From: Ensifer sp. Root278
GTDB lineage: Bacteria > Pseudomonadota > Alphaproteobacteria > Rhizobiales > Rhizobiaceae
Length of the DNA stretch: 64,000 nucleotides
Assembly: GCF_001429285.1 (NCBI RefSeq)
Contig: NZ_LMJJ01000034.1
Span: 125,159-189,158 of the forward strand
Direction of reading: 5' to 3'
Below, piece after piece: positions 1 to 64,000 of the stretch. The translations under genes were made by a program, and so were the position numbers. The notes under the pieces were generated by a model. The model ran no database searches. It had not been told where the DNA came from and saw only the letters and a program-made list of their open reading frames with translations. Within the stretch, counting starts at the first letter, position 1. Each line of letters begins with the position of its first letter.

Positions 1-2
1 CG

Positions 3-530
3 CGCTTCGCAACACTCGGCCTTCCCGACGTCTTTCAGGACGCCGAGACACAGGCCTTCTTCCATGCGCTTGCCTCCCATCAGTACGGCAACCCACAGCT
101 CATGCAGCTCAACGCCATCCGGCTTAGAGGAGAACGTGACGGGCAGGTCGTTGCCGTCGCCGGGATTTCGCTCAAGGGCGACCATGTCATCTGCCAATTC
201 GGCTCGATCGACGAGACGCTGGCAGGCGAAGCAAGTCCGGGTGAATTGCTGTTCTATCGGATGATCGAACGCCTCTCGACGCAAGGCGTGCGCCTGTTCG
301 ATTTCGGTGTCGGCGACCAACCCTACAAGCGATCCTGGTGCACGATCGAGACGCCGTTGCGTGACATTACATTACCGGTGACCCTCCCGGGGCGCCTTGC
401 CGCCCTGCGCCATCACCTTGTCGTACGCGCAAAGGCAGCGGCGAAGTCGAACAAGGCCGTTTACGCCCGCCTGCAGCGAGCGAGGCGGTTCAGGCAAGGC
501 AAAATCGGTGCACAAAGCACCGGGGACTGA
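3..530 (+). CDS. GNAT/FemAB-like N-acyltransferase, 3' part only
   Basis: The reading frame is open to the left window edge, so only the C-terminal 175 residues are seen. The sequence resembles the second half of the GNAT-like acyltransferase domain of FemAB/CelD-type proteins that often sit in rhizobial polysaccharide clusters: a conserved aromatic/Gly stretch (FDFGVGDQPYK) near residue 105 of the visible part and a basic C-terminus. It converges on the export gene at 586-2775 with 55 bp between stop codons. Substrate unknown; a role in acylating a polysaccharide precursor is inference from context. No start can be assigned. Confidence 0.65.
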   Translation, partial: RFATLGLPDVFQDAETQAFFHALASHQYGNPQLMQLNAIRLRGERDGQVVAVAGISLKGDHVICQFGSIDETLAGEASPGELLFYRMIERLSTQGVRLFDFGVGDQPYKRSWCTIETPLRDITLPVTLPGRLAALRHHLVVRAKAAAKSNKAVYARLQRARRFRQGKIGAQSTGD

Positions 531-585
531 AGGCCGAACAGCAGCAGCCCGCGTTGACTTCTCGCTTTCGACACGCCGTCGTCGG

Positions 586-2775
586 TTAGGCGGCATCCCG
601 GTCAGGATACTCCGGATCGGCTGCCTGCCCGGTCATGAGAACGATGTCGCGATAACCGGCCGCACCGAAACCGGTCAGAACCTCGACGATCCGCTCATCA
701 CTGACCGACGGCGCCGAGAGGATGATCTCTGCGCCATCGCGGCCGGCAATCTTCTCGACAGCCATTTCGTCCGCCGGGCCGCACTCGACTAGAACGAGAT
801 CGTAGGCGTTGGTCAGGGCGTCGATGATCATCTTCAGCCGTTCGATGCCCCGCATCGCCTGCCGCGGATCCGCATCGCCCTGGGGAATGACGTGTGCATC
901 AGAGAAGCGGTCGGCGTGGATCGTATCCGTGAAGGGCACCTCAGCCGCCAGCAGGTTGGTTATTCCGGGAAGCTGCGGCGAGCGCGCCATCAGGCGCGTC
1001 GGGCAGGCCGAACCGGTCAGGTCGATCAGCACCACCTTGATATCGTCCTCAGCCAGCAAGCGCGCCAGCATCACGGTTGCGGTCGATCCTTCGTCTCCGC
1101 CCGGCGACACCGAAATCGCAACACGCGCGCCGGTGGCGCGAAGATGTTCCGCCACCGCCTCGATCGAGAAGTCCGGTTCGGCGGCAGCCTCCACGGTGTC
1201 CGTATCTGCAGCCGGAATTTGCGCCGCCGGCACCAGTTCGACTGCATCATTATCCTCGGTGACAGGCGCCACTTCAGGCTGCCTATCCGCTGCCATGATC
1301 GGGATATCGGTGGCGCTTGCAGCCAAGGCCGGCCGCGGGCGAACCGGTGCCAGCCGCTCGCCGGTTGCCGAAACCGGACGCAGCGCCCGGCCGCTGAACA
1401 GTTCGCCAAGCATGATCACGACGCAGCTCAACAGGAACGTCGCGAGGGCGGCAACGATCGTGATCGGCAGCACTTTCGGGAAGTTCGCGCTCGTGGGAAC
1501 CACCGCGCTTGAAATCACACGTGCATCGGCGGGTGTCGCATTTTCCACCGTGCGCGACGTCGCCTCGCGGTAGCGTGCGAGATAGGTCTCGAGCAACTGA
1601 CGTTGCGCGGTCGCTTCGCGCTCCAGCGCACGCAGTCCCACCTCTTCCTCGCCGGCCTGTGCGGACTGAGCCTTCAGCGCGTTCAGCTGCTGGACGAGCT
1701 GCCGCTCGCGCAGTTCGCCGACCTTGGCCTCGTTTTCCAGGCTCGCCAGGATCTTGCGGGTCTCGCTGCGAATCTGTCCGCGTATGCCTTCGAGTTGCGA
1801 TTTCAGTGCCTTCAGGCGTGGGTGGCCATCCAGCAATGTCGTCGAAAGGTCGGCAACCTGCCCCTGCAGATTCGCTTCGGTCTCCTTCAGCCGCTGGATC
1901 ATCTGCGAGCCGACGACGTCGGTGATCGTGTCCGCCGCCCGGCCGCTTGCAAGGGCCGAGCGCACGCCGGCAGCGCGTGCCTCCGCATTGGCGCGCTCGC
2001 CGCGCACCCGGGTCAGCTCGGTCGAAATATCGGTCAATTGCCGCGTCGCGAAATTCTCGGTCTCGCCGGTCGGCAACAGATCGGACGAAGAGCGGTAGGC
2101 GGCAACCTTCGCTTCCGCATCCCGCACCTTCTCGCGCAGATTGGCGATCTCCGGTTCCAGCCAGCGGGTCGCCTCGGAATTGGTGTCGAGCTTGGCGCCG
2201 CTTTGCAACGTAAGGAAGACCTTCGCCATTTCGTTCGGAATGGCGGCCGCGAGCTGGCGGTCCTTCGAGGTGAAGGCGATCGCGATCACGCGGGACTTCT
2301 CGACCTGATAGACTTGGAGCTTGTCGTTGAATTCCTTGAGCACCCTCTCCTCTGGCGGCATCTCCAAGGGGTTCTTCTTGAGGCCGAGCATGACGAGAAG
2401 ATCCGAAAGCGCCGAGGGTGCTGCCGATGGATCGAACTCCTTCAGCTCATAGAGCTTCATATTGCGCGCGACCTGCTTGATGAGGTCCGCCGAACGCAGC
2501 ACCTGCACCTGGCTCAAGATCCCGGATTCGTCGAAGACACGATCGGCGCCGGCCTGCGAAGACTGATTGGGGCCGCTGAACTCCGGCTCGCGCGATTCGA
2601 TCAGCACGCGGGTTTCGCTCTGATAGTCCGGCGCAATCATCTTTGCCGCACCGAAGGCGAGTGCTGTCACACAGGCTGTTGCGAGCAACACCTTGACGCG
2701 CCGATCCCAGACAGCGCGAAACAGGGCGCCGAGGTCGATATCCACATCCTGTTGACCGCTGCCGCTTCCCGACAT
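586..2775 (-). CDS. GumC/Wzc-type polysaccharide co-polymerase with degenerate BY-kinase domain
   Basis: Inner-membrane protein setting chain length and coupling polymerisation to export of a Wzy-type polysaccharide. Layout in 729 residues: Wzz domain with TM1 about 27-46, a long periplasmic coiled coil about 200-400, TM2 about 436-457 preceded by the usual Pro-containing segment, then a cytosolic ATPase-like domain from about 549. In that domain the Walker A site reads SPGGDEGSTAT instead of GxxGxGKS/T, the Walker A' strand is VVLIDLTGS, and there is no C-terminal tyrosine cluster. The tyrosine kinase is therefore probably inactive and the domain scaffolding only. Transcribed divergently from the export lipoprotein at 2971, its expected partner. 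Compare rhizobial ExoP-family proteins. Confidence 0.88.
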   Translation of the reverse strand: MSGSGSGQQDVDIDLGALFRAVWDRRVKVLLATACVTALAFGAAKMIAPDYQSETRVLIESREPEFSGPNQSSQAGADRVFDESGILSQVQVLRSADLIKQVARNMKLYELKEFDPSAAPSALSDLLVMLGLKKNPLEMPPEERVLKEFNDKLQVYQVEKSRVIAIAFTSKDRQLAAAIPNEMAKVFLTLQSGAKLDTNSEATRWLEPEIANLREKVRDAEAKVAAYRSSSDLLPTGETENFATRQLTDISTELTRVRGERANAEARAAGVRSALASGRAADTITDVVGSQMIQRLKETEANLQGQVADLSTTLLDGHPRLKALKSQLEGIRGQIRSETRKILASLENEAKVGELRERQLVQQLNALKAQSAQAGEEEVGLRALEREATAQRQLLETYLARYREATSRTVENATPADARVISSAVVPTSANFPKVLPITIVAALATFLLSCVVIMLGELFSGRALRPVSATGERLAPVRPRPALAASATDIPIMAADRQPEVAPVTEDNDAVELVPAAQIPAADTDTVEAAAEPDFSIEAVAEHLRATGARVAISVSPGGDEGSTATVMLARLLAEDDIKVVLIDLTGSACPTRLMARSPQLPGITNLLAAEVPFTDTIHADRFSDAHVIPQGDADPRQAMRGIERLKMIIDALTNAYDLVLVECGPADEMAVEKIAGRDGAEIILSAPSVSDERIVEVLTGFGAAGYRDIVLMTGQAADPEYPDRDAA

Positions 2776-2831
2776 GCTATTGGCTCCGAACCCTCAAATT
2801 TTGCCGGAGGGTAAACGAACATGGTAACGCA

Positions 2832-2926
2832 AGGGTTAATACGATCAACCTCCGGGTGATAAACCCCTCCCCGTTGCAGCGATACGGCGCAAAAATTCTA
2901 CCGCGAGTTTACCGGCTATTAACCCT
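2832..2926. promoter_or_regulatory. Divergent EPS promoter region with paired 10-bp sites
   Basis: The 195-bp gap between the divergent export genes holds AGGGTTAATA at 2832-2841 and its exact reverse complement at 2917-2926. The right copy forms TTTA-N7-TTAAC, one mismatch from the alphaproteobacterial CtrA box TTAA-N7-TTAAC. Binding by CtrA or another regulator is inference. Confidence 0.4.
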
Positions 2927-2970
2927 AACGGATCGATAACGTCTGAAAAGGTGGGTCGTTTCCGGAGCCT

Positions 2971-3555
2971 ATGAACCGCATGTCAACCGCAGCTATCAAG
3001 ACAGGTCTCGCGATCACGGCGGCAGTGCTGTCGATGTTGCTCAGCGGTTGCACAAGCTACCAGCCGGCGCCGAAGGCTTTTAGCGAAGCCACCATCCAGC
3101 CCTATCGCCTCGACAGCGGCGATCGCCTGCGCATCAACGTCTTCGAACAGGCCGGCCTCAGCGGCACCTATACGGTCGACCAGGCCGGTTACGTCGCGTT
3201 TCCGCTGATCGGCACTGTCGCCTCGCGCGGCAAGACCCTGCCGGAGCTCGAAGGCATGATCGCTGCCAAGTTGCGCCAGGGCTATCTGCGCGACCCCGAC
3301 GTGACGATCGAGGTCGATCGCTACCGCTCGGTCTTCATCATGGGTGAAGTCGGCCAGGCCGGACAATATGCCTACGTGCCCGGGATGACGGTGCAGAATG
3401 CGATTGCCGTCGCCGGCGGTTTCTCGCCGCGCGCCAACCAATCCAACGCCGACATTACCCGCAAGATCAACGGCCGCATCATCACCGGCCGCGTTCCGAT
3501 CACCGACGCGGTTCTCGCCGGCGATACGATCTACGTCCGCGAACGCCTGTTCTGA
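2971..3555 (+). CDS. Polysaccharide export lipoprotein (OPX/Wza family)
   Basis: Outer-membrane export channel subunit. The 194 residues begin with a lipoprotein signal peptide whose lipobox is LLSGC, with the acylated Cys at 27. A Poly_export domain follows (about 44-115, with LDSGDRLRINVF typical of its start) and then one SLBB-type segment (about 118-190, VFIMGEVGQAGQYAY). It is shorter than full Wza (about 380 residues), as is common in rhizobial ExoF/GumB-like proteins. It stands first in a plus-strand run ending at 8792 and is divergent from the co-polymerase. Confidence 0.9.
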   Translation: MNRMSTAAIKTGLAITAAVLSMLLSGCTSYQPAPKAFSEATIQPYRLDSGDRLRINVFEQAGLSGTYTVDQAGYVAFPLIGTVASRGKTLPELEGMIAAKLRQGYLRDPDVTIEVDRYRSVFIMGEVGQAGQYAYVPGMTVQNAIAVAGGFSPRANQSNADITRKINGRIITGRVPITDAVLAGDTIYVRERLF

Positions 3556-3560
3556 TCTCG

Positions 3561-4733
3561 ATGCAGCAACAGCGTCCCCTGCGCATCATCCATTGTTTCA
3601 GATCGCCCGTCGGCGGAATTTTCCGCCATGTGCGCGATCTTGCCGAGGCGCACGCCCGCGCCGGCCATGAGGTCGGCATTCTCTGCGACAGCACCACCGG
3701 GGGTAGTCACGAGGATTCACTGTTCGACGAGATCCGGCCCTATCTGGCGCTCGGCCTCGTTCGCATGCCGATTCACCGCTCAGTCGGGCCGTCGGATCTT
3801 GCCGCGCTATGGCGCGGCTACAAGGAAATCAGAAGTTTGCGACCGGATGTGTTGCATGGGCACGGCGCCAAGGGTGGCGCCATTGCCCGCCTCATCGGTT
3901 CAGCCTTGCGGGTCAACAGGTATCGCGTAGCCCGCCTCTATTCCCCGCACGGGGGGAGCCTCCACTATCGCCGCCGCTCCCTGATCGGGCGGCTTGTCTT
4001 CCCGCTGGAACGGGTTCAGGAGCGGCTCGCGGATGCGCTCGTTTTTGTCTGCGACTTCGAGCGCCAGACCTATTTCACCAAGGTCGGTGCGCCACGTGTA
4101 CGGCACGAACTGATCTACAATGGGATCGACGACGGGGAGTTCGAGGTGATCGCCCCTCGGCCGGATGCTGTCGATTTTCTCTATATTGGCATGATGCGGG
4201 ACCTGAAGGGTCCCGATTTGTTTGTGGAGGCGTTCGCGCGGACCGAGCGCCTCGTCGGGCGACCGCTTTCGGCGTTGATGATTGGCGACGGCCCACAGCA
4301 GCAGGAATATAGCGAACTGATGCTGCAGCAAGGTCTGAGCCGCCGTATCAGGATGCAACCGGCGATGAAGACCCGTGAGGCGTTTACGCTGGCGCGCAAC
4401 GTCGTCGTTCCCTCGCGGGCCGAGTCCATGCCCTACATCGTCCTCGAGGCGCTTGCGGCGAGAAAGCCGGTCATTGCCAGCCGTGTCGGCGGCATCCCGG
4501 AAATACTGGGGGCCGCCAGCGCCGCGCTCGCCGAACCGGCCGACGTTCAGTCACTGGCCGCCATCATGGCGCGCTCGATCAGCGAGAAGGACTGGGCGGT
4601 GCGGGTCATGCCTGAGCCGAACACATTCAAATCGCGATTCGCCGCTTCGGTAATGTCGTCCGATATGCTAGAGCTCTACCGGGAATTGTGCCGTTACCAG
4701 CCGTCCACGGATAGCGTGTCGTCTACAACGTAA
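3561..4733 (+). CDS. Glycosyltransferase family 4
   Basis: Cytosolic retaining glycosyltransferase (390 residues, GT-B fold) adding a sugar from an activated donor to a lipid-linked oligosaccharide. The N-terminal GT4 acceptor domain starts RIIHCFRSPVGGIFRHVRDL, with the Gly-rich nucleotide turn. The C-terminal GT1 domain carries the EX7E-type motif in SRAESMPYIVLEAL and the following VGGIPE loop. Starts 5 bp after the export lipoprotein stop, so co-transcribed. Related in layout to the second GT4 at 7599. Donor and acceptor cannot be read from sequence. Confidence 0.9.
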   Translation: MQQQRPLRIIHCFRSPVGGIFRHVRDLAEAHARAGHEVGILCDSTTGGSHEDSLFDEIRPYLALGLVRMPIHRSVGPSDLAALWRGYKEIRSLRPDVLHGHGAKGGAIARLIGSALRVNRYRVARLYSPHGGSLHYRRRSLIGRLVFPLERVQERLADALVFVCDFERQTYFTKVGAPRVRHELIYNGIDDGEFEVIAPRPDAVDFLYIGMMRDLKGPDLFVEAFARTERLVGRPLSALMIGDGPQQQEYSELMLQQGLSRRIRMQPAMKTREAFTLARNVVVPSRAESMPYIVLEALAARKPVIASRVGGIPEILGAASAALAEPADVQSLAAIMARSISEKDWAVRVMPEPNTFKSRFAASVMSSDMLELYRELCRYQPSTDSVSSTT

Positions 4734-4792
4734 GCGTTTCTTAGTGGCTTTCTGCTATCCGGACTGAGGGACTTCAGCGCCGGAAGACAGCC

Positions 4793-6355
4793 ATGAACAA
4801 GTTTGACCGCCCGGATTCATTCGATCCCGAAGCGCTTCGCAAGAAGATTTCGGAAATCCGCTCCCGTGCGCCGGGCGAGATGCCGAGCGGCGAGCCGTCT
4901 GCAGAACTCAATCCGCTGGCGCGGCAAATCGCCGAACAGTTCCGGGCCGACACCTATTCGCCGGCCATGATCATGGGGCTGATGCGGCTCTTCGAGTTCA
5001 GCGCGCTCTTCGCCATCGGCTACGCGATCAACGCGCTCTACGTTCAACCGGGCTTCGAGCAATTGCCGCTCTATCTGGCGATACTGATGGGAGGCTCGGC
5101 GCTGGCGGTTGCCGCGATGCAGATCGCCGATACCTACCAGATCCCTGCATTGCGCGCCTGTCTGCGCGTGATGCCGCGCATTCTCGCGGCCTGGGCGGTC
5201 GCCTTCGGTGGGATTGCCATCGCCCTCTTCTTCCTGAAATCCGGCCACCAATATTCCCGCGTCTGGTTCGGCGGCTGGTTCGTCGGTGGCGCGCTCTTTC
5301 TCGTCGCCGAACGTGCCTTCATCGCCTATTCCATTCGCCACTGGGCCCGCAACGGCACGATGGAACGCCGCGCTGTTGTCGTCGGCGGCGGCCAGCCGGC
5401 GAAGGACCTGATCCGCACGCTTGAGGATCAGCCCGATAACGACATCCGTATCTGCGGCATTTTCGACGACCGCGACGAGCGCCGCTCGCCGAACGTCATC
5501 GCCGGCTATCCGAAACTTGGAACGGTCAACGAGCTCGTGGAGTTCGCGCGCCTGGCGCGCATCGACATGCTGATCATCTCGCTGCCGCTGACGGCGGAAA
5601 AACGCATTCTCGAGCTCCTCAAGAAGCTCTGGATCCTGCCGGTCGACATCCGGCTCGCGGCCCACGCCAACAATCTGCGTTTCCGTCCTCGTAGCTATTC
5701 CCATGTCGGCGATGTGCCCATGCTCGACATCTTCGACAAGCCGATCGCCGATTGGGACTCGGTCGCCAAGCGCGGCTTCGACATCTTCTTCAGCCTGGTT
5801 GCCGTGGTGCTCCTATGGCCGATCATGTTGGGCGCCGCCATCGCGGTCAAAGCCACCTCTCCCGGCCCGATCATCTTCAAGCAGAAGCGGCACGGCTTCA
5901 ACAACGAGACGATCGAGGTCTACAAGTTCCGCTCGATGTATACGCATATGAGCGACCCTTCGGCACGCAACGCCGTGACCAAGGGGGACCCTCGCGTCAC
6001 GCCGGTCGGCCGCTTCATCCGCAAGTCGTCGATCGATGAACTGCCGCAGATTTTCAACGTGCTGAAAGGCGAACTGTCGCTCGTTGGGCCGCGTCCGCAC
6101 GCCGTCGCGGCGCAGACCCAGAACCGGACCTATTCCGACGTCGTCGAAGGCTATTTCGCTCGCCATCGCGTCAAGCCAGGCGTTACCGGCTGGGCGCAGA
6201 TCAATGGCTGGCGCGGCGAGATCGACAATGATGAGAAGATCCGCCTGCGCACGGCGTTCGATCTCCACTACATCGAAAACTGGTCGCTGCTCTTCGATCT
6301 CAAGATCCTGTTCCTGACACCGTTCCGGCTTCTCAACACCGAGAACGCCTATTGA
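4793..6355 (+). CDS. Undecaprenyl-phosphate sugar phosphotransferase (PHPT, WcaJ/ExoY type)
   Basis: Starts synthesis of the repeat unit by moving a hexose-1-phosphate from a UDP-sugar to undecaprenyl phosphate at the inner membrane. Of 520 residues, the N-terminal half has four hydrophobic segments and a Rossmann-like CoA_binding_3 region (VVVGGGQPAKDLIRTL). The catalytic bacterial sugar transferase domain begins KRGFDIFFS near 325 with its single hydrophobic re-entrant helix. The family signature DELPQIFNVLKGELSLVGPRP lies at about 414-434. Its stop overlaps the TTG start of the next gene by 4 nt. Confidence 0.92.
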   Translation: MNKFDRPDSFDPEALRKKISEIRSRAPGEMPSGEPSAELNPLARQIAEQFRADTYSPAMIMGLMRLFEFSALFAIGYAINALYVQPGFEQLPLYLAILMGGSALAVAAMQIADTYQIPALRACLRVMPRILAAWAVAFGGIAIALFFLKSGHQYSRVWFGGWFVGGALFLVAERAFIAYSIRHWARNGTMERRAVVVGGGQPAKDLIRTLEDQPDNDIRICGIFDDRDERRSPNVIAGYPKLGTVNELVEFARLARIDMLIISLPLTAEKRILELLKKLWILPVDIRLAAHANNLRFRPRSYSHVGDVPMLDIFDKPIADWDSVAKRGFDIFFSLVAVVLLWPIMLGAAIAVKATSPGPIIFKQKRHGFNNETIEVYKFRSMYTHMSDPSARNAVTKGDPRVTPVGRFIRKSSIDELPQIFNVLKGELSLVGPRPHAVAAQTQNRTYSDVVEGYFARHRVKPGVTGWAQINGWRGEIDNDEKIRLRTAFDLHYIENWSLLFDLKILFLTPFRLLNTENAY

Positions 6356-7596
6356 GCACCGTCGAGACAGGCCGGTTCCCGATCGCGCGTCCCCAGCTTG
6401 CGGCGCTCTCGCTGCTTGGCTCCGGGCTCGTGGCGTTCGCCGTATTTCTCTCCGGCTTCGTCATCTTCGAGCCCGCGCCCTATGAATTGTTCCTGGTCGC
6501 GCTCATTGGCCTGTGGGCGCTCTTCGGTCTCAAGATTTCCCGCAGTGTCGCTCCCCTGCTCGCGCTCCTGACGCTGTTCATGGTGGGCGGCATCCTGTCC
6601 TTGACGGTCATGGTCGACCTGACCAAGGGCCCGATGTACATGGCGGTCTCTGGCTTTCTTGCCCTATCGTCGGTGTTCTACGCCGCGATCATCGAAGACC
6701 GCCACGAGCGCCTGCGGCTGATCTTCAATGCCTGGGTGGCAGCGGCCATCATTACCGCGTTGCTCGGCATTCTCGGCTATTTCGGCGCAGTTCCGGGCGC
6801 GGAGAACTTCACACTCTATGGCCGCGCCAAGGGCGCCTTTCAGGACCCCAACGTATTCGGGCCGTTTCTCTCGGTGCCGGCCATGTATCTGATCCATGGC
6901 ATCCTGACGCAGCCGATCCAGAAGGCACCGCCGAAGATCGCCGCATTGATGGTTCTCGCGCTCGGTGTCTTCCTGTCGTTTTCGCGTGCGGCCTGGGCGC
7001 TCAATCTCTTCTGCGTCGTCGCCTTCGTCTTCGTCATGCTGCTCAAGGAACGCAGCGGCCTCTTCCGCCTCAGGATCCTCGTGCTGGCGCTCGTCGGCGG
7101 GCTTATGGTCGTCGGCGCTCTTCTCGTCGCCCTTCAATCCGAGCGAGTCGCAACCCTCTTTTCCAGCCGGTCGCAGCTCGTGCAGGATTATGACGGCGGG
7201 CATCTCGGCCGTTTCGACCGCCATCGCCTGGGCTTCCTGATGTCGATGGAGAAGCCGCTCGGGATCGGGCCGATGGTCTTCAGCACGATCTTCCCGGAAG
7301 ACGAGCACAATGTCTGGCTGAAGTCGCTGACGTCCTACGGCTGGCTCGGTTTCATCAGCTATGTCACGCTGATCATCTGGACGCTTTCGCTCGGCTTCCG
7401 CTTCCTGCTGCTCAACCGCCCCTGGCAAACCTACCTGATGATCGCCTGGGTCGCCGTTCTCGGCCATGTCGGCGTCGGCAATGTCATCGATACCGACCAC
7501 TGGCGCCATTTCTACCTGCTCCTCGGCATCATCTGGGGATGTGCCGCTCTCGAATACCGCCATCGCCGGCAGGCACGCGCCGGCTGGAGCTCCTGA
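6352..7596 (+). CDS. O-antigen ligase / Wzy-type polymerase-like membrane protein
   Basis: Multi-spanning inner-membrane protein (414 residues, about ten hydrophobic segments) with the Wzy_C-type large periplasmic loop around EDEHNVWLKSLTSYG near 315-330. It presumably polymerises or transfers the lipid-linked repeat units made by the cluster. The start is TTG at 6352 inside the overlap TTGA with the preceding stop; the frame is closed just upstream and hydrophobicity begins at once, which supports this start. Polymerase versus ligase cannot be decided from sequence. Confidence 0.85.
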   Translation: MSTVETGRFPIARPQLAALSLLGSGLVAFAVFLSGFVIFEPAPYELFLVALIGLWALFGLKISRSVAPLLALLTLFMVGGILSLTVMVDLTKGPMYMAVSGFLALSSVFYAAIIEDRHERLRLIFNAWVAAAIITALLGILGYFGAVPGAENFTLYGRAKGAFQDPNVFGPFLSVPAMYLIHGILTQPIQKAPPKIAALMVLALGVFLSFSRAAWALNLFCVVAFVFVMLLKERSGLFRLRILVLALVGGLMVVGALLVALQSERVATLFSSRSQLVQDYDGGHLGRFDRHRLGFLMSMEKPLGIGPMVFSTIFPEDEHNVWLKSLTSYGWLGFISYVTLIIWTLSLGFRFLLLNRPWQTYLMIAWVAVLGHVGVGNVIDTDHWRHFYLLLGIIWGCAALEYRHRRQARAGWSS

Positions 7597-7598
7597 TC

Positions 7599-8792
7599 AT
7601 GGAACACATCGTTGCGGGCCGGCGCCCGGCCCTTCCCCTGCGCCTGCTCCAAGTGCTGGAACCAAGCGGCGGCGGCTCGGGCCGACATTTCCTCGACCTC
7701 TGCCGCGGCGTGCACGAGCGCGGGCACCATGTGGAGGCAGTTTATTCGCCGGTGCGCGCCGAGGAAGGTTTCGTGCGCGAATTGAAGGCAATCGGCCTGC
7801 CGGCCGTCCACGCCGTCGATATGAAGCGCCCGCCGGGACCTTCTGATATCGGCCGCTTTCTTGAATTGCGCCGCCTCATTCGCCGCGGCAATTTCGACAT
7901 CATCCACGGCCACAGTTCGAAGGCCGGCGCGCTGACGCGCCTGCGCCTGCCCGGCCCCCATGTTCCGCGTGTCTATACCCCGCACGCCTTCCGGACCCTC
8001 GACCCGACGCTCGGCCGCGCCGGTCGCCTCATCTACGGCACGATCGAATGGGGCCTCGCCCGTTTTCTCACCGACCGTCTGATCTGCGTTTCGGAGGATG
8101 AGTATCGTCACGCGTTGTCGCTGAACATGCCGGAAAAGCGGATGTCGGTGATCGTCAACGGCGTTGCCCCGCCCTCATGCGAGATGGCGCAAACGATTCG
8201 CGCCAGCTTCGGGATCGCGCCGGATGCCTTCGTCTTCGGCTTCATTGGCCGCCTCTCGGCGCAAAAGGCGCCGGAGCGGCTGATCGCCGCTTTCAAGAGC
8301 GTCGCCGCATCCGTGAAAAACAGCCATCTGGTGATGGTCGGCGCGGGCGAACTCGAAAGGAGCCTGCGCAAGGCAATGGCCGAGAGTGGATTGCAGAACC
8401 GCATGCACCTGACCTCGGCCTTCACCGGACCGCAGGCCGCACCGGCATTCGATCTTCTGGTCATGCCGAGCCGCTACGAAGCCATGTCCTACGTGATGCT
8501 GGAAGGGGCGGCCGCAGGCAAGCCTATTATCGCCACCGATATCGGCGGTGCCCGCACGGTCATCGAAGATGGCCAGAACGGCTTCATCCTGCCGAACAGT
8601 GACGACACGTCCCTGCTCGCCAAGACGATGGTTAAAGCCGCCACACCGGAAACGTTCGGAAAACTGTCCGCCATCGCGCAAAGACTGAAAGACCGCTTCA
8701 CCCTCGACGTGATGCTCGATCAAACGGAAACGCTCTATCAGAAGGCGGCCGCCAAACGCCGCGTACCGGCTATCCTTCAGCCGGCGGAGTAG
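7599..8792 (+). CDS. Glycosyltransferase family 4
   Basis: Second GT-B retaining glycosyltransferase of the cluster (397 residues). The N-terminal domain has RLLQVLEPSGGGSGRHFLDL, like the other GT4. The C-terminal GT1 domain holds IGRLSAQKAPERLI and the EX7E motif in SRYEAMSYVMLEGA followed by TDIGG. The frame is open further upstream (7539), but ATG 7599 has GGAG at the right distance and begins 3 nt after the preceding stop, so it is preferred. Last gene of the host EPS operon before the prophage; 65 bp separate its stop from attL. Confidence 0.9.
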   Translation: MEHIVAGRRPALPLRLLQVLEPSGGGSGRHFLDLCRGVHERGHHVEAVYSPVRAEEGFVRELKAIGLPAVHAVDMKRPPGPSDIGRFLELRRLIRRGNFDIIHGHSSKAGALTRLRLPGPHVPRVYTPHAFRTLDPTLGRAGRLIYGTIEWGLARFLTDRLICVSEDEYRHALSLNMPEKRMSVIVNGVAPPSCEMAQTIRASFGIAPDAFVFGFIGRLSAQKAPERLIAAFKSVAASVKNSHLVMVGAGELERSLRKAMAESGLQNRMHLTSAFTGPQAAPAFDLLVMPSRYEAMSYVMLEGAAAGKPIIATDIGGARTVIEDGQNGFILPNSDDTSLLAKTMVKAATPETFGKLSAIAQRLKDRFTLDVMLDQTETLYQKAAAKRRVPAILQPAE

Positions 8793-8856
8793 CGCTGCAA
8801 AGAGGGAAATGAAAAACAGATCAATCGCTCTATGGGGGATTGAGGATTGAGAAAAA

Positions 8857-8901
8857 TGGTCGGAGCGGCGGGATTCGAACCCACGACCCCTTGACCCCCA
8901 G
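8857..8901 (-). other. attL: 3' part of tRNA-Pro(GGG), positions 32-76
   Basis: Read on the minus strand this 45-nt piece gives the anticodon loop CTGGGGG, 3' anticodon stem, T-arm, acceptor strand and CCA of a proline tRNA. At tRNA position 31 and upstream, the expected stem and D-arm are replaced by unrelated DNA. The break inside the anticodon loop is a classic tyrosine-integrase crossover point. The integrase-proximal end should carry the same 45 nt joined to the real 5' half, reforming a working tRNA. Confidence 0.85.
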
Positions 8902-9189
8902 GAGAGAGGTCTACTTTGTTGGAGGCCTTGTAGCGCAGGCGATTGCGCCGTGTCTAGATCCCAACTTCGGGAATTATTTCGGGACTCAGCGTCACGACCT
9001 TGCATCCGCATCAATTCTAAATCGCGGATGCAGCGCGCCGCGAGTTTCCATTTGACCCCGCTCAACATGTCAAAGTTACTATCCATTGCGCCTCCGGCGG
9101 CGCACAATGAGATTATCGCTGGACTTTAAGAAGGGCTCCGGCGGCTGGGAGATCATATGCGCTTTCGCCCCAAGGGAGGAAACTGCGCT

Positions 9190-9690
9190 ATGTTTTATCC
9201 GCAGAAATCCGGTTACATTCTGCCTCAAGACTTCACTGTCGTCTCGACGGTCTATGAGAAGGTCGTGAATGCGCGCGCAATAAGCCGCCAAAGCGACGAG
9301 GGGGAGTGGCTGGCTCGCCGCACCCTCGAATTGTTCATGAGCGGCACGCGTGATGCGCGGGAACTCGAAGCGCGCTTGAAGGAGGTCAGCCTTTCGATTG
9401 ACCACACGATGACGGCCAGCGGCGGCACCACCGTCGTAGATTTGTTGCCCGACTTGTCGGCATGGGCGCGGAGCCTGACTGCCTCGCCGAGAGAGGCGAC
9501 TGCTCTCACCGAACAAACGCTCGAATATGCCATCGACCATATAGAAGAATTCATTGCTATCTCGGACGTCAGAGGGTGGTTGGTGCGCCTGATGGTGGAG
9601 CTCCGCCTGGGCCGTCGACAGTTGCAAAGATCAGCGCTTAATAGAGATGGTAAACCTCCATCTCCTCGGCCCGCTGGCCGACCCTCTTAA
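9190..9690 (+). CDS. Small helical protein, single copy of the SGTR repeat domain
   Basis: Unrecognised protein of 166 residues; ATG 9190 is chosen over 9157 because GGGAGG sits just upstream. Residues about 8-62 align without gaps to both halves of the duplicated protein at 14654: an ILP start, a V..V core, then SR.S...E..ARR......SGTR.....L. The remainder is helical and unmatched. Its 3' end overlaps the ligase gene tail-to-tail by 53 bp. No catalytic motif is seen. Lies 0.3 kb inside attL, so part of the cargo arm. Confidence 0.65.
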   Translation: MFYPQKSGYILPQDFTVVSTVYEKVVNARAISRQSDEGEWLARRTLELFMSGTRDARELEARLKEVSLSIDHTMTASGGTTVVDLLPDLSAWARSLTASPREATALTEQTLEYAIDHIEEFIAISDVRGWLVRLMVELRLGRRQLQRSALNRDGKPPSPRPAGRPS

Positions 9691-10612
9691 ATGACGGATG
9701 CCGCAGTTTGCCGTCCTGTGTCCAGGCTCGGTACTCGACCTCCGCCACGAGCAGCGGTTCGGAGAAGATCGCACCCTTGCGTTTCAGTGCCACCGGCGGC
9801 CGCCCCGCGGGGATAGCATCGAGCAGTTCGCGAAGCTGCACCGATTCCTTGTTGCTCCACCCGGTACCGCAGCCGCCGACGTAGACGAGGCCGTCGCCCG
9901 TCTTGGCAGCCAGCAGCAGGCGACCGATCGCACCTGGCACCGTCGATCGCTCATAGCCGACGATCACGAAGCTGTCGCGCCGCGTGCATTTGATCTTGAG
10001 CCATTCCGGCCGGCGGCCCGACCGATAGGGCTTGTCTCGACGCTTTGCGATGATGCCTTCGAGGCCGAGCTCGCAAGCGGCGCGAAAGAACTCGGCGCCC
10101 TCGGCGTGCACCTCCTCCGAGAAGCGAATCGCGCCAGTCCTGCCGGCGACGATCGGTTCGAGCAGTTGCCGGCGCTCGACTAAGGGCATCATCCGGAGGT
10201 CTTGGCCGTCGAGATAGAGAAGATCGAAGGCGAAGAAGATGATCTCTGCGGCATCGTGCAGGCTCGGACGCCTGCCGACCGCGCGCTGCAGCAGACCAAA
10301 ATCGGAGCGGCCCTGGTCGTCGAGCACGACAGCCTCGCCATCAATGATCATTGTCGCATGGCCGAGCTCGCGCGCCTCGGTGACGATCGAGCCGAACTTC
10401 TTGGACCAATCATATCCGCCGCGCGTGATCGCCCTCACCTCGCTTGGCTCGACGTGCACCGCCAGTCGGTACCCGTCCCACTTCACCTCGAAGGCCCACT
10501 CCGGACCCTTCGGCGGCTTGTCGACGAGGGTTGCGACGCAGGGATCGACCCGCCGCGGCATCGGCTCGGACAGCGGTGTGGGAGTTGATCTCTTCCGAGG
10601 TGTTTTAGCCAT
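9638..10612 (-). CDS. ATP-dependent DNA ligase (LigD ligase-domain family)
   Basis: Stand-alone ligase of 324 residues, the size of the LigD adenylation plus OB domains without polymerase or nuclease domains. Motif I is EVKWDGYR with the adenylated Lys at 44; motif III FFAFDLLYLDG, motif IV EGIIAKRRD and motif V WLKIKC are all present, so it should be active. It would seal nicks or double-strand breaks. No Ku gene is visible in the window. In S. meliloti some non-homologous end-joining genes are reported under the general stress sigma factor RpoE2, which fits the stress promoters in this arm. Confidence 0.88.
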   Translation of the reverse strand: MAKTPRKRSTPTPLSEPMPRRVDPCVATLVDKPPKGPEWAFEVKWDGYRLAVHVEPSEVRAITRGGYDWSKKFGSIVTEARELGHATMIIDGEAVVLDDQGRSDFGLLQRAVGRRPSLHDAAEIIFFAFDLLYLDGQDLRMMPLVERRQLLEPIVAGRTGAIRFSEEVHAEGAEFFRAACELGLEGIIAKRRDKPYRSGRRPEWLKIKCTRRDSFVIVGYERSTVPGAIGRLLLAAKTGDGLVYVGGCGTGWSNKESVQLRELLDAIPAGRPPVALKRKGAIFSEPLLVAEVEYRAWTQDGKLRHPSFKRVGQRAEEMEVYHLY

Positions 10613-10670
10613 GACGCATTAACGCACGAACCAGCGAAAACGTCTAAGCTGCTGCACAAGGAGGAACGCC

Positions 10671-10934
10671 ATGCCGAAACAGCCGATATTTTCAGCCCCC
10701 AAGCGCGGTGAAGCTTATCCCGATCGAGATCTAGATTGCCAAATGGCGATGGAGGAAGTGTTCCGGGCAGTGGCTGAGGAAGCGCAGGCCGCTGGCTGGT
10801 CTGAGCGAGAGGTCGCCGTCGCGCTGATCGAGCTTGCACATAATCATTGGTTCGCGCTGGACGCCAAGGACCGCATGTTCGACGAGGCCGCCGGCGTGCT
10901 CCTTCGCAAAGCAAAGCCAGCGGCGGTGCATTGA
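10671..10934 (+). CDS. Conserved-type hypothetical protein, 87 aa
   Basis: Short, mostly helical protein with no recognised motif (about 87 residues; acidic middle, AVALIELAHNHWFALDAKD). The AAGGAGG ribosome site 9 nt before ATG and normal codon use support a real gene. It is divergent from the DNA ligase with 58 bp between starts, so the two may share a control region. Function unknown. Confidence 0.65.
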   Translation: MPKQPIFSAPKRGEAYPDRDLDCQMAMEEVFRAVAEEAQAAGWSEREVAVALIELAHNHWFALDAKDRMFDEAAGVLLRKAKPAAVH

Positions 10935-10937
10935 AGG

Positions 10938-11249
10938 CTAGGCCGCGCCCCTCCTCTGATCTCCATCCGCCGGCGGGATAAAGACCACCGACACCAGACG
11001 CGACCCGCAGCGGGGGCACCGGAGCCGGGAAGCAAGTATTGCGAGGGGAAAGTCGCGGCCGCGCGTCGTGACGAGCGTCAGCATATCGAGATCATAGGTC
11101 CATGTGCATTCGCGGATAGACTTCAGGCCCTCGCGCTTGCCGTAGGCGCAGCGCGCCTTGAGGCGCCATCCGAGGCTGAAGGCTTCACCGATTGTCTCGA
11201 CCATGAGGTTGAGATAATGTAAGAACAAAAGAAGAACAATCTTTAGCAT
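10938..11249 (-). CDS. Small zinc-ribbon-like hypothetical protein
   Basis: The frame is open to 11450, but the start at 11249 is preferred because upstream codons overlap the opposite-strand gene at 11284. About 103 residues: a hydrophobic start (MLKIVLLLFL), a Lys/Arg-rich middle, and CPRCG near the C-terminus, which could be one half of a metal knuckle. A later start at the internal MVETIG is possible. Convergent with the 87-aa gene at 10671 (4 bp apart). Function unknown. Confidence 0.45.
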   Translation of the reverse strand: MLKIVLLLFLHYLNLMVETIGEAFSLGWRLKARCAYGKREGLKSIRECTWTYDLDMLTLVTTRGRDFPLAILASRLRCPRCGSRLVSVVFIPPADGDQRRGAA

Positions 11250-11256
11250 TCGAATT

Positions 11257-11270
11257 CCCCAAATTTGGGG
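11257..11270. promoter_or_regulatory. Perfect 14-bp palindrome CCCCAAATTTGGGG
   Basis: Sits in the 34-bp gap between divergent starts at 11249 (minus) and 11284 (plus), where an operator would be expected. The related string CCCCAAATTTTAGG occurs at about 13168 and 15614 upstream of the duplicated 88-aa genes. Confidence 0.4.
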
Positions 11271-11283
11271 AGGGAGGCCTACT

Positions 11284-11427
11284 GTGAGCGACGATCCGTC
11301 CGCCGCAAAGAAGTCAACCGAAGGCCCCCGGGCGCACCTCTGCGAGCACCCTGGCTGCAAGAAATGGGGCGGCTTCGGCTTTCCGGCCGGCGGTCTGGCC
11401 TCCGTCGAAGCAGGCGTGATCCCATGA
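11284..11427 (+). CDS. 47-aa CEHPGC zinc-knuckle-like protein
   Basis: Starts GTG at 11284 and ends TGA at 11425-11427, overlapping the next ATG as ATGA, a usual sign of translational coupling. It encodes 47 residues with AHLCEHPGCKKWGGFGFP, a C-x4-C pattern next to His and a Trp/Gly/Phe patch, possibly a small metal-binding fold. Too short for most gene callers. Function unknown. Confidence 0.5.
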   Translation: MSDDPSAAKKSTEGPRAHLCEHPGCKKWGGFGFPAGGLASVEAGVIP

Positions 11428-11834
11428 CCGATCACAAGCACCTTGATCAAGGCATCTACATCCGCCTCGTGACCACACGGGAGCCCATAAAGCGAGCGTT
11501 CGCCGGCACTGGTCGATCACGGCGGCGCGAGAAATCGAGCGCTCATTGGATTGCTCAGTCCATCGTCACCGGCATCCGCGGCAATCACCGTCTCGAGCGG
11601 GACGGTGTGGTAATAGACGAAGCAGAGATCGTCGAACTATTGGCGGACGAACTCTGGAAGGTGCCCGAGGCGATAGCCAAGGATTTCGTCGGCATTGATG
11701 CCAGCAAACGGGACGATGCCAAGGCGGCGATCACGCATGCGCTGCTAACGGCCCTGACCAGCCGGTTCGAATGCACGTTCTTTCAGCCGGAGTATCGCGG
11801 CATGGGGCCATCGGCCTATCCGTCGTGTCGTTGA
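11424..11834 (+). CDS. Hypothetical protein, 136 aa
   Basis: ATG 11424 is coupled to the preceding 47-aa gene through an ATGA overlap; the longer frame from 11265 is out of step with that gene and is rejected. Residues 1-40 are basic, followed by a helical region with an acidic VVIDEAEIVELLADELWKV stretch and a C-terminal TSRFECTFFQPEYRG. No family recognised. Followed at 11849 by the first EcfG-type promoter. Confidence 0.55.
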   Translation: MTDHKHLDQGIYIRLVTTREPIKRAFAGTGRSRRREKSSAHWIAQSIVTGIRGNHRLERDGVVIDEAEIVELLADELWKVPEAIAKDFVGIDASKRDDAKAAITHALLTALTSRFECTFFQPEYRGMGPSAYPSCR

Positions 11835-11848
11835 CAAAAAAACGGCGC

Positions 11849-11873
11849 GGAACGACTTTGATGACCGTGCGTT
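11849..11873 (+). promoter_or_regulatory. EcfG/RpoE2-type promoter (GGAAC-N16-CGTT)
   Basis: GGAAC at 11849-11853 and CGTT at 11870-11873 with 16 nt between match the general-stress sigma factor promoter of alphaproteobacteria exactly. Transcription should begin near 11880 and meet a terminator at 11921-11957, with no gene between. Confidence 0.65.
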
Positions 11874-11879
11874 ATTAGA

Positions 11880-11957
11880 CCGGGCTCCGTTTCTTCCGGG
11901 GCTCTGCCACCCTTCCTTCTGGCCCCGGTCGACGCGTTTCGGGGCCATTCTTTTTTT
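11880..11957 (+). ncRNA. Candidate stress sRNA 1 (about 78 nt)
   Basis: Bounded by the promoter above and the hairpin GGCCCCG/CGGGGCC (11921-11927, 11940-11946) followed by ATTCTTTTTTT. A second, competing hairpin CCGGGGC (11896-11902) with 11921-11928 would present an 18-nt C/U-rich loop containing ACCCTTCCTTCT, complementary to Shine-Dalgarno-like purine tracts. No open reading frame of note. Inference from promoter plus terminator only; an mRNA leader is excluded by the T-run but read-through is possible. Confidence 0.5.
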
Positions 11958-11977
11958 GGCTCGCTCCCTGCCTGCTG

Positions 11978-12002
11978 GGAACCTTTTCGCCGTATGTGCG
12001 TT
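11978..12002 (+). promoter_or_regulatory. EcfG/RpoE2-type promoter
   Basis: GGAAC 11978-11982, 16-nt spacer, CGTT 11999-12002: exact match. It lies 20 bp after the terminator of candidate sRNA 1. Confidence 0.65.
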
Positions 12003-12008
12003 TCTGGC

Positions 12009-12114
12009 GTGTCCTGATCCCGACCCCCCCTCGGGGCAGGCCGGCTTCACCAAATCCCCGGAGTGAAGTCCGAAGGAGCCTCTGGCCTCGTCACCCCGAC
12101 GAGGCCATTTCTTT
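12009..12114 (+). ncRNA. Candidate stress sRNA 2 (about 105 nt)
   Basis: Begins after the promoter at 11978-12002. It contains the hairpin CCCGA/TCGGG with a loop of seven C residues (12019-12035), then ends at the strong hairpin GGCCTCGTC/GACGAGGCC (12084-12092, 12098-12106) followed by ATTTCTTT. C-rich exposed loops are typical of alphaproteobacterial sRNAs that bind ribosome sites. No convincing ORF. Confidence 0.5.
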
Positions 12115-12152
12115 GCGCAGTCTCCATAGGCGAAGGAAAGCGCACGCGGCTG

Positions 12153-12177
12153 GGAACAATGCTCGTACGGACGGGTT
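12153..12177 (+). promoter_or_regulatory. EcfG-type promoter of the BON gene (GGAAC-N16-GGTT)
   Basis: GGAAC 12153-12157 and GGTT 12174-12177, spacing 16; one mismatch in the -10 element. The BON gene starts 27 nt downstream, a normal leader length. Confidence 0.55.
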
Positions 12178-12203
12178 GGAACTCCAATAAAGGAGTTCTG
12201 GCG

Positions 12204-12602
12204 ATGATCCTAATCCCACCCGAATTTGGCTGTCGCGCCGGGGAGGGGTCTGATTCCTCGGGACTTATCGCCTCCCTAAAATATGCGCTGGCGGCCGAAG
12301 CTCCATTTGATACGCAAGGCCTCTGCTTTAGAGTGCTCGGAAACAGCGTCGTGATCGAGGGCCAAGTAAGTGCCCCCGGCGCGGACGAGTTTATCCGCAG
12401 GGTGGCTGAGGATATAGCGGGCGCCGATCGGGTTGTCGTACGTGTCGGGTGTCCCGTCGGACCATTTCCGAACGGTCCACTGGATAAAGGTTCGGACCCC
12501 GGCGACCGAAGCCTGGCCATCGGAGCGAAAATTGCGCAACGGGTGGTAGTAGTCCCGCCTCCCCGTCTGCGGAGTTGGTTGGATAAAAAAAGGCCCCGCT
12601 GA
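12204..12602 (+). CDS. BON-domain protein
   Basis: 132 residues; ATG 12204 is preceded by AGGAG at 12191. Residues about 18-80 look like a BON domain: helix (LIASLKYALAAE), strand CFRVLGNSVVIEGQV with the domain's typical VxGxV turn, helix ADEFIRRVAEDI, strand DRVVVRV. BON domains bind phospholipid surfaces and are common in stress proteins. No signal peptide is seen, so cytosolic. Upstream EcfG-type promoter at 12153. Its 3' end converges on the minus-strand sRNA terminator. Confidence 0.65.
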   Translation: MILIPPEFGCRAGEGSDSSGLIASLKYALAAEAPFDTQGLCFRVLGNSVVIEGQVSAPGADEFIRRVAEDIAGADRVVVRVGCPVGPFPNGPLDKGSDPGDRSLAIGAKIAQRVVVVPPPRLRSWLDKKRPR

Positions 12603-12745
12603 ACGGGACCTGAGGCGAACCGGCGCCCGGCTTTTGCCGAGAAACTGCGAGCATCAATAACCTCGGTAGGCCCCACACCTAGCGGGGACGCTAATGGCAG
12701 CGGGGCCTAGAGGCGCCTCGATCGACCGGGTTGAGGATCGAGAGC
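12585..12745 (-). ncRNA. Candidate minus-strand stress sRNA, copy A (about 160 nt)
   Basis: Runs from an EcfG promoter (12753-12777, minus) to a terminator hairpin at 12592-12610 (stem GGTCCCG/CGGGGCC) followed on the minus strand by seven T (12585-12591). Inner hairpins include CGGC/GCCG around 12630 and AGGCCCC/GGGGCCT about 12669-12710. The whole unit is repeated at 15185-15348. No plausible ORF is conserved on this strand (frames break between copies), so a non-coding RNA is favoured. Confidence 0.55.
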
Positions 12746-12752
12746 AGCTGAA

Positions 12753-12777
12753 AACGTAGGGCGGCGGAAAAGGTTCC
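12753..12777 (-). promoter_or_regulatory. EcfG-type promoter, minus strand, sRNA copy A
   Basis: Plus strand reads AACG (12753-12756)-N16-GTTCC (12773-12777), i.e. GGAAC-N16-CGTT on the minus strand: exact match. The inverted repeat 12781-12798 lies directly upstream of the -35 element. Confidence 0.65.
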
Positions 12778-12843
12778 ACCATGGGACTTCAGTCCCATAT
12801 GGCCGCGCAAAGGTCGTAGGTTCGTTGTCGCACCGCCGCATAG

Positions 12844-12868
12844 GGAACATTCCGCATCGGCGACCGTT
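12844..12868 (+). promoter_or_regulatory. EcfG/RpoE2-type promoter
   Basis: GGAAC 12844-12848 and CGTT 12865-12868, spacer 16: exact match. This segment (12800-13014) is missing from the duplicated copy B. Confidence 0.65.
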
Positions 12869-12874
12869 GTGCAT

Positions 12875-13003
12875 TGCCGATGACCGCACGGATCAAAGGC
12901 TGGGGTTCCATCGACAGTTTTAAGAATGCGGCCCCTTATGTTACACGATCGGTATAGTACGCGCGCTCTGAGGCCCCGTCGGAAACGACGGGGCCATTTC
13001 TTT
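12875..13003 (+). ncRNA. Candidate stress sRNA 3 (about 130 nt)
   Basis: Begins after the promoter at 12844-12868 and ends at a perfect 9-bp hairpin GGCCCCGTC/GACGGGGCC (12972-12980, 12987-12995) followed by ATTTCTTT, the same terminator style as sRNAs 1 and 2. The interior holds no gene. The next gene starts 245 nt after the terminator, so a simple leader is unlikely. Confidence 0.45.
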
Positions 13004-13014
13004 GAGGCAAGCAC

Positions 13015-13555
13015 CTCGGACTTAGGTCTGATAACTCCCCCGCAAAGGTCCTACCCGCATTGCCGAATCTCATTCGCGTTGCCATTCCTAGTTGAGCGTC
13101 AACCGCACTTGGCGCGAGTGACCCCGGAGCGCGTCTGCGCGCTCTGGGGTCCGGCTCTCTACCCCCAAATTTTAGGAACCATTTCTGCGCCTAGCGGATC
13201 TACTTAGTGCCGCCCTACCCTTCCTGCTGGATCAAAGGAGGATTGAGATGGCCCAAAGCAAGCGCCGAATGATGAAGCCGAGCGAAATACCAGATTTCGT
13301 GTCTGAGCTGATTGCGGACGGCTGGGAGATCACCGCCATAGGCCACGACAAGTACGTGCTTGGCGATATCGAGGAACAGCATCGAGCAAGAGACGAACTC
13401 GACCGCATAACCGAAAAGTACGGCGACCGCGATAGCCTGAAGCTGGAGATTGTCGCCTACCTCTGGTCGATCGGGCGATACATAGAGATTGCCTCAGAAG
13501 GCACGCGGCATTAGCGCCCACCGAAGCACTAGGCTCAGTACCCATTACTCTGGCA
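13015..13555. repeat. Segmental duplication module 2, copy A (88-aa gene and its leader)
   Basis: Matches 15489-16011. Copy A keeps a hairpin CCCCGGAGCGCG/CGCGCTCTGGGG (13122-13148) that copy B has lost by a 24-nt deletion between TCT repeats. At its right end copy A runs into CCTGTTTGTGTGGT (about 13567), a 14-nt match to the start of the GFA gene that follows copy B. Confidence 0.8.
13248..13514 (+). CDS. 88-aa hypothetical protein, copy A
   Basis: Begins MAQSKRRMMKPSEIPDFVSE after a strong AAAGGAGG site. About 90% identical in protein to the gene at 15701, the other half of the duplication. A basic N-terminus is followed by a predicted alpha/beta segment and a helix HRARDELDRITEKYGDRD. 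No family recognised. Preceded by about 230 nt of leader shared with copy B, and in part with the region before 14654. A GGAAC at 13176 lacks a matching -10 element, so the promoter is unclear. Confidence 0.7.
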   Translation: MAQSKRRMMKPSEIPDFVSELIADGWEITAIGHDKYVLGDIEEQHRARDELDRITEKYGDRDSLKLEIVAYLWSIGRYIEIASEGTRH

Positions 13556-13623
13556 GGCTGCAACCACCTGTTTGTGTGGTGAACAGCGCGGGCCGATTTC
13601 GCCTTGCATCTGGCGATTTCAAC

Positions 13624-13648
13624 GGAACCTGGAAGGTGCCGGGACGTT
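13624..13648 (+). promoter_or_regulatory. EcfG/RpoE2-type promoter of the YidB-like gene
   Basis: GGAAC 13624-13628, N16, CGTT 13645-13648: exact match, 78 nt before the ATG at 13727. Confidence 0.65.
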
Positions 13649-13726
13649 GACGGTTATGCGACCCACGGCGGCGACCCGAAAGAGCCGCAGCGATCATCAA
13701 ACAACAACACGTCAGGGAGACGAGCA

Positions 13727-14287
13727 ATGGTTAGCAACGCATTGAAGGCGCTTCTGGGGGTTCTGGCGGTCGCCGGCTACCAGAACCGGGATAAAATTGG
13801 CGAGTTGTTGAAGGGGCTCAGAAACCCGGCACAACTCGGACCTGATGGTCAACCGCAAGCGGGCGGAGGATTGGGCGATCTTCTCGGAGGACTGGCGGGC
13901 GGCAGCCAAACGGGCATGGGTGGTCTCGGAGGTCTTGGTGGCCTGTTTGGGGGCGCTGCCTCAGGAGGTGGGCTCGGTGGAAGTCTTGGCGAGTTGCTCC
14001 GGCAGTTTGAACAGAAGGGGCACGGCGAAACGGCTAACTCATGGGTTCGCCCCGGGGAGAATAAGCCAGTCGGCGATCGCGAGCTGTCCGAGGTGCTTGG
14101 CCCAGAGGTGCTCAACGACCTCTCGGCACGCACAGGCCTGCCCCCCGCGGAAATTCTAAGCCGTTTGAGCCGCGAACTTCCGACGGCCGTTGACGATCTC
14201 ACTCCGAACGGCCAGTTGCCATCTGATGTGGATGACGAGGCAGGCGCGCCCGGCTCCGTCCCGTCGGTGAAGCCCCAGATCGTGTGA
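13727..14287 (+). CDS. YidB-like protein (DUF937 family)
   Basis: 186 residues; ATG 13727 follows CAGGGAGACGAG. The layout is typical of YidB/DUF937: an N-terminal helix (SNALKALLGVLAVAGYQNRDKI), a long Gly/Leu-rich linker (about 45-105), then a C-terminal helical part (LSEVLGPEVLNDLSARTGLPPAEILSRLSRELP) and an acidic tail. Function of the family is unknown; members are often stress-induced, in line with the exact EcfG promoter upstream. Probably cytosolic. Confidence 0.75.
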   Translation: MVSNALKALLGVLAVAGYQNRDKIGELLKGLRNPAQLGPDGQPQAGGGLGDLLGGLAGGSQTGMGGLGGLGGLFGGAASGGGLGGSLGELLRQFEQKGHGETANSWVRPGENKPVGDRELSEVLGPEVLNDLSARTGLPPAEILSRLSRELPTAVDDLTPNGQLPSDVDDEAGAPGSVPSVKPQIV

Positions 14288-14362
14288 GGCCACGACGTTC
14301 CGGCATTAGATTCAGGTGATTAAGTGTACTAGGGCTCGTTGGAACAGTATCTCTCTCTTTTT

Positions 14363-14390
14363 GGCCCCGCCCCATCGGGGCCATTTCTTT
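14363..14390 (+). terminator. Orphan terminator of the sRNA type
   Basis: GGCCCCG/CGGGGCC hairpin (14363-14369, 14376-14382) followed by ATTTCTTT, the same style as the three sRNA terminators. A GGAAC lies at 14339 but no CGTT follows, so this may be a decayed unit, or the terminator of the YidB-like gene. Confidence 0.6.
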
Positions 14391-14653
14391 CCCTGCACGG
14401 AAAGATTGATTTAGGGCATTGTCAAATAGAAAGTGAGCCGCCATTACTGGTTGAGCGTCATCACACCGTTGACGCTAGGCCCCCAGGGCGCGACCCGCCC
14501 CAAGCACTGCGCGCTCTGGGGTCCACCCGGCGAACTCTTCGGGTATTGCGTTGTCATCAGTTCGGCGCATACTTCAACATCGCTGGGCAGTTATTAGGGC
14601 CCCGACGACTGGAAGACGTCACGCTTTCGCCCCAGGTTACAGGAGGTCGCGTG

Positions 14654-15145
14654 ATGTCCCTCACGACCAATTCAAAGGTACTTCTCCCTCACGAAATCAA
14701 CCAGATCGAACAGATCTTCGTGGACGTCCTGCGCGGGCTCGGCCTGTCGCGGAATAGTGAGGCCGCAGAGGCAATCGCAAGACGCATTATTAGCTGTTAC
14801 CAAAGCGGCACTCGGGAGAGCGGCGCTCTGAAACACATGATCGGCTACTATAAATCGGCGGCTCTGGAAGAGAACGCGGACTCGCTTTCGCACGGCAACC
14901 AGGCGGTTTCGATCCGGGAGATTGCCGACCAACCACTCAGCGCCGACGAACTTGACATGCTCCAACGGACATTCGATCGAGTGTGCATCTGGTGCAGCAT
15001 CCCGCGATACGGAAAACGTGCCGATCGGCTGGCCCGCCACATTACCGAACAGTTCCGGCAAGGCTTGTGGGATGAAGCCGCTCTTTTCGAGAGTGCCATG
15101 TGGTTGGAGGGAAATTTACACGTCACCCGCACACATGACGCTTGA
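14654..15145 (+). CDS. Duplicated SGTR-type helical repeat protein
   Basis: 163 residues; ATG 14654 has a perfect AGGAGGT 7 nt upstream. Two tandem copies of a helical unit of about 55 residues: about 10-66 (LLPHEINQIEQIFVDVLRGL..SRNSEAAEAIARR..SGTR) and about 95-150 (LSADELDMLQRTFDRV..PRYGKRADRLARH). Each aligns without gaps to residues 8-62 of the gene at 9190. No catalytic motif. Function unknown. The leader (14440-14525) shares an 18-nt string and a GGTTGAGCGTCA motif with the leaders of the two 88-aa genes. Confidence 0.7.
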   Translation: MSLTTNSKVLLPHEINQIEQIFVDVLRGLGLSRNSEAAEAIARRIISCYQSGTRESGALKHMIGYYKSAALEENADSLSHGNQAVSIREIADQPLSADELDMLQRTFDRVCIWCSIPRYGKRADRLARHITEQFRQGLWDEAALFESAMWLEGNLHVTRTHDA

Positions 15146-15184
15146 TTGCCACCCACTTCCTGGCCCCGTCCTCGCCTTTCGAAT

Positions 15185-15348
15185 AAAAAAACGGCCCCGC
15201 TGAAGCAGGACCGGCGAGGTGAACCAGCGCCCGGCTTTTGCCGAGAATTGCGAGCATCATTCACCTCGGTAGGCCCCACACCTAGCGGGGACGCTAATGG
15301 CAGCCGGGCCTAGAGGCGCCTCGATCGACCGGGTTGAGGATCGAGAGC
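15185..15348 (-). ncRNA. Candidate minus-strand stress sRNA, copy B (about 164 nt)
   Basis: Second copy of the sRNA at 12585. Terminator stem GGTCCTGC/GCGGGGCC (15193-15212; two G-U pairs keep the stem despite substitutions), then seven T on the minus strand. The promoter is at 15356-15380. It converges on the end of the 14654 gene. Confidence 0.55.
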
Positions 15349-15355
15349 ATTACAA

Positions 15356-15380
15356 AACGTAGGGGGGAGGAAAAGGTTCC
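15356..15380 (-). promoter_or_regulatory. EcfG-type promoter, minus strand, sRNA copy B
   Basis: Plus strand AACG (15356-15359)-N16-GTTCC (15376-15380). The spacer differs from copy A at several bases while both boxes are unchanged. Confidence 0.65.
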
Positions 15381-15488
15381 GCCATGGGGCTTCCCCCCAT
15401 ATGGCCGCGGCCTTCGGAAGCAAAAAGGAGGACGCGACGCGGATGGCCCAACTCCACCCTGCATTAAGGGCTATCGTCATTCGGTCAC

Positions 15489-16011
15489 CGCCTCGGACTT
15501 AGGTCTGATACTCTCCCCGCAAAGGTCCTACCCGCATTGCCGAATCTCATTCGCGTTGCCATTCCTAGTTGAGCGTCAACCGCACTTGGCGCGAGTGACC
15601 CCGGAGCGCGTCTACCCCCAAATTTTAGGAACCATTTCTGCGCCTAGCGGATCTACTTAGTGCCGCCCTACCCTTCCTGCTCGATCAAAGGAGGATTGAG
15701 ATGGCCCAAAGCAAGCGGCGAATGATGAAGCCGAGCGAAATACCGGATTTCGTGTCTGAGATGATTGCGGCCGGCTGCGAGATCATGGCCATAGGCCACG
15801 ACAGGTACGTGCTTGGCGATATCGAGGAACAGCATCGAGCAAGAGACGAACTCGACCGCATCACCGAGAAGTACGGCGACCGCGATCCCCTGAAGCTGGA
15901 GATTGTCGCCTACCTCTGGTCGATCGGGCGATACATAGAGCTTGCGTCCGATAGCACGCGACACTAGCGCCCAACGAAGCACTAGGCTCAGGACCCATTA
16001 ATCTGGCAGGC
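15489..16011. repeat. Segmental duplication module 2, copy B
   Basis: Counterpart of 13015-13555; lacks the 24-nt hairpin arm present in copy A. Leads directly into the GFA gene. Confidence 0.8.
15701..15967 (+). CDS. 88-aa hypothetical protein, copy B
   Basis: Paralogue of the gene at 13248 with the same start, length and ribosome site (AAAGGAGG). Substitutions are spread through the protein (for example ELIADGWEI versus EMIAAGCEI), and the frame is intact in both, which suggests both copies are still under selection. Function unknown. Confidence 0.7.
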   Translation: MAQSKRRMMKPSEIPDFVSEMIAAGCEIMAIGHDRYVLGDIEEQHRARDELDRITEKYGDRDPLKLEIVAYLWSIGRYIELASDSTRH

Positions 16012-16059
16012 TGCATCCACTGCGGCGATTCCGCGTCAAACGAATATGAGTACATCATT

Positions 16060-16467
16060 ATGACCGAAACGACTGCTGGCTCCTGTTTGTGTGGTACCGT
16101 TAAATTTCAAATCTCAGGTGAGTTTGAGAGCTTCTTTCTTTGTCACTGCAAGCGCTGTCGAAAGGACACGGGGTCTGCACATGCGGCCAATTTGTTTTCA
16201 TCGACAGCGACGATAATTTGGGTTTCTGGTCATGACAGCATCCAGACCTACCGGGTTCCAGAGACCCGACACGAAAAAAGCTTTTGCACTAAGTGCGGAT
16301 CTGCTCTTCCGAGTGTTCAATTGAAGGGCGCTATGGTGGTTGTACCTGCTGGGAGTATTGATAGCGTGATCGACATCCGACCAAGTGCGCATATCTGCTT
16401 TGCAAGCCGAGCGGAATGGGACGCGCGTTTGGAAAACATTCCCCAACTAGATGGTCTTCCGGGTTAG
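16060..16467 (+). CDS. GFA-family (CENP-V/GFA domain) zinc enzyme
   Basis: 135 residues matching the small GFA family, named for glutathione-dependent formaldehyde-activating enzyme. The zinc ligands are in place: SCLCGTV near residue 10, CHCKRCRKDTG near 29-38, and CTKCGSALP near 76. The fold probably handles an S-hydroxymethyl or similar thiol adduct, but true substrates of most members are unknown. Follows duplication copy B; a 14-nt trace of its start is found after copy A at about 13567. Confidence 0.82.
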   Translation: MTETTAGSCLCGTVKFQISGEFESFFLCHCKRCRKDTGSAHAANLFSSTATIIWVSGHDSIQTYRVPETRHEKSFCTKCGSALPSVQLKGAMVVVPAGSIDSVIDIRPSAHICFASRAEWDARLENIPQLDGLPG

Positions 16468-16755
16468 GTTCAATACCCACTAAATGGTTGCGGGAGATCG
16501 GATCGGTTGATTCAATGGCGGTGTGAGGAGGCGTTGCCATTCGCATCCACACCCGCTACGACCGGAAAACTTTGAGTTGCGACACATCGACAGCGTAACA
16601 CGACCGCGATCCAAATAAACCGCATGTGAAATCCCCCCTTCATCATGAAGGCGACGACGCCGGCAACCATTGCACTTTTCTGTGCGTCCGCTGGGGAAAC
16701 ATCTTCCTACGCCGGCCACAATCTGACATTGTGCGCCACCGAAAGGAGGCAGCTC

Positions 16756-16863
16756 ATGTCCTACGATTGGGAAAGCACCAGACGGCAACGGTTTAGGCAC
16801 GCTCGGGTTTGGCTTTTGATCGCCTTGGCATCTTGGCTGGTTGTCCTCGCTCTAACGCCATAA
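16756..16863 (+). CDS. 35-aa single-TM protein
   Basis: AAAGGAGG precedes ATG 16756. A basic N-terminus (SYDWESTRRQRFRHAR) is followed by one transmembrane helix (VWLLIALASWLVVLALTP). Below the size of usual gene calls. The 290 bp upstream contain no other gene. Function unknown; it lies next to the lysis cassette on the other strand. Confidence 0.5.
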   Translation: MSYDWESTRRQRFRHARVWLLIALASWLVVLALTP

Positions 16864-16876
16864 TTTCGTGCGTCGT

Positions 16877-17242
16877 TTACCTCCTCAACTGCCCGCCTTC
16901 GACCCGCTGCAAAATCTCCTTGATCACCTTCAGATCGCCGGACTGCTGGCTGACCAGCGTTTGCAGATCCTTGATCGCGGCGGCTGTCGACGTCGACGAC
17001 TGTTCGGTCGACGCAACGCGATAGGCGAGGTTGTCGATCTTCCGCACTTCGGATTCGAGTGCACGGAACCGCTCTTCGCTCCGGGCTTCCATTGCGCTGC
17101 GCCACTTCTGAAGCTCCTCGATGTCCCGCCCCTTGTTCACCCAGATCGTGACGCCGCCAACACACATGCCGAAGAGGGTCACGAGCTGGATGATCGTGTT
17201 CAGATTCCATTCGAGTTTCTGTGCGCGCTTCGGGAGTTCCAT
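16877..17242 (-). CDS. Membrane-anchored coiled-coil protein of the lysis cassette
   Basis: 121 residues from ATG 17242, chosen because GAGG lies just upstream. One TM helix (LNTIIQLVTLFGMCVGGVTIWV, about 16-37), then a long coiled coil (about 40-110). Topology resembles an inner-membrane spanin subunit, but spanin pairs are not conserved enough to say. Last gene of the amidase-lipoprotein-holin cassette. Confidence 0.6.
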   Translation of the reverse strand: MELPKRAQKLEWNLNTIIQLVTLFGMCVGGVTIWVNKGRDIEELQKWRSAMEARSEERFRALESEVRKIDNLAYRVASTEQSSTSTAAAIKDLQTLVSQQSGDLKVIKEILQRVEGGQLRR

Positions 17243-17341
17243 CGGTTGATCCTCAAGCCCCATTATGCCCCTCGTTGTCTTCAATGCCGCTCGTGCTGAA
17301 AATGATGGCGGGCCCCCGAGGTTGAGAGCCCGCCGGATGCT

Positions 17342-17515
17342 TTACTGCTGGTTCTTCGGCGCCAGATAGGTCAGGACTGCCGGCAGGCCGATTGTGAGCG
17401 CGTAAAGCGCGAGATAGCCATACCAGGGCGTGCCTTCCGGCATGAAGGGGATGCCGACAGTGCCGACCCCTGCCCCGCCGACAGCGGCGGCGATGGCTTT
17501 CGAGACATTTTGCAT
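17342..17515 (-). CDS. Putative holin, 57 aa
   Basis: Small hydrophobic protein starting MQNVSKAIAAAVGGAGVG with AAGGAAAC ahead of its ATG. Two hydrophobic segments (about 5-24 and 32-52) separated by a Pro/Gly turn and ending KNQQ. Size, hydrophobicity and position between a putative spanin-like protein and a lipoprotein beside the endolysin point to a holin that permits endolysin release. Function by context only. Confidence 0.6.
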   Translation of the reverse strand: MQNVSKAIAAAVGGAGVGTVGIPFMPEGTPWYGYLALYALTIGLPAVLTYLAPKNQQ

Positions 17516-17527
17516 GATGTTTCCTTT

Positions 17528-17851
17528 CTACTGAGCCGCGCGGGCTTCTTTGAGGGCGAGAGAAACGGTGGCGTAGGCGGTCGCAGCGACGACGAGCGCG
17601 TTGGCAGCCGTGACGCTGCCCGGATCGGCGCAGATGACGCGAACGCCGTCGTAGGCGGCTTTCTCCTTGGCGATGGTGGATGCCTTGATGTTGCCGGAGA
17701 CCGAGGCAGCAATGAACGCGGCGTGTGCCGTCTCAAGCAGTGCGCAGGTCTTCGGCAGGTTGTTCTTGATCGCGGTGTCGATCGAGCCGGTGGTAGTGGT
17801 GCAAGCGGACAGCACAAGGGCCGCCGCCGATACGATGATCAGCGAACGCAT
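17528..17851 (-). CDS. Phage lipoprotein of the lysis cassette
   Basis: 107 residues from ATG 17851. Signal peptide MRSLIIVSAAALVLSAC with a lipobox ending at Cys 17, then a Thr-rich linker and an Ala-rich helical domain. It could be the outer-membrane partner of the coiled-coil protein at 16877 or protect against superinfection. It directly follows the amidase and precedes the holin. Confidence 0.65.
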   Translation of the reverse strand: MRSLIIVSAAALVLSACTTTTGSIDTAIKNNLPKTCALLETAHAAFIAASVSGNIKASTIAKEKAAYDGVRVICADPGSVTAANALVVAATAYATVSLALKEARAAQ

Positions 17852-17880
17852 GTTCGTTTCCTTCGATGTTGGGAGGTTGG

Positions 17881-18405
17881 TTAGAGGCGTGCTTTGACTT
17901 CGGCGCGCATCTTGTCGCCGCATGCTTTGGCGCCGATGACGTTCGGCGCGAACGGGAGTCGGGTGAAATCCCACTTGCCGGCCTGCTTGATGCCCAGGTT
18001 CGGCTGAACCTCGGCATGGGAAAGGATCGTCTTGGAGGTCACCGGGATCTTATAGAACTCGGCCAGTTGCGCGATGACATCCATGGCCCGATGCCACTGC
18101 GTTTCCGTCATCGGGAACTTGCCGGCATGGAATGGGCTCTCGATCGCGCCGGCCATGCAGGCAAGCGAAACACCGATCGAGCCGGTGTTGCATCCGCGCG
18201 TGTGGGCCGCATAGTCCTCATCGGCCGTGTTTACGTTGTCGGCAATCGTGTGGTCGCCGCGGACCACGTTACCCGATCCCTCGACAATGAGGTGATAATG
18301 CTCCTTGTCGAGTTCTGAGGCTCGATAGGCGCCGGCACTCCAATGCGCGATGATGCGCGACATCTTCACCGGCTGGAGCCATTCCAGCGGCAGGCGGTAG
18401 GTCAT
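17881..18405 (-). CDS. N-acetylmuramoyl-L-alanine amidase endolysin (Amidase_2)
   Basis: 174 residues; ATG 18405 is chosen because AAGGACAT precedes it. Cuts the amide bond between MurNAc and the stem peptide. Zinc/active-site features of the T7-lysozyme/PGRP fold: IIAHWSAG (first His), YHLIVEGSGNVVRG, the HTRGCNTGSIGVSLAC core, and LSHAEVQPN near 145 as the second His. No signal peptide, so release needs a holin, found downstream. Confidence 0.85.
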   Translation of the reverse strand: MTYRLPLEWLQPVKMSRIIAHWSAGAYRASELDKEHYHLIVEGSGNVVRGDHTIADNVNTADEDYAAHTRGCNTGSIGVSLACMAGAIESPFHAGKFPMTETQWHRAMDVIAQLAEFYKIPVTSKTILSHAEVQPNLGIKQAGKWDFTRLPFAPNVIGAKACGDKMRAEVKARL

Positions 18406-18643
18406 AGCGATGTCCTTGATGGTAGGTTGGACGTATCGGGGCGGACGGCCCGGGAAAGAAGCCATTCCTCAGTCTGCGAGTTCGAGACGAACGCGAGATG
18501 GCGGTAGGCAGCCAGCCCTCTTGATGCTTGCGCATCCTCACCTTGGTCGCGTCGGCTTGATAGCGAGATCCCTCGCAATTGAAATTTCGATTTAATCCTT
18601 CCTTGGCTGCGCTATCTTAGATTGCACTGGAAGGGAGAAGGAA

Positions 18644-18940
18644 ATGCAGAAACTCAAGGAACTAGGGCGTTGCCGTTTATGGGTGAGACTGCCGAAATTT
18701 CGACGGGCGCTCGAAGCTGATGTCTGCCCGGCGGAGCTGAATGACCTTTTCGAGGCGTATGCACTCTCCGCCGAACGGTTAGAAGAACTGCGAGAAGCAG
18801 AACAACCAGATCAACATCTTGTATTTGAGTACGAGGTAGCAAGCAAAGGGATCGAAGAGGAGGTAACCCGGCTTCTGACTGTGGCCATCTCGTCAACAAA
18901 TCCTAGTGCTCTTGTTCGAAGCACACAACACCGGTCGTGA
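18644..18940 (+). CDS. Small hypothetical protein, paralogue of 19199 gene
   Basis: 98 residues preceded by GGGAGAAGG. Pattern L..LG..RL.V.LP..R..L.....P..L.DLFE.YAL.A...L shared with the next gene. Mostly helical, no known motif. Plus-strand gene in the gap between lysis cassette and tail genes. Function unknown. Confidence 0.6.
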   Translation: MQKLKELGRCRLWVRLPKFRRALEADVCPAELNDLFEAYALSAERLEELREAEQPDQHLVFEYEVASKGIEEEVTRLLTVAISSTNPSALVRSTQHRS

Positions 18941-19198
18941 CCAGGGCGCTCTGAAACGCAAAAGGCCCCTTCTCCTACGAATAAGAGAAGAGGCCCCGTC
19001 TGAGCGTTCGAATTCACACACGGCCGTGGATTGCTCTAACAGCTTCGATATTCAGTGCCTGACGTGCAGTAGGCGCGAGAGGGCTTCCGCTCAGATGGAA
19101 TGGGACCCCCATTGCGGCACTGCCCGCAGCATGCAAAAAGAAGACATTCTGGAATCTGTCGTGACGCGGCAAAAATGACGCGACAAAGGCTGTGACAA

Positions 19199-19453
19199 AT
19201 GTCGTTGGTCAAGCTCGGAGGGGCGCGGCTCTCGTTGGTCTTGCCTCATCACCGTGAGCAGTTGCGGTCAGCCAGGAACCCGACGCTTTACGATCTGTTC
19301 GAGTCCTACGCGTTGGCCGCGCAGACCGTCGACAATCTGCTGAAGGAGCACCCCCGCCGCGAGGAATTGATCAACGAGTATCAGGCGCTGTGCCTGGACA
19401 TGCAGGCCGAAGTCGTATCACTCCTGGACCGGATTGAATTGCAAAGTCACTAA
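19199..19453 (+). CDS. Small hypothetical protein, paralogue of 18644 gene
   Basis: 84 residues, same layout as 18644: LVKLGGARLSLVLPHHREQL, then LYDLFESYALAAQTVDNLL and EYQALCLDMQAEVVSLL. The two are separated by 260 bp containing a hairpin-rich stretch (about 18958-18998, AGGCCCC repeats) that may terminate the first gene. Ends 6 bp from the convergent NUDIX gene. Confidence 0.55.
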   Translation: MSLVKLGGARLSLVLPHHREQLRSARNPTLYDLFESYALAAQTVDNLLKEHPRREELINEYQALCLDMQAEVVSLLDRIELQSH

Positions 19454-19459
19454 GGAACT

Positions 19460-19939
19460 CTACCGTGCGAGGCCTGCCACGCGGCCCAACAATCCCTTGA
19501 GTTCGGGCTCAGCAACCATCGATGCCGCCTCCGCCGGCGCCATCCAGGCAAGCTTCCGCTGCCGGCGCTCAGGAAATCGCTTCTTGGTCCGCTTCACTTG
19601 GACGAGATGAACTTCGACCACGGACGGCAGCTTACTGCCATCATCCAGCGCTTTGATGTAGGTGTAGTAGCCGAAGACCCTCTTCTTGGCGCGGCCCTTG
19701 ACGCCAGCCTCTTCCCAAGCCTCGCGCTCCGCGACCTCGTGAGGTGAAAGCCCCTTGATCGGCCATCCTTTGGGAATGGTCCAGCGTCCGGTCTCTCGGG
19801 TGGTGATCAATAGGACTTCACATTCACTAGGGTGTTCCCCACGCACACAAAGCGCGCCGAACTGCTCCGCGGCACCACCATTAAGGATGGTCTGTACGTG
19901 GCGCTTGAGGCGCGCGAGATGGGACAGCGCTCTCTTCAT
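19460..19939 (-). CDS. NUDIX hydrolase
   Basis: 159 residues from ATG 19939 (a TTG at 19975 would add 12). Hydrolyses a nucleoside diphosphate linked to another moiety. The Nudix helix is GLSPHEVAEREAWEEAGV with the REAWEE catalytic core, preceded by RWTIPKGWP, which resembles the diadenosine/diphosphoinositol polyphosphate type. A basic tail region KRTKKRFPERRQRK follows. More like a host gene than a phage structural gene; probably moron cargo. Confidence 0.8.
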   Translation of the reverse strand: MKRALSHLARLKRHVQTILNGGAAEQFGALCVRGEHPSECEVLLITTRETGRWTIPKGWPIKGLSPHEVAEREAWEEAGVKGRAKKRVFGYYTYIKALDDGSKLPSVVEVHLVQVKRTKKRFPERRQRKLAWMAPAEAASMVAEPELKGLLGRVAGLAR

Positions 19940-20011
19940 TCGCAGAAATTTGTAGCGAAGTTTGATTCCCGGCAAGAGGCGACGACGTCGGTAGAGTAAG
20001 GAAATGCTAAA

Positions 20012-20413
20012 TTAACCCAGTTTGCCGCTGTCTCTTTCGACGGGCAATTGCCCTCCGAGCATCGCCGGCCGCGCCATTGGCCACACAAACGGACAGGCCG
20101 CTTCCAGCTCGGCCATGAACTCCTCTAGGCTCGGCCGTTCACGCTCGCCGGCCAACACCTTGGCAAGTTCGGCCGTCGAATAAGTCCAGACAGCGGAGCG
20201 CCAAACGAACAGAGCCTCGGCCTCGGCCGCAAATCCCTCGTTAGGATCGTCACGATAGCCGATCGCCGTATGGATGTTGTCGTAGTGCCGCTCGTTAGCC
20301 TTGGTGTCGAGGTGGCGCTGGATCGCGGCAGTAAATGCGGTCCGCAGAGTGGCCATCGCCTCGGCCGCCTTTTGCTCGGCGGTGATGATTTTGGCGGGAT
20401 CAGGCGTCCACAT
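20012..20413 (-). CDS. Putative tail-associated hypothetical protein
   Basis: 133 residues from ATG 20413, which overlaps the end of the upstream gene by 14 nt. Begins WTPDPAKIITAEQKAAEAM and has acidic helices with several Trp. Placement after the tail fibre gene recalls fibre-assembly chaperones, but no such domain is recognised. Last gene of the tail operon. Confidence 0.55.
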   Translation of the reverse strand: MWTPDPAKIITAEQKAAEAMATLRTAFTAAIQRHLDTKANERHYDNIHTAIGYRDDPNEGFAAEAEALFVWRSAVWTYSTAELAKVLAGERERPSLEEFMAELEAACPFVWPMARPAMLGGQLPVERDSGKLG

Positions 20414-20744
20414 CGGCTGGTTCCTCTTCAATCAATTGTTCAACGGGTGGCGGATCGAATGGCAGGGCAAGCGGCCCGTCCGGAGGATTGTCGAGCGCAG
20501 CCGGAAAGGCGACCGCTGCCGAGGGATTGGCGCCGTGCGGCAGGATCAATGTGAGATGAAGACGGCCGGCCACTCGCTCGACCGGCCCGATGATCCATTC
20601 GCACGGGATCTCGCCTGCCGGGATCGTTGCGCCGTCTGGCAGGGCGGAAAAGTCGAAAGCTGCGCCGTTGATCGTCAGGATGTCGCCGGCCTTGACGACA
20701 GTCAGCGTGTCATCTCGCCTATTCGGCGAAAGCTCAATTCTCAT
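20400..20744 (-). CDS. Hypothetical tail-region protein
   Basis: 114 residues from ATG 20744, overlapping the fibre gene by 1 nt. The N-terminal half is beta-rich (MRIELSPNRRDDTLTVVKAGDILTIN), with a Pro-rich, acidic C-terminus. No family recognised; co-translated with its neighbours in the fibre cluster. Confidence 0.6.
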   Translation of the reverse strand: MRIELSPNRRDDTLTVVKAGDILTINGAAFDFSALPDGATIPAGEIPCEWIIGPVERVAGRLHLTLILPHGANPSAAVAFPAALDNPPDGPLALPFDPPPVEQLIEEEPADVDA

Positions 20745-21829
20745 TAGAACCACCTTCCTATTGCCACGGCGACGCCGCCGACGGGGGTTATTCCCTGGGC
20801 AAATGACCATTGACGAACGTAGCATTGCGTTGTGCTGGTAGGGCGCGCGGACGTCCAACGCTGCCCAGTAAACGCCGAGTAGATAACGACGAAATCGCCA
20901 CTCATCATTGTCCCCGGCATGTTCCACGGTGTATCCGCAGAAACCCAAAGCGAGCCCGCCGCAGTGTCTGGCGCCAATGATATCGTCGGCGAAATGCAAA
21001 TCATGACGCCGTTGGCATATCGGAAGTAAAAGCCGTTTGCGTTGGACCCTCGGTCCATGATGCCGCCGGTCGGTAGTCCACCGGACTGCGAAACGGCCGC
21101 AAGAATGTCGTCACGGAAGATGCACTGCTTCCACGCACTCCAAGTCGTGCTTTGCGTTCTGAACCAGACGCGCCCGTCAGGAACCCTGAAGTAGTACTGC
21201 GCTTTCGAGTTCGAAAAGACCGACAGCGTGAACAGCATACCAGCCGCAGCAACCGGGATATTGGCAGCGGTGGCATCACAAAAGGCTATCCCGAAGTCGC
21301 CTGCGTCGTCGGCATTGGTGACCACGTTGGCGCCACCACTTTGGCGAAGCCTTATCGGCAATTGCGCGTTGGGTATTTCGCCCAGAGTGCCGTAGGCGGC
21401 CGCGCCATTCACATCGTCGAGCAGCGTTCTCGCGAAGGCTGTGAACGTGGCAAGCGCTGCTGCTGCATTCCCGGTGAAGTACGGCAGCCGATCAACCGCT
21501 GGCGCCAGCGACGCAATCGACGACAGGGAAGCGTTGTCCAGTCGCTGCAGGTAGGTCGCAAGCGCCTGGGCATTAGCGACGGTCTGCTCGCCATAGGCTG
21601 TGTCCCGCACAATCGCATAGGCGTAGGTGCCGGTCGCACCACGCCATTTGACGGCCGCCGTGATCGCGGTGTTGCTGTCGACCGAGAGGATCGGCAGCGA
21701 GTTTCCACTGGCATCGACGAAGATCGTGCCCCCGGCGATAAGCGCCGTCTGCCAGGCTGTGCCCACGCCGGTAACCACGGCACTGCCATTCGTCAGGGTG
21801 ATTGTCCCTGTCGTGTAAGGAGTAGTCAT
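20744..21829 (-). CDS. Tail fibre protein
   Basis: 361 residues. The N-terminal 80 residues (TGTITLTNGSAVVTGVGTAW) form a beta-rich domain seen at the start of many phage fibre proteins. The middle is Ala-rich and the C-terminus (YFRVPDGRVWFRTQSTTWSA) resembles fibre tips. It probably binds the host surface. Adjacent to two other tail-tip genes on the same strand. Confidence 0.65.
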   Translation of the reverse strand: MTTPYTTGTITLTNGSAVVTGVGTAWQTALIAGGTIFVDASGNSLPILSVDSNTAITAAVKWRGATGTYAYAIVRDTAYGEQTVANAQALATYLQRLDNASLSSIASLAPAVDRLPYFTGNAAAALATFTAFARTLLDDVNGAAAYGTLGEIPNAQLPIRLRQSGGANVVTNADDAGDFGIAFCDATAANIPVAAAGMLFTLSVFSNSKAQYYFRVPDGRVWFRTQSTTWSAWKQCIFRDDILAAVSQSGGLPTGGIMDRGSNANGFYFRYANGVMICISPTISLAPDTAAGSLWVSADTPWNMPGTMMSGDFVVIYSAFTGQRWTSARPTSTTQCYVRQWSFAQGITPVGGVAVAIGRWF

Positions 21830-21841
21830 GTTGGGAGCTTC

Positions 21842-23368
21842 CTAAGCTGGAATTCCAAAGATGTAGTAGCGGATGCCGATAGGCGCGTAGGCGCCCGAGG
21901 TGTGCCAGTTGCCCGGGCTGTCACTGCGATTGTAGTAATCGCCGACGTTGCCCGCGAAGGTGTGGAACCGGGCTTTGTTCGCAGTCAGTTCGCAGTAGGT
22001 GCTCTCGCCCGCGTGCAGCTGGTTGAAATTGTAGACGTAGCGCAGGCGCTTGACGAACGGCAGGCGCCACAGCGCGCTCCACGACATCGGCAGGTTGTTT
22101 TGCCCGAGACTCGCACCGTTCCCCGCGCCGTGTTGTGTGAGGTATTTCACCATCGGGAACATGCCCGTCCCATCGAACGGAATGTCGGTAATCAGGTCGT
22201 TGCCGGCGCCAACCGCAAAGTACCCCTGCGCCAGGATCTGGACCTGAGGACGCCGACTATCGATGACGATGTCCTTCCACGACGGTGGGTTCGCTGAGCC
22301 TGGACGAAGGAACTGGACCACGTCCACGCCTCCCTCGGTGAATTTCCGCAGGACCTTGTTGCTCCCACCGGTCGGCGCGCTGGTATCCTCCAGATAGAGC
22401 ATGAACCGGGCGCGCATCGCCTTGGATGCGTTGAAGCCGATGTTCGTCCCGTCAAACCAGTATTCGGCGCCGAAATCGAGCACCTGCGGATTGGACGGGT
22501 ACATGATCGTCGCACTGTCGTAGAAATGAACGTCGAGCGCGATGGTATCCGGCAGGGAAATGCCGGTGTTGTAGTAGCTGATACCAGCAGGAAGGGAGAT
22601 ATCCGCGGCTGCGATGACTTTGACCGGGAGCCTCGAGGGATCGAACGCCATCTGTTGAATGGTCGCCGTATCCACGTTGTATCCCGGTTTCGCGATCTTC
22701 ATTTCCGTAGACGTAATCTTGATCGTCTTGCTGCCGTTCGGGGCGAGAACCGGCGCGTCATCCGGCTCGGTATTGTCTCCGGGCAAATTCCAGACAACCA
22801 GCCGCTTGTCGCGAGAGCGGAACTTGTTGAACGCGTCGATCGTGTCATTCGGGGTGACAATGACCGCTGCCCCGTACGCAAAATTTCCAAGCGAATTGTT
22901 GAGAACGAGGTTCTGCGCCCATCCGAATTGCGCGTAATTTCCCACCGCATAGTACCCACCTTGCCCGTTGTAATATTCACCACTGTCGGTCCAGGCGACC
23001 ATCTGTTGGTTGTAGACGTTACTGCCACCGCCCTTCTTCGCCTTCACGTCGAACAGCGGTACATTGTAGCGGAGCGTAGGGAACACCGTGTTACGAAAGC
23101 CCCAGAGCGTTCCCTGCGCAACGGTGAGCGACATGTATGTGAACGTCGCGGAATTGCTTCCCGGTGGATAGTAGGTGACGCCGTTGCCGGCTTGGAACGT
23201 GTTCACGACCCAGACGTCACACAAGTTCGCTTGAATGCCCACCTTGCTGTTGTAGAAGAACTTCCAACGCTGACTATCCGGCGTCGTGCGCGGGTCGTCA
23301 GCGTCGCTCTTCATAATCTTGATACAGCCGGCGCCGGTGCTATCGACACCAATCATTGTGCGAACCAT
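21842..23368 (-). CDS. Tail tip / receptor-binding structural protein
   Basis: 508 residues, rich in beta-forming and aromatic residues, with no recognised domain. Start overlaps the stop of the large tail-tip protein by 1 nt, so it is translated with it. Position between the tip protein and the fibre suggests a minor tail or receptor-binding protein. Inference from gene order. Confidence 0.55.
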   Translation of the reverse strand: MVRTMIGVDSTGAGCIKIMKSDADDPRTTPDSQRWKFFYNSKVGIQANLCDVWVVNTFQAGNGVTYYPPGSNSATFTYMSLTVAQGTLWGFRNTVFPTLRYNVPLFDVKAKKGGGSNVYNQQMVAWTDSGEYYNGQGGYYAVGNYAQFGWAQNLVLNNSLGNFAYGAAVIVTPNDTIDAFNKFRSRDKRLVVWNLPGDNTEPDDAPVLAPNGSKTIKITSTEMKIAKPGYNVDTATIQQMAFDPSRLPVKVIAAADISLPAGISYYNTGISLPDTIALDVHFYDSATIMYPSNPQVLDFGAEYWFDGTNIGFNASKAMRARFMLYLEDTSAPTGGSNKVLRKFTEGGVDVVQFLRPGSANPPSWKDIVIDSRRPQVQILAQGYFAVGAGNDLITDIPFDGTGMFPMVKYLTQHGAGNGASLGQNNLPMSWSALWRLPFVKRLRYVYNFNQLHAGESTYCELTANKARFHTFAGNVGDYYNRSDSPGNWHTSGAYAPIGIRYYIFGIPA

Positions 23369-26124
23369 CAGCTATAGATCTCGATCGTTCCGTTGTTGAG
23401 GTTGATGTCCATCTTGTTGTTCTGGGACAGGATGCGCCCGGAGCGGACCAGGCCAATGTTTGCTATGTTGAGCTTCAACTCGCCGGCCTCGATGACGATC
23501 GGCAGGAAGGCGTTGCTGCCACCGTTCCAGACGACGAACTGATCGGCCTTCACCGCGAAGCGTGATTTGAGCACGCCCCCCTCAGTGTAGATCTCGATGT
23601 AGAAGCCACTGTCCTTGAACGCGTCTGCGAGGGTCGCCCGGAGCATGACCGAGAATCGGGCATTCACGCCCGACTGATCGGCTGCCGCCTGAAACTTCAC
23701 CAGCCCGCCGGCGAAACGACCGTTCACATCAGCGCTCACGCCGTTGATGCTGGTCGACAATGCGCTATCGGCATTGGCGCGCGTCTGCTCCTCGGTGATG
23801 AGCCGTGCCAGATTGGTGCCGACTGTGGCATCGAGCTGAGTGACGGAAGTGCTCAAGGCACTGTCCGCGCTCGCTCTTGTGCTTTCCTCGGTAACCAGGC
23901 GCGCGAGATTGGTATCGACCTGAGCGGTGAGCGAGGTGATCGAACTCGCCAACGCACTATCGGCCGTTGCTCGCGCCGTCTCTTCGGTGATCAACCGCGC
24001 CAGATTACTGCCCACGGTCGCCGTCAGCGCCGTGTAGAGCTGGGCGATCGCCTCGTCATCAGAAGCACGCACGCGCCTTTCTTCGATAATCTGCGCAAAG
24101 GCGTCACCGACGGCAGCTTTCAACTCCTGCCGCTTGATCTCGCCCACCGCGCCCTCAATTGAGAACGCGGTCGTCAGGTCTTCGAACTTTCGCCAAACGC
24201 CGTCGAACTCGCCCTGAAGCTCTTCGAAGCGGTTCTTCACATCGTCAAGAACCTGACCGAGGCCGACCTGAACGCTAATCGACCCCGTGGCGGTTGCCGT
24301 GGTCCGCCATGGCGTGAAAGTCCGCAAGCGATCGGGATTGGTCTTGATTGTCGCCCGGGCCACATAGACCTTGTCCGATAGGACGTTCTTCGTAGTCCGG
24401 TACCGACCGGTTTCCGGCTCCGCACACTGATCGGTGAACTCTTCGATGGTCCCGTCGACGCGATAGACAAAGAGCACGTCGGTCATGGTCGGATCATCCG
24501 GCGGGTCCCAGACGAATTCGAGCGCCGGTACATCATAGCCGTTTCCGCCCTGGATCATGCCCCCGAGGACATTGAAGTTCTGCACCGTGAACAGCTGCGA
24601 AGGATTGATCGGTGCGACGGGCGGAATGACGATCGGGCCCGGCTCGATGTCGGCGTCGTCATAGATGTCGGCGCCCGCCTCGGTGAGTTCGAGTGTGCCT
24701 TCGAACTGCTCCGAGAGCCGCCATTCCGCGACCATCCAGGTCTTGCCTTCGTAGGTGACCCATTCACCTTCCTGCACTGCAAAGCCCACGCGACGGCTGA
24801 CGGGGACCGTCGCCGTGCCACCCTTGCGGTTCTGGCGATAGCGGATGCTGAGCAGATATTGAGCGACGTCGGCGTCGTGCACCTGAAGGAAGTCGTTGGA
24901 CGTCTGCCGCGGGCGCTTGTCGGCGGCAACGTCCGCATTGACGACCACTGTCTTCAGACTTTCCGGATTCCACATAGCATCCGGAGAGGTGAACTGGCCG
25001 GATAGATGGTTGTAGAGCGCAAAGGCCGACTTGCGGAGCTGCTTCTGCTTAGCGCGCTTCGCCGGTATGTCCTGCGGCGTGATGTCGAGAACAGGGATCT
25101 GCGGCGCGCCGACGATGACGCCGGAAAGGCCGCGCCTGTTGACGCTATAACCCGCCATCGCGTCATCGAAGGCAGACAGCGCTTCGGTATGGTCGGTATC
25201 GCCGTCCACCCAAAGCGAACACTGATAGACCGGCTTTCCCTTTCTCAGCGTGCGGCAATAGTTGATGGCCGTGAAATAGGACGCGAGATCGAGTTGGCCG
25301 AGGCTCTTGCCCTCGCCCACAATCGTGCGGCCAGAGCGCAGACCTCGGAGCCCAAGCTGATAGTTGAGGCGATGGATCGCCGGATTGAGTGTGTGCACAT
25401 GGGTCGAAGGATCGTTGAGACGCTGCGGGCCGTTGCCGCCCGCGACCGTGGAATCTTTCGTCGGATCGTATTCGCGAAGGCCGCGTAACACCCATTCAAA
25501 GTCCGGGCGCCCCCTGCCAGCATCACGGAAGAACTTGAGATGATAGTAACGGTAGACGACGACGTAGCAGAAGCCACTCAGACGGCTTGTCGCTTTCCAC
25601 GAATTGCCCAGAGCGGCAGTCTTTGAGACAAGCTCGGCATCAGCCACCTGCCCCGGTCGACCGTCATAAAAGCGAATATCGATCGAGCTGTTGCCGTCGC
25701 CATCAATGTAGCCTTCGACGAAGTAGCGAGCGGCTTCCCCGCCAACCACAGGCTTCGCAACAAGATTAGCCTTCGCGCCAAACATATAGACGTACGGCTC
25801 CAGCCCATCGCACCAGCCGTTGGCCAGAATGAAGACGTCGGCATTCATCTTGTTGCCTTTGTCCCACTTGGCGTAGTAGGCGCGGTGTCCCTTCGTCTTG
25901 CCAGTGCCGAAAAGCGAACCGGCAGGAACGTCGCCGCCCATCTGCACCTGCCCTTGAACGGCAGTGAACTTCTGCTTCTTCGGCTGGGTCGCTTTCGAGA
26001 AGGCGAATTTGGTGCCAAAAGCCAGAGCGCCACCAATCAGCTTCGCGACAGAGATGGAGGCGCCGAACAGCGACAGTGTCGCCGTGCCCGCCAGCAGCGT
26101 GCCGATTGCAGAGAATATTGCCAT
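23368..26124 (-). CDS. Tail tip (central fibre) protein, J-like
   Basis: 918 residues, the size of siphovirus host-specificity proteins. A hydrophobic N-terminus (about 1-37) is followed by a long tail-hub-like region, fibronectin-like strands (about 510-620, VPALEFVWDPPDDPTMTDV) and, around 690-800, three degenerate repeats of about 32 residues built on NLARLITEE.TRA.ADSALS. The C-terminus is beta-rich. It follows the NlpC/P60-like gene by 7 nt, the usual order (peptidase then tip protein). Confidence 0.75.
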   Translation of the reverse strand: MAIFSAIGTLLAGTATLSLFGASISVAKLIGGALAFGTKFAFSKATQPKKQKFTAVQGQVQMGGDVPAGSLFGTGKTKGHRAYYAKWDKGNKMNADVFILANGWCDGLEPYVYMFGAKANLVAKPVVGGEAARYFVEGYIDGDGNSSIDIRFYDGRPGQVADAELVSKTAALGNSWKATSRLSGFCYVVVYRYYHLKFFRDAGRGRPDFEWVLRGLREYDPTKDSTVAGGNGPQRLNDPSTHVHTLNPAIHRLNYQLGLRGLRSGRTIVGEGKSLGQLDLASYFTAINYCRTLRKGKPVYQCSLWVDGDTDHTEALSAFDDAMAGYSVNRRGLSGVIVGAPQIPVLDITPQDIPAKRAKQKQLRKSAFALYNHLSGQFTSPDAMWNPESLKTVVVNADVAADKRPRQTSNDFLQVHDADVAQYLLSIRYRQNRKGGTATVPVSRRVGFAVQEGEWVTYEGKTWMVAEWRLSEQFEGTLELTEAGADIYDDADIEPGPIVIPPVAPINPSQLFTVQNFNVLGGMIQGGNGYDVPALEFVWDPPDDPTMTDVLFVYRVDGTIEEFTDQCAEPETGRYRTTKNVLSDKVYVARATIKTNPDRLRTFTPWRTTATATGSISVQVGLGQVLDDVKNRFEELQGEFDGVWRKFEDLTTAFSIEGAVGEIKRQELKAAVGDAFAQIIEERRVRASDDEAIAQLYTALTATVGSNLARLITEETARATADSALASSITSLTAQVDTNLARLVTEESTRASADSALSTSVTQLDATVGTNLARLITEEQTRANADSALSTSINGVSADVNGRFAGGLVKFQAAADQSGVNARFSVMLRATLADAFKDSGFYIEIYTEGGVLKSRFAVKADQFVVWNGGSNAFLPIVIEAGELKLNIANIGLVRSGRILSQNNKMDINLNNGTIEIYS

Positions 26125-26131
26125 TTAGGAA

Positions 26132-26536
26132 CTATCCGAGATGAAAGGTCGCGATGACGTCGGAAAGGCCATGATCGGAACGGCCTCTCTCGGTTTTGGT
26201 GGTGAAGCGCAGGCCGTTGCAGACGCCGACATGCTCGGCGCCATCGGCAAGACGCAGAATGACCAGGTCGAAGTATTGCGCCGACGCGGCGCCGTCCGGT
26301 TCCTGACCAAGTTCAGCTGACCAGAAATCGACAAGGCTCGAAAATCCGCGTCGGCGCAGCGCGACATGCGCCCCCCTCAGGGTCTTGTAGGCGCTGCGAT
26401 ATTTCTCGACGAGCGATGTGCCGTGCAACACGTCCGCCATGGCGCAGCCGAGGTGAAAGCAATCGGCCAAGCCATAGGCATAGGGGGTCGACAGCTCACG
26501 CTCGAGCGTGGCCGATCCGATACGAAACCGTTCCAT
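26132..26536 (-). CDS. NlpC/P60-like tail peptidase (DUF6950 type)
   Basis: 134 residues from ATG 26536. The Cys in YAYGLADCFHLG is placed like the catalytic Cys of phage tail NlpC/P60 proteins, and HVGVCNGLRF near 110 offers the His. It presumably opens peptidoglycan during DNA entry. Lies between the hub proteins and the tip protein, as in other siphoviruses; the plus-strand moron at 26627 is inserted just upstream. Confidence 0.65.
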   Translation of the reverse strand: MERFRIGSATLERELSTPYAYGLADCFHLGCAMADVLHGTSLVEKYRSAYKTLRGAHVALRRRGFSSLVDFWSAELGQEPDGAASAQYFDLVILRLADGAEHVGVCNGLRFTTKTERGRSDHGLSDVIATFHLG

Positions 26537-26626
26537 GAACTCTCTCGATGACACGACTATGAATTGCAATTAGACAACCAGGGCGGCTCGCTTGCCGTGA
26601 CTGGTCGAAATACAAGAGGATCTGCT

Positions 26627-27406
26627 GTGCTTCGCTATATCGTTGCAGCGCTCGCCGTAGTCGCAATTTCGTTGCTGCCGGGGTCGCCGGCAGCGGCCCC
26701 TACCAGCGTGGTCGCCGACGGGCAGTCCGTGACGCCCGCAGACTTGTTACCCAGTTCGGTTTTCAAACTGGGGATGCCTATCGGTGAACTGGAGGCCCTG
26801 CTGGCTAGGGACTTTAAGGGTTGGGAACGCTCCGAAACGACACGAAGCCTGAACAACCGCAAAGACCCGAAACTCCCGGATTTTGCCAAGGCACCCTACC
26901 TGCAGACAATACAAATTACCCATCTGGACGAACGAGAAGGTGTCCGCCGGACCTACTCCCTCGCGTTGGATTCGCCCTTGAGCGGAAGCCGTCTCTACTC
27001 TGTGGTTCTCGAGCTTGAGGCGCTGGGGCCGTCAAATGATCTCGGGTCGGTCATCACCGTGGCCCCCTATCTCTATGCCATGTGGGGGAATGCCCATCGT
27101 GGATCGCACAAGCGCGATCGCGCACGTTTCACCTACCTGTTCGATCGGCAAGGACAGCTCGTTCGCGACAACGGCGCGAGTTGCGCTCCTTTGTTTCCCG
27201 CCATGGTCAGGTTGGATGAAAAGACGCCCGACGAGGTAATGAAGGTTCTCGCAATGATCGACTCATCTGGCTGCGGCAGTTCCAAAGACCTGCACCTCCG
27301 TCTGCGAGACGATGGCAACACGATCACTGGATCGCGGTTCTATAATTCCGACGTCACGAACAATCCTCGCGACGTGCTAAAACGCGTGCGCTACGGCCAA
27401 CCATAG
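26627..27406 (+). CDS. Moron: secreted hypothetical protein, 259 aa
   Basis: Plus-strand gene inside the minus-strand tail operon. GTG 26627 follows AAGAGGA. Residues 1-25 form a signal peptide (LRYIVAALAVVAISLLPGSPAAA), giving a periplasmic or exported product. Two Cys (SCAPLF and SGCGSS) could form a disulphide. No family recognised. Isolated antisense genes of this kind are often expressed in lysogens and alter host surface or immunity. Confidence 0.65.
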   Translation: MLRYIVAALAVVAISLLPGSPAAAPTSVVADGQSVTPADLLPSSVFKLGMPIGELEALLARDFKGWERSETTRSLNNRKDPKLPDFAKAPYLQTIQITHLDEREGVRRTYSLALDSPLSGSRLYSVVLELEALGPSNDLGSVITVAPYLYAMWGNAHRGSHKRDRARFTYLFDRQGQLVRDNGASCAPLFPAMVRLDEKTPDEVMKVLAMIDSSGCGSSKDLHLRLRDDGNTITGSRFYNSDVTNNPRDVLKRVRYGQP

Positions 27407-27412
27407 ACCTCC

Positions 27413-28006
27413 TTACCGTGAAACCTGTCCCCATTCTTCTGGGATCGTTCCGACTGTGGCGACATATTCGAGCCCCGTGTCGGTTTCGTCATTGTCAAAT
27501 TGTTGCTCGGCCTGAGATCGCTTCACCAGCGTCTGACCTCGCGCCGACCGACCGGGCGGCTGAAGCTCGATTGTGACCGAGAGCGTGCGAGTGCCGTTGT
27601 CATCGACAGCGCCCTTCTCGTAGCGGACGTTGTCAATCTCATAGATACTGGAGGCAAGGATGCCGAGCACCTGGTCGCTGTTCGGCACGCCGGCGAGATG
27701 CGTGATGATGACCGGAGAGTTGGGGTAGTCATAAAGTTCAAGCTGCGCAATCGCATCCTCGGGATCCGTGACCGGGATGTTCGAGAAGCGCACCGTTCGG
27801 CTGGTGACCGAGACCCCGAGCGCGCTGCGCATCTCCCCCGGCTGAATGAACCGGTTCGGCAGGTAGGTCAGCCCATTGTAAGTGTAGGGCCGACCGCCCC
27901 GATGATAGCCAACCGTCTTGCCGGGCAAATCGAAGCGGATCAGGTCGATACGTGAAATATGCCCGCTCTCAAGAGCAGCGACGACGGCGGGATCAAGAAT
28001 GCTCAT
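27413..28006 (-). CDS. Phage tail hub protein (DUF2163-like)
   Basis: 197 residues starting MSILDPAVVAALESGHISRIDLIRFDLPG, a start typical of DUF2163-type tail proteins, with GRPYTYNGLTYLP soon after. Precedes the NlpC/P60-like peptidase and overlaps the upstream gene by 4 nt, in the standard order for this tail type. Probably part of the hub under the tail tube. Confidence 0.65.
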   Translation of the reverse strand: MSILDPAVVAALESGHISRIDLIRFDLPGKTVGYHRGGRPYTYNGLTYLPNRFIQPGEMRSALGVSVTSRTVRFSNIPVTDPEDAIAQLELYDYPNSPVIITHLAGVPNSDQVLGILASSIYEIDNVRYEKGAVDDNGTRTLSVTIELQPPGRSARGQTLVKRSQAEQQFDNDETDTGLEYVATVGTIPEEWGQVSR

Positions 28007-28671
28007 GAGTAGAAAACCTCAGTTGCTGTGAACGAGGGAGAGCGGTTTGCCCATGATTTCTTCCCGTCGTAACTGCCGGGATCGATTTGCATGGTGCACG
28101 AAGGCTTCTCGAAATGAACGGTGCAAGTTGTGTTGAAGACGCCGGTATCCAGGCCGTATCGGATCGTCAGCGTCGCGACGCCGCTTCCGTTTGCGGTCGC
28201 CGGCGCGATGATCCGATGCAGGGACCGCACAAGCTGGCTCTTCCTGATCTCGGCGTAGTCCCCGGCCGACAGACGGAACCCAGCAGGAAGCCCGGAAACT
28301 ACGATCGTGGTCGGGTTCGTGATTGCTTGAAGGACGGCATCGCCGTTGAAAGCCCCACCCCCGGCTTTGGTGCCGGAAAGCGGGAGACCCGTGTCGTGAG
28401 CTAGAGGTCGGGGCCGGAAGACATCATGAGCCAAGAACGTTTGCCCATTGTCGTCAAGCTGCATCATGAAAGCATCCATGACGCCAAACTCAGGACGAAG
28501 CAGCGGACGGGTCACGTAGCTGGCGACCCAATAGGGCGTTCCGAACGTCTGGCTTTCGGTTCGGCGGCCTTCCATCTGATCACTATTGCGAGGCTGGATT
28601 GGGTCGAACCTGCATTCGGCCCAATCCTTCCGTCCGTCGGTGAATTTCGGAAGAGGAACTGGATCCGGCAT
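28003..28671 (-). CDS. Distal tail protein, hypothetical
   Basis: 222 residues; overlaps both neighbours (ATGA downstream, 1 nt upstream). Begins PDPVPLPKFTDGRKDWAECRFDPIQPRN and is beta-rich. Located right after the tape measure, where distal tail proteins are encoded. No domain was identified with certainty. Confidence 0.6.
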   Translation of the reverse strand: MPDPVPLPKFTDGRKDWAECRFDPIQPRNSDQMEGRRTESQTFGTPYWVASYVTRPLLRPEFGVMDAFMMQLDDNGQTFLAHDVFRPRPLAHDTGLPLSGTKAGGGAFNGDAVLQAITNPTTIVVSGLPAGFRLSAGDYAEIRKSQLVRSLHRIIAPATANGSGVATLTIRYGLDTGVFNTTCTVHFEKPSCTMQIDPGSYDGKKSWANRSPSFTATEVFYS

Positions 28672-30773
28672 CAGTAGACCTCACCGCCGTTGTCGTACTC
28701 GTTTTGCTTGCCCTGATCGTAGGCGCGGATGTTCTCGATGGTCACGTTCTCGCTCTCGGATCGGATTGTCGGCCGGAACATCGGACCTTCCTCCCCGATG
28801 ACGCGAAGGACGACCTGCATCGGCTGCGCTTGAGCGGGCGAACTGCTTTGTGCGGGTGCGTTGGTGTTTGCTGGCCGGTACAGGCGATGATTCGGGATCA
28901 CCTCTTCGCCGCCTTTGAAGCGGACCAGCTCAGGCCCCTTCTCGCCGACCCAAGCGACCCCGGGTCGTGCCGACGAGGTGCCGGTCGCGTATCCGCGCAG
29001 ACCTGCCCAAGGATCGGCAGACGATGAGCCGCCACCGAAGATGCCGCCGAGCAGTCCCAACAGGCCACCGCCACCCTTCCCCGCATTGCTGACCGTGAAC
29101 ACGGCGTCGATGACGTCGGTCAGCAGCTTGTCTGCGATGCGATCGAGGACCCCGAGTGCCGCGTCACCAAAGGATCGCCATATCGACTTTCCGCGCTCGA
29201 TACCGGCGAAGAAGTCATCGAAAAAGCCTTGGGTGAGCACCTTGCCGAAGTCGAGCGCCTGGCCCAACAGCCGAGTCTCTTCCTCGATCGACGCCATGGT
29301 CTCGGCGAGGCCAGCCAGTTCGCTCCTCTGGGCGTCAGTGAGCGAGATGCCGCGCTGCTGCGCTTCGTTCAGGAACTGCTGCTCATATCGGAGCGCGGCC
29401 GCCGCCCGTTCTGTGAGGCCCATTGCGTCCCGCTCCGCCTCGAGCATTGCGATCTGGCGCTTCGCCCCGGCGACGATGTCGGCGTATTTTTCCTGCTCGC
29501 TCTTGCCAGCGCGCTTCTTCGACTTCTCGTCGACGTCGGTCAGGCCTTTAGCGAGCTCGCGCAGTTTGTCAGAGGCAGCCGACGCGCCTCGACCGATGGC
29601 GTCCACCACGCCGCCGACATAGTCAGTTCCTTGAGCGGAATTGTAGGCATCGCGGGCGGCCTCCATGGCTGAGCCTAGAGCTCCGGAGTTGGAGTTGGTT
29701 ATACGCCCGAACTTCACGGGCTCAATGATCAAGTCGTTGTAATTCTTAAGCGGCTGCCCAATGGATTCCATCCAAAGCGCATAGTTGTTGATCAGGTTGT
29801 TGAGGCCATCTACGGCCTTCTGAACCATGCTCTCGATACCGCGAATGACCATGTCTGCGGTCGAATAGACGAAATCTGCGATCGCTTCAGGGAGCCGTCC
29901 CCATACCGCCTTGATAGCTTCGTAGCCGCCAATGAATGCGCCGATGACGGTATTGATGCCGTTTTTCGCGTCGGCGACGATGTCGCGCCCAAAGATCTCC
30001 TTCAGTTCGTCGCGGAAAACGATGGCCGCGGCGACAGCTGCGGTAATACCCGCAACGAAGGCAATCGCAGGGTTTGCCAAGGCGAACGCGCCGGCAACAA
30101 TACCCAACTGTACGACAAGGCGACCGAGCAGAGCGATCAAAGAAACAATACCCCCGACGATGGTGGGAGCGTACAGCAGGGTCAAAGCCCCTGCCGCTCC
30201 GATCGCAAAGGGGGCGATCGGCTCCAACACGTCGGCTAGGCCTATCAGCGCGGACTGGGCGAGCTTCGACCAGTTTACGAACTGCAGCAAAGCGGCCACG
30301 AGTGCGATCAGACCAATTGTGATCAGGCTTACCGGCGATATGACCGACAGGAATGCTTCACCGAGCCCCCGCACTGGGTTCTCCATTGTCGACAACACAG
30401 CGGCGAGCTGAGTTCCCTGCTGCAACGCAATCTGCATCGGCCCCATGCCCATCTGGGCGGAAACGGCAATATCCTGGAACTGAGCGGCGATGTTGGCGAG
30501 ATTGCCCCTCCCCCCCGCGTTGTGACTGTTCTGGTTCGCCGCCACGTTCATCAAATGGATTTGCTTCGATGCCGCCGCAGCGGCGGTGCCCTCGGCGGCA
30601 TATGCTTTCGCGGCAGCTGACGCCGCGCCAGTCACACCACGATTTGCGGTGGTCAGTCCGTCAACCTCGGCCTGCGCCCGCGCCGCCGCACCGGATACCT
30701 TGTTCAGTTCCGTCGTGGCGCGCTCGGTCCCGTCCGTCTTTACCTGGATACCGAGTTGGGCGATGTCTGCCAT
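28671..30773 (-). CDS. Tape measure protein
   Basis: 700 residues. Sets tail length and reaches the host membrane during DNA injection. N-terminal coiled coil (ADIAQLGIQVKTDGTERATTELNKV), several hydrophobic segments about 150-250 (Ala/Gly/Val-rich), and a C-terminal region with a GY-rich end (GLRGYATGTSSARPGVAWVGE) typical of the family. Preceded by the tail chaperone frameshift pair, although two plus-strand morons separate them. Confidence 0.85.
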   Translation of the reverse strand: MADIAQLGIQVKTDGTERATTELNKVSGAAARAQAEVDGLTTANRGVTGAASAAAKAYAAEGTAAAAASKQIHLMNVAANQNSHNAGGRGNLANIAAQFQDIAVSAQMGMGPMQIALQQGTQLAAVLSTMENPVRGLGEAFLSVISPVSLITIGLIALVAALLQFVNWSKLAQSALIGLADVLEPIAPFAIGAAGALTLLYAPTIVGGIVSLIALLGRLVVQLGIVAGAFALANPAIAFVAGITAAVAAAIVFRDELKEIFGRDIVADAKNGINTVIGAFIGGYEAIKAVWGRLPEAIADFVYSTADMVIRGIESMVQKAVDGLNNLINNYALWMESIGQPLKNYNDLIIEPVKFGRITNSNSGALGSAMEAARDAYNSAQGTDYVGGVVDAIGRGASAASDKLRELAKGLTDVDEKSKKRAGKSEQEKYADIVAGAKRQIAMLEAERDAMGLTERAAAALRYEQQFLNEAQQRGISLTDAQRSELAGLAETMASIEEETRLLGQALDFGKVLTQGFFDDFFAGIERGKSIWRSFGDAALGVLDRIADKLLTDVIDAVFTVSNAGKGGGGLLGLLGGIFGGGSSSADPWAGLRGYATGTSSARPGVAWVGEKGPELVRFKGGEEVIPNHRLYRPANTNAPAQSSSPAQAQPMQVVLRVIGEEGPMFRPTIRSESENVTIENIRAYDQGKQNEYDNGGEVY

Positions 30774-30833
30774 GGCTTTTCCTTTTCGGAGAACGTGCGC
30801 TATCGTCCCGCCGTTTCAATCGGAGGATGATTC

Positions 30834-31295
30834 ATGCGCAGCACTGCGGTTGCGATTTTGATTTTTCTGGCGAACGTCTGCTTAGCCCAGGCGGCAGATG
30901 AAAAAGCCGATCCGCGAGCCGTGGATTATTGCAAAGCGACAACGGGGACTTTCGTCGGGGTCGCTGAGTGCTTGCCCGATGCACATGTGGCCGTCAAAAC
31001 ACTAGACGCATTCGAGAACCTTTACCCGACGGCGGCTCAAACGTTGCGAACGAAATGTGCCGAGCGAAACAAGGGCAACACCATCGGTACTGCGGTGTGC
31101 GTTACTGAAGCCATCCGCGCCGCGCTAGATCTAAAAAAGGCTCTTCCATCGGGATCAAAACTCGACGACCCGGTGTTCGAGGCTGTTTCGGATACCGCGT
31201 TGAGCGAGAAACTCGACCAAGCCAGAGAGGCGGCGAAAGCTACATTCCCGAACCAGAGCGTGTGGGGCGGATCGAGCTACATGCCTTATAAATAG
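30834..31295 (+). CDS. Moron: secreted Rap1a/Tai-like small protein
   Basis: 153 residues with CGGAGG upstream. Signal peptide (RSTAVAILIFLANVCLAQA). The mature part has Cys at YCKATTGTF, VAECLPD, TKCAERN and TAVCVTE, an arrangement resembling Rap1a/Tai-type immunity proteins; this similarity is tentative. Inserted opposite to the late operon between tape measure and tail chaperones, so probably expressed from its own promoter in the lysogen. Confidence 0.6.
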   Translation: MRSTAVAILIFLANVCLAQAADEKADPRAVDYCKATTGTFVGVAECLPDAHVAVKTLDAFENLYPTAAQTLRTKCAERNKGNTIGTAVCVTEAIRAALDLKKALPSGSKLDDPVFEAVSDTALSEKLDQAREAAKATFPNQSVWGGSSYMPYK

Positions 31296-31415
31296 CACCG
31301 AGCCCATCGGGAACAAGTGCGGTAGGCGAAGTGCCTATTCTCGCCCAGGCGGATATTAGAGCCTCGACATCAATCAACACGCGTGTTTCACTTTGATCGA
31401 AGGTGACGCACACGA

Positions 31416-32078
31416 ATGGAGGCTAGCATTTTCTGGTTGGTCTTATTGGTCGCAGCAGGTGCTGCTATTTATCTATTTCAGAAGTCTAGACCGCCGAAAG
31501 CGCACCAAGAATCGCTGCCTCGTCGACAGGAATGGGGTGCCTCCGAGAAGGGAAACCCGACTCAGGTTTACAAGGGCAAGAACGTCACCGTGTTCGAATC
31601 CGATGGTGGGTGGAAATTCACTATCGGTGACCCGAACGATCGACGTGAACCGTATTTTTCCGAACCGTATGAGACTGTCGACATAGCGAAGACGGAAGCG
31701 CTCCGGCACATGAACCGCCTACCCTCGCTACACCAATCGTTGCCGGAGCAGCGTCGTGAAGAGCGTCGCCAAAAGGAAGAGGAACAACGCGAGGAGTTTG
31801 TTTCCAACGAACCCGAGATTATCGCCGCATTAGCGGCCTCCGTTGACACCGCAGCCAACATCACTGAGCTCAGGAAGATCGAGCGCAAAGCGGAGACTCA
31901 ACTCCGCCGCGTGGACCGGGTTGTAGATTCTATCGCAATTTACGGTTCCGACGATGCGATCGAGAAAGCGTTGCTTGTCCAGAAAGACGCCCGTGAATTG
32001 TTGGAGAAGATCCGCGCCCGCGTCGTCGAACTGAAAGGGAAACCCAAGACAAAGAACGGTGGGCCATCCGACAGTTAG
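31416..32078 (+). CDS. Moron: membrane-anchored coiled-coil protein, 220 aa
   Basis: One N-terminal TM helix (EASIFWLVLLVAAGAAIYLF), a short globular part, then two charged helices (about 108-135 and 155-215). Ends 4 nt into the tail-chaperone frame on the other strand (tail-to-tail). AAGGTG lies upstream. No family recognised. Possibly a superinfection-exclusion factor, by analogy only. Confidence 0.6.
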   Translation: MEASIFWLVLLVAAGAAIYLFQKSRPPKAHQESLPRRQEWGASEKGNPTQVYKGKNVTVFESDGGWKFTIGDPNDRREPYFSEPYETVDIAKTEALRHMNRLPSLHQSLPEQRREERRQKEEEQREEFVSNEPEIIAALAASVDTAANITELRKIERKAETQLRRVDRVVDSIAIYGSDDAIEKALLVQKDARELLEKIRARVVELKGKPKTKNGGPSDS

Positions 32079-32443
32079 TTTGCAGCTTCTCTGGCTCTAA
32101 TCGCCTCACTCTCTTTCTCGATCTCAGCGCAAAAGCACGCATCGATCGCCTTGAGAATTGAGGCCTCTTCGCGTGTGACAATGTTGCCCGTGACTTGGCA
32201 CCAGGCGATCAGATCAAGGTTCGAAACCGGTACCGGCCCCGAGAAGCCCGGCGGCTGTGACTGCCGGAGTTCCCAGAACCAATCCCAGATGAAGGTGCCG
32301 TGTTCGGGCACCTCTGCGTCTGGACTTTCAGTCTCGAACGCCTCATTGCGTTCCCGCCTGGTCTCGCCATCCTTATCTCGGACGCTGTCATATCGAGCGA
32401 TGACGGCGACCGCCTCGGCTAGGGCCTCGCCGAGCTCTTCGTA
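32075..32443 (-). CDS. Tail assembly chaperone extension (gpT-like), reached by -1 frameshift
   Basis: Frame from 32443 down to 32075, 122 codons, entered after the slippery site at 32443-32449. Continues YEELGEALAEAVAVIARYD, then VPEHGTFIWDWFWELRQ and AWCQVTGNIVTREEASILKAID, a pattern seen in the small second chaperones of siphoviruses. The fusion (122 + 122 = 244 residues) would be the minor gpGT-like product linking tail tube subunits and tape measure. An internal GTG at 32311 could start a 78-aa protein instead, but without a good ribosome site. Confidence 0.7.
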   Translation of the reverse strand, partial: YEELGEALAEAVAVIARYDSVRDKDGETRRERNEAFETESPDAEVPEHGTFIWDWFWELRQSQPPGFSGPVPVSNLDLIAWCQVTGNIVTREEASILKAIDACFCAEIEKESEAIRAREAAN

Positions 32444-32808
32444 AAATTTGCGCGATCCTCCGCGGCAGATGCGACCTGATCATAGATCCAGCCGGCCTCT
32501 TCCAGCACCTCGCGGGCCTTCTCGAAGTTGCATTCGGGCTTCTCGCCCTTCCAATCGTGATCGCCCCAGTCCCAGGAAGCGATCGCGGCCGCCGCCCGGT
32601 CCAGGTACTCGGCCTCGACCTTGGATGCCGTCAGCTTCTTCTTGCGGCTGGCGAGGAACTTGTCGCTATGCTGGCGGGCGATCCGCTTGACGGCGTCGCT
32701 CTCGGTCGAGCGGATCATGAAGCGGATGCCGATCGGTTCGTCCGTATCCGGGCCGGTGAGCTTCAGTTCGTAGAGCTGTTCAGAATTGACGAGCTTGGAA
32801 ATGTCCAT
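32419..32808 (-). CDS. Tail assembly chaperone (gpG-like)
   Basis: 129 residues in the normal frame, starting MDISKLVNSEQLYELKLTGPDTDEP. It sits after the tail tube gene and before the tape measure, the place of lambda gpG. Most ribosomes should finish here; a minority shift frame at residue 122 to make the longer fusion. The mix of the two forms coats the tape measure during tail assembly in related phages. Confidence 0.8.
   Translation of the reverse strand: MDISKLVNSEQLYELKLTGPDTDEPIGIRFMIRSTESDAVKRIARQHSDKFLASRKKKLTASKVEAEYLDRAAAAIASWDWGDHDWKGEKPECNFEKAREVLEEAGWIYDQVASAAEDRANFTKSSARP
32443..32449 (-). promoter_or_regulatory. -1 ribosomal frameshift site A-AAT-TTT
   Basis: Canonical X-XXY-YYZ heptamer in the zero frame, seven codons before the stop of the first chaperone (TAG at 32419-32421). 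Slipping back one base continues into the next frame at TAC 32443-32441. Confidence 0.8.
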
Positions 32809-32822
32809 GGTTCACCTTCAGA

Positions 32823-33308
32823 TTACGGGATGATGGTCGGGTTGACGCGAATCGGTAGCTGGTTAAGGCCGATCGTGAAGCGCTCGAGCTCGAAGTCGTC
32901 GGAGCCGCCGCCCGGGTAGAGCGGGCCGGAAACAACGCCGCGACTGTAGAAGATCGTGTTCGTCTTCCCGGCGCCGCCGTCGTTGCGCTCGATCTTGATC
33001 GCCATATTGTCGAGGTTGAGAGGGTCGCCGAAGGTGCGCAGGATGATCTGGCCGGCATCATCGAAGACGGACGCGACCTCAATTTGCGGGTCGCCGGCGT
33101 TCGCCGTGCCCTTCTGCTTCTGGGTCACCGGCTCGTCGAGCGTGTTGTAGCTGTTCATCGTGCTGTCGGCGCCGAAATCGCCGACGTTGCCGACCTTGCC
33201 GACCTGCACCCAGGTTAGAGCCACATAAGCGGACTGGATCAAATCGGTATTCTGGGCGAGCGCGCAAACATAGACCTTGCTGCCCTTCTTCGTTGCCTTG
33301 TTTGCCAT
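32823..33308 (-). CDS. Major tail (tube) protein
   Basis: 161 residues, beta-rich, starting ANKATKKGSKVYVCALAQNTDLI. Size and position directly upstream of the chaperone pair and after the tail terminator identify it as the tube subunit. Contains the frequent tube phrase DFGADSTMNSYNTLDEPVT. Encoded with 14 nt before the chaperone start. Confidence 0.75.
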   Translation of the reverse strand: MANKATKKGSKVYVCALAQNTDLIQSAYVALTWVQVGKVGNVGDFGADSTMNSYNTLDEPVTQKQKGTANAGDPQIEVASVFDDAGQIILRTFGDPLNLDNMAIKIERNDGGAGKTNTIFYSRGVVSGPLYPGGGSDDFELERFTIGLNQLPIRVNPTIIP

Positions 33309-33309
33309 G

Positions 33310-33735
33310 TCAGTTCTCCGGTTCGAAGGCGTGGTAGGGAATGGAGACGGGGATCTGTACCCGGTCGTCCTCTTGGAGTGGGCCAGCCGCCCAAGGCTCG
33401 CTGCTGATCGTGATCCTCACGCCAGAGGCGAAGAGTGTCTGGTTCTTGAAGTGGTCAACGACCTGGTCGACCACCGCGAGCGCGTCGATGATGCCCTGCC
33501 CGACCGGCCAGACGACCGAGACCTGCAACAACCCTCGCTTCTGCTGCGGATCGTCGCCCATGGTGATCTGACGCGTCCGGTTGGGCATGAAGGACAGGCG
33601 CAGGTACTTTGCCGGCGTAGGCTGTCCCGCCGCCGGAAAGACGACGTTCGGGCCGGCTATCGGCAAAACCTGCGGCATGGCCCGCAGCCGATCGGTCAGC
33701 GCCTTGAAGATGATTGCGTCGGTACCGGTCGCCAT
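33310..33735 (-). CDS. Tail terminator-like protein (DUF4128/gpU type)
   Basis: 141 residues: an N-terminal helix (DAIIFKALTDRLRAMPQ), central strands KYLRLSFMPNRTRQITMG, then helix IIDALAVVDQVVDHF. This layout and the place just before the tube gene suit a tail terminator that caps the tube and joins it to the head. Stop is 1 nt from the tube gene start. Confidence 0.65.
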   Translation of the reverse strand: MATGTDAIIFKALTDRLRAMPQVLPIAGPNVVFPAAGQPTPAKYLRLSFMPNRTRQITMGDDPQQKRGLLQVSVVWPVGQGIIDALAVVDQVVDHFKNQTLFASGVRITISSEPWAAGPLQEDDRVQIPVSIPYHAFEPEN

Positions 33736-33748
33736 GTATCGATTGCCT

Positions 33749-33991
33749 ATGTCTGAAAAGCCGCCTCTCAGCGACGATGAAGTCTACGAGCGTATCCACG
33801 ACGCCCTGCTGGCATTGGGACGCGGCGACGGCGCGACAGTGCGAGGCGACACCACCTTCAAAGCGGCGCGCAAGGCACTGTCCGTGCTTCAACTTGGCCT
33901 GCTGGTCTCCATCGAGAACGGAACCGAGGTGAATGCCGCGATTAAAGTCCCAGACGAGACTTCAACTCTGCCGCCTTCCGATCCACGATGA
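33749..33991 (+). CDS. Moron: small helical protein, 80 aa
   Basis: Plus-strand ORF from ATG 33749 (MSEKPPLSDDEVYERIHDALLALGRG), starting 14 nt from the opposite-strand start of the tail terminator and overlapping the next minus gene tail-to-tail by 50 bp. The composition is natural (acidic helix, then VLQLGLLVSIENG), but no strong ribosome site is seen. Function unknown. Confidence 0.45.
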   Translation: MSEKPPLSDDEVYERIHDALLALGRGDGATVRGDTTFKAARKALSVLQLGLLVSIENGTEVNAAIKVPDETSTLPPSDPR

Positions 33992-34388
33992 TCGGCCAGT
34001 TCTGAGCGGCCATCCGGACAAAGCCGTCGGCAGGCTGCCCGTTTGCTCCATACTCCCGATGGCCGGCATATGCTGCGGTGTAGCCGAAGTAGAGCGTATC
34101 CCCGATGTCGGCGCCCGCAATCACCGCTTCCACCTGAGCGAAGTCGGGACTATATGCCCTGCCCTCGGTTGGCTTGGACGAGGCGTTGATGGCCGGCATC
34201 GACGTCGAAGACGCAAGCAGGGAGGCGCGCAGAAAGCCAGTATCGACGCGCATTCGCCCGCCCTGCCCGACGGGCGTCTGCATCTCCTCAACGACCTCTT
34301 GCACGCTTTCTTTAAAGACCGCTTCGACCGCGCCCTCGATCTTGTCGGCCCACTGAGCGACCGCTGCGCTGAACGACAGCGTCGCCAT
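33942..34388 (-). CDS. HK97 gp10-like head-tail joining protein
   Basis: 148 residues: N-terminal helix, then GGRMRVDTGFLRASLLAS and YAGHREYGANGQPADGFVRMAAQNW. The DTGFLR..L and G...AYAG/HREYG elements are characteristic of HK97 gp10-family proteins that sit between connector and tail. Overlaps the head morphogenesis gene by 1 nt. Confidence 0.75.
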   Translation of the reverse strand: MATLSFSAAVAQWADKIEGAVEAVFKESVQEVVEEMQTPVGQGGRMRVDTGFLRASLLASSTSMPAINASSKPTEGRAYSPDFAQVEAVIAGADIGDTLYFGYTAAYAGHREYGANGQPADGFVRMAAQNWPIIVDRKAAELKSRLGL

Positions 34389-35425
34389 CAGACGGCCTCC
34401 GCACGGAAACGGCGCGCGACGGCGCCGATGTGGTCGATCTTGTATTCAAGCCGGCAACGGCAGCCCGCGATCTCGCTGACCGGCGCGCGCGGGTCGCCCG
34501 GGTAGCGCAGGAGCGCTCCGGATGGGCTCTGAAACACCTCGTCTATGCCTACTGCCTGGCCATTCAAGACGCGGTGCGTGTGACGCACGCGTTTGTCGCC
34601 AGCATCTCGCCATATCTTGGTGACGTCCTGCGCCTGAACTTTGCCGCCTTCGATCTGCTGGCGGATCGCTTCGTCGCGGGCCGAGCCGAGCGCCATCATA
34701 GTCTCAGTGCGCGCCAGCATCTCGCCGCGGAGAAGCAGGTTCTTGTCGCGCAGCCTGCCGAGGACTTTGGTGAGAGCGTCGCCGGTGATCGGCTTCCCCT
34801 CCCGCATAGCCGCCGCGATGGTGCGGTCGAAGCGCTTGTCGCGGGTCTTAAGCTCGAAGTACTCGCCCATCAGCTTCGGGTCGCCCGACGCGAGATTGAG
34901 GCGCGCCCGCTCGATGAACGCGATTTGGTGACGGGTCAGGCCGATAACGCCGCCCTCACGCTGCTTGCTCACTCTGTTGACGCGGCCGACAACGTCGAGC
35001 GCCGTCGAGCGCGGGTTCGCGCCTCTGGCAAGTCCGGCTTCCAGCGCCTGGCGGATGCCCTGCCGCTGGTCGTCGGTGATGTGGGTGACCATGGTCGACG
35101 ACAACTCGCGCAGGATCGCCTCGGCGGCCGGGTTGCGAACGCCGAAGCGCCAGATGACCCGGTTGCCCTGCGGGTCGGTCACCTTCGGCAGCTCACCGAT
35201 TGCGTTCGTGCCGCCAGCGTTGAAGGCCTCCTGCAGGGCGATTTCGAGTGCCGAGAAGGCTTCGGGCTCGATCTGCATTGCCTCGACCGCGCCGTTGATA
35301 TCACCACGATCAAGCCGCTCAATGACGCGTGCTAGGACGATGGACGAGCGGATCTCGTCGAAAGCCTCTCGAAATGCAGCGGCAAGTCTCGGCTCGAAGG
35401 TGGCAATCAGGTCATCAAATGTCAT
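34388..35425 (-). CDS. Phage head morphogenesis protein (Mu gpF-like)
   Basis: 345 residues from ATG 35425; the longer frame to 35671 encodes unrelated Cys-rich sequence across the moron promoter and is rejected. The C-terminal gpF signature is clear: ARTETMMALGSARDEAIRQQ, KIWRDAGDKRVRHTHRVLNGQAV, and PVSEIAGCRCRLEY. It acts in head assembly in Mu-like and many other phages. Here it is found downstream of the connectors rather than next to the portal. Confidence 0.85.
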   Translation of the reverse strand: MTFDDLIATFEPRLAAAFREAFDEIRSSIVLARVIERLDRGDINGAVEAMQIEPEAFSALEIALQEAFNAGGTNAIGELPKVTDPQGNRVIWRFGVRNPAAEAILRELSSTMVTHITDDQRQGIRQALEAGLARGANPRSTALDVVGRVNRVSKQREGGVIGLTRHQIAFIERARLNLASGDPKLMGEYFELKTRDKRFDRTIAAAMREGKPITGDALTKVLGRLRDKNLLLRGEMLARTETMMALGSARDEAIRQQIEGGKVQAQDVTKIWRDAGDKRVRHTHRVLNGQAVGIDEVFQSPSGALLRYPGDPRAPVSEIAGCRCRLEYKIDHIGAVARRFRAEAV

Positions 35426-35521
35426 AGGGTCTTTCTTCGCACCCCGGTCGCACAAGTCGACTATTCGGGAAGTTGTGGCATTATCTGAGCTTCTTCGGGT
35501 CCAATCGAACGGGGCAAAAAC

Positions 35522-36094
35522 ATGATTGCCGATGTCGCTGCAGAACCACTCACAAACGCAGGGATCGCTACGAGTGCCGCAGATATTGCGATCCTGGAGA
35601 AACTGCTGGTTAGGGAGACAGAAAGCCAAGCCGACCACTATTTTGATGAGTCTAGTGGCAATGAGCACCAAATTGTCTTGGCCGGAGAGGAGCCCGCCGG
35701 CTTTTACATTCGACCAAGAAACCTCATCGTTAACTGGCGCTCTGTTATGGGCACGACCTTACCAAATGCCGTTTTCGCTACAGTCTCCGCGGCGCAGCTG
35801 CCGTGGTTGACGCCATTCGCTGTCCTGGCGATCATTTGGGACGCGAGGGCGAAAATGGTCGTACCGCTAAAGCCAGAGCATGCCATCGTGCTAAGAGCGG
35901 TATATGAGTGTGGCGCACACGCGACCGAGCCCGAGATCGTAAAAGCAATCGCGAAACGTCGTTGGCAAAATCCGCATACGCCTGCGCATATCGATGTAAC
36001 CACAGTACTTGATCAGCTTTCAGACGCGTCCCTCGTAGAATTAGTAGACGGAAAAGCGCACCTCATCGACGACATCGTGATCGAGATGCCCTAA
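35522..36094 (+). CDS. Moron: hypothetical protein with winged-helix-like end, 190 aa
   Basis: Plus-strand gene between head morphogenesis and head-tail genes. The N-terminal half carries a hydrophobic patch (LPNAVFATVSAAQLPWLTPFAVLAIIWD). The C-terminal 70 residues (EHAIVLRAVYECGAHATEPEIVKAIAKRRW...VTTVLDQLSDASLVELVDGKAHL) look like a winged helix. Could be a DNA-binding regulator; unproven. Base composition is slightly lower in GC than its neighbours, a hint of separate origin. Confidence 0.6.
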   Translation: MIADVAAEPLTNAGIATSAADIAILEKLLVRETESQADHYFDESSGNEHQIVLAGEEPAGFYIRPRNLIVNWRSVMGTTLPNAVFATVSAAQLPWLTPFAVLAIIWDARAKMVVPLKPEHAIVLRAVYECGAHATEPEIVKAIAKRRWQNPHTPAHIDVTTVLDQLSDASLVELVDGKAHLIDDIVIEMP

Positions 36095-36102
36095 GCCGCC
36101 GG

Positions 36103-36465
36103 TCAGCGAGTTCTTCCCTGCACGATGAACACAACCGGCGTGATGCCGTCGAACTTGTTCGGATCCCCGGCGATGACGGCGTAGTCGTTGCCGCTGGCCG
36201 TGACGACGTCGCCGACGGTCGGCTCGATCGCCAGGCCGACGGACGAGATGTAGATCTGCATGTCGCCGGTCTTGATCGTGGTGCCGTCGATGTAGCGGGC
36301 CTCGTAGGCCATCGGGACAAGTGTTGCCGGGTATGGCGTGGTCACGGGCTCGCCGCCGAGAACGTTGTCGGGAGGAGTGATGCGCGTGACGACGCCGACC
36401 TGGCCGAACTTGGCAATGAGGCGCTGCGCCGTGGCTTGCAGACGGGCGTAAAGCGGGTTGGCCAT
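36103..36465 (-). CDS. Head-tail connector component, hypothetical
   Basis: 120 residues, beta-rich, starting MANPLYARLQATAQRLIAKFGQVGVVTR, a phrase common in small phage head-closure proteins. Overlaps the preceding connector gene by 1 nt and precedes the morphogenesis gene across a moron. Role by gene order. Confidence 0.6.
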   Translation of the reverse strand: MANPLYARLQATAQRLIAKFGQVGVVTRITPPDNVLGGEPVTTPYPATLVPMAYEARYIDGTTIKTGDMQIYISSVGLAIEPTVGDVVTASGNDYAVIAGDPNKFDGITPVVFIVQGRTR

Positions 36466-36959
36466 CAGACTACCAGCGCCCCGGGCCAGATCGGCGTCAG
36501 GAACGGCCAGAGCAGACCCTCGATTGCGGTGACGACCGGCGTTGCCAGTGCAACCACATCGTCGATGTCGGTCGACGACGAAGTCGCATACTCGACTTCA
36601 AGCTGCCCGACCTTTTCGCGCTTGACCGTAGATGTGCCGGTGACAACGGGCGAAAGACTGCCCGGGTTCGTCAGTTCGAGGAATGCCGCCTCATAGGAAG
36701 CGTTGATGATGGGGGTTGGCACCTCACCCGATGGGATCGCCTCCCCGTGATAGGTGGACGCGCCGGTGCGTGGCCATGCCCGCTCCTGGGCATATCCGCC
36801 GGTGCGGTGACCATTGATCCGAGGTTCGTACCGATCGATCACCAGAGAACCGCGCTGGCGCGCTGCGGTCTTCTGAGCATCGGTCGTGCCATCGGGGAAG
36901 ACATAGCCGGCCGCCGTAGCGTAAGCCGTGAAGCCGTCGTTATCGCCATATCCGGCCAT
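36465..36959 (-). CDS. Head-tail adaptor (DnaT-like phage connector)
   Basis: 164 residues. The helical core RQRGSLVIDRYEPRINGHRTGGYAQERAWPRTGA is typical of the DnaT-like adaptor family that binds beneath the portal. It starts the connector block after a non-coding gap with two hairpins (36960-37092). Confidence 0.7.
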   Translation of the reverse strand: MAGYGDNDGFTAYATAAGYVFPDGTTDAQKTAARQRGSLVIDRYEPRINGHRTGGYAQERAWPRTGASTYHGEAIPSGEVPTPIINASYEAAFLELTNPGSLSPVVTGTSTVKREKVGQLEVEYATSSSTDIDDVVALATPVVTAIEGLLWPFLTPIWPGALVV

Positions 36960-37027
36960 GTCATTCCTCTCAGATTACATTAGTCTTTCATCAATAAAGG
37001 CGGTGCATTCTTGCTCACAGCAGGGAG

Positions 37028-37079
37028 CGCCAGCACTCACACTGCTGGCGTAGGGAGGGGGCTCGCTGTCTTTACAGCG
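37028..37079 (-). terminator. Two hairpins between capsid block and connector block
   Basis: Stem CGCCAGCA/TGCTGGCG (37028-37050) and stem CGCTGT/ACAGCG (37064-37079) lie in the only sizeable gap of the late operon. Neither has a long T-run on the minus strand, so partial termination or mRNA processing is as likely as full stop. Confidence 0.4.
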
Positions 37080-37092
37080 GCCCCATTTGCTT

Positions 37093-37449
37093 TCAGGGCT
37101 TGGTTGCCAGGTCTTCGAGAGCGGCGATGATCTCGTCCTTCTTGGCCGGCGTCTTGTCGCCGAGCAGCTTGGCTGCTGCTGCCTTGAAAGACATGAACTG
37201 CACGTTCGGGTCGGTTGCCATCGCGAGGACTTCGGTCACGGACTTCGAACCGTCGCCTTCGTCAGCACCCTCCTCGTCGCCATCAAGGGTCAGATGGCCG
37301 GCATCCACCCAGGCTTTGACCACCGGATGACCCTTGATCGTCTTCCAGTCTGATGTTTCGACTTCGAGCGAGCCGCCGCCGGCAATGACCGGACCGCCCG
37401 GGATGCCGAAGCCACCCGGGCGCGTATTCTGAATGGTAATCTTGGACAT
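37093..37449 (-). CDS. Hypothetical head-region protein with C-terminal HeH/SAP-like helix pair
   Basis: 118 residues: beta-rich N-terminus (SKITIQNTRPGGFGIPGGPVIAGGGS), acidic linker DEEGADEGDG, and helices ending KLLGDKTPAKKDEIIAALEDLATKP, which resemble a small HeH/SAP-type motif. Follows the capsid gene by 12 nt. Such proteins are common near the major capsid gene; exact role unknown. Confidence 0.6.
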   Translation of the reverse strand: MSKITIQNTRPGGFGIPGGPVIAGGGSLEVETSDWKTIKGHPVVKAWVDAGHLTLDGDEEGADEGDGSKSVTEVLAMATDPNVQFMSFKAAAAKLLGDKTPAKKDEIIAALEDLATKP

Positions 37450-37461
37450 AGCGAAAACTCC

Positions 37462-38400
37462 TCAGATGCCGTCGAGGTAGCGCATCGCGCCGGGACGACG
37501 AACTTCGACACCGCCGAGGCGGAAGATGCCCGGCACTTCGAACTTCAGCAGGCGCTGCTCGGCCTGCAACCAGCGCAGCGGCATCGGCACGTGCATCTTC
37601 ACGACGTCGGGCGAGCGGCGGTAAGCCACCATGCGGTGGGTGCTCCCGGCGCCAGCGTTTTCCAGCCCGAACACGGCACGGATCGTCAGCGGCCGGCCGG
37701 TCCGAATGGTGTAGATGTTTGCGCGCTGGATGTGTTCCAGGATGGTGGTGGTCATCGTCGCGTCGAGACGCTTTGTGGCGATGAGTGCATATCGGTCCTG
37801 GTCGAGCAGGATGGTGTCTGCCTGCTCGATGCCGTTGGAGGCAGTGAAGATCACACCGAGGACGCTATTGACGTCGGCGAGGATCTCGTCGGCCGTCTTG
37901 GTGGTCCAGGTCGCCGTACCGCCCGCCCCGTACGCCGCGGTGAGTGCGGTAACGGAGGTCGTGTTGAGCAAGCCCTGCATGCCGAGCTTGGAGCGGCCGA
38001 GGAATGCGACGTTGTCGACGTACTGCTCGTACTTGCGACGGGCCGCATCAGCGCGGTCGTTCTGCAGGCGGATGCCATAGGCCTGGGCATGGGCAAGCTC
38101 CTGCAGATTGTACCGGTAGCCGATTGCTGCCATCCAGACACGGCTGTTGCCGCTGTCGAGCTTGAAGTCGACGAACGGGATGTCATCTCCATCCGGAGCA
38201 AACTCTCGCGCCTGGCCGACGTCGTCGCCCATCGAGAAGAAGTCGATGGCGGTGGTCCAGTCCGGCGCCGAATTATCGACCGGAACCAGTTCACGATACT
38301 GGAAATCCGGATACTCGCGAGCGTAGATGCCCGGCTCGATGTAGTTCTGAGCCGTGCGGAGGAAGTTCAGCGCCAGCGCGGGCGCGTCAGTGGTGAACAT
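37462..38400 (-). CDS. Major capsid protein (DUF2184-like)
   Basis: 312 residues from ATG 38400, preceded by AAGGAGAACACAG. The HK97-fold capsid of this phage group starts MFTTDAPALALNFLRTAQNYIEPGIYAREYPDF; middle helix EQYVDNVAFLGRSKLGMQGLLNTTSV. Size and location after the protease/scaffold and decoration genes fit. The extra 25 residues of the longest frame lack a ribosome site and are dropped. Confidence 0.8.
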   Translation of the reverse strand: MFTTDAPALALNFLRTAQNYIEPGIYAREYPDFQYRELVPVDNSAPDWTTAIDFFSMGDDVGQAREFAPDGDDIPFVDFKLDSGNSRVWMAAIGYRYNLQELAHAQAYGIRLQNDRADAARRKYEQYVDNVAFLGRSKLGMQGLLNTTSVTALTAAYGAGGTATWTTKTADEILADVNSVLGVIFTASNGIEQADTILLDQDRYALIATKRLDATMTTTILEHIQRANIYTIRTGRPLTIRAVFGLENAGAGSTHRMVAYRRSPDVVKMHVPMPLRWLQAEQRLLKFEVPGIFRLGGVEVRRPGAMRYLDGI

Positions 38401-38411
38401 CTGTGTTCTCC

Positions 38412-38876
38412 TTACTTGGTGACGCCCAGGCGCAGGCGCGCGAGCTGGTTGGTACCGCTCGTGACGCTTGCCCATTCGGCATTTTCGATCAGCTGGTTGG
38501 CCGACGAGTTGGAAACGTTGGTGAAGCCGCCTGTTGGCGTCATGTAGACGGGATCGCCTTGGGCGACAGCGACAAGCGCAGTGACCCAGATCGAACCGTT
38601 TTTCATGACGCTGATCTGGTCGTACGGCTTGTAGACCTCGCCGTTGGCGAAGGGCAGCGTGCGATCGACGACGGCGACGCCGGCGAACTTGCCGATGGCG
38701 GCCGGCAGCTTCACCGTGTCCTCGACGGTGTCGTAGATGACGCCGACCCCAAACGGGATGTTGCCGGAGGCGGCCGCAACGATCATCGAGGTGATGAAAT
38801 GCGGCTCGCTGGTCGCGATCATGCCGGGATAGCCGGCCGGGGTATCACGCGAATAGGAGACGGGAGGGAAGGCCAT
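38412..38876 (-). CDS. Head decoration / structural cement-like protein
   Basis: 154 residues from ATG 38876, coupled by a TAATG overlap to the scaffold gene stop. Beta-rich with FAGVAVVDRTLPFANGEVYKPYDQISVMKNGSIWV, resembling small decoration proteins (DUF2190/Gp24-like) encoded beside the capsid. Precedes the capsid by 11 nt. Confidence 0.65.
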   Translation of the reverse strand: MAFPPVSYSRDTPAGYPGMIATSEPHFITSMIVAAASGNIPFGVGVIYDTVEDTVKLPAAIGKFAGVAVVDRTLPFANGEVYKPYDQISVMKNGSIWVTALVAVAQGDPVYMTPTGGFTNVSNSSANQLIENAEWASVTSGTNQLARLRLGVTK

Positions 38877-39439
38877 TATGCGTTCTCCTTCTGATTGCCC
38901 ATCCAAGCGTTACGATCGCGAGCAAGCATTGCCTCGTAAGCCTTGTTGGAGTCGGTGAGGTCCGCGTCCGACGTCAGCCCCTGCTTGACGACACTGCGGA
39001 ACGGATCGCTGGGGTTCTTGGCCACGTCCTCGACGAGCATGTCGAAGCGGGCATCGATGTAGGCGTCCGACTTGTCGGCGACCGCAGCATCACCGATCTT
39101 GGCGACGACCACAGCCTTGCGGATGGCGGCATCGGACAGGCCCGCGGTCTTGACGTCCTTCGCCAGAACCTTGGCCTTGGCGACGAGATCGGCGCGGGCC
39201 TGAACGCGCTTGTCGAGGTCGGCGTCGGAAAGCACCTTGGCCTTCGTGGCGTCAATCTCGGCATCCTTCTTCGCCAGCTCGGCATCCTTGGCGGCCAGAG
39301 CCGTCTGATGTGCCGTTTCGGTGGCGGTAAGCTTGGAAACGGCGTCGGCAAGGCGCTGCTGGAGCGTGCCGATCACCGTGGCGCCCTGGTCGGTTACTTC
39401 AACCGGGATGCCATCGACGGTAACCGTCTTCAGGGTCAT
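38876..39439 (-). CDS. Possible nested scaffold protein (internal start)
   Basis: Same frame as the protease gene, starting MTLKTVTVDGIPVEV at 39439 after AGAGGAAAAGATC, giving 187 residues that contain only the coiled-coil half. Nested scaffold genes inside protease genes are known in lambda (C/Nu3). Depends on use of the internal ribosome site. Confidence 0.45.
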   Translation of the reverse strand: MTLKTVTVDGIPVEVTDQGATVIGTLQQRLADAVSKLTATETAHQTALAAKDAELAKKDAEIDATKAKVLSDADLDKRVQARADLVAKAKVLAKDVKTAGLSDAAIRKAVVVAKIGDAAVADKSDAYIDARFDMLVEDVAKNPSDPFRSVVKQGLTSDADLTDSNKAYEAMLARDRNAWMGNQKENA

Positions 39440-40024
39440 GATCTTTTCCTCTTTCGGTTTCTGATCACTGGTGAACGGGGCGGCGCCCCACTGTCCCGCA
39501 CCGTCGCCGATGCGAGCTTGCGATCCGGCGCGGCCACGCTCGACGATGGCGACGTGGTTGATCCGGATATCTTTCTGGATGGCGTCGTACTTCTCGCCCT
39601 CGGGCGTCGTGCCCGGCTCCCATGCGAGATCGCAGGTGTAGCCGGCGGAAAGCTCGCGCTTGCCCTCGTCGATCGCCTTGATTGCCGCGGCGTCCATAAC
39701 GACGAGCGGGATGCGGACGAATTCTCCGTCGCGCGCCACCTCATCGCCGATCTGGCCGACCGATACTGCCTTCCATGTGTCGGCGGTGACCACTTCGGTC
39801 GGGTGATCGTTCGTCACCGGCTTGTGGGCGTAACTGCCGAGGCTGTCGCGGGCGAAGACCTGATCGGCCGGACGATAGACCTTGACCACCGGCAATTCAG
39901 GCTTGCCGACCTCGTGACCGGCATAGTCCTGGATGCCAGTACGCGCTGTCCGGACCTCAGCAACTAGGTAGCCGTCGGCGGTCCGTCGCGTGCCCGCGAT
40001 CGGCGCAGTGTCTGTAAATTTCAT
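38876..40024 (-). CDS. Prohead protease / scaffold protein (DUF2213-like)
   Basis: 382 residues from ATG 40024. The N-terminal half (about 1-190) matches the DUF2213 capsid-maturation type: GYLVAEVRTARTGIQDYAG, KPVTNDHPTEVV, GKRELSAGYTCDL, INHVAIVERGRAG. The C-terminal half is a charged coiled coil (about 225-290) fit for scaffolding. An internal ATG at 39439 with AGAGGAAAAG upstream may produce the scaffold half alone. Between portal and capsid genes as expected. Confidence 0.8.
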   Translation of the reverse strand: MKFTDTAPIAGTRRTADGYLVAEVRTARTGIQDYAGHEVGKPELPVVKVYRPADQVFARDSLGSYAHKPVTNDHPTEVVTADTWKAVSVGQIGDEVARDGEFVRIPLVVMDAAAIKAIDEGKRELSAGYTCDLAWEPGTTPEGEKYDAIQKDIRINHVAIVERGRAGSQARIGDGAGQWGAAPFTSDQKPKEEKIMTLKTVTVDGIPVEVTDQGATVIGTLQQRLADAVSKLTATETAHQTALAAKDAELAKKDAEIDATKAKVLSDADLDKRVQARADLVAKAKVLAKDVKTAGLSDAAIRKAVVVAKIGDAAVADKSDAYIDARFDMLVEDVAKNPSDPFRSVVKQGLTSDADLTDSNKAYEAMLARDRNAWMGNQKENA

Positions 40025-40172
40025 GAGTAGTACCTCAGAAGAAAAACGATCTGCGGCGATGGCGGTCCGACACACCGTCAACGCAAGCAGCGAGATCAGA
40101 CCATGGTCCGATACTAAAATTTCAGCGCTGGGCTAGGTTTTGGACCCGCACAACAGTCGAAGGAGTTTTGTC

Positions 40173-40265
40173 GTGACAAAGGTTTTGGTTGCCGCGATGG
40201 CGCTGGTAATAGTTGGTTTCTGGGGTTCTGTCGGCGTTCTGATTTACTCACTGCTTGCGTCTTAG
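40173..40265 (+). CDS. 30-aa single-TM micro-protein
   Basis: GTG 40173 with AAGGAG 8 nt upstream; about one TM helix (VLVAAMALVIVGFWGSVGVLIYSLLA). Plus strand in the 417-bp gap between scaffold and portal genes. With 40335 it forms a pair of tiny membrane genes. Function unknown. Confidence 0.45.
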   Translation: MTKVLVAAMALVIVGFWGSVGVLIYSLLAS

Positions 40266-40334
40266 TTAGTAGCGGAGCCGTCGTCTCTCCCCTATAGTTG
40301 CTCCCGGCAATGGAGGTTGCCTAGGGAGGATTGT

Positions 40335-40427
40335 ATGAGCGACACCACATTTGGATTTCTGTTGGCGGCCGAGTTGTCGGCCTTACTCTGGGCCGCACTT
40401 TTCATGGTGATATTCTCGGCCTCTTGA
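40335..40427 (+). CDS. 30-aa single-TM micro-protein
   Basis: ATG 40335 preceded by GGGAGG; sequence MSDTTFGFLLAAELSALLWA and a hydrophobic end. Ends 15 bp before the portal gene stop on the other strand. Same length as the 40173 product but not clearly homologous. Function unknown. Confidence 0.45.
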   Translation: MSDTTFGFLLAAELSALLWAALFMVIFSAS

Positions 40428-40441
40428 TGAGCCTATCGGGT

Positions 40442-41809
40442 TCATCGCTCCTGAATTGACTGTGCGACTGCTGCGGCCGCAAGCTCGTCTTCGGAGGGCT
40501 CCTGCTCGCTCAGCTTGCCATATTCCTCGATCGCCGCGTCCAGGCCGGGCAGCGACCCATCTTCGACGAGCGCATTAACCAGAGCGTCGGACACAGCCTC
40601 ACGAGGAATAATTTCCTGTCCCGGCGAAGTGCCCACCAATTGGCGCGCGGCATCAGCCTTCGTCTTGAAGACGTCAGCCTTTTCCTTCTCCGACATGCCC
40701 CAGAGCGGTGCCCACTCGTAGTAGATATCCGGGTCGCGCGAGCCGGTCCCGCTGCGGATGATGCACTCGTCGAGGCGCATCATTGCCGGTGTCATCTCGA
40801 CCTCCTGCATGGCCTGCAGGCGATCGTAGTAGTTGCGAAGGTCGCTTTCACCAGTGGCGTTCATCCCTGCCGGCGACTGTCCGAGCAACCGGGTTGCCGG
40901 AATGTCGGCCGCGCCGGATACCAGCTGCATGAACGACATGAGCACGTCTGGGAGTGTGGCGAAGCTCGCCGTCTTCTGTTCGAACTCCTCCTCCTTGTCG
41001 AGGAGGAGGTCGCCGTTGATGCCTTTGGCCGTGGCCGCCAGTGTGTAGCGTTCAAGGATCTTGGCGCGGTACCGCTCATCACCGACGTTCTGCATGAAGT
41101 CGGGGATGCGGATCACGTTGACCTTCGCCTCGAAGACGAGGCTGGCAATGTTCGCCGCAGTACCGTCGGCCTGCTTGATCGCCTCGACGACCGACAGGAG
41201 CACGCTGTCGCCCCAGCCGGCATAGGTCGTGGTGACGATCTCCTCGTCAGGCTGGGCGGCGCCGTTGAAGACGACCAGGCGCGACGGGTGAATGTCGACC
41301 TGCACGCCGTCCGTCGACTTGATCTGGTAGACCTTGGGCTTGCCGTACCATTCGGAGGCCGGGTCGCGATCGATCTCGCCCGCCGTCAGATTGCGACGCG
41401 AGATGACCGTGAGGTACTTCAGGCCGCCTTTGCCAACGCGCTCGACGTCGAGTGGCTCGGTCAGGTTCTGATCGCCGGTACCGATGACGACGGCAGCGCC
41501 GCCCCAGAGCCGAGCCTTGATCTTGGCTTCGAGGATCTTGCCCTTGACGTTGAGGCGCTTCTCTTCGGCCTCGATAAGCTCGATCTGAGCCTTCTTCGCC
41601 TGCCAGTCGCGCCAGGCACGGACGCTATCGAATGCCGGGATATCCACGATCTTCCGCGGTAGCCACGCGCCACGGTAGGCGTTGAGCAGTTCCTCGTCCG
41701 AAAGCACCGGCATCGAGTAGAAGGTCGACGCCGCCTTGTCCCGGCTGGTGCCGATGTTGGCAACCATGTTCGTCAGGCTGTCGCGGACGAAAGCGATGAT
41801 GTTTCCCAT
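40442..41809 (-). CDS. Portal protein (DUF1073 family)
   Basis: 455 residues. Dodecameric channel for DNA entry into the head. Family features: LSDEELLNAYRGAWLPRKIVDIPAFDSVRAWR near the start, ARLWGGAAVVIGTGDQNL, and IPATRLLGQSPAGMNATGESDLRNYYDRL in the middle, all typical of DUF1073 portals. Directly downstream of the large terminase (8 nt). Confidence 0.88.
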   Translation of the reverse strand: MGNIIAFVRDSLTNMVANIGTSRDKAASTFYSMPVLSDEELLNAYRGAWLPRKIVDIPAFDSVRAWRDWQAKKAQIELIEAEEKRLNVKGKILEAKIKARLWGGAAVVIGTGDQNLTEPLDVERVGKGGLKYLTVISRRNLTAGEIDRDPASEWYGKPKVYQIKSTDGVQVDIHPSRLVVFNGAAQPDEEIVTTTYAGWGDSVLLSVVEAIKQADGTAANIASLVFEAKVNVIRIPDFMQNVGDERYRAKILERYTLAATAKGINGDLLLDKEEEFEQKTASFATLPDVLMSFMQLVSGAADIPATRLLGQSPAGMNATGESDLRNYYDRLQAMQEVEMTPAMMRLDECIIRSGTGSRDPDIYYEWAPLWGMSEKEKADVFKTKADAARQLVGTSPGQEIIPREAVSDALVNALVEDGSLPGLDAAIEEYGKLSEQEPSEDELAAAAVAQSIQER

Positions 41810-41817
41810 GTCCGCTC

Positions 41818-43218
41818 CTAAACGTTCGCCAGCGTGAACGTGCTTGCGCTCAGAAGCGCATTGAATGCTCTGCTCGTGCTGTCGGCGTCGTCATCATGTG
41901 TCGCTTCAGGAAAGCCTTCGAGCGACGAAAACCATGCTGCATTCCAAGGCGCTCGAAGGAGCAGGACGTTGCCCGCTTCCGCCTGGGCAGAGAACGGGCT
42001 GAACCGTGTCACCTTGTCACCGGATTCGGGTGTGGCCCGTACCGTGAAGCCGGCCAGCAGCTTCGTCAGGTTGGTGACCTGCGATTTGCCCGCCTGGCCA
42101 GGATCCTGCGGCAGCGATATCTGCACGTCCTTGCCGTCGGCTTCTGCCGTGTTCCTGATCAACCGCTCGACACCTGACGGTGACAGGAAGTCGTTGCAGT
42201 GATGCGCCACGATGTAGCGCCCGTCCGACAGCTTGCCGATCTTGGTACCGGCCGTGGCGTCTGGGTCGGTACCCTCTGTCTTCGGCGTTGCCGCCATGTC
42301 CCAGCCGCGCATCCATTTGACGACGCCGGCTGGGATAGCATCGACGACCTCGCACCAACCGCGCTGGAACAAGAGCCCGGCAGCCGGACGAATCTTCCAG
42401 TTGCCCCCGAGGAGGCGTTCGCGCTCAACCGTCGGCAGGGCCATCAGGTTGGCGAGGTAGCCGGGATCGGCTGCCATCAGCGCCTTGTTGTCCGTCAGCT
42501 TGGCCGGGACGAACGTCACCGACTTCGGCTCGATCGGCTTCGGGTTGCCGTTCTCATCGGGTGCCGTGTACTCGGCGAGTTCCGACGGATGGTCGGCCCA
42601 GATGATGGAATCGCCGATGCGGACGAAGTAGCGAAGGACGCCCGCCCGCTCCGGTATCGGCAGACCAGTATCCTGGTCGATCCACCACGAAATGAACTCG
42701 GCGACCCAGCTATCCGCATCCGGGTTGCAGGTTGCCCTGACATACGGTCTGACGCCGCACATCGAGCGGTTACGCGACAGCAGATACCAGAACTGCTTGG
42801 CACTGAAGTGCGTGAGCTCGTCGAAGCAGATCAGCGGGATCTGCGAGCCCTGCCAGTTCGAAACCGTCTTGTCGTGTTCGAGGTGCGCGAAACTGACCGA
42901 CGCCCCAGATGGGAACGTCCACGACAGATCCGGCGCCACCTTCGGCTTTGCGTTCAGGCTGGGATAGAGCTTCTCGCTCTCGTCCCATAGGCCGCCCTCG
43001 TTTCGGACCTGCACCAGCGTGCGCCGGAAGAAGACCGCGCCGAACTGCGGGTTGGCAACATGGCGCAGCGGCTCCATGAGGAGCGCCCACGTCTTGCCGC
43101 CACCTGCCGACCCGCCATAGATCGCGATATCTGCTGGCGAACCAAGGAATTGTGTCTGCGGGCCAGCCTGGGGCCGGATGATTGTCTGGGCGCCCTGCCC
43201 TTGCTCAACCCCTGCCAT
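41818..43218 (-). CDS. Terminase large subunit
   Basis: 466 residues. ATP-driven DNA packaging motor and nuclease. Walker A GGSAGGGKT (35-43), Walker B LICFDEL (about 129-135) followed by a THFSAKQF segment. The nuclease domain has RGWDMAATP near 300 and later Asp residues. Start overlaps the small subunit stop by 14 nt. First large gene of the late operon. Confidence 0.92.
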   Translation of the reverse strand: MAGVEQGQGAQTIIRPQAGPQTQFLGSPADIAIYGGSAGGGKTWALLMEPLRHVANPQFGAVFFRRTLVQVRNEGGLWDESEKLYPSLNAKPKVAPDLSWTFPSGASVSFAHLEHDKTVSNWQGSQIPLICFDELTHFSAKQFWYLLSRNRSMCGVRPYVRATCNPDADSWVAEFISWWIDQDTGLPIPERAGVLRYFVRIGDSIIWADHPSELAEYTAPDENGNPKPIEPKSVTFVPAKLTDNKALMAADPGYLANLMALPTVERERLLGGNWKIRPAAGLLFQRGWCEVVDAIPAGVVKWMRGWDMAATPKTEGTDPDATAGTKIGKLSDGRYIVAHHCNDFLSPSGVERLIRNTAEADGKDVQISLPQDPGQAGKSQVTNLTKLLAGFTVRATPESGDKVTRFSPFSAQAEAGNVLLLRAPWNAAWFSSLEGFPEATHDDDADSTSRAFNALLSASTFTLANV

Positions 43219-43669
43219 TATCGGGCAACTGGAAGATCGTCACCGGAGAGACCGGCGTCGGAAGATCCTTGCCGTCCTTGCCCGTGATCTCGCGTCGGTT
43301 CGTATAGGCGCCGCCGACTTCTTCCGCCGCCTGTTTGAGCAACGATGATGCCAGCACCATGTTGCCCTGGTTTTCTGCCTTGTCTGCCATGCGTTGAAGA
43401 GCGCGGAGACGAACGGCGCGATGGCTGATCGCGATCGAGGCGGTGTCCTCAAGGAAGGTCTTGCGGGTCTCCTCGAAGAGAACGCGCCACTTGGGCGCCA
43501 GGCCGGATGCTGCCTTCTTGTTCGGATCGTGGCTCTCGACGAGTTGCCGGCTCACTTCGAGGCCGTATTCCTTCTTGACTGCCGCAGATACCACTGAAGG
43601 GCTATCGAAACACGCCAGGGCCTGCACGATGTAAGTTTTGACCTCGTCAGAGAGTTTCGCTTTCGCCAT
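43205..43669 (-). CDS. Terminase small subunit (DUF2280-like)
   Basis: 154 residues starting MAKAKLSDEVKTYIVQALACFDSPSVVSAAVKKEYGLEVSRQLVE, a helix-turn-helix start typical of DUF2280 small terminases; helical middle and a C-terminal tail that probably contacts the large subunit. It recognises the packaging site, expected nearby upstream (43.7-44.8 kb). Confidence 0.8.
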   Translation of the reverse strand: MAKAKLSDEVKTYIVQALACFDSPSVVSAAVKKEYGLEVSRQLVESHDPNKKAASGLAPKWRVLFEETRKTFLEDTASIAISHRAVRLRALQRMADKAENQGNMVLASSLLKQAAEEVGGAYTNRREITGKDGKDLPTPVSPVTIFQLPDNGRG

Positions 43670-43692
43670 GGCTGTGTCAAAGTCCCGTCAAA

Positions 43693-43917
43693 ATGACCAT
43701 TGAAGCAGACCACCAGCATCGAAGGTACATCGTCCGCTACCCGGACGGCATGACTGCTGAAGAGGGCCACGCCCTGCTAGAACAGGCACGAGATGATCTC
43801 GCGCCTAACCTCACCCTGATAGCTGCCGACGACGGCGCCACGATCGAGGGCGAAACCTGGCACGTCCTATCGGTCTGCTTGGCCCTGCCGCTGTTCGAGG
43901 TGAACGAGATACTCTAG
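43693..43917 (+). CDS. Moron: hypothetical protein, 74 aa
   Basis: Plus-strand ORF between the small terminase and metallopeptidase genes. Composition natural (RRYIVRYPDGMTAEEGHALLEQARDDLAPNLTLIAADDG), alpha/beta type, no motif. Ribosome site weak. Overlaps the metallopeptidase stop by 4 nt on the opposite strand. Confidence 0.5.
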   Translation: MTIEADHQHRRYIVRYPDGMTAEEGHALLEQARDDLAPNLTLIAADDGATIEGETWHVLSVCLALPLFEVNEIL

Positions 43918-44534
43918 GCGACCCTAAGCTGGCAGGTGCCGCATGCGTGTGCGATCTGCACTCTGGCGATCTCGGGTTTCTGGCTGGCTGCATCGACCAT
44001 GGCGCGGATGCCGGCAGCATCTGCCCCGTACCTACGGACCACCCCGACGAACTCTTCGACGTCATGTCCCCGAATGACGAACACCGGGCGGCCCGTCGAC
44101 TTGCTGAACTTCGGCGCGCCGAAAGCATCGACGTCCTGGGCGGCGTGATAGAGCTCGTGCTCGACCAGCGCCATGAACTCGGCGTCTCCACACTCTCGGC
44201 AGTAATCGGCGTCCAGCGTGATGATGAAATCAGGGACGTGGCGGAACCACTGCTTCACCTGCATCTCTGCGCGAGCGCATGACCACCTGCCCATTGTGCC
44301 TTGCGGAGATCCTGTCTCGCACTGGCCGATGACGCGGCGCCCCTTCTTGCTGTTGCTGACTGTGGTCCAAAGGTAGCCGATGTCGGCGAAGCTCAGGTGG
44401 AGATGATCCGGGTTGTGGATCGGCGACGCCGGGTCGAGGAACGTTGCGTCCACCCAGTCTGGCATGTCTTCAGCCGGGGCGAAGGCTGGCGAGGTGATGT
44501 CGTCGAACATCGAGGATGGCGGTCGTGGCCTCAT
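43914..44534 (-). CDS. Putative phage metallopeptidase
   Basis: 206 residues from ATG 44534. Contains HExxH in ALVEHELYHAAQD, a zinc-protease signature, and an upstream YCRECGD segment. Similar single-domain putative metallopeptidases occur beside terminase genes in many phages; substrates unknown. First minus-strand gene after the putative late promoter region. Confidence 0.7.
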   Translation of the reverse strand: MRPRPPSSMFDDITSPAFAPAEDMPDWVDATFLDPASPIHNPDHLHLSFADIGYLWTTVSNSKKGRRVIGQCETGSPQGTMGRWSCARAEMQVKQWFRHVPDFIITLDADYCRECGDAEFMALVEHELYHAAQDVDAFGAPKFSKSTGRPVFVIRGHDVEEFVGVVRRYGADAAGIRAMVDAASQKPEIARVQIAHACGTCQLRVA

Positions 44535-44598
44535 ACTAACTCGACCCTCGCTCACGAAAATGTGACCAGAAAATGCGGTGCACCGAACGTTCCGCAAA

Positions 44599-44633
44599 CG
44601 ACATCAAACGACATCAGGTGACAACAGCTGTCA
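44599..44633. promoter_or_regulatory. Putative late control region with direct repeat and dyad
   Basis: Direct repeat ACGACATCA twice (44599-44617) and dyad TGACA-N5-TGTCA (44619-44633), in the 223-bp gap between divergent starts 44534 (late operon) and 44758. The dyad half-site is like that of the palindrome at 53124-53138. Operator role is inference. Confidence 0.35.
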
Positions 44634-44757
44634 TCAACTGACAATCAGACGCAAGGAAACGCAAGAACCGACAAGTGAGAGGGCGACTTGTCGCGGCAAC
44701 CATTTCAGGCATATTGCGGCAGCAGGCAGCACCGATTTTTTTGGTGAAAGGTGCGCC

Positions 44758-44889
44758 ATGCAAACTGCAACAGATATCCTCAAACTATCAGTCCCCGGCT
44801 TCCAAGCCGAAGCCACTGGTCAATTCGCCATCGTGGCGCTGCTGACCCTGGTTGCCTTCATCTTCATCTCTCGAAGGCCACGGCGGTGA
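44758..44889 (+). CDS. 43-aa single-TM protein
   Basis: ATG 44758 with GAAAGG upstream. Amphipathic start (MQTATDILKLSVPGFQAEAT) then one TM helix (FAIVALLTLVAFIFI) and a basic end SRRPRR. Divergent from the metallopeptidase. Function unknown; similar in type to the micro-proteins at 40173 and 40335. Confidence 0.5.
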   Translation: MQTATDILKLSVPGFQAEATGQFAIVALLTLVAFIFISRRPRR

Positions 44890-45070
44890 CGTCACCGCCT
44901 CGAAGCGGGCTGGAGTGCTCTGGTGCCTCGACGTGCGGTTGGCTTCCCGCTTGTCTTCCTTCCGGCTACGCAGCCTAACCGGCGAACGGCTTCTGGTGGG
45001 CGGGCCCCGAACCTATTCCGCCGTCGCTGCGGCAGCGGCCGGGCTCCCCGGCGTGTTCGTTACGGGCCCT

Positions 45071-45120
45071 CGACCTCCAGCTTATGAGGCTGGCGAGCTA
45101 CCGGGCTGCTCTACTCCGAC
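45071..45120 (-). pseudogene. 5' half of an initiator-like tRNA-Met (anticodon CAT)
   Basis: Minus strand gives acceptor 5' strand GTCGGAG, D-arm with GAGC/GCTC (A11-T24 as in initiators) and anticodon arm CCAGC-CTCATAA-GCTGG. After position 48 no T-arm or matching acceptor strand follows; instead there is GC-rich sequence. Probably a broken relative of the tRNA at 45956. Confidence 0.6.
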
Positions 45121-45400
45121 GAAAACCCTGAATTTCTACTGAAAGTTTAATCTCTAATACTCGCCGAACGACGTAAGAACGTGACGAGTACGAAAGTGGA
45201 TTTCTAACCCGTTCGGATTAGTGGAAAAATGAAGCGATCAGATCCTGATACCGTCGCGCATCGGTTGAGAACCAGGAGAAGCAGCCTCTCATACGCTATA
45301 GAACGATCCGCGAACGACTTATGTGCCAAAGTTGGACATCTCAACCCAGTAAATTTATGGGCTAACGAACTAGAACATCCGGCTTCGCGGCGAAGTGAGG

Positions 45401-45441
45401 GCGACCACCCTCCGCATAGACTGCGGTCCTTGGGTGGTCGC
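45401..45441. other. Strong nested hairpin in a 400-bp gap
   Basis: Perfect 10-bp stem GCGACCACCC/GGGTGGTCGC with an inner 5-bp stem CCGCA/TGCGG. The gap 45121-45518 otherwise shows only a weak plus-strand ORF (45229-45480, 83 codons, no ribosome site), which I do not call. No T-run follows on either strand. Confidence 0.5.
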
Positions 45442-45518
45442 GATTTCCAGGGGCACAACTTGAATTTGTTTCGACGTTGAGTGAACGTTATGCTTGGGGG
45501 AAATTTTGAGGGGCAACT

Positions 45519-45896
45519 GTGAAAAACACGTTGACTGCTACATTACTAATAGCTGGGGCGCTCTCGCTTTGTAGCACAAACGCGATTGCCGCGAAGAACG
45601 GCATTTTTATCTACGGCTGCACTTCCGACGGGAAACCCGCGCGCATGCGCGTGGTTGCTCCACTCAAGGACAAGGGCGCCGTTGAGGCAGGATTTCGCAA
45701 CATGATACGGCAGAAAACCTCAGATTGGTTTCTTGCGCAGAAGAAGACTGTCGACCTGACAGAATTCGAGCAAGCCCTCGAAGTCATGATGCAATCAAGC
45801 GGCGGTAAGCTCCCAACGCAAAACCCTTTCGCTGTTGCGAGATCTGTTGAGATTGGCAAGCGCGCAGCCTCCCTGAAACTCTATTGCGGCACCTAA
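45519..45896 (+). CDS. Secreted hypothetical protein, 125 aa
   Basis: GTG 45519 with GAGGGG upstream. Signal peptide (KNTLTATLLIAGALSLCSTNAIAA), mature part of about 100 residues with two Cys (YGCTSDG and the C-terminal LYCGT) likely joined. No family recognised. A moron-like gene beside the tRNA region; could act at the cell envelope. Confidence 0.6.
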   Translation: MKNTLTATLLIAGALSLCSTNAIAAKNGIFIYGCTSDGKPARMRVVAPLKDKGAVEAGFRNMIRQKTSDWFLAQKKTVDLTEFEQALEVMMQSSGGKLPTQNPFAVARSVEIGKRAASLKLYCGT

Positions 45897-45955
45897 CATG
45901 GTGCTGGAAGCGACCGAAGTTTCCGCGCTCCCGCTCTCCGGGTGACGGGCGAGGC

Positions 45956-46032
45956 TGGTTGCGGAGACAGGATTCGAACCTGCAACCTCGTGGTTATGGG
46001 CCACGCGAGCTACTGCTCTGCTCTACTCCGAC
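45956..46032 (-). tRNA. Prophage initiator-like tRNA-Met (anticodon CAT)
   Basis: 77 nt with encoded CCA. D-stem GAGC/GCTC has A11-T24, and position 1/72 is G.A, unpaired: both resemble initiator tRNA. T-arm GCAGG-TTCGAAT-CCTGT is complete. Acceptor pairs 3-70 to 7-66 hold, but 2-71 is T.C. Anticodon arm CGTGG-CCCATAA-CCACG has C in place of the nearly universal T33. It may be functional, specialised or decaying. Confidence 0.65.
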
Positions 46033-46244
46033 GTGACCGGAATTACTTCAGTGGGGCGGCTTTTGTGCGCTTGAAATAGCTACGAACAGCGAACAAGTTG
46101 CGGCAGCCATCTGCCTCACCACCTGTGATCCCGCGCGGCGCTCCGGCGAGCGTGGTATAATCCCAACTTGCTACAGAGCTTCGAACTTTGTTGACCAGTC
46201 AGGCCGTCTGGCGGGAAGAGCCCACGTGACGACGTCGCTCTCGT

Positions 46245-46448
46245 ATGTGCAAATTGGTACCGGCCATGTTGGGTCGAAAGAACTTCCAAGAACCTGATCA
46301 TCGCTCTTCAGCAAAGCTGCCGGTCAGCATTCTACTGCTCACGATCCTCGGTATATCGGCCTATCTATTAGTCGAGGGATCCTTACTCGATGGAAAGCGC
46401 GTTGCATCCAAGGTCTACCTGCCCGTCCCGCAAACGCAGGATCGTTGA
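46245..46448 (+). CDS. Small single-TM protein, 67 aa
   Basis: Basic N-terminus, one TM helix (LPVSILLLTILGISAYLLVEG) and a short exported tail. ATG 46245 or 46266 possible; no clear ribosome site. Converges on the HNH gene with 8 bp between stops. Function unknown. Confidence 0.4.
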   Translation: MCKLVPAMLGRKNFQEPDHRSSAKLPVSILLLTILGISAYLLVEGSLLDGKRVASKVYLPVPQTQDR

Positions 46449-46456
46449 GGAGAAGA

Positions 46457-47050
46457 TCAGAATTTCGGCAATACGCACCTATGGCGGGGGGCGGTGACGT
46501 CCTCCCTAAGGCCCGGCGAGTGTCGGGCCGCAGCGGCCCAATTCTTCCCGGACTTGATCAAACTGATGGTAGACCTGTGCACCCCAAACCGGTTCGCCAA
46601 GTCTTTAACCCGGCCCCCGCTCGAAAGCTCACCGCGGATCTGATCGACGTCAGACGCCGATAGGATCGCCCGGCCGTGGTTTTCGCCAGATTGTCTGTCC
46701 CGAGAGCCGTCCTTCGTCGTGCCTGGCGGGCCGTATGGGTTGAAAACTACCCCGTGCGCGACAGCATCCTGGGCGTTCTCTTTTCTGGTTGCCCAGCGAA
46801 GATGGCCCGGGTGCACGCATCCCTGATTGCCGTTGCCGCAAGAATGCGCTGCCTCATGTGCCGACGTAGGCGGTTCGCCATGCACTTCTTCACACATGCG
46901 ACGATGGGCGCCGGTACGCCGCCGGCCATCGCAACTTCCAACCCATACGACGCCATACCCATTTGGGTGGCGATAGAAGGGAAAGATCAAGCACTCGTCG
47001 CCAACATGCGACGAGTGATCAATGATCCATTGCACCGCTGCACTCGCCAT
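46457..47050 (-). CDS. HNH endonuclease with C-terminal DNA-binding helix-turn-helix
   Basis: 197 residues. HNH core AHRRMCEEVHGEPPTSAHEAAHSCGNGNQGCVHPGHLRWATRKEN (about 48-92), with His/Asn pattern and CxnC zinc ligands as in phage homing-type enzymes. C-terminal helices (ILSASDVDQIRGELSSGGRVKDLANRFGVHRSTISLIKSG) recognise DNA. It may be a free-standing homing endonuclease, given its place among tRNA-like sequences, or act in packaging. Confidence 0.8.
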   Translation of the reverse strand: MASAAVQWIIDHSSHVGDECLIFPFYRHPNGYGVVWVGSCDGRRRTGAHRRMCEEVHGEPPTSAHEAAHSCGNGNQGCVHPGHLRWATRKENAQDAVAHGVVFNPYGPPGTTKDGSRDRQSGENHGRAILSASDVDQIRGELSSGGRVKDLANRFGVHRSTISLIKSGKNWAAAARHSPGLREDVTAPRHRCVLPKF

Positions 47051-47153
47051 GTCTCACCGGGATTTTGGTAAAAATTTCCGAATGGCCGCAAACATCTGTT
47101 GCGGCTGGGTTTGCCCGGCGAGTGTTCCCTCAGAAGAGGTCCGCTACAGAACA

Positions 47154-47198
47154 GCAAATCATCCGTTGTGGAACATATGAGAAACACGGATGATTTGC
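47154..47198 (-). promoter_or_regulatory. 13-bp perfect stem-loop just after the NusG-like gene
   Basis: GCAAATCATCCGT (47154-47166) and its exact complement (47186-47198) around a 19-nt loop, 7 nt after the NusG-like stop. No T-run follows, so it is not a simple intrinsic terminator. Could be a pause or antitermination element. Confidence 0.5.
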
Positions 47199-47205
47199 AA
47201 TCGGC

Positions 47206-47796
47206 TCATGCAACCTTGTCGATCATATCCAGTGAAAGATCGACGTGGACGAGGCCGCCGAGGTACTCGACCACAGCTTTGATCGTGTTGCGGCCGGTGA
47301 CGTCGAGGACGGTGGCCAGCATGCCGCCGACCATGCGATGTTCGGGCGCGATCCGGACCTTGAAATCCTTCGGGAACTCTTCCTGCAGTTGCTTGCGGCT
47401 ACGCTTCTTGCGGGCGTCGCGCTCCCGATCCAACGCGGCGCCGGCCATAGCCTCGGCGTCGCGGATACTCTCGACGTCGAAATTGGAGATCCGGGTCGGA
47501 TGGCCGGCAACACCGAGGATAGACGTCACACCGTCAACGCGGGATAGGCGGTAAAAGTCCCCTGTCGGCAGGTACACGAACGAGTATCCGACAATCATGG
47601 CGAACCGGCGCTCGATCAGTTCCCTGGTCCGGTGGTGTTTGATGTCCTTCCGGAACGACGGCATGTAGATTTCGATGTCAGCATCGCGGAGGTTCCGCTC
47701 GATGATGAACTCGCCCTTGCGTTCCTCGGTCTCGCCGATCCGCGGCGTTGCCGGCCGCTGGGTTCCGGGTCGGGTCTTGATTGCGTACCAGCTCAT
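47206..47796 (-). CDS. NusG-like transcription elongation factor (phage paralogue)
   Basis: 196 residues: NGN domain (about 1-95, MSWYAIKTRPGTQ... FAMIVGYSFVYLPTGDFYRL), a long charged helical linker, and a C-terminal KOW-like domain (about 140-190, VRIAPEHRMVGGMLATVLDV). Specialised NusG paralogues (RfaH, LoaP) prevent termination over long operons; a similar role for the leftward operon is inference. It lies ahead of the structural genes on the same strand. Confidence 0.8.
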   Translation of the reverse strand: MSWYAIKTRPGTQRPATPRIGETEERKGEFIIERNLRDADIEIYMPSFRKDIKHHRTRELIERRFAMIVGYSFVYLPTGDFYRLSRVDGVTSILGVAGHPTRISNFDVESIRDAEAMAGAALDRERDARKKRSRKQLQEEFPKDFKVRIAPEHRMVGGMLATVLDVTGRNTIKAVVEYLGGLVHVDLSLDMIDKVA

Positions 47797-47807
47797 TGGG
47801 CGTTCTC

Positions 47808-48038
47808 CTATTCGATCCAGCCGGAGCGAAGAGCCAGGCCGACAAGGCCGGTGGCCTTAGAAGCGCCTGCTTTGCTCATGGCGTTGATGATGTTGCGATT
47901 GACTGTGTGGATGCTGATTCCCATGATCGTGGCCGCCTCTTCCGCCGTTTTGCCGAGTGATAGCCATTTGACCGTTTCGAGTTCTCGGGCGGCAAGCGGG
48001 CAACCTGCGTCTGGGCGGGGGCGAGGCTTATGCAGCAT
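47808..48038 (-). CDS. LuxR-type helix-turn-helix protein, 76 aa
   Basis: Single GerE/LuxR-like HTH: CPLAARELETVKWLSLGKTAEEAATIMGISIHTVNRNIINAMSKAGASKATGLV, with the typical G.T..EIA..L..S..TV. pattern. No sensor domain. Overlaps the upstream gene by 11 nt and precedes the NusG-like gene by 11 nt, so it may regulate the same operon. Confidence 0.8.
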   Translation of the reverse strand: MLHKPRPRPDAGCPLAARELETVKWLSLGKTAEEAATIMGISIHTVNRNIINAMSKAGASKATGLVGLALRSGWIE

Positions 48039-48660
48039 CGGCTCGCCCCTCCGGCACGGACTGCTTCGAGACGCCTGGCGCCCATACCTGATTAATTGCC
48101 CAAAGATGCGTTGCGCCGAGAGGCCACCGACGCTTCTTGCAACCGTTAGCGAACTCGTCGTGCGATTGGCATTCGGCGACGAAGATGAAGCCTCGGGCGG
48201 CGAGCTCGCGCGCCCTCTCCTCTTGGGTCACTCGCAGGTCCTTCAGCCCGTAACGGGACATGCGGGGGCCGCCCAGCGCAGCGTTTTCGCGGGCAGTCTT
48301 GATCAGTTCGGAGGCTCGAACGCGCTCCTCCCGCAGGTTTCGGCATTCAGCGTTCGCCATGACCGCCATCTCCGAAGGGATCGGCAGATAGGCACGGTTC
48401 TGCAGGTCGTATTCCCCGCGCTTCAGGCGCACGAAGACAGTGCGCAGGCCATGGAGCGGGACACCCTTGAGCGCGATCCGGTATTCCTCGATCGGATCTT
48501 CGGCCTGGATCGATGCGGGGATCATCATGCCGGCGTCCATCAGTGAGGCGATGCACTTGCCGACCTCGTCGACGCCGCAGGGCGAAAGCTTCTCAGTGAG
48601 AGCGGAAATCTCGCTCTGTAAGGTCGACAGTCTGGCCGGCAAATTCGTCATCTGGCTCAC
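48028..48660 (-). CDS. Hypothetical replication-region protein
   Basis: 210 residues; overlaps the DUF1376 gene by 68 nt at the 5' end (a start at 48651 is possible). Helical, with a central FVRLKRGEYDLQNRAYLPIPSEMAVMANAE and a basic C-terminus. Position after a DUF1376-type gene suggests a helicase loader-like role, but no motif proves it. Confidence 0.55.
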   Translation of the reverse strand: MSQMTNLPARLSTLQSEISALTEKLSPCGVDEVGKCIASLMDAGMMIPASIQAEDPIEEYRIALKGVPLHGLRTVFVRLKRGEYDLQNRAYLPIPSEMAVMANAECRNLREERVRASELIKTARENAALGGPRMSRYGLKDLRVTQEERARELAARGFIFVAECQSHDEFANGCKKRRWPLGATHLWAINQVWAPGVSKQSVPEGRADAA

Positions 48661-49429
48661 CGTAGAGGTCTCGTTTCAGTTTCTGGTGGATGTCACGTTG
48701 GCGCTGCATGTGAGGGCTCATCGGCCGAGGCGGCGCCTGCCCCTGCGGAAGCTCGCGACTTCCACCTCGATCCTGTCCGCGGGAGAGCCACGAAACGACG
48801 AACCGCTTCATGCCCTTGGCCGTCTTGCGCTTCTGCGTGTTGACGTTGAGCCAGGAGCGGATCGCAGCGAGTTGCTGTCGGACGTTCACCGCGGGGTAGG
48901 CATCGGACCATTCAGCGACGTCAGCCTCGCTGATCGCCACGAGTGCGCCACCGATTGCAGGAAGTTCGATAACCGTGGGCGAGGCCGGAGCGGATTTATC
49001 CGGCTCCGGGCAAGCATCCGAACGAAGTGAGGATGTAGATAGGTTATCGGTTATAGGTGGCACGCGCGTATCACTGCATGTGCTTTGCATTTGCTCTGCA
49101 CTTGCATTGCTTTTGGATTTGCCGTGCCGCGATGATGCAGCAGACCGACGCTTCTCGATGATGTCGTCGGCCTTGGCGAGTTCGGCATCAATGCGCTTGT
49201 GCGTCCAGCCGGGACCGAAGAGCATGGCGAGCATGTCGCGGCTCTCTTCCCACTGTTCCGGTGACAACTTGGCGATACGGGCGATCACGCGCTCGTTTTC
49301 GGGAAGAGCGCCGTTCTGCCAGTAGTGCATGATCAGCAGCAGATAGGCGCCGTGCTCGGTCGCGGTCAGGTGGCCGGTGTCAGCGAGGTAGTCGGCGATG
49401 TGGAGCGGCATCCATGCGCGATTGCTCAT
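48593..49429 (-). CDS. DUF1376-type replication initiation protein
   Basis: 278 residues from ATG 49429, preceded by AGGTGATCCG. The N-terminal winged-helix-like DUF1376 domain (RAWMPLHIADYLADTGHLTATEHGAYLLLIMHYWQNGALP) is common to phage and plasmid replication proteins. Middle is disordered (Ser/Pro), C-terminal part has WSDAYPAVNVRQQLAAIRSWL. Overlaps its neighbour by 4 nt. Probably loads the replisome at the phage origin. Confidence 0.75.
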   Translation of the reverse strand: MSNRAWMPLHIADYLADTGHLTATEHGAYLLLIMHYWQNGALPENERVIARIAKLSPEQWEESRDMLAMLFGPGWTHKRIDAELAKADDIIEKRRSAASSRHGKSKSNASAEQMQSTCSDTRVPPITDNLSTSSLRSDACPEPDKSAPASPTVIELPAIGGALVAISEADVAEWSDAYPAVNVRQQLAAIRSWLNVNTQKRKTAKGMKRFVVSWLSRGQDRGGSRELPQGQAPPRPMSPHMQRQRDIHQKLKRDLYGEPDDEFAGQTVDLTERDFRSH

Positions 49430-49797
49430 CGGATCACCTCGACTTCCAAGCCGTGGCAGGCCTTCATGAGCTTCTGCTTGATGCGGAACACGGGCGTGAC
49501 CATGCCCTTCACATCGATGACGCGGCGGCGCTTCATGGCGACGTCCCAAAAGACAAAGTCCGCCCTGTAAGTGCAGACCAGCACGCCATTGATCGTCAGC
49601 GCATACGAGCGCTGCATTTCCACGTCTTCGACCTCGCCCGCCTTTTGGCGGAGCTTCAAGCTGGCATAGTATGCGGCCTCCGCCTTGCTATCGAAGCAGA
49701 TGCCATCGAGAAGCGTGCGCTGGGCCTTGTACTTGTTCCCGCGCTTCGGCTTGGCGATGGCGGCCTGGTACTGGGCGGCGGACAAACGCTCGTTCAT
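49426..49797 (-). CDS. DUF1064 nuclease-like protein
   Basis: 123 residues. DUF1064 features: GNKYKAQRTLLDGICFDSKAEAAYYASLKLRQKAGEV, then TYRADFVFWDVAMKRRRVIDVKG, matching a PD-(D/E)XK arrangement (E in SKAEA, D in RADF, VIDVKG). Likely a small phage nuclease or resolvase. ATGA overlap with the DUF1376 gene. Confidence 0.75.
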   Translation of the reverse strand: MNERLSAAQYQAAIAKPKRGNKYKAQRTLLDGICFDSKAEAAYYASLKLRQKAGEVEDVEMQRSYALTINGVLVCTYRADFVFWDVAMKRRRVIDVKGMVTPVFRIKQKLMKACHGLEVEVIR

Positions 49798-49937
49798 GCC
49801 GCACCTCCGAAGAAGTGTTTTTGTGCAAGTCGCTGCGTCATCCTCTTGAACTCGCGCAGCCGCGAAAATAAATCTTCAGCGGGCGCTGACGAACAGCGCG
49901 TTCCTTGTTGAAAGCCAACGAATTCAGTGAGGTAGAA

Positions 49938-50240
49938 ATGCACCCGAAGATGTTTGACCGGCCAGTTTACCTGCGTGAAAGGAAGGATCTGGTCCTCGAA
50001 ATCACCAACCTCGACGACGCGATCGATTTCCTTGAGGAATGGTCCAAAGGGGATCGCGATATCATTCACGACGCGACCCTGAAGACTTGCTACCTGGCAC
50101 ATGACGGCCACAAGCCAGTCCAGGTGGCGCGTGACGCTCTCCGCTCCTTCGCGAAGAAGAAGGGCATACTTGTGAAGGCTCCCGCGGTCCTGCCGTGGAT
50201 GATTAAAGCCAAGCCGGGCGGCGGTCGAATCTCCCCGTAA
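49938..50240 (+). CDS. Moron: DUF982 family protein, 100 aa
   Basis: ATG 49938 with GAGGTAG upstream. DUF982 layout: RPVYLRERKDLVLEITNLDDAIDFLEEWSKGDRD, then helix VARDALRSFAKKKGIL. DUF982 is a rhizobial expansion family of unknown function. Plus strand within the minus early operon. A second member is at 51805. Confidence 0.7.
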   Translation: MHPKMFDRPVYLRERKDLVLEITNLDDAIDFLEEWSKGDRDIIHDATLKTCYLAHDGHKPVQVARDALRSFAKKKGILVKAPAVLPWMIKAKPGGGRISP

Positions 50241-50314
50241 ACTGACATTCGATCGTGAGAGGCTGCGCTCGCGGCCTCTCTTGTCATAGCCTGATGCTGG
50301 GTATGGAAGCTTGA

Positions 50315-51439
50315 TCATGCCGCGTCCTTTCGCTCTGCGCCTTCAATGCGCCGGACGGCGATGTCCGCGTATTCGGGATTGAGTTCGATCAGGATGCTGC
50401 GAAGGCCAAGCTGTTCGGCGACGAGGCCGACCGTCCCGGAACCTCCAAATGGATCGAACGCGACACCCTGGTTTCGGTCAAAGGCCTCGCAGATCGGGCC
50501 GCAGCCACTAGCCGCGCCGCAGCAACCGCAAACGGACTTAGGAGATCCGGCAGACAGGCAGCGCCGCGCCAGTTCGCGCGGGAACGTGGCGAAGTGGGCC
50601 TCACGGCAGCCCTCGATGTTGAAGGTCCAGACGTTGCGACCATTCCGCATCTCGGGGGTGTAAGTTTCGACCCAAGTTCCTGCGCGGTTCTGACCGGGAG
50701 TGCTCCCCTTGGCGGGCTTGTACTGGCCATCCTTCCGGCGTGCGTGCGCATTGCCGGTCGTCGGCTCTTTCAGCGCCTCCGGATCAAAGAAGTACCTCTC
50801 GCTCTTGGTGAGCAGCCAGACCTTCTCATGGACGGCTGCCGGGCGGTCGTCGACGGATTCCGGCTTGGGGTTCGTCTTGTTCCAGACGATCTCGGATCGG
50901 ACCCACCAGCCATCGTCCTGCAGGGCGATCGCCAGCCTGTTCGGGATCATGCAGAGATCCTTCGGCTTCATGAACCCGCCAGCGACTACACGGCCGCCGC
51001 TCTCGAAGTGCGATTGGCGACCGCCAGACGAGAACGCGCCGCGCGCCTTCGAGTGTTTAGGGTCGTAGACGGGCCCGACGGTCGAGAAAGGCTTATCCCG
51101 GAACGTCCGGTCGTCGCTGCCATCAGTCTTGTAGGCCTCTGCGCTCTTTCCGTTCGGGGTCGCGGCATAGCAATCGCCGTAGTTGACCCAGACGGTACCG
51201 TGCGCCTTGAGAACCCGACGGATCTCGCGGAAGACGCGGACCATGACATCGAGGTGCTCGCCGAGTGTGCGCTCGAGGCCGATCTGGCCTTCGACGCCAT
51301 AGTCGCGCAGGCCCCAGTAAGGCGGGCTGGTGACGACACAGTCGACCGAGCCCGAAGGCATGGCGCGCATAACGTCGAGGCAATCGCCAACATGGATAGT
51401 GCAGCGCCCGTGGAGGATGGAGCGGGTTTCGAAGCTCAT
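50315..51439 (-). CDS. DNA (N4-cytosine or N6-adenine) methyltransferase, beta class
   Basis: 374 residues. Motif IV TSPPYWGLRDY (about 38-48) precedes motif I FDPFGGSGTVGLVAEQLG (about 327-344), the beta order. Between them is the target recognition region. No restriction gene next to it, so an orphan enzyme that probably shields phage DNA or marks regulatory sites. SPPY fits either N4-cytosine or N6-adenine chemistry. Confidence 0.88.
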   Translation of the reverse strand: MSFETRSILHGRCTIHVGDCLDVMRAMPSGSVDCVVTSPPYWGLRDYGVEGQIGLERTLGEHLDVMVRVFREIRRVLKAHGTVWVNYGDCYAATPNGKSAEAYKTDGSDDRTFRDKPFSTVGPVYDPKHSKARGAFSSGGRQSHFESGGRVVAGGFMKPKDLCMIPNRLAIALQDDGWWVRSEIVWNKTNPKPESVDDRPAAVHEKVWLLTKSERYFFDPEALKEPTTGNAHARRKDGQYKPAKGSTPGQNRAGTWVETYTPEMRNGRNVWTFNIEGCREAHFATFPRELARRCLSAGSPKSVCGCCGAASGCGPICEAFDRNQGVAFDPFGGSGTVGLVAEQLGLRSILIELNPEYADIAVRRIEGAERKDAA

Positions 51440-51534
51440 GCCTCACCTCCCCGCTCACGGCGAGCAGCGAACGGATCGAGCTTTTGGAACAAACACCACT
51501 TGGTCGTGGTTGCACCACCAAATAGGAGGCGAGC

Positions 51535-51717
51535 ATGCCCAAGACCCCAATTCCGCAGCCACCGGATCCGGTATTCCCGCCGGACCTGCCGCCGGATGTT
51601 CCACCAGATCTGCCGGAGCCCCCGATCGAGGAGCCAGAGCCCGACGTCGGTCCGGACGAAGCGCCCGCCATCACCCCCGTCCCCGGCGCGATAATTCCGC
51701 CGAAGATGGGAGATTGA
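51535..51717 (+). CDS. Proline-rich 60-aa protein
   Basis: ATG 51535 with TAGGAGG 7 nt upstream. More than a third Pro, acidic and without Lys except at the ends (PDPVFPPDLPPDVPPDLPEP), so disordered. Single plus-strand gene between the methyltransferase and the DUF982 gene 51805. Function unknown. Confidence 0.55.
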   Translation: MPKTPIPQPPDPVFPPDLPPDVPPDLPEPPIEEPEPDVGPDEAPAITPVPGAIIPPKMGD

Positions 51718-51804
51718 GCTTGCCGTAGTGCTACCCAGCACCGCCCCATTGGAACAGTTCTCCCTAATATACGTTTGTGGGAAGCCTGACCCACGGAGGA
51801 CACC

Positions 51805-52038
51805 ATGGCCAGCATCTGGGATGCAAACGTCGAGTTGAAGATAGACGATCGTTTTCACGTCATCAGGAACGCCCGAGAGGCGGTCGCATTCCTGATGAAA
51901 TCCTGGCCCGAGACGAAAAGCGAGAGTTACGCAATAGCTCGAAAAATCTGCCTGGATGCGGCCAATGGAATAGTCCCTAGCGCCGACGCCAGGGCAGCGT
52001 TCGAAGCTGCCGCGAAGGAAGCCGGACTTCTGCGATAG
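51805..52038 (+). CDS. Moron: DUF982 family protein, 77 aa
   Basis: ATG 51805 with GGAGG upstream. VELKIDDRFHVIRNAREAVAFLMKSWPETKSESYAIARKICLDAANG and ARAAFEAAAKEAGL match the DUF982 pattern, as in the gene at 49938, but diverged. Plus strand, 20 bp from the stop of the next minus gene. Confidence 0.7.
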   Translation: MASIWDANVELKIDDRFHVIRNAREAVAFLMKSWPETKSESYAIARKICLDAANGIVPSADARAAFEAAAKEAGLLR

Positions 52039-52058
52039 GCCCGAGGTGAGGAAATTAA

Positions 52059-52259
52059 TCATGCTGCCTGCCCTCGCCGCTCAAGCGCCTTCAGGTACGC
52101 GGCCTTGATCTCCTCAAACCGAGCGATGTCGTATTCCTTGGTGGCGATCTCGTTTTCGGGGCGCGGCTTCTTAGAGCCGTGGCCGTGGTCATCGAGCCAG
52201 GTCATAGCGCTGGCGATGCGGCGATCGAGCCAAGCGATCATTTCGGCGGGGTCGGTCAT
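52059..52259 (-). CDS. Small hypothetical protein, 66 aa
   Basis: Starts MTDPAEMIAWLDRRIASAM at 52259, overlapping the previous stop by 1 nt. All-helical with charged C-terminus (ARFEEIKAAYLKALERRG). Part of the early leftward operon. Function unknown. Confidence 0.6.
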   Translation of the reverse strand: MTDPAEMIAWLDRRIASAMTWLDDHGHGSKKPRPENEIATKEYDIARFEEIKAAYLKALERRGQAA

Positions 52260-52639
52260 CAGTGCGCCACCCCGTATTCGGCCTCGATGCTGCTCAGCCA
52301 TTCCAGCCCCTTGCGCGCAACACGGCGATGGCTTTCCTGGCAGCAGCTGTCGTTCATGCGGACCGAGATGTCGGCCCAGCGGCTGTGCATCATCTTAACG
52401 GCAGCGGTCAGCGCAGCCTTGAAGCTCTCGTGCTCACCCCAGAAAGGGCCGCCGTGTCCGCAATACCCACCGACGCTGTCACCGGTATTGATCGACCAGG
52501 TACCGTCACCGTTGGCCATGACGCCGATTTTTCCATAGCTCCAGCCGCTCTTATCGAGATTGGTTTGCAGCCACAGCGGTTCATCGACGGCGGGCGCCGG
52601 CGCGGGCATCATCAGGTCGAACATAGAAAGCTGTTGCAT
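52259..52639 (-). CDS. Hypothetical early protein, 126 aa
   Basis: ATG 52639 overlaps the previous stop as TGATG. Sequence has MQQLSMFDLMMPAPAPAVDEPLW, then SGWSYGKIGVMANGDGTWSIN and YCGHGGPFWGEHESFKAALTAAV, a compact alpha/beta fold. Frequent type in alphaproteobacterial phages; no function known. Confidence 0.6.
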   Translation of the reverse strand: MQQLSMFDLMMPAPAPAVDEPLWLQTNLDKSGWSYGKIGVMANGDGTWSINTGDSVGGYCGHGGPFWGEHESFKAALTAAVKMMHSRWADISVRMNDSCCQESHRRVARKGLEWLSSIEAEYGVAH

Positions 52640-52785
52640 CACTGGTCGCTCCCGTCCGTAAGTTCCGGGCAGATCCATTCCGCGAGCGACGAGCCGATAC
52701 CGCGCAGTTTCTCAGCGATGATCAGCCGTTGCTTCAAGCTGAGCCAACGCACGAATACGGGCGGTTTTTTCGATGAATTCGGCAT
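52639..52785 (-). CDS. 48-aa protein overlapping its neighbour
   Basis: ATG 52785 (MPNSSKKPPVFVRWLSLKQR) lies inside the 3' end of the next-upstream gene in another frame (74-nt overlap) and ends in TGATG with the downstream gene. AGAGGG precedes it. Basic first half, then LRGIGSSLAEWICPEL. It fills an otherwise empty operon gap, which supports translation. Confidence 0.5.
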   Translation of the reverse strand: MPNSSKKPPVFVRWLSLKQRLIIAEKLRGIGSSLAEWICPELTDGSDQ

Positions 52786-53107
52786 GGTCCCTCTTTGCTG
52801 CGCGCAGCAGCGCTCGTTCTTCCTTCGCGGCTTCCGCAGCCGCGTAGAGTTCCATCATCTGCCAGTGGCGAACGACGTCGGTTTCGTTGTTCCACCAGGC
52901 CTTGAGCCGCCTTTCGGTCCATTGCTTCTTGGGCTCGCCCTTGTGTGGGAAGAGCTTCTGAAGCGTTGCCGCAGCTTCGAAGAACATGTTCCCAATGCGA
53001 CCGCCGCCGCCGATGGACCGGATGAGGTAATTTGCAGTAGCAACGTCATCCATGTGCTTGCATTTTCCCTGCTTCGTCTTCTCCAGAATTCTGGATTTCT
53101 TTTCCAT
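52712..53107 (-). CDS. Hypothetical early protein, 131 aa
   Basis: Starts MEKKSRILEKTKQGKCKHMDDVATANYLIRSIGGGG; helical with WTERRLKAWWNNETDVVRHWQMMELYAAAEAAKEERALLRAAK. The Trp-rich middle could bind nucleic acid, but this is a guess. First gene of a leftward unit whose promoter would face the dyad at 53124. Confidence 0.6.
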   Translation of the reverse strand: MEKKSRILEKTKQGKCKHMDDVATANYLIRSIGGGGRIGNMFFEAAATLQKLFPHKGEPKKQWTERRLKAWWNNETDVVRHWQMMELYAAAEAAKEERALLRAAKRDHAEFIEKTARIRALAQLEATADHR

Positions 53108-53123
53108 GTTTTAGGTTCCCGCC

Positions 53124-53138
53124 TATGACACAGTGTCA
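53124..53138. promoter_or_regulatory. 15-bp palindrome ATGACACAGTGTCAT
   Basis: Perfect 7-bp arms around one base, in the 51-bp gap between divergent genes at 53107 (minus) and 53159 (plus). Placement suggests a repressor operator acting on both. Confidence 0.5.
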
Positions 53139-53158
53139 TTGCTTAGGAGACACTGCAG

Positions 53159-53425
53159 ATGAGCAGAAACCTTACAGACCAGTCCGAAGAGAGCCTGACC
53201 GCGCCAACGGTCGGCGCTCATTCGGAGGTCGAAAATCTCATTCCTTTCCGCAGAGGAACCCGGGCGCCGCATCCCGCCTCTGCCGCCGGTGACGATCCCC
53301 TGTCGTCACCGGCCATTCCTTTGGGATCTGCTGTTCAAGCCGTGGTCATGAGACTGGCGAACAAGCGGATCCGGTTGAGAGTTGAGAGCCCCAGCCGGGA
53401 GGAGGAAGACTGGGGCTCTCATTGA
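53159..53425 (+). CDS. Hypothetical protein, 88 aa
   Basis: ATG 53159 with TAGGAG upstream. Polar N-terminus, LGSAVQAVVMRLANKRIRLRVESPSREEEDW at the end. Plus strand, divergent from the early gene at 53107 across the palindrome. No family recognised. Confidence 0.5.
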   Translation: MSRNLTDQSEESLTAPTVGAHSEVENLIPFRRGTRAPHPASAAGDDPLSSPAIPLGSAVQAVVMRLANKRIRLRVESPSREEEDWGSH

Positions 53426-53450
53426 TCGCGAGGGAGGAGGAGAACCGCGA

Positions 53451-53567
53451 TCAATCCTTTGGCCGGAAGCCGTTCCGGCGAAATTCCAGTTCGGAAAAGA
53501 GAGCGACACCGCCGAGAAGCAGCATTGCGGCGACGACAGTCGCGACGAGCGCAGCAGCAACGAACAT
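53451..53567 (-). CDS. 38-aa single-TM protein
   Basis: ATG 53567 overlaps the preceding stop as TGATG. One TM helix ([20 protein letters not shown]) and a short basic tail FRRNGFRPKD. Last gene of the leftward GapR-like unit. Function unknown. Confidence 0.5.
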   Translation of the reverse strand: MFVAAALVATVVAAMLLLGGVALFSELEFRRNGFRPKD

Positions 53568-53710
53568 CAGGCAGCCCTCTTCTCGGTTTGATCTTCAGGC
53601 TGCCGGCTCTCGGCGGCCTTGAACCTGTTTGGACCGGGGCGAACGTCTTTGACCTCGCCCTCAATGAAGCGCTGAACCATCTCGTCGAGGCCGGATGAAA
53701 TCTTCCTCAT
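53567..53710 (-). CDS. 47-aa hypothetical protein
   Basis: ATG 53710 overlaps the GapR-like stop as [24 protein letters not shown] then a charged disordered tail. Coupled both up- and downstream, so a true member of the operon. Function unknown. Confidence 0.55.
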
Positions 53711-54489
53711 GCAAGTTCCTCCGCTGGCTCGCGTTCGCGCATCGCTTTCGCGCATGTGTGGCAGTGGTTTCGGCCATAGCCGCCGCATGCCTCCGGCTGC
53801 CGGCAATGCGGCCTCAACGGGGATGGTGGCTTGGCGGTAAAAGAGGTTGCCCGTTCAGCCTCCGGGCCAGAGGGTTCAAGGTTGACGGGGCCTCCTTCGA
53901 GACCTGCGCGCGTCGCGCTGCTCTCTACATTTTCGCCTCCTGTGCTGGCGACGACGATGCCGGTGGCGACGGCCGGGCTTACACGCTCGCTGGGGGGTGC
54001 CGAACCACCATCGGTCTCGGCGCTCTGGGTGTTGGAATTGGTGGGGAGGTCGAGGCCACCGTCGGAGCGCCGGGCGTCGTCGAGGAACTCGCCGGTCGTC
54101 GGATCGATGCGCTCTTCGCGCTCAATCATGATGTCGACTGCGGTCAGCAACGCCGCCCTGCCCGCTTGGGTCTGCATAGCGGTCGCGACAGTCGAAACGA
54201 GCTCAGGGCTCATCTCCGGCTCGGGTTCGTCGAACATGTCCATCTGGATCATGCCGAGTGCCTGGAGATAGGTGTCGAGGATAGCTTCCTGCTCGGCGCG
54301 CACGTCTGCATCGATCTTCCGGATGGAAATGACCTTGCGCAGGATCTTCGTATCGAAGCCCATAGCCTTGGCTTCGCCATAGACGTCCTTGATGTCGTCG
54401 GCGAGGATCTTCTTTTCCTCTTCGAGGCGCTCGATACGCTCGATGAAAGAGCGGAGCTGGTCTCGCGCTACTATGTGTGCGTCAGACAT
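53707..54489 (-). CDS. GapR-like (DUF2312) protein with long C-terminal extension
   Basis: 260 residues. Residues about 9-80 match the GapR/DUF2312 domain ([47 protein letters not shown]). GapR is a nucleoid protein that binds overtwisted DNA ahead of moving forks and polymerases in Caulobacter. Here about 180 residues follow: acidic and disordered, ending in a Cys/His cluster ([24 protein letters not shown]) that may bind zinc. Ordinary GapR is only about 90 residues. Confidence 0.75.
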
Positions 54490-54492
54490 GTG

Positions 54493-54795
54493 TTACGCCT
54501 CCTCTGGCGAGGCGCCGAACTGCACCTCAAGCTGGGTAATCAACTGGTCAAGAGCGTTGCGGCCAGGGCGACGAGGGTTGAAGCGAAACTCGACCCGGTC
54601 GTCATTGATCGAGTGCGGGAGTTCGCACATCGCCTCGATGATCTTCTTTCGGGGTTGAACGTTGCGCTCACGCTCGGCGAGAAGTGCTCTGGCAATGATC
54701 TCGACGCTGCTGTTGCTGTTCCAGTTCACAGCGTTACGAAGGGCGCGTGCCGCTTCCCAGATGTCGTCGGGAATGGTCTGACCTTCGGCGCTCAT
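54493..54795 (-). CDS. Hypothetical early protein, 100 aa
   Basis: MSAEGQTIPDDIWEAARALRNAVNW...IIARALLAERERNVQP: helical with a form common to small rhizobial phage proteins. Start overlaps the Cro-like stop by 4 nt and the stop precedes GapR-like by 3 nt. Function unknown. Confidence 0.6.
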   Translation of the reverse strand: MSAEGQTIPDDIWEAARALRNAVNWNSNSSVEIIARALLAERERNVQPRKKIIEAMCELPHSINDDRVEFRFNPRRPGRNALDQLITQLEVQFGASPEEA

Positions 54796-55040
54796 TGGGC
54801 GAGTTCCCTTTCGGGACGCGTCACGGTCGCCGGCCACTCGGCGCCCGCCGGCCAGTTGGTCGCAAACCAAGCGACCACCTCATCGTACTTCTTCGCCGTG
54901 AAAGTCTTTCCGTCCCGGATTCGGGAGAAGAACCGGCCGTCTGCGGCGCATTGCTTACCAACGGTCGATTCCGTGAGTTTGCGCGCCGCGCCGTACCGCT
55001 CGGCCAGAGTGAATAGATTTGAGGTGAGTTCGTTTTCCAT
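54792..55040 (-). CDS. Cro-like early regulator
   Basis: 82 residues from ATG 55040. Helices LFTLAERYGAARKLTESTVGKQCAADGRFFSRIRDGKTFTAKKYDEVVAWF suggest a helix-turn-helix. It is the first leftward gene, divergent from the S24 repressor with 87 bp of operator between, the classic Cro place. Confidence 0.65.
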   Translation of the reverse strand: MENELTSNLFTLAERYGAARKLTESTVGKQCAADGRFFSRIRDGKTFTAKKYDEVVAWFATNWPAGAEWPATVTRPERELAQ

Positions 55041-55052
55041 ATCCAAATGGAT

Positions 55053-55092
55053 AGTTGAAAATCTCCCACTCTTCAAGAGGATATTTTCAACT
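55053..55092. promoter_or_regulatory. Repressor operator: inverted 10-bp repeat
   Basis: AGTTGAAAAT (55053-55062) and ATTTTCAACT (55083-55092) are perfect complements. The half-site AGTTGAAAATATCC (55079-55092, minus) occurs again exactly at 57959. Lies between the Cro-like and repressor genes. Confidence 0.65.
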
Positions 55093-55127
55093 CGCGAATT
55101 GAAAGGGTTTTTTCCTACAATTCAGCC

Positions 55128-55820
55128 ATGACAGATCTGAAAACCATCGTCGAAAAACGACTTGAAGAACTGGGCCTTAGCCCCATCGAGGCAGCCACCC
55201 GCGCCGGGTTGGAGCGCACGTTCCTGCGCGACATCATTGTCGGTCGGAAGAAGTCGGTTCGCGCCGACAAGATGGGTGAGCTCGCGCGTGCACTAAGCCT
55301 CGACCCCGGTGCGCTTGCGCAAAACGAGATGGTCGCCGTCCCCGCCCCTGGCTCACCGGCGGCGACACGCCCCACGCCAAATGCAAGCTTCCCGCCGCGG
55401 TGGCAGCAGTTCCCGGGCGATACGTCCATCCCGCTTAGAGGGCATATCGCTGCCGGCGCGAATGGACGGTTCATCATGAATGGGCAGGACATCGCCACGG
55501 TGTTCTGTCCGCCTGGCCTTGAGGGCGTCGAGGGCGCCTACGCCGTGCAGGTCGACGGCCGTTCTGGTGAACCGCGCTTTTTCCATGGCGAGACAGCGTG
55601 GGTGAACCCTCATTTGAAGGTCCGCCAGGGCGACGACGTCGTCGTACAGATCCTCGATGACGATGAAATTTCCAGCTACCTCAAGCGATTCGTGTCGAAG
55701 TCCAACGACCTATTGCGCCTCTATCAGTACAACCCCGGCGAAGGTGAAAGCCACGACCTAGAATTCCGAGCCGACAAGGTGTTCGCGGTTCATAAGGTCG
55801 TGTTTCATGCGATGCTCTGA
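55128..55820 (+). CDS. Lysogeny repressor, S24 (CI/LexA) type
   Basis: 230 residues. N-terminal HTH about 17-60 (LSPIEAATRAGLERTFLRDIIVGRK), Pro/Ala linker, C-terminal S24 domain. The Ala109-Gly110 cleavage pair, Ser146 in GRSGEPRF and Lys186 in SYLKRF are in place, so self-cleavage after RecA activation is likely and the prophage may be SOS-inducible. The GRSGEP loop lacks the usual DSM.P Met. Divergent from the Cro-like gene. Confidence 0.88.
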   Translation: MTDLKTIVEKRLEELGLSPIEAATRAGLERTFLRDIIVGRKKSVRADKMGELARALSLDPGALAQNEMVAVPAPGSPAATRPTPNASFPPRWQQFPGDTSIPLRGHIAAGANGRFIMNGQDIATVFCPPGLEGVEGAYAVQVDGRSGEPRFFHGETAWVNPHLKVRQGDDVVVQILDDDEISSYLKRFVSKSNDLLRLYQYNPGEGESHDLEFRADKVFAVHKVVFHAML

Positions 55821-56074
55821 AGCACCTCATCGCAGCGCCACGACGGGCGAATGGTCAGGTTTCGAAATGCCGGCGGCATCTTCGGGCATTCGCTGCAGCG
55901 GATCTTACGGCAGAGCTGCATGTAATTGTGAACGCCGAGTTCGGCGGCCTTCACCAGGTTTTCAAGGCGAAGGATGCGGGAATGCCCGCAATCATCGCAA
56001 GCCACGTATACGCTCTCAAGTTCGACAACCAGCCTCAAGGCCTCGGGGTGATCTACTGGAGCGGTACGCGTCAT
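55805..56074 (-). CDS. Small zinc-ribbon protein, 89 aa
   Basis: ATG 56074 is used; the longer frame crosses a gap. VYVACDDCGHSRILRLENLVKAAELGVHNYMQLCRKIRCSECPKM has two CxxC pairs, a zinc-ribbon form. Tail-to-tail with the repressor (16-bp overlap). DNA or protein binding is likely; role unknown. Confidence 0.6.
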   Translation of the reverse strand: MTRTAPVDHPEALRLVVELESVYVACDDCGHSRILRLENLVKAAELGVHNYMQLCRKIRCSECPKMPPAFRNLTIRPSWRCDEVLQSIA

Positions 56075-56219
56075 TTTTCTCTCCTGCGTTCCTGTTTTGT
56101 TCTCACCAAAACAACAGGAATGCGGCCGGGAGTCGAGTCGATTTTCAGAAATATTTAGCTTGCCACAACAGCTAGAGGAGCGGCCGGTGGCAAGCCCAAG
56201 ATATCCGCGGGGCAATTAA

Positions 56220-57044
56220 ATGGGCGACCTAATTGAAGGGGATGACGGGCTTCCTGCGGAGGACGTCGGACCATGGGCGAAGGAGAAACATGATCTCCTC
56301 TGTCGATACATCGACATCTCAAAATCGGCGCGAGCCAAGTACCTGGGACCAGGCAAAGGCGGAGCCGCCTATATCGACCTGTTTTGCGGCACTGGGCGAT
56401 GCCGTGTCCGCACCACCGGAGAATGGATAGACGGGGGCGCAGTCGCCGCATGGAAGAAAAGCGTTGAGGGTGGCAAGCCCTTTACCCGGGTGATCATTGC
56501 AGATGCCGATCCTGTGCGTCTAGATGCCACCGTGCAGCGCTTGCAGCGCGCCGGAGCTCCGGTTGTGAGCGCCTGCGGGCCAGCGGTTGAAACCGCCTTC
56601 TTCGCTCTTCAAAGAACGCCTCCGCACGGCCTGAATTTCGCGTTCCTTGATCCGTACAATCTCGAAGCCCTCGACTTCAAAATCTTCGAGACGCTATCCC
56701 GAGTGAAACGCTTGGACGTGCTTGTCCATCTGAGCAAGATGGATCTTCAGAGGAACCTAGACAACAACCTTTCAGCCGCGATGTTCGCCCTCGACGCGTT
56801 CGCACCGGGATGGCGAAGCGTGATCAACGTCGAACAGGCACAAGGCGGAATCCGAACTGAGGTGATCGAGCATTGGCGCGATCTCGTCCAGAAGGTGGGA
56901 ATGGACGCCTCTCGCGACGTGCGCTTGCTTAAGGGCACGCGTGGCCAGCACCTATATTGGCTCCTGCTCCTCGCCAGCCACGACCTAGCGCTCAAGTTTT
57001 GGAAGACGGCGGCCAATCCGGAAAAGCAAGGCAACCTGTTCTAG
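56220..57044 (+). CDS. tcmP: Three-Cys-motif partner protein (TcmP)
   Basis: 274 residues. The family is defined by its neighbour, a three-Cys-motif Gp37/Gp68 protein, which is present here (57041). The sequence looks like a Rossmann-fold methyltransferase relative: AYIDLFCGTGRCR (about 50-62) at the position of motif I, IIADADPVRLDATV as the acidic second strand, FAFLDPYNLEAL (about 141-152) like motif IV. No biochemical activity is established for the family. Its stop shares CTAG with the partner's stop. Confidence 0.8.
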   Translation: MGDLIEGDDGLPAEDVGPWAKEKHDLLCRYIDISKSARAKYLGPGKGGAAYIDLFCGTGRCRVRTTGEWIDGGAVAAWKKSVEGGKPFTRVIIADADPVRLDATVQRLQRAGAPVVSACGPAVETAFFALQRTPPHGLNFAFLDPYNLEALDFKIFETLSRVKRLDVLVHLSKMDLQRNLDNNLSAAMFALDAFAPGWRSVINVEQAQGGIRTEVIEHWRDLVQKVGMDASRDVRLLKGTRGQHLYWLLLLASHDLALKFWKTAANPEKQGNLF

Positions 57045-57790
57045 GCCGATAGTGCCGGCATCGCGTCCCAGGTACGCCCGCGGTAGGAACGCCCGGTCGC
57101 CTTTTTGTTTTTGCCGCCCCATTGCTTGAAAAAGAATGCCGAACCGGCCTCTGAGCACATCTCGAAGATTTCATCGATCCACAGCGGATCCATAGGCCGT
57201 GCATTCGGGCCGGACTCCCCGCCAACAATGGCCCAGTGGATGCCGTCAAGCCGGCCGGCGGCAACCGAGCCGATGAGCGGTTCAAACGAAACGAAGCGAA
57301 TTGCGGCAGGCACTCTGCGCAGCTCGCCGAGGCGATCTATTACACGGCCATCTTCTACGCTGGTTCCAAGCCAGACATTAGGCAGAACGTCGAAACCGTC
57401 GCGCAGGATGTCCGCCATGCGGTCCGGACGCTTGGTCAGGATCTGGTAGGTGTGCCGGCGGGTCTCGGCCATTGCCCGCCAGACCTTTCGAATGAACTCA
57501 ACCGGCACGTCCGGGTGGAAAAGGTCAGACATCGAGTTGACGAAGACGTTCCGCGGCCTTGCCCATGTCGACGGTACGGAGAGTGCGTTCTCGTCGAGAT
57601 AGAGGGCGCCTGTCCATTTCGCTCGGCCGCCGCTCTTACGTGTCAGCCCGCGATATTTCTCGAGCCCCATGGCTTCCAGGCGCGCCGCCATCCGCATGGC
57701 ATAGCAGTTGGTACACCCCGCACTCATAATCGAGCACCCAGCGACGGGGTTCCAAGTTGCATCGGTCCATTCGATTGATGTTTCAGCCAT
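57041..57790 (-). CDS. Phage Gp37/Gp68 family protein (DUF5131, three-Cys motif)
   Basis: 249 residues starting AETSIEWTDATWNPVAGC. The three Cys are C19-x6-C26-x2-C29 (CSIMSAGCTNCYA), a spacing that recalls but differs from radical-SAM CxxxCxxC clusters. Later blocks VFVNSMSDLFH, TYQILTKRPDRM, WLGTSVED, FVSFEPLIG and WAIVGGESG define the family, thought to be a TIM barrel. Reaction unknown. Convergent with tcmP. Confidence 0.85.
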   Translation of the reverse strand: MAETSIEWTDATWNPVAGCSIMSAGCTNCYAMRMAARLEAMGLEKYRGLTRKSGGRAKWTGALYLDENALSVPSTWARPRNVFVNSMSDLFHPDVPVEFIRKVWRAMAETRRHTYQILTKRPDRMADILRDGFDVLPNVWLGTSVEDGRVIDRLGELRRVPAAIRFVSFEPLIGSVAAGRLDGIHWAIVGGESGPNARPMDPLWIDEIFEMCSEAGSAFFFKQWGGKNKKATGRSYRGRTWDAMPALSA

Positions 57791-57958
57791 AGGACGCTCT
57801 CCGACCTTCAGAGATAAAGCGATAGTTGCAACATGGTTAAGGATCGGTTGAGGACGCTTACCTAGCGCCGATCTGACGAGAGTCTACCACTCGCCGATTC
57901 GCGCCTTCAACGGGAATTTCCCACATTAAGTAGGAAACTTTCTATTTCCCTGTTGCAA

Positions 57959-57986
57959 AGTTGAAAATATCCAACTATCTTCAACT
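57959..57986. promoter_or_regulatory. Second repressor operator, rightward operon
   Basis: AGTTGAAAATATCC (57959-57972) is identical to the half-site at 55079-55092, and CTATCTTCAACT (57975-57986) is a mismatched inverted partner. It lies 35 bp before the start at 58021 and upstream of the Gp37/Gp68 gene. The rest of 57791-57958 holds an inverted GGGAA/TTCCC repeat but no gene. Confidence 0.6.
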
Positions 57987-58020
57987 CCATCAGCAAGGCG
58001 CTGACGAGAGGACGAAGCAA

Positions 58021-58254
58021 ATGGCGATGGTCACCCGATACAGCATCCAAGACGAGGTTGGCCGGTTCCTGACGATCGACGGCCTGTTCTCTTACGACGA
58101 CGCCGATGCAGTCGAGTTCAGGGACGAAGACGAGGTCATCGAAGAGTTGGCCACGAACCCGGAATGCCGTGGCTGCACGGTCGAGACCTATCAGCGCCTC
58201 TCCGATTTTCCCGATTTCACCGCAACGCCCTCGATCGAGAAGGAGGCCGCGTAA
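58021..58254 (+). CDS. Hypothetical early protein, 77 aa
   Basis: ATG 58021 with GAGAGGA upstream; the TTG start further up would cross the operator. TRYSIQDEVGRFLTIDGLFSYDDADAVEFRDEDEVIEEL: acidic alpha/beta protein. First gene of the rightward operon and overlapping the next start as TAATG. Function unknown. Confidence 0.65.
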   Translation: MAMVTRYSIQDEVGRFLTIDGLFSYDDADAVEFRDEDEVIEELATNPECRGCTVETYQRLSDFPDFTATPSIEKEAA

Positions 58255-58493
58255 TGTCCTTCAAGCCCCGCCGCGTGGCGCTGCACGAACTGTACCGCGA
58301 GATTGAAGCCCTCGGCGGTGGAGACACCGACCCGGAAGGCGAAGCATACAACCGAGCCATCCTCGATGCGCTGTCGATCCTCCGCGCCTGCGGCTTCGCC
58401 GAAGGTTCGTACGTCGATCAGCCGGAATACGAGAACCGCGCCCGCCTCGCTGTCCGCGAGTTCGCGCCAGTCATCGGAGCGGCGCTGGCATGA
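58254..58493 (+). CDS. Hypothetical early protein, 79 aa
   Basis: Starts MSFKPRRVALHELYREIEAL at 58254 inside the TAATG overlap; AAGGAGG lies before it. Helical, no motif. Linked to the next gene by ATGA. Function unknown. Confidence 0.6.
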   Translation: MSFKPRRVALHELYREIEALGGGDTDPEGEAYNRAILDALSILRACGFAEGSYVDQPEYENRARLAVREFAPVIGAALA

Positions 58494-58813
58494 GCTCGAA
58501 GTACCACACCAAAACGCCGCTCCTGATCTCGGTCGCCGGCCTCGATATCGAGTTGGACCTTGAAGTCGAATATTCGATCAACCGGTACCGCGCCGCGACA
58601 CTCACGCAGCCGGAAGAGCCCCGCTCTGTCGAGGTCGAGCAGATCCGCGCGATGATGGAATCCGTCGAGCTCCCTCTCCCGAGTTGGGTCGAACACGAAA
58701 TCTACGAGAGCGACGGCTTCAAGAACCACCTTCTCGAAGATGCGGCCGACAAGGATGCCATGGCTGCCGAGGACGCCGCTGAGTACCGGCGCGAGTTGAG
58801 GGCCGGGCTATGA
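58490..58813 (+). CDS. Hypothetical early protein, 107 aa
   Basis: SKYHTKTPLLISVAGLDIELDLEVEYSINRYRAAT: strand-rich start, then acidic helices (QIRAMMESVELPLPSWVEHEIYES). ATGA overlaps at both ends show tight coupling. Resembles small proteins near recombination genes in other phages, but unidentified. Confidence 0.6.
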   Translation: MSSKYHTKTPLLISVAGLDIELDLEVEYSINRYRAATLTQPEEPRSVEVEQIRAMMESVELPLPSWVEHEIYESDGFKNHLLEDAADKDAMAAEDAAEYRRELRAGL

Positions 58814-59049
58814 GCAGCCGTCCCGTCTCCTACGCCTGCGACCCGGCCAATCGATACTGTGAATGTGGCGCTTGCCAACTGCCGCCGGCCCGCAACATCG
58901 ACCTGGACGGGCTCGCAGAGTTCAACCGCGCCACCTACGGCGTCGCCGCTTTCATCATCCTCCTCGCCGCCCTCCTCGCCTTCATGGCGATCGGGTTTGC
59001 GAACACCGAGGAGATCCACCGCAAAATCGTAGCCGAGAGGACCGTCTAA
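58810..59049 (+). CDS. Small membrane protein with Cys motif, 79 aa
   Basis: N-terminal YACDPANRYCECGACQLPP (four Cys within 14 residues), then one TM helix (VAAFIILLAALLAFMAIGFA). Coupled by ATGA upstream and TAATG downstream. Unusual to find a membrane protein in a recombination operon. Function unknown. Confidence 0.6.
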   Translation: MSSRPVSYACDPANRYCECGACQLPPARNIDLDGLAEFNRATYGVAAFIILLAALLAFMAIGFANTEEIHRKIVAERTV

Positions 59050-59582
59050 TGACCGCTCCCGCAATCGAACACAGCATGCGCCGACAGACCGAGGCGGCAA
59101 AGGCCCTCCTCGTCGACCTCCGCAACCAAGGCGCCGACGACGACGCCGAGCTCGTCGCCGACACCATCGAGGGCGAAACGAACCTCATGGAGGCCATCGA
59201 CGAGGCAATCGCCGAACTCGACGAGTGCGACGTTCTCGTGACCGGGCTCAAGGCCAAGGAAGCCGACTTCGAGGCGCGTCGCAAGGCGATCGAGAACCGC
59301 GCCGAGCGCATCCGCGCCCTGATCGAACAGGCGATGCTGGCAACCGACCAGATGTCGATGAAGCTGCCGACGGCAACCCTGTCGCTTTCGAAGCGCGCCC
59401 CGGGCCTGATCGTCACCGACGAGGCGGATATCCCGGCCAAATACTGGGTTGAGCAACCTCGCCCCGCCCCGAAGCTCGACAAGAAAGCCCTTACCGCTGA
59501 CCTGCGCGAGAAGAATGCCGCCCCAATCCCCGGCGCCACACTCGACAACGGTTCGTTCTCTCTCACGGTCCGGAGGAAGTGA
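59049..59582 (+). CDS. Gp157-like siphovirus protein
   Basis: 177 residues. Long helical hairpin (about 8-105, ETNLMEAIDEAIAELDECDVLVTGLKAKEADFEARRKAIENRAERIRALI), then a compact C-terminal domain (LPTATLSLSKRAPGLIVTDEADIPAKYW). The family commonly precedes single-strand annealing proteins in phage operons. Start by TAATG overlap. Confidence 0.75.
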   Translation: MTAPAIEHSMRRQTEAAKALLVDLRNQGADDDAELVADTIEGETNLMEAIDEAIAELDECDVLVTGLKAKEADFEARRKAIENRAERIRALIEQAMLATDQMSMKLPTATLSLSKRAPGLIVTDEADIPAKYWVEQPRPAPKLDKKALTADLREKNAAPIPGATLDNGSFSLTVRRK

Positions 59583-59584
59583 CC

Positions 59585-60544
59585 ATGAACGCGATTACCA
59601 CTTTCGATATGACGCCGCGCCAGGTCGCTCTGGTCAAGCAGACGATCGCCAAGGACTGCAACGACGATGAGTTCAACCTCTACATGGAGGTAGCGAAGGC
59701 CAAGCGCCTCGACCCGTTCTTGAAGCAGATCATCCCCATGGTCTTCTCGAAGAACAACGCCGAGCGGCGCAACATGACCATCATCATCAGCCGCGACGGC
59801 CAGCGCGTCATTGCGCAGCGCTGCGGCGACTACCGTCCGGCGAGCAAGACGCCGACCTATGAGTTCGATGCATCGCTCAAGGGCCCGCTGAACCCGCACG
59901 GCGTGGTGTCGGCGACGGTCTATCTCTGGAAGCAGGACCCGAAGTCGGGCGAGTGGTACGAAGTCGCCGGCCAATCGTTCTGGGACGAGTTTGCCCCGAT
60001 CAAGGATGAGTGGGGGAAGAACGACAACGGCAAGAGCTTCAAAACCGGCAAGCAGACCCTCGACGACAGCGGCAACTGGGCGCGCATGCCGCGCCTGATG
60101 ATCGCAAAGTGCGCCGAGATGCAAGCCCTGCGCGCCGGCTGGCCGGAACAGTTCACTGGCCTCTATGACGAAGCCGAGATGGACCGCGCCAAGGTTCTCG
60201 ACCTCACCGCCTCCGAAGTCGTCGAGAAAGAGCGCGAGGACCACCGGATGCGCGTGATCGGCGCCGACAACTCGATCACCGTCACCTGGGGTGACAACTG
60301 GGCCCTCGAAAACGTTCCTGTCGGGAAGTTTGCCGACGAGGTTATGCGGTTCCTAAAGGAGTCGTCGCCGGAAACGATCATCAAGTGGCAGGACGCAAAC
60401 CGGGAACCCCTGAAGCGCTTCTGGGCCATGCAGCCCGGCGACGCGCTCGCGCTCAAGAAGGAAATCGAGGCGGCTATCGCTCGCAAGCCTTCGCGGCCGG
60501 CGAACGACGAGCATCTCCGTAATCATCCGATGATGGCGGGCTGA
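59585..60544 (+). CDS. bet: Phage single-strand annealing protein, Bet/RecT type
   Basis: 319 residues from ATG 59585 (GGAGGAAGTGACC upstream). Anneals complementary single strands in phage recombination. Bet features: DDEFNLYMEVAKAKRLDPFLKQIIPMVF and MTIIISRDGQRVIAQRCGDYRP, and PRLMIAKCAEMQALRAGWPEQFTGLYDEAEMD. The usual exonuclease partner is not evident in this operon. Confidence 0.88.
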   Translation: MNAITTFDMTPRQVALVKQTIAKDCNDDEFNLYMEVAKAKRLDPFLKQIIPMVFSKNNAERRNMTIIISRDGQRVIAQRCGDYRPASKTPTYEFDASLKGPLNPHGVVSATVYLWKQDPKSGEWYEVAGQSFWDEFAPIKDEWGKNDNGKSFKTGKQTLDDSGNWARMPRLMIAKCAEMQALRAGWPEQFTGLYDEAEMDRAKVLDLTASEVVEKEREDHRMRVIGADNSITVTWGDNWALENVPVGKFADEVMRFLKESSPETIIKWQDANREPLKRFWAMQPGDALALKKEIEAAIARKPSRPANDEHLRNHPMMAG

Positions 60545-60546
60545 TC

Positions 60547-61068
60547 ATGGGCGGCCCGGTCCTTCTCCAGTGGAACGGCGAGGCCTTCCAGCCGGCGAAC
60601 CGGCATTGGGCCAGTCAGTGCGACAAGCGTTTCGTGGTCGGCGAGTTCTACACGCTCGCCGAGCACAACGATCGGAGCATGAACACGCACCGGCACTATT
60701 TCGCATCGGTCGCCGAGGCCTGGCGAAACCTGCCTGAGCATTTCGCCGGCCTGCCCTTCACCGAATCCGCGGAGCATCTGCGCGCCTACGCGCTGATCCG
60801 CACCGGCTATTGCGACGCGCACACGATCGTCTGCTCGAGCAAAACCGAAGCATCACGCATGGCGGCGTTCATCCGCCCGATCGACGGGTTTTCCATCGTC
60901 GACGTCAAAGAGGCGACCGTCACCCGGTACGTGGCGAAAAGCCAGTCCATGAAGGCGATGGACAAGCAGGAATTCCAACAGAGCAAGGTGGCTGTTCTCG
61001 ACTTCCTCGACGACCTGATCGGGGTTGAGCGCGGCGCCACGCAAAGTCACGCAGGGAGCGCAGCATGA
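60547..61068 (+). CDS. Hypothetical recombination-operon protein, 173 aa
   Basis: GGPVLLQWNGEAFQPANRHWASQCDKRFVVGEFYTLAEHNDRSMNTHRHYFASVAEAWRNLPE, the layout of a DUF1367-like protein (small, found after annealing proteins); this match is tentative. C-terminus helical with SKVAVLDFLDDLIGV. Two nt after bet. Role unknown. Confidence 0.6.
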   Translation: MGGPVLLQWNGEAFQPANRHWASQCDKRFVVGEFYTLAEHNDRSMNTHRHYFASVAEAWRNLPEHFAGLPFTESAEHLRAYALIRTGYCDAHTIVCSSKTEASRMAAFIRPIDGFSIVDVKEATVTRYVAKSQSMKAMDKQEFQQSKVAVLDFLDDLIGVERGATQSHAGSAA

Positions 61069-61367
61069 CTGATATCCGTTTCGCTCCGCCCTTCGAGGGC
61101 CAGCAGTTCACCAGTCACCAGCAGTGGGTGAACAAGGCCTCGTCCTGGCTGACCTGCCATCCTGAGTACCGGAACACCCAGCACGGTGAAACCAATGGCT
61201 GGCGCGGCCACCACTTCACCGCCATGTGCTTCGACAGCCTCGGACGTCGCTGCCGGAACGGCGCCGATTTCAAGCGTGCAGAGGACGAAGGCACCTTCCC
61301 GATTTGGTGGATTTGGCCCGATCAGATCCCTGAGCTCGTCGCGCGCGGTCAGGCGGTGCCAGCATGA
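61065..61367 (+). CDS. Hypothetical early protein, 100 aa
   Basis: FTSHQQWVNKASSWLTCHPEYRNTQHGETNGWRGHHFTAMCFDSLGRRC: His/Trp/Cys-rich, could bind metal. ATGA overlaps on both sides. A frequent companion of phage recombination genes in rhizobia by appearance; function unknown. Confidence 0.6.
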   Translation: MTDIRFAPPFEGQQFTSHQQWVNKASSWLTCHPEYRNTQHGETNGWRGHHFTAMCFDSLGRRCRNGADFKRAEDEGTFPIWWIWPDQIPELVARGQAVPA

Positions 61368-61570
61368 AGAACCCGAACCCAATCAACCTTCAGACGTCAG
61401 AAGATGTGCGCAAGGCTGGATGGCAGGCCGAGAGCCGCGATGCCGACGGCCACTTGATGCGCGTGCATGCGCCCTTCGAGACGGACGAGGAAATAGTCTG
61501 GCTGGTCCGCGAAGCGCTTGAGCACGGCGAGACGGTAACGATCTGGTCGACGAAAGGCGGTGCAGCTTGA
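61364..61570 (+). CDS. Hypothetical early protein, 68 aa
   Basis: NLQTSEDVRKAGWQAESRDADGHLMRVHAPFETDEEIVWLVREALEHGETVTIW: compact alpha/beta. Ends in an overlap with the TTG start of the next gene. Function unknown. Confidence 0.6.
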   Translation: MKNPNPINLQTSEDVRKAGWQAESRDADGHLMRVHAPFETDEEIVWLVREALEHGETVTIWSTKGGAA

Positions 61571-61761
61571 AAGCCCTCCTCCGCTCCCTCCGCACATGGT
61601 GGTTCCTAAAAACCATCGACCGGAACTTCGACCGAGCACACCCAGAGATCAAGAAGCGCCGCGAGGTGATCAAGGCCGCCCAAGGCCAGCACCGGAAGAC
61701 GAAACACCTTCAAGACGAACTGCAGCCGGAGATGACCCGCCTGCTGAAAGCAGGACTTTAA
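61567..61761 (+). CDS. Basic hypothetical protein, 64 aa
   Basis: TTG 61567 overlaps the previous TGA (TTGA). LRSLRTWWFLKTIDRNFDRAHPEIKKRREVIKAAQGQHRKTKHLQDEL: very basic helical, perhaps nucleic-acid binding. Function unknown. Confidence 0.55.
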   Translation: MKALLRSLRTWWFLKTIDRNFDRAHPEIKKRREVIKAAQGQHRKTKHLQDELQPEMTRLLKAGL

Positions 61762-61772
61762 CGATGAACGAT

Positions 61773-62036
61773 TCAGCCTTCTTCGTCTGTGACCTGCGGC
61801 GGAACTCGGCCCGTATGGTGGACCGGGTTTTCGTCGCCGGCTCCTTCGGTCGGTTTCTCCTGCTTCGCGGCTTGGCCGCTGCGCGCCGGCGGCTCATCGG
61901 CATCTTCCGAGCCAGACTCTCCCGACTGATCCGGCAATGGGATCGCTTCGAGGTCCATTTCTGGCGGGCTTGGCTTCCAAGTGGGCGCTGGCATTGGCGC
62001 GTCCGTCTCGGTCTTATTTCCCTTGGCGACTTTCAT
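61773..62036 (-). CDS. Disordered acidic protein on the opposite strand, 87 aa
   Basis: ATG 62036 has AAGGAG 8 nt upstream. MKVAKGNKTETDAPMPAPTW then Pro/Glu/Ser-rich, PSPPEMDLEAIPLPDQSGE. The plus-strand alternative (ATG 61764 to 62108) has no ribosome site and an Arg/Trp-rich, antisense-looking product, so the minus gene is preferred. The 340-bp break in the plus operon suits an inserted gene. Confidence 0.5.
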   Translation of the reverse strand: MKVAKGNKTETDAPMPAPTWKPSPPEMDLEAIPLPDQSGESGSEDADEPPARSGQAAKQEKPTEGAGDENPVHHTGRVPPQVTDEEG

Positions 62037-62107
62037 GTTTCGGCTCCTTTCCAAGTGGAAAACGAACCGGCTGCTATGGGTTATGTTCCACATGGGGAGA
62101 CGTTCTG

Positions 62108-62488
62108 ATGCGCAGCGTCTCCGAATGGATCGGCAAGACCGACGACACCCCGCCGCCGCCGCGCGTCAAGGATCGCATCCGCGATCGCCAGGGCAACATC
62201 TGCGCTCTGTCTGGCTTGCCGCTCGGTTCCGACGATGTCGTCCAGTACGACCACATCGTCCCGCTCTGGCTCGGCGGACGCAATTCGGAAAGCAACCTGC
62301 AGGCCGTCACGTCGGAATCCCACAAGCGGAAGACGGCGGCCGAGGCCAAGGTCCGGGCGAAATGCAACCGGACCCGCAAGAAGCACCTGGGCATCGCCAA
62401 AGCGAAATCCAGCTTGTCCCACCCGCGGTTCAAGCGTTGCATGGACGGCACTGTCGTGGACCGCAGAACGGGAGAGGTCATTCGATGA
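62108..62488 (+). CDS. HNH endonuclease, 126 aa
   Basis: HNH domain: RQGNICALSGLPLGSDDVVQYDHIVPLWLGGRNSESNLQAVTSESHKRKTAAEA with the catalytic DHI, the NSESNL Asn and the final HKRKT His. Small phage HNH enzymes often help packaging or recombination. Ends in an ATGA overlap with the excisionase frame. Confidence 0.82.
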   Translation: MRSVSEWIGKTDDTPPPPRVKDRIRDRQGNICALSGLPLGSDDVVQYDHIVPLWLGGRNSESNLQAVTSESHKRKTAAEAKVRAKCNRTRKKHLGIAKAKSSLSHPRFKRCMDGTVVDRRTGEVIR

Positions 62489-62562
62489 GCGATCTTCTCA
62501 TGACAAGACGTGCTCGCCCGCGTGAAATCCGGCGCGGCCCGCCAAGAACAAGGAGCCGAAGA

Positions 62563-62877
62563 ATGACGGCACCCATGCTACTCGACAGCGAGCAGGCTGC
62601 CCAACTCCTCAACGTTTCCACCCGGACCTTGCGTGAATTCGTGAAGGCTGGCGATATAGCCTATGTGCCGCTCGGCGCCGGCAGATCGAAACCGCGCCTC
62701 GGCTTCACCATGGACGACATAAACGATTTCATAAAAAGCCGGAGAACACGCGAGTGTCCGTCTACAAGCCAAAGAACACCCCGTACTACCACTTCGACTT
62801 CCAAGTCGCAGGTATACGATATTATGGCTCTACGGAAACAGCGAACCGACGCGAAGCAGAAGCCCGGGAGAAGGTAG
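62563..62877 (+). CDS. xis: Excisionase (MerR-like HTH)
   Basis: 104 residues from ATG 62563 with AAGGAG upstream; ATG 62485 in the same frame is a longer option coupled to the HNH gene. MLLDSEQAAQLLNVSTRTLREFVKAGDIAYVPLGAGRSKPRLGFTMDDINDFIKSR is a typical excisionase winged HTH. Its last 124 nt overlap the integrase in another frame, so the Ser/Thr/Lys-rich tail may be non-essential. Confidence 0.8.
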   Translation: MTAPMLLDSEQAAQLLNVSTRTLREFVKAGDIAYVPLGAGRSKPRLGFTMDDINDFIKSRRTRECPSTSQRTPRTTTSTSKSQVYDIMALRKQRTDAKQKPGRR

Positions 62878-63899
62878 AGAAGGATAAGGCCAAGGCGGCC
62901 GCGAAGGCCGCCAAGCACGCCAACGGCGCCGGCCCCCTGACCATCAGCGTTGCTACCGCCCGATATTGGACCGAGATCGGCCAGCACCACGCCAACAGTG
63001 ATACCACCTGGACCGACATCAATCGCCTCGTCGACTATTTCGGTGCGGCGAAGCTCATGTCTGCTATCGGCGACGACGATATCGCGAAGCTCGTCCAGTG
63101 GCGACGAGCCCAGACAGCATGGGGGAAAGCCGAGACGAAGGACAAGAAGCCGATGCGTCTCGTGTCGGCCGCCACCGTGAACCGGTCGACCACGCTCGTC
63201 ATTAAGAAGATTTTCACCCGGGCGAAGCGCACCTGGCGCTACGACTTCCCGCTCGAGCCGAACTGGCGCGACCATTGGCTCAAGGAGCCCGTCGAGCGCG
63301 TCCGCGAACTGAAGCAGACGGAAAGCTCGTCGCTCTATCTCGCCACAAGGGCCGACTATCAGCCGATCTTCGATTTCGTGCGCGCCACAGGCCTGCGCCT
63401 ACAGGAATGCATCCTGCGATGGTCCGAGGTGGACTGGCAGACGGGATGGATTACGAAGCCAGGGAAGAACGATCGACCGGTTAGAACCGCGATCACGAGC
63501 GAGGTGCGGGAGATCCTGCTCCCGCTACGCGGGCATCATCACGAATTCGTGTTCACGTATCAGGCGGCACGCACGCGAACCGGCAAGGCTTCATACAAGG
63601 GAGATGGGGAAGGAAGGAAGAAGGGCGACCGTTATCCGATCACCTACAGCGGGTTGAAAACCCAGTGGAAGAGGATCCGCGGTAAAGCCGGCGTCGAAGA
63701 CTTCCGATTCCATGACTTCCGGCATGATCTGGCGACCAAGCTGTTGCGCGAAACCGGAAACCTCAAAACGGTGCAAAAAGCTCTCAGCCACCGCGATATC
63801 AAGACGACGACACGTTACGCCCACGTGCTCGACGAAGAAGTCGCGGGCGCTCTCGAATCGCTTTCGAAGCGCAGACGTGCACAAAGGAAGAACAAATGA
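62754..63899 (+). CDS. int: Tyrosine integrase
   Basis: 381 residues, GTG start. Catalyses integration at the tRNA-Pro site. Catalytic residues: Arg215 (GLRLQE), His320 and Arg323 (FHDFRHD), His346 (LSHRDI), Tyr355 (TTRYAHV). N-terminal arm-binding and SAM-like core-binding regions (about 1-180) precede. Last gene of the rightward operon. The 101 bp to the window end show no gene and no tRNA. Confidence 0.93.
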   Translation: MSVYKPKNTPYYHFDFQVAGIRYYGSTETANRREAEAREKVEKDKAKAAAKAAKHANGAGPLTISVATARYWTEIGQHHANSDTTWTDINRLVDYFGAAKLMSAIGDDDIAKLVQWRRAQTAWGKAETKDKKPMRLVSAATVNRSTTLVIKKIFTRAKRTWRYDFPLEPNWRDHWLKEPVERVRELKQTESSSLYLATRADYQPIFDFVRATGLRLQECILRWSEVDWQTGWITKPGKNDRPVRTAITSEVREILLPLRGHHHEFVFTYQAARTRTGKASYKGDGEGRKKGDRYPITYSGLKTQWKRIRGKAGVEDFRFHDFRHDLATKLLRETGNLKTVQKALSHRDIKTTTRYAHVLDEEVAGALESLSKRRRAQRKNK

Positions 63900-64000
63900 C
63901 CGGACTGCTTCGGGACTTTTTCGGGACTATCCGTTCCCGAACCCGCGTTTTGAGCGCGATATGTTCCGGTTGCCTCTACTCGACGAGTGGCGGTAGCGAG

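Follow-up and report, generated by a model that had tools for sequence, protein, structure and literature searches.

Why should a temperate phage of Ensifer carry a cluster of promoters of the host general stress type, several of which lead into stretches without a gene? We addressed this question in the window, i.e., the whole stretch of 64,000 nucleotides analyzed here, to which all coordinates below refer unless stated otherwise. A first-pass annotation had described the cluster as an array of stress-controlled small RNAs (sRNAs) borne by a phage.

Promoters and untranslated units of the array

All of the promoter motifs listed in that annotation were recovered: exact GGAAC-N16-CGTT sites at 11849, 11978, 12844 and 13624 on the plus strand and at 12753-12777 and 15356-15380 on the minus strand, and the variant GGAAC-N16-GGTT at 12153 on the plus strand. 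We found one further exact site in the 64-kb window, at 51751, which makes a total of seven. A stretch of 3.6 kb contains six of these sites (probability 3.5e-5 if seven sites are placed randomly). With the spacer relaxed to N15-18, the window has 7 matches versus a shuffle mean of 2.53, a number reached in 1 of 100 shuffles. The EcfG motif taken alone is weak evidence, because the whole genome contains 171 matches (N16-17) versus 150 for the reversed control pattern. A scan of genome contigs with the pattern alone, without the covariance model, returned 35 contigs, one from E. adhaerens ST2 and the other 34 named otherwise and from many phyla; this result is compatible with chance.

The plus-strand EcfG promoters of units A (11849..11873), B (11978..12002) and D (12844..12868) lead into terminators without a gene, as had been claimed; the terminator of A was picked up in two of three analyses. 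The predicted lengths of A (11880..11957), B (12009..12114) and D (12875..13003) are 78, 106 and 129 nt, respectively, assuming that transcription starts 6 nt after CGTT. The count of three units proposed earlier holds for the plus strand and is too low as a total; there are five, since both minus-strand promoters (12753..12777 and 15356..15380) also reach terminators. The corresponding minus-strand units, C1 (12584..12746, about 163 nt) and C2 (15186..15349, about 164 nt), are untranslated near-duplicates of each other. Unit B is laid out as hairpin 1 with a C-rich loop, hairpin 2, and then a GGCC terminator. Unit D has a strong terminator and a hairpin 1 of degenerate appearance. Upstream comparison revealed a conserved palindrome (12781..12798) immediately upstream of the C1 promoter, which was seen by eye in 14 of the 15 C-type upstream regions.

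Structure, copy number and promoter association of the RNA family

In the B-type RNAs, both sides change in 20 of 27 pairs (13.4 in shuffles, at most 12 in slid controls), and in the C-type RNAs in 9 of 24 (2.8 and at most 3), counts taken from alignments (A8 and A9) that were fitted to their own models and are thus biased toward structure. Among 32 rows of B-type RNAs, 27 have CCCC in loop 1 and 29 have CCC in loop 2. Above the gathering threshold, Rfam models detected only a tRNA in the window and nothing at 17 member loci; three matches in the array remained below threshold (E 0.5-3). Membership of the units in an Rfam family was rejected on these grounds. The earlier term "sRNA" finds support in covarying stems, in terminators, and in the multi-copy nature of a family without an Rfam match.

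Of the 16 genomes of the genus searched with the covariance model R3, which contains no promoter sequence, ten had matches at E<=0.1, 72 in all (20 in G001, 11 in the genome studied here, G000, and 10 in G014), and six had none. Unit B, one of the seeds of model R1, fits R3 with E=4.4e-18, and the fit of units A and D is weak (E=0.115 and 0.031, respectively). A blastn search of unit A against plasmids at E<=0.01 gave no match. When whole records were searched under stricter filters, S. meliloti pSymB gave a single weak R3 match (E=0.012) and S. meliloti pSymA none; S. chiapasense pA gave four, the best of them at E=2e-8.

The search of the 16 genomes yielded 31 strong matches (E<1e-6). A strict EcfG motif was located upstream of 26 of these, with the motif always starting 23 to 26 nt before the match; by chance, 0.02 of the 31 would be expected to have one at offsets from -27 to -22, and about 0.1, at the same rate, in the accepted range of -40 to -14. 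The proportion was 21/26 when the five R1 seeds were left out, and 19/24 when two L048 units known from the promoter scan were also left out. Some copies may be dead, because the strict promoter is missing from 5 of the 31 strong matches and from all 10 matches at E 1e-6 to 1e-3, four of which have a relaxed motif. The promoter tally took in all 72 matches at E<=0.1, and an earlier inspection of copies had covered 44 of 45, leaving out one weak match of the own genome (E 0.07). Outside the genus, none of 13 weak R3 matches had the strict promoter; the family-wide search covered 151 genomes of 109 genera under stricter filters, by which weak matches are lost. A relaxed promoter was found at 11 of 15 C-type places, a count that is not independent of model selection, because the C-type model R2 was built from 11 of these 15 places and several of them had first been noticed through their promoters.

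Prophage location and the host stress system

The prophage in which the array is situated is phiLM21-like and is delimited by a 49-bp direct repeat at tRNA-Pro(GGG). The left attachment core is at 8853..8901, and the second copy (G000:C34:189183-189231, contig coordinates) overlaps the tRNA-Pro(GGG) gene. Positions 8853-8906 are identical to phiLM21 nt 1-54, and 9686-10912 have 81.5% identity to phiLM21 49453-50676. The gene for a phage ATP-dependent DNA ligase (9638..10612, minus strand; identified with Pfam) marks the phiLM21-like right end. The sequenced phage phiLM21 has one unit with its promoter, and two more viral contigs, L245 and L247, have three each; unit A and its promoter recur in both contigs. 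The eight viral loci compared measure about 8.5 to 17 kb and fall short of complete phage genomes. In four other genome regions, units occupy the same position adjoining the phage ligase. Queries with phiLM21 and window-prophage proteins detected no phage ligase, terminase or tail-block gene in 13 of 20 regions chosen from R3 matches, and, in the same test, which also covered the left part of the window, no phage structural or ligase match in loci L053 and L054. The phage-borne nature of the array is borne out by the attachment repeat, the phiLM21-like gene order, and the units in phiLM21 and the two viral contigs; on the same evidence, we rejected a chromosomal island of stress genes that merely adjoins the prophage. 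Published phiLM21-like prophages (PMC12429752, PMC5537653) belong to the same phage family, and the integration gene given there for phiLM21, tRNA-Pro(GGG), is that of the window prophage. For S. meliloti, 25 phiLM21-like prophages are reported in PMC12429752. The main texts of these two papers, searched by term, contain no mention of sRNA, promoter or non-coding.

The host genome encodes PhyR, NepR, EcfG and an HWE kinase (the HisKA_2 search served only for locating the general stress response (GSR) locus). Together with the promoter at a fixed distance (26/31), this argues at the sequence level for the proposed stress control. The GSR core is on contig C5 and the array on contig C34, and R3 had no match up to E=1 in the GSR locus (L201).

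An ORF near the prophage end (9157..9690, plus strand), some 250 bp inward of the attachment site, codes for a protein that has a PhyR-sigma2-like domain: its match to PF22029 (E=2.7e-8) exceeds the curated cut-off, and so do those of two relatives. The 3' end of this ORF overlaps the ligase ORF on the opposite strand. The sigma-like domain of PhyR binds NepR. One could therefore imagine, as a scheme to which we give a small chance, that phiLM21-like phages have a stress-sensing module of their own: the PhyR-sigma2-like protein would bind NepR or compete with EcfG and would thereby determine how much EcfG is free. EcfG would drive the phage sRNA array, the array would reprogram translation of the host or the phage when a lysogen is stressed, and host replicons would have taken up the phage sRNAs and expanded them into the multi-copy stress-RNA family of Ensifer.

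Relation to known sRNAs and possible modes of action

The sRNA GsrN of Caulobacter crescentus is described as activated by an EcfG-type sigma factor and as having an exposed C-rich 5' loop, through which it is said to base-pair with G-rich stretches of its targets; BLASTn homologues are reported from Caulobacteraceae only and are typically neighbors of the GSR locus, with C. crescentus itself an exception (PMC5869019). By this description, EcfG-type control (predicted for the units) and a C-rich loop are in common, and B-type loop 1 is an exposed cytosine-rich 5' loop of the GsrN type. Unlike GsrN as described, the array units are phage-borne, occur in many copies, have a second C-rich hairpin, and are located away from ecfG-nepR-phyR. 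In the five window units the EcfG promoter is directly upstream, as in sRNAs controlled by EcfG or RpoE2, and, like other phage-encoded sRNAs, they are part of phage genomes (the att-bounded prophage, phiLM21, L245 and L247).

The SmelB126 family of Sinorhizobium meliloti is reported to be multi-copy and RpoE2-dependent, with a terminator hairpin and with mobile elements near such loci; three S. meliloti strains have 4, 3 and 2 copies, and S. medicae WSM419 has 5 (PMC3927594, PMC3616915, PMC2873474, PMC7143759). The array units resemble it, as described, in copy number, terminator hairpin, stress-sigma control (predicted for the units) and mobile elements. Membership in SmelB126 was rejected in a one-way comparison, R3 having no match up to E=10 in locus L212, which holds pSymB 1325476-1325586. 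SmelB008, listed as RpoE2-type (PMC7143759), was weakly matched by R3, with E=0.0011 in 20 kb. SmelA075/SmelA099 are described as anti-Shine-Dalgarno sRNAs in several copies per genome, with three or four hairpins, the C-rich loop motif CCUCCUCCC, and a proposed role in blocking ribosome-binding sites during stress (PMC3927594). Several hairpins with C-rich loops and several copies per genome are common to these and the B-type units; unlike SmelA075/SmelA099 as described, the B-type units have two hairpins before the terminator rather than three or four each with CCUCCUCCC, CCCC/CCCCC loops, an EcfG promoter and no Rfam match. StxS, a prophage-encoded sRNA, is likewise tied to the host general stress response (PMC12197685). 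According to that report StxS acts on RpoS, whereas the array RNAs are predicted to be driven by the host stress sigma factor. A narrow search of the open-access literature pairing EcfG or RpoE2 with sRNA terms found nothing.

The DNA itself contains the promoter and terminator anatomy, the covarying RNA structure, the phage location, and the counterparts in phiLM21 and viral contigs. We consider it probable that the array encodes EcfG-driven, trans-acting sRNAs of the phage that act like GsrN through C-rich loops. In this reading, a temperate phage of the phiLM21 type, integrated at tRNA-Pro(GGG) of an Ensifer, would carry the array as an accessory cassette of five short untranslated transcription units, each with an EcfG promoter and an intrinsic terminator of its own. 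The PhyR-NepR-EcfG switch of the host would release EcfG under stress, and free EcfG would transcribe the array RNAs from an otherwise quiet prophage. For the B-type RNAs, the predicted fold has two hairpins exposing C-rich loops ahead of a terminator whose tail is U-rich. These RNAs most likely work in trans in the manner of GsrN, their short C-rich loops pairing with G-rich stretches of host or phage mRNAs, of which ribosome-binding sites are candidates. From the sequence features we infer expression, EcfG dependence, action in trans, the type of target, and a benefit to the lysogen or the phage.

A complement search for loop 2 in the own genome (14 bases, at most one mismatch) returned the three sRNA genes themselves and nothing else. 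This result fits the alternative that the units do not act on mRNA leaders but serve as decoys or sponges that titrate other sRNAs, Hfq or a ribonuclease. Such a role would account for the many divergent copies and is in line with the high copy number and with a structure conserved while stems vary. We think this unlikely: the C-runs are retained in the loops while the stems change, which suggests selection on loop pairing, and no partner RNA was identified. Still less likely, in our opinion, the copies are mostly decaying repeats of little function spread by phage recombination. Copies without a promoter or with degenerate hairpins, the variable copy number, and the genomes without an R3 match would be explained in this way, but in most of the strong matches from different species, and also in a sequenced phage, promoter, loop C-runs and pairing are retained jointly. 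That the units are short mRNAs or leaders for a small protein, as the nearby EcfG promoters that drive ORFs might suggest, is highly improbable, given that terminators close the units ahead of the next gene and that compensatory stem changes conserve the structure.

If the trans-acting sRNAs are transcribed as predicted, a temperate phage family places its own regulatory RNAs under the general stress sigma factor of the host, and the lysogen would thus answer stress with phage RNAs; phage cassettes would then be a suggested origin of the expanded Ensifer stress-sRNA family. The role of prophage sRNAs in host or phage may be tested with phiLM21 (one strong unit) and the window prophage (five), and covariance models are now at hand for the families without an Rfam match.

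The other two promoters of the cluster head ORFs on the plus strand. The exact motif at 13624..13648 precedes the gene for a YidB-like protein (13727..14287; PF20159, E=2.4e-31), and the variant at 12153..12177 precedes a 132-aa ORF without a Pfam match (12204..12602). On the same strand, an 88-aa ORF (13248..13514) is related to phiLM21 p069 and has a second copy at 15701..15967, and a 163-aa ORF (14654..15145) recurs adjoining sRNA units.

Five terminated units in the promoter cluster

The first-pass annotation had proposed a phage-borne array of stress-controlled sRNAs, and the sequence evidence supports this proposal and extends the array to five units. All of the promoter coordinates proved exact. 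The strict promoter of the general-stress sigma factor EcfG (RpoE2 type), GGAAC-N16-CGTT, occurs exactly at seven sites in the 64-kb window, six of them inside 3.6 kb (probability 3.5e-5 under random placement of seven sites). Across the whole genome the motif is hardly enriched (171 versus 150 for the reversed control pattern), and thus by itself it is insufficient to carry the claim. The plus-strand units from the promoters at 11849, 11978 and 12844 (units A, 11880..11957; B, 12009..12114; D, 12875..13003) are each closed by a terminator, as had been claimed. However, three was too low as a total, since both minus-strand promoters also reach terminators, from 12777 to about 12584 (unit C1) and from 15380 to about 15186 (unit C2), C1 and C2 being near-identical copies; the array therefore has five untranslated units. 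Their terminators are of the style GGCC...GGCC followed by a U-rich tail. Also on the plus strand, the promoter at 13624 leads to a YidB-like gene, and the GGTT-variant promoter at 12153 to a 132-aa ORF without a Pfam match.

The array contains a duplication in several pieces (12585-13515 and 15186-15967), which covers unit C together with both the leader and the coding region of an 88-aa gene; unit D is absent from the duplicate. A conserved palindrome of the ATGGGACTGAAGTCCCAT type at 12781-12798 ends immediately before the -35 of the C-type promoter and is likewise found upstream of C-type promoters at other loci. It could be made out by eye in 14 of the 15 C-type upstream regions and possibly serves as the operator of a second regulator. 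The repeated element GGACTTAGGTCTGATA, which precedes each copy of the 88-aa gene, at 13018-13033 and 15495-15510, resembles this palindrome. By eye, a long G+C-rich inverted repeat is seen at 13119-13153, in the gap that separates unit D from the 88-aa gene; it is possibly a leader hairpin.

A multi-copy family with conserved folds

The data support a family of predicted sRNAs that exists in multiple copies across the genus and is carried by four viral sequences, one of them the prophage of the window. Units B and C have relatives in the genome of Root278 (BLAST), and most full-unit alignments start at the promoter. A covariance model, R1, was built from five aligned B-type RNAs chosen for their promoters; the aligned stretch starts directly behind CGTT and ends at the terminator, so that the promoter is excluded. 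At E<=0.1, R1 matched in 12 of 16 genomes from the genus. A second model, R3, broadened to 32 members, gave 72 matches at the same cut-off, spread over 10 of these 16 genomes (20 in G001, 11 in Root278 and 10 in G014). The strict motif precedes 26 of the 31 R3 matches with E<1e-6 (27 when relaxed), starting 23-26 nt upstream of the match, where chance predicts 0.02 of 31 at offsets -27 to -22, or about 0.1 over the whole accepted range at the same rate. When the five R1 seeds are left out, the strict promoter remains at 21 of 26 strong matches, and at 19 of 24 when two units of locus L048 already known from the promoter scan are also removed. In the weaker bands, promoters were found at 0 (strict) and 4 (relaxed) of 10 matches with E of 1e-6 to 1e-3, at 3 of 9 from 1e-3 to 1e-2, and at 5 (strict) and 6 (relaxed) of 22 from 1e-2 to 0.1; in a few matches with E>1e-6 the promoter lies inside the match itself. 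A family-wide R3 search, covering 151 genomes, provides a negative control: none of its 13 weak hits outside the genus has an EcfG promoter.

In the plasmid collection, relatives carry the names Ensifer adhaerens and Sinorhizobium chiapasense. Plasmid pA of S. chiapasense has a strong R3 match (E=8e-10) with a strict promoter, plus a C-type match. With this match, and with phage phiLM21 originating in Sinorhizobium sp. LM21, the family extends by name beyond Ensifer. On plasmid pCTYH.Ch1_2 (G006:C3, L053), a C-type unit occupies an unannotated gap among general stress protein, PRC-barrel and CsbD genes.

In the 32-row B-type alignment, 20 of 27 pairs show both-sided changes, versus 13.4 (sd 1.6) in shuffles and at most 12 in slid controls, and the covariation score is 0.363 versus 0.169. 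For the C-type family the count is 9 of 24 pairs versus 2.8. Both alignments were fitted to their own models, which favours structure; nonetheless, slid controls drop sharply. Of the 32 rows in the B-type alignment, 27 carry CCCC in loop 1 and 29 carry CCC in loop 2. At threshold, no Rfam family was found in the window except a tRNA, and none in 17 member loci.

Location in phiLM21-like prophages

A 49-bp repeat lies at 8853-8901 and at G000:C34:189183-189231, the second copy overlapping a tRNA-Pro(GGG) gene, and bounds an element of about 55.2 kb. Window positions 8853-8906 are identical to the first 54 nt of phiLM21, a temperate phage described as integrated in tRNA-Pro(GGG) (PMC5537653). 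The right end of phiLM21 has its counterpart in the DNA ligase gene (9638-10612), the integrase end (62547-63998) also matches this phage, and the stretch between them contains terminase, portal, head and tail genes. Together, the repeat, the two ends and the structural genes place the array inside a prophage, between the ligase and tail genes. The prophage also has a gene for a GFA (glutathione-dependent formaldehyde-activating) family protein at 16060-16467 (plus strand) and a tRNA-Met at 45956-46032 (minus strand), with a matching tRNA-Met in phiLM21.

In phiLM21 itself, R3 finds a single strong unit (E=5.3e-13), preceded at exactly 25 nt by a strict EcfG promoter; C-type units are absent from this phage at E<=0.1. 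The terms sRNA and promoter do not occur in the main texts of the two phiLM21 papers (PMC12429752, PMC5537653). R3 units at E<1e-6 occur in four of eight viral stretches: the prophage of the window (L244); L245, with units of types A, B and C, each behind a strict promoter; L246, which has the length of phiLM21 and the same R3 unit; and L247, with three tandem plus-strand units, each likewise behind a strict promoter. L248, L249 and the phi2LM21 (L250) and phi3LM21 (L251) stretches have no units at E<=0.1. Among twenty 20-kb regions around R3 hits, tblastn found a phiLM21-type ligase gene or fragment in six (L259, L260, L263, L264, L267, L268) and, in a seventh (L269), fragments of a tail-block gene whose function is unknown; the other 13 gave no ligase or tail-block gene with the queries used. 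By coordinates, L263, L264, L267 and L268 share the arrangement of the window, with the unit flanked by ligase on one side and tail-block or lysis genes on the other.

Possible function and host stress system

Separate EcfG promoters, terminators, conserved folds, C-rich loops and the phage location can all be read from the sequence. By analogy with GsrN of Caulobacter crescentus, described as an EcfG-driven RNA whose C-rich loop pairs with G-rich mRNA sites (PMC5869019), the array RNAs would be EcfG-driven and their C-rich loops would pair with such sites in host or phage RNA. A search of the Root278 genome for complements of loop 2 gave hits only in the three sRNA genes themselves, so that recognition, if any, would proceed via short seeds. 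The nearest precedent in the literature consulted is SmelB126 of S. meliloti, a multi-copy, RpoE2-dependent sRNA (PMC3927594, PMC3616915, PMC7143759); its locus, from pSymB, gave no R3 match. The idea of several C-rich loops is common to the array RNAs and SmelA075/A099 as described in PMC3927594.

The genome of Root278 encodes PhyR, NepR, EcfG and an HWE kinase together in one locus; thus, the array promoters have their sigma factor. The prophage also has a plus-strand ORF (9157-9690) with a PhyR-sigma2-like domain (PF22029, E=2.7e-8), through which the phage may modulate the general stress response. Two relatives near sRNA loci are also above the PF22029 cut-off, and the N-terminus encoded at 9157-9690 resembles the 163-aa protein of the array.
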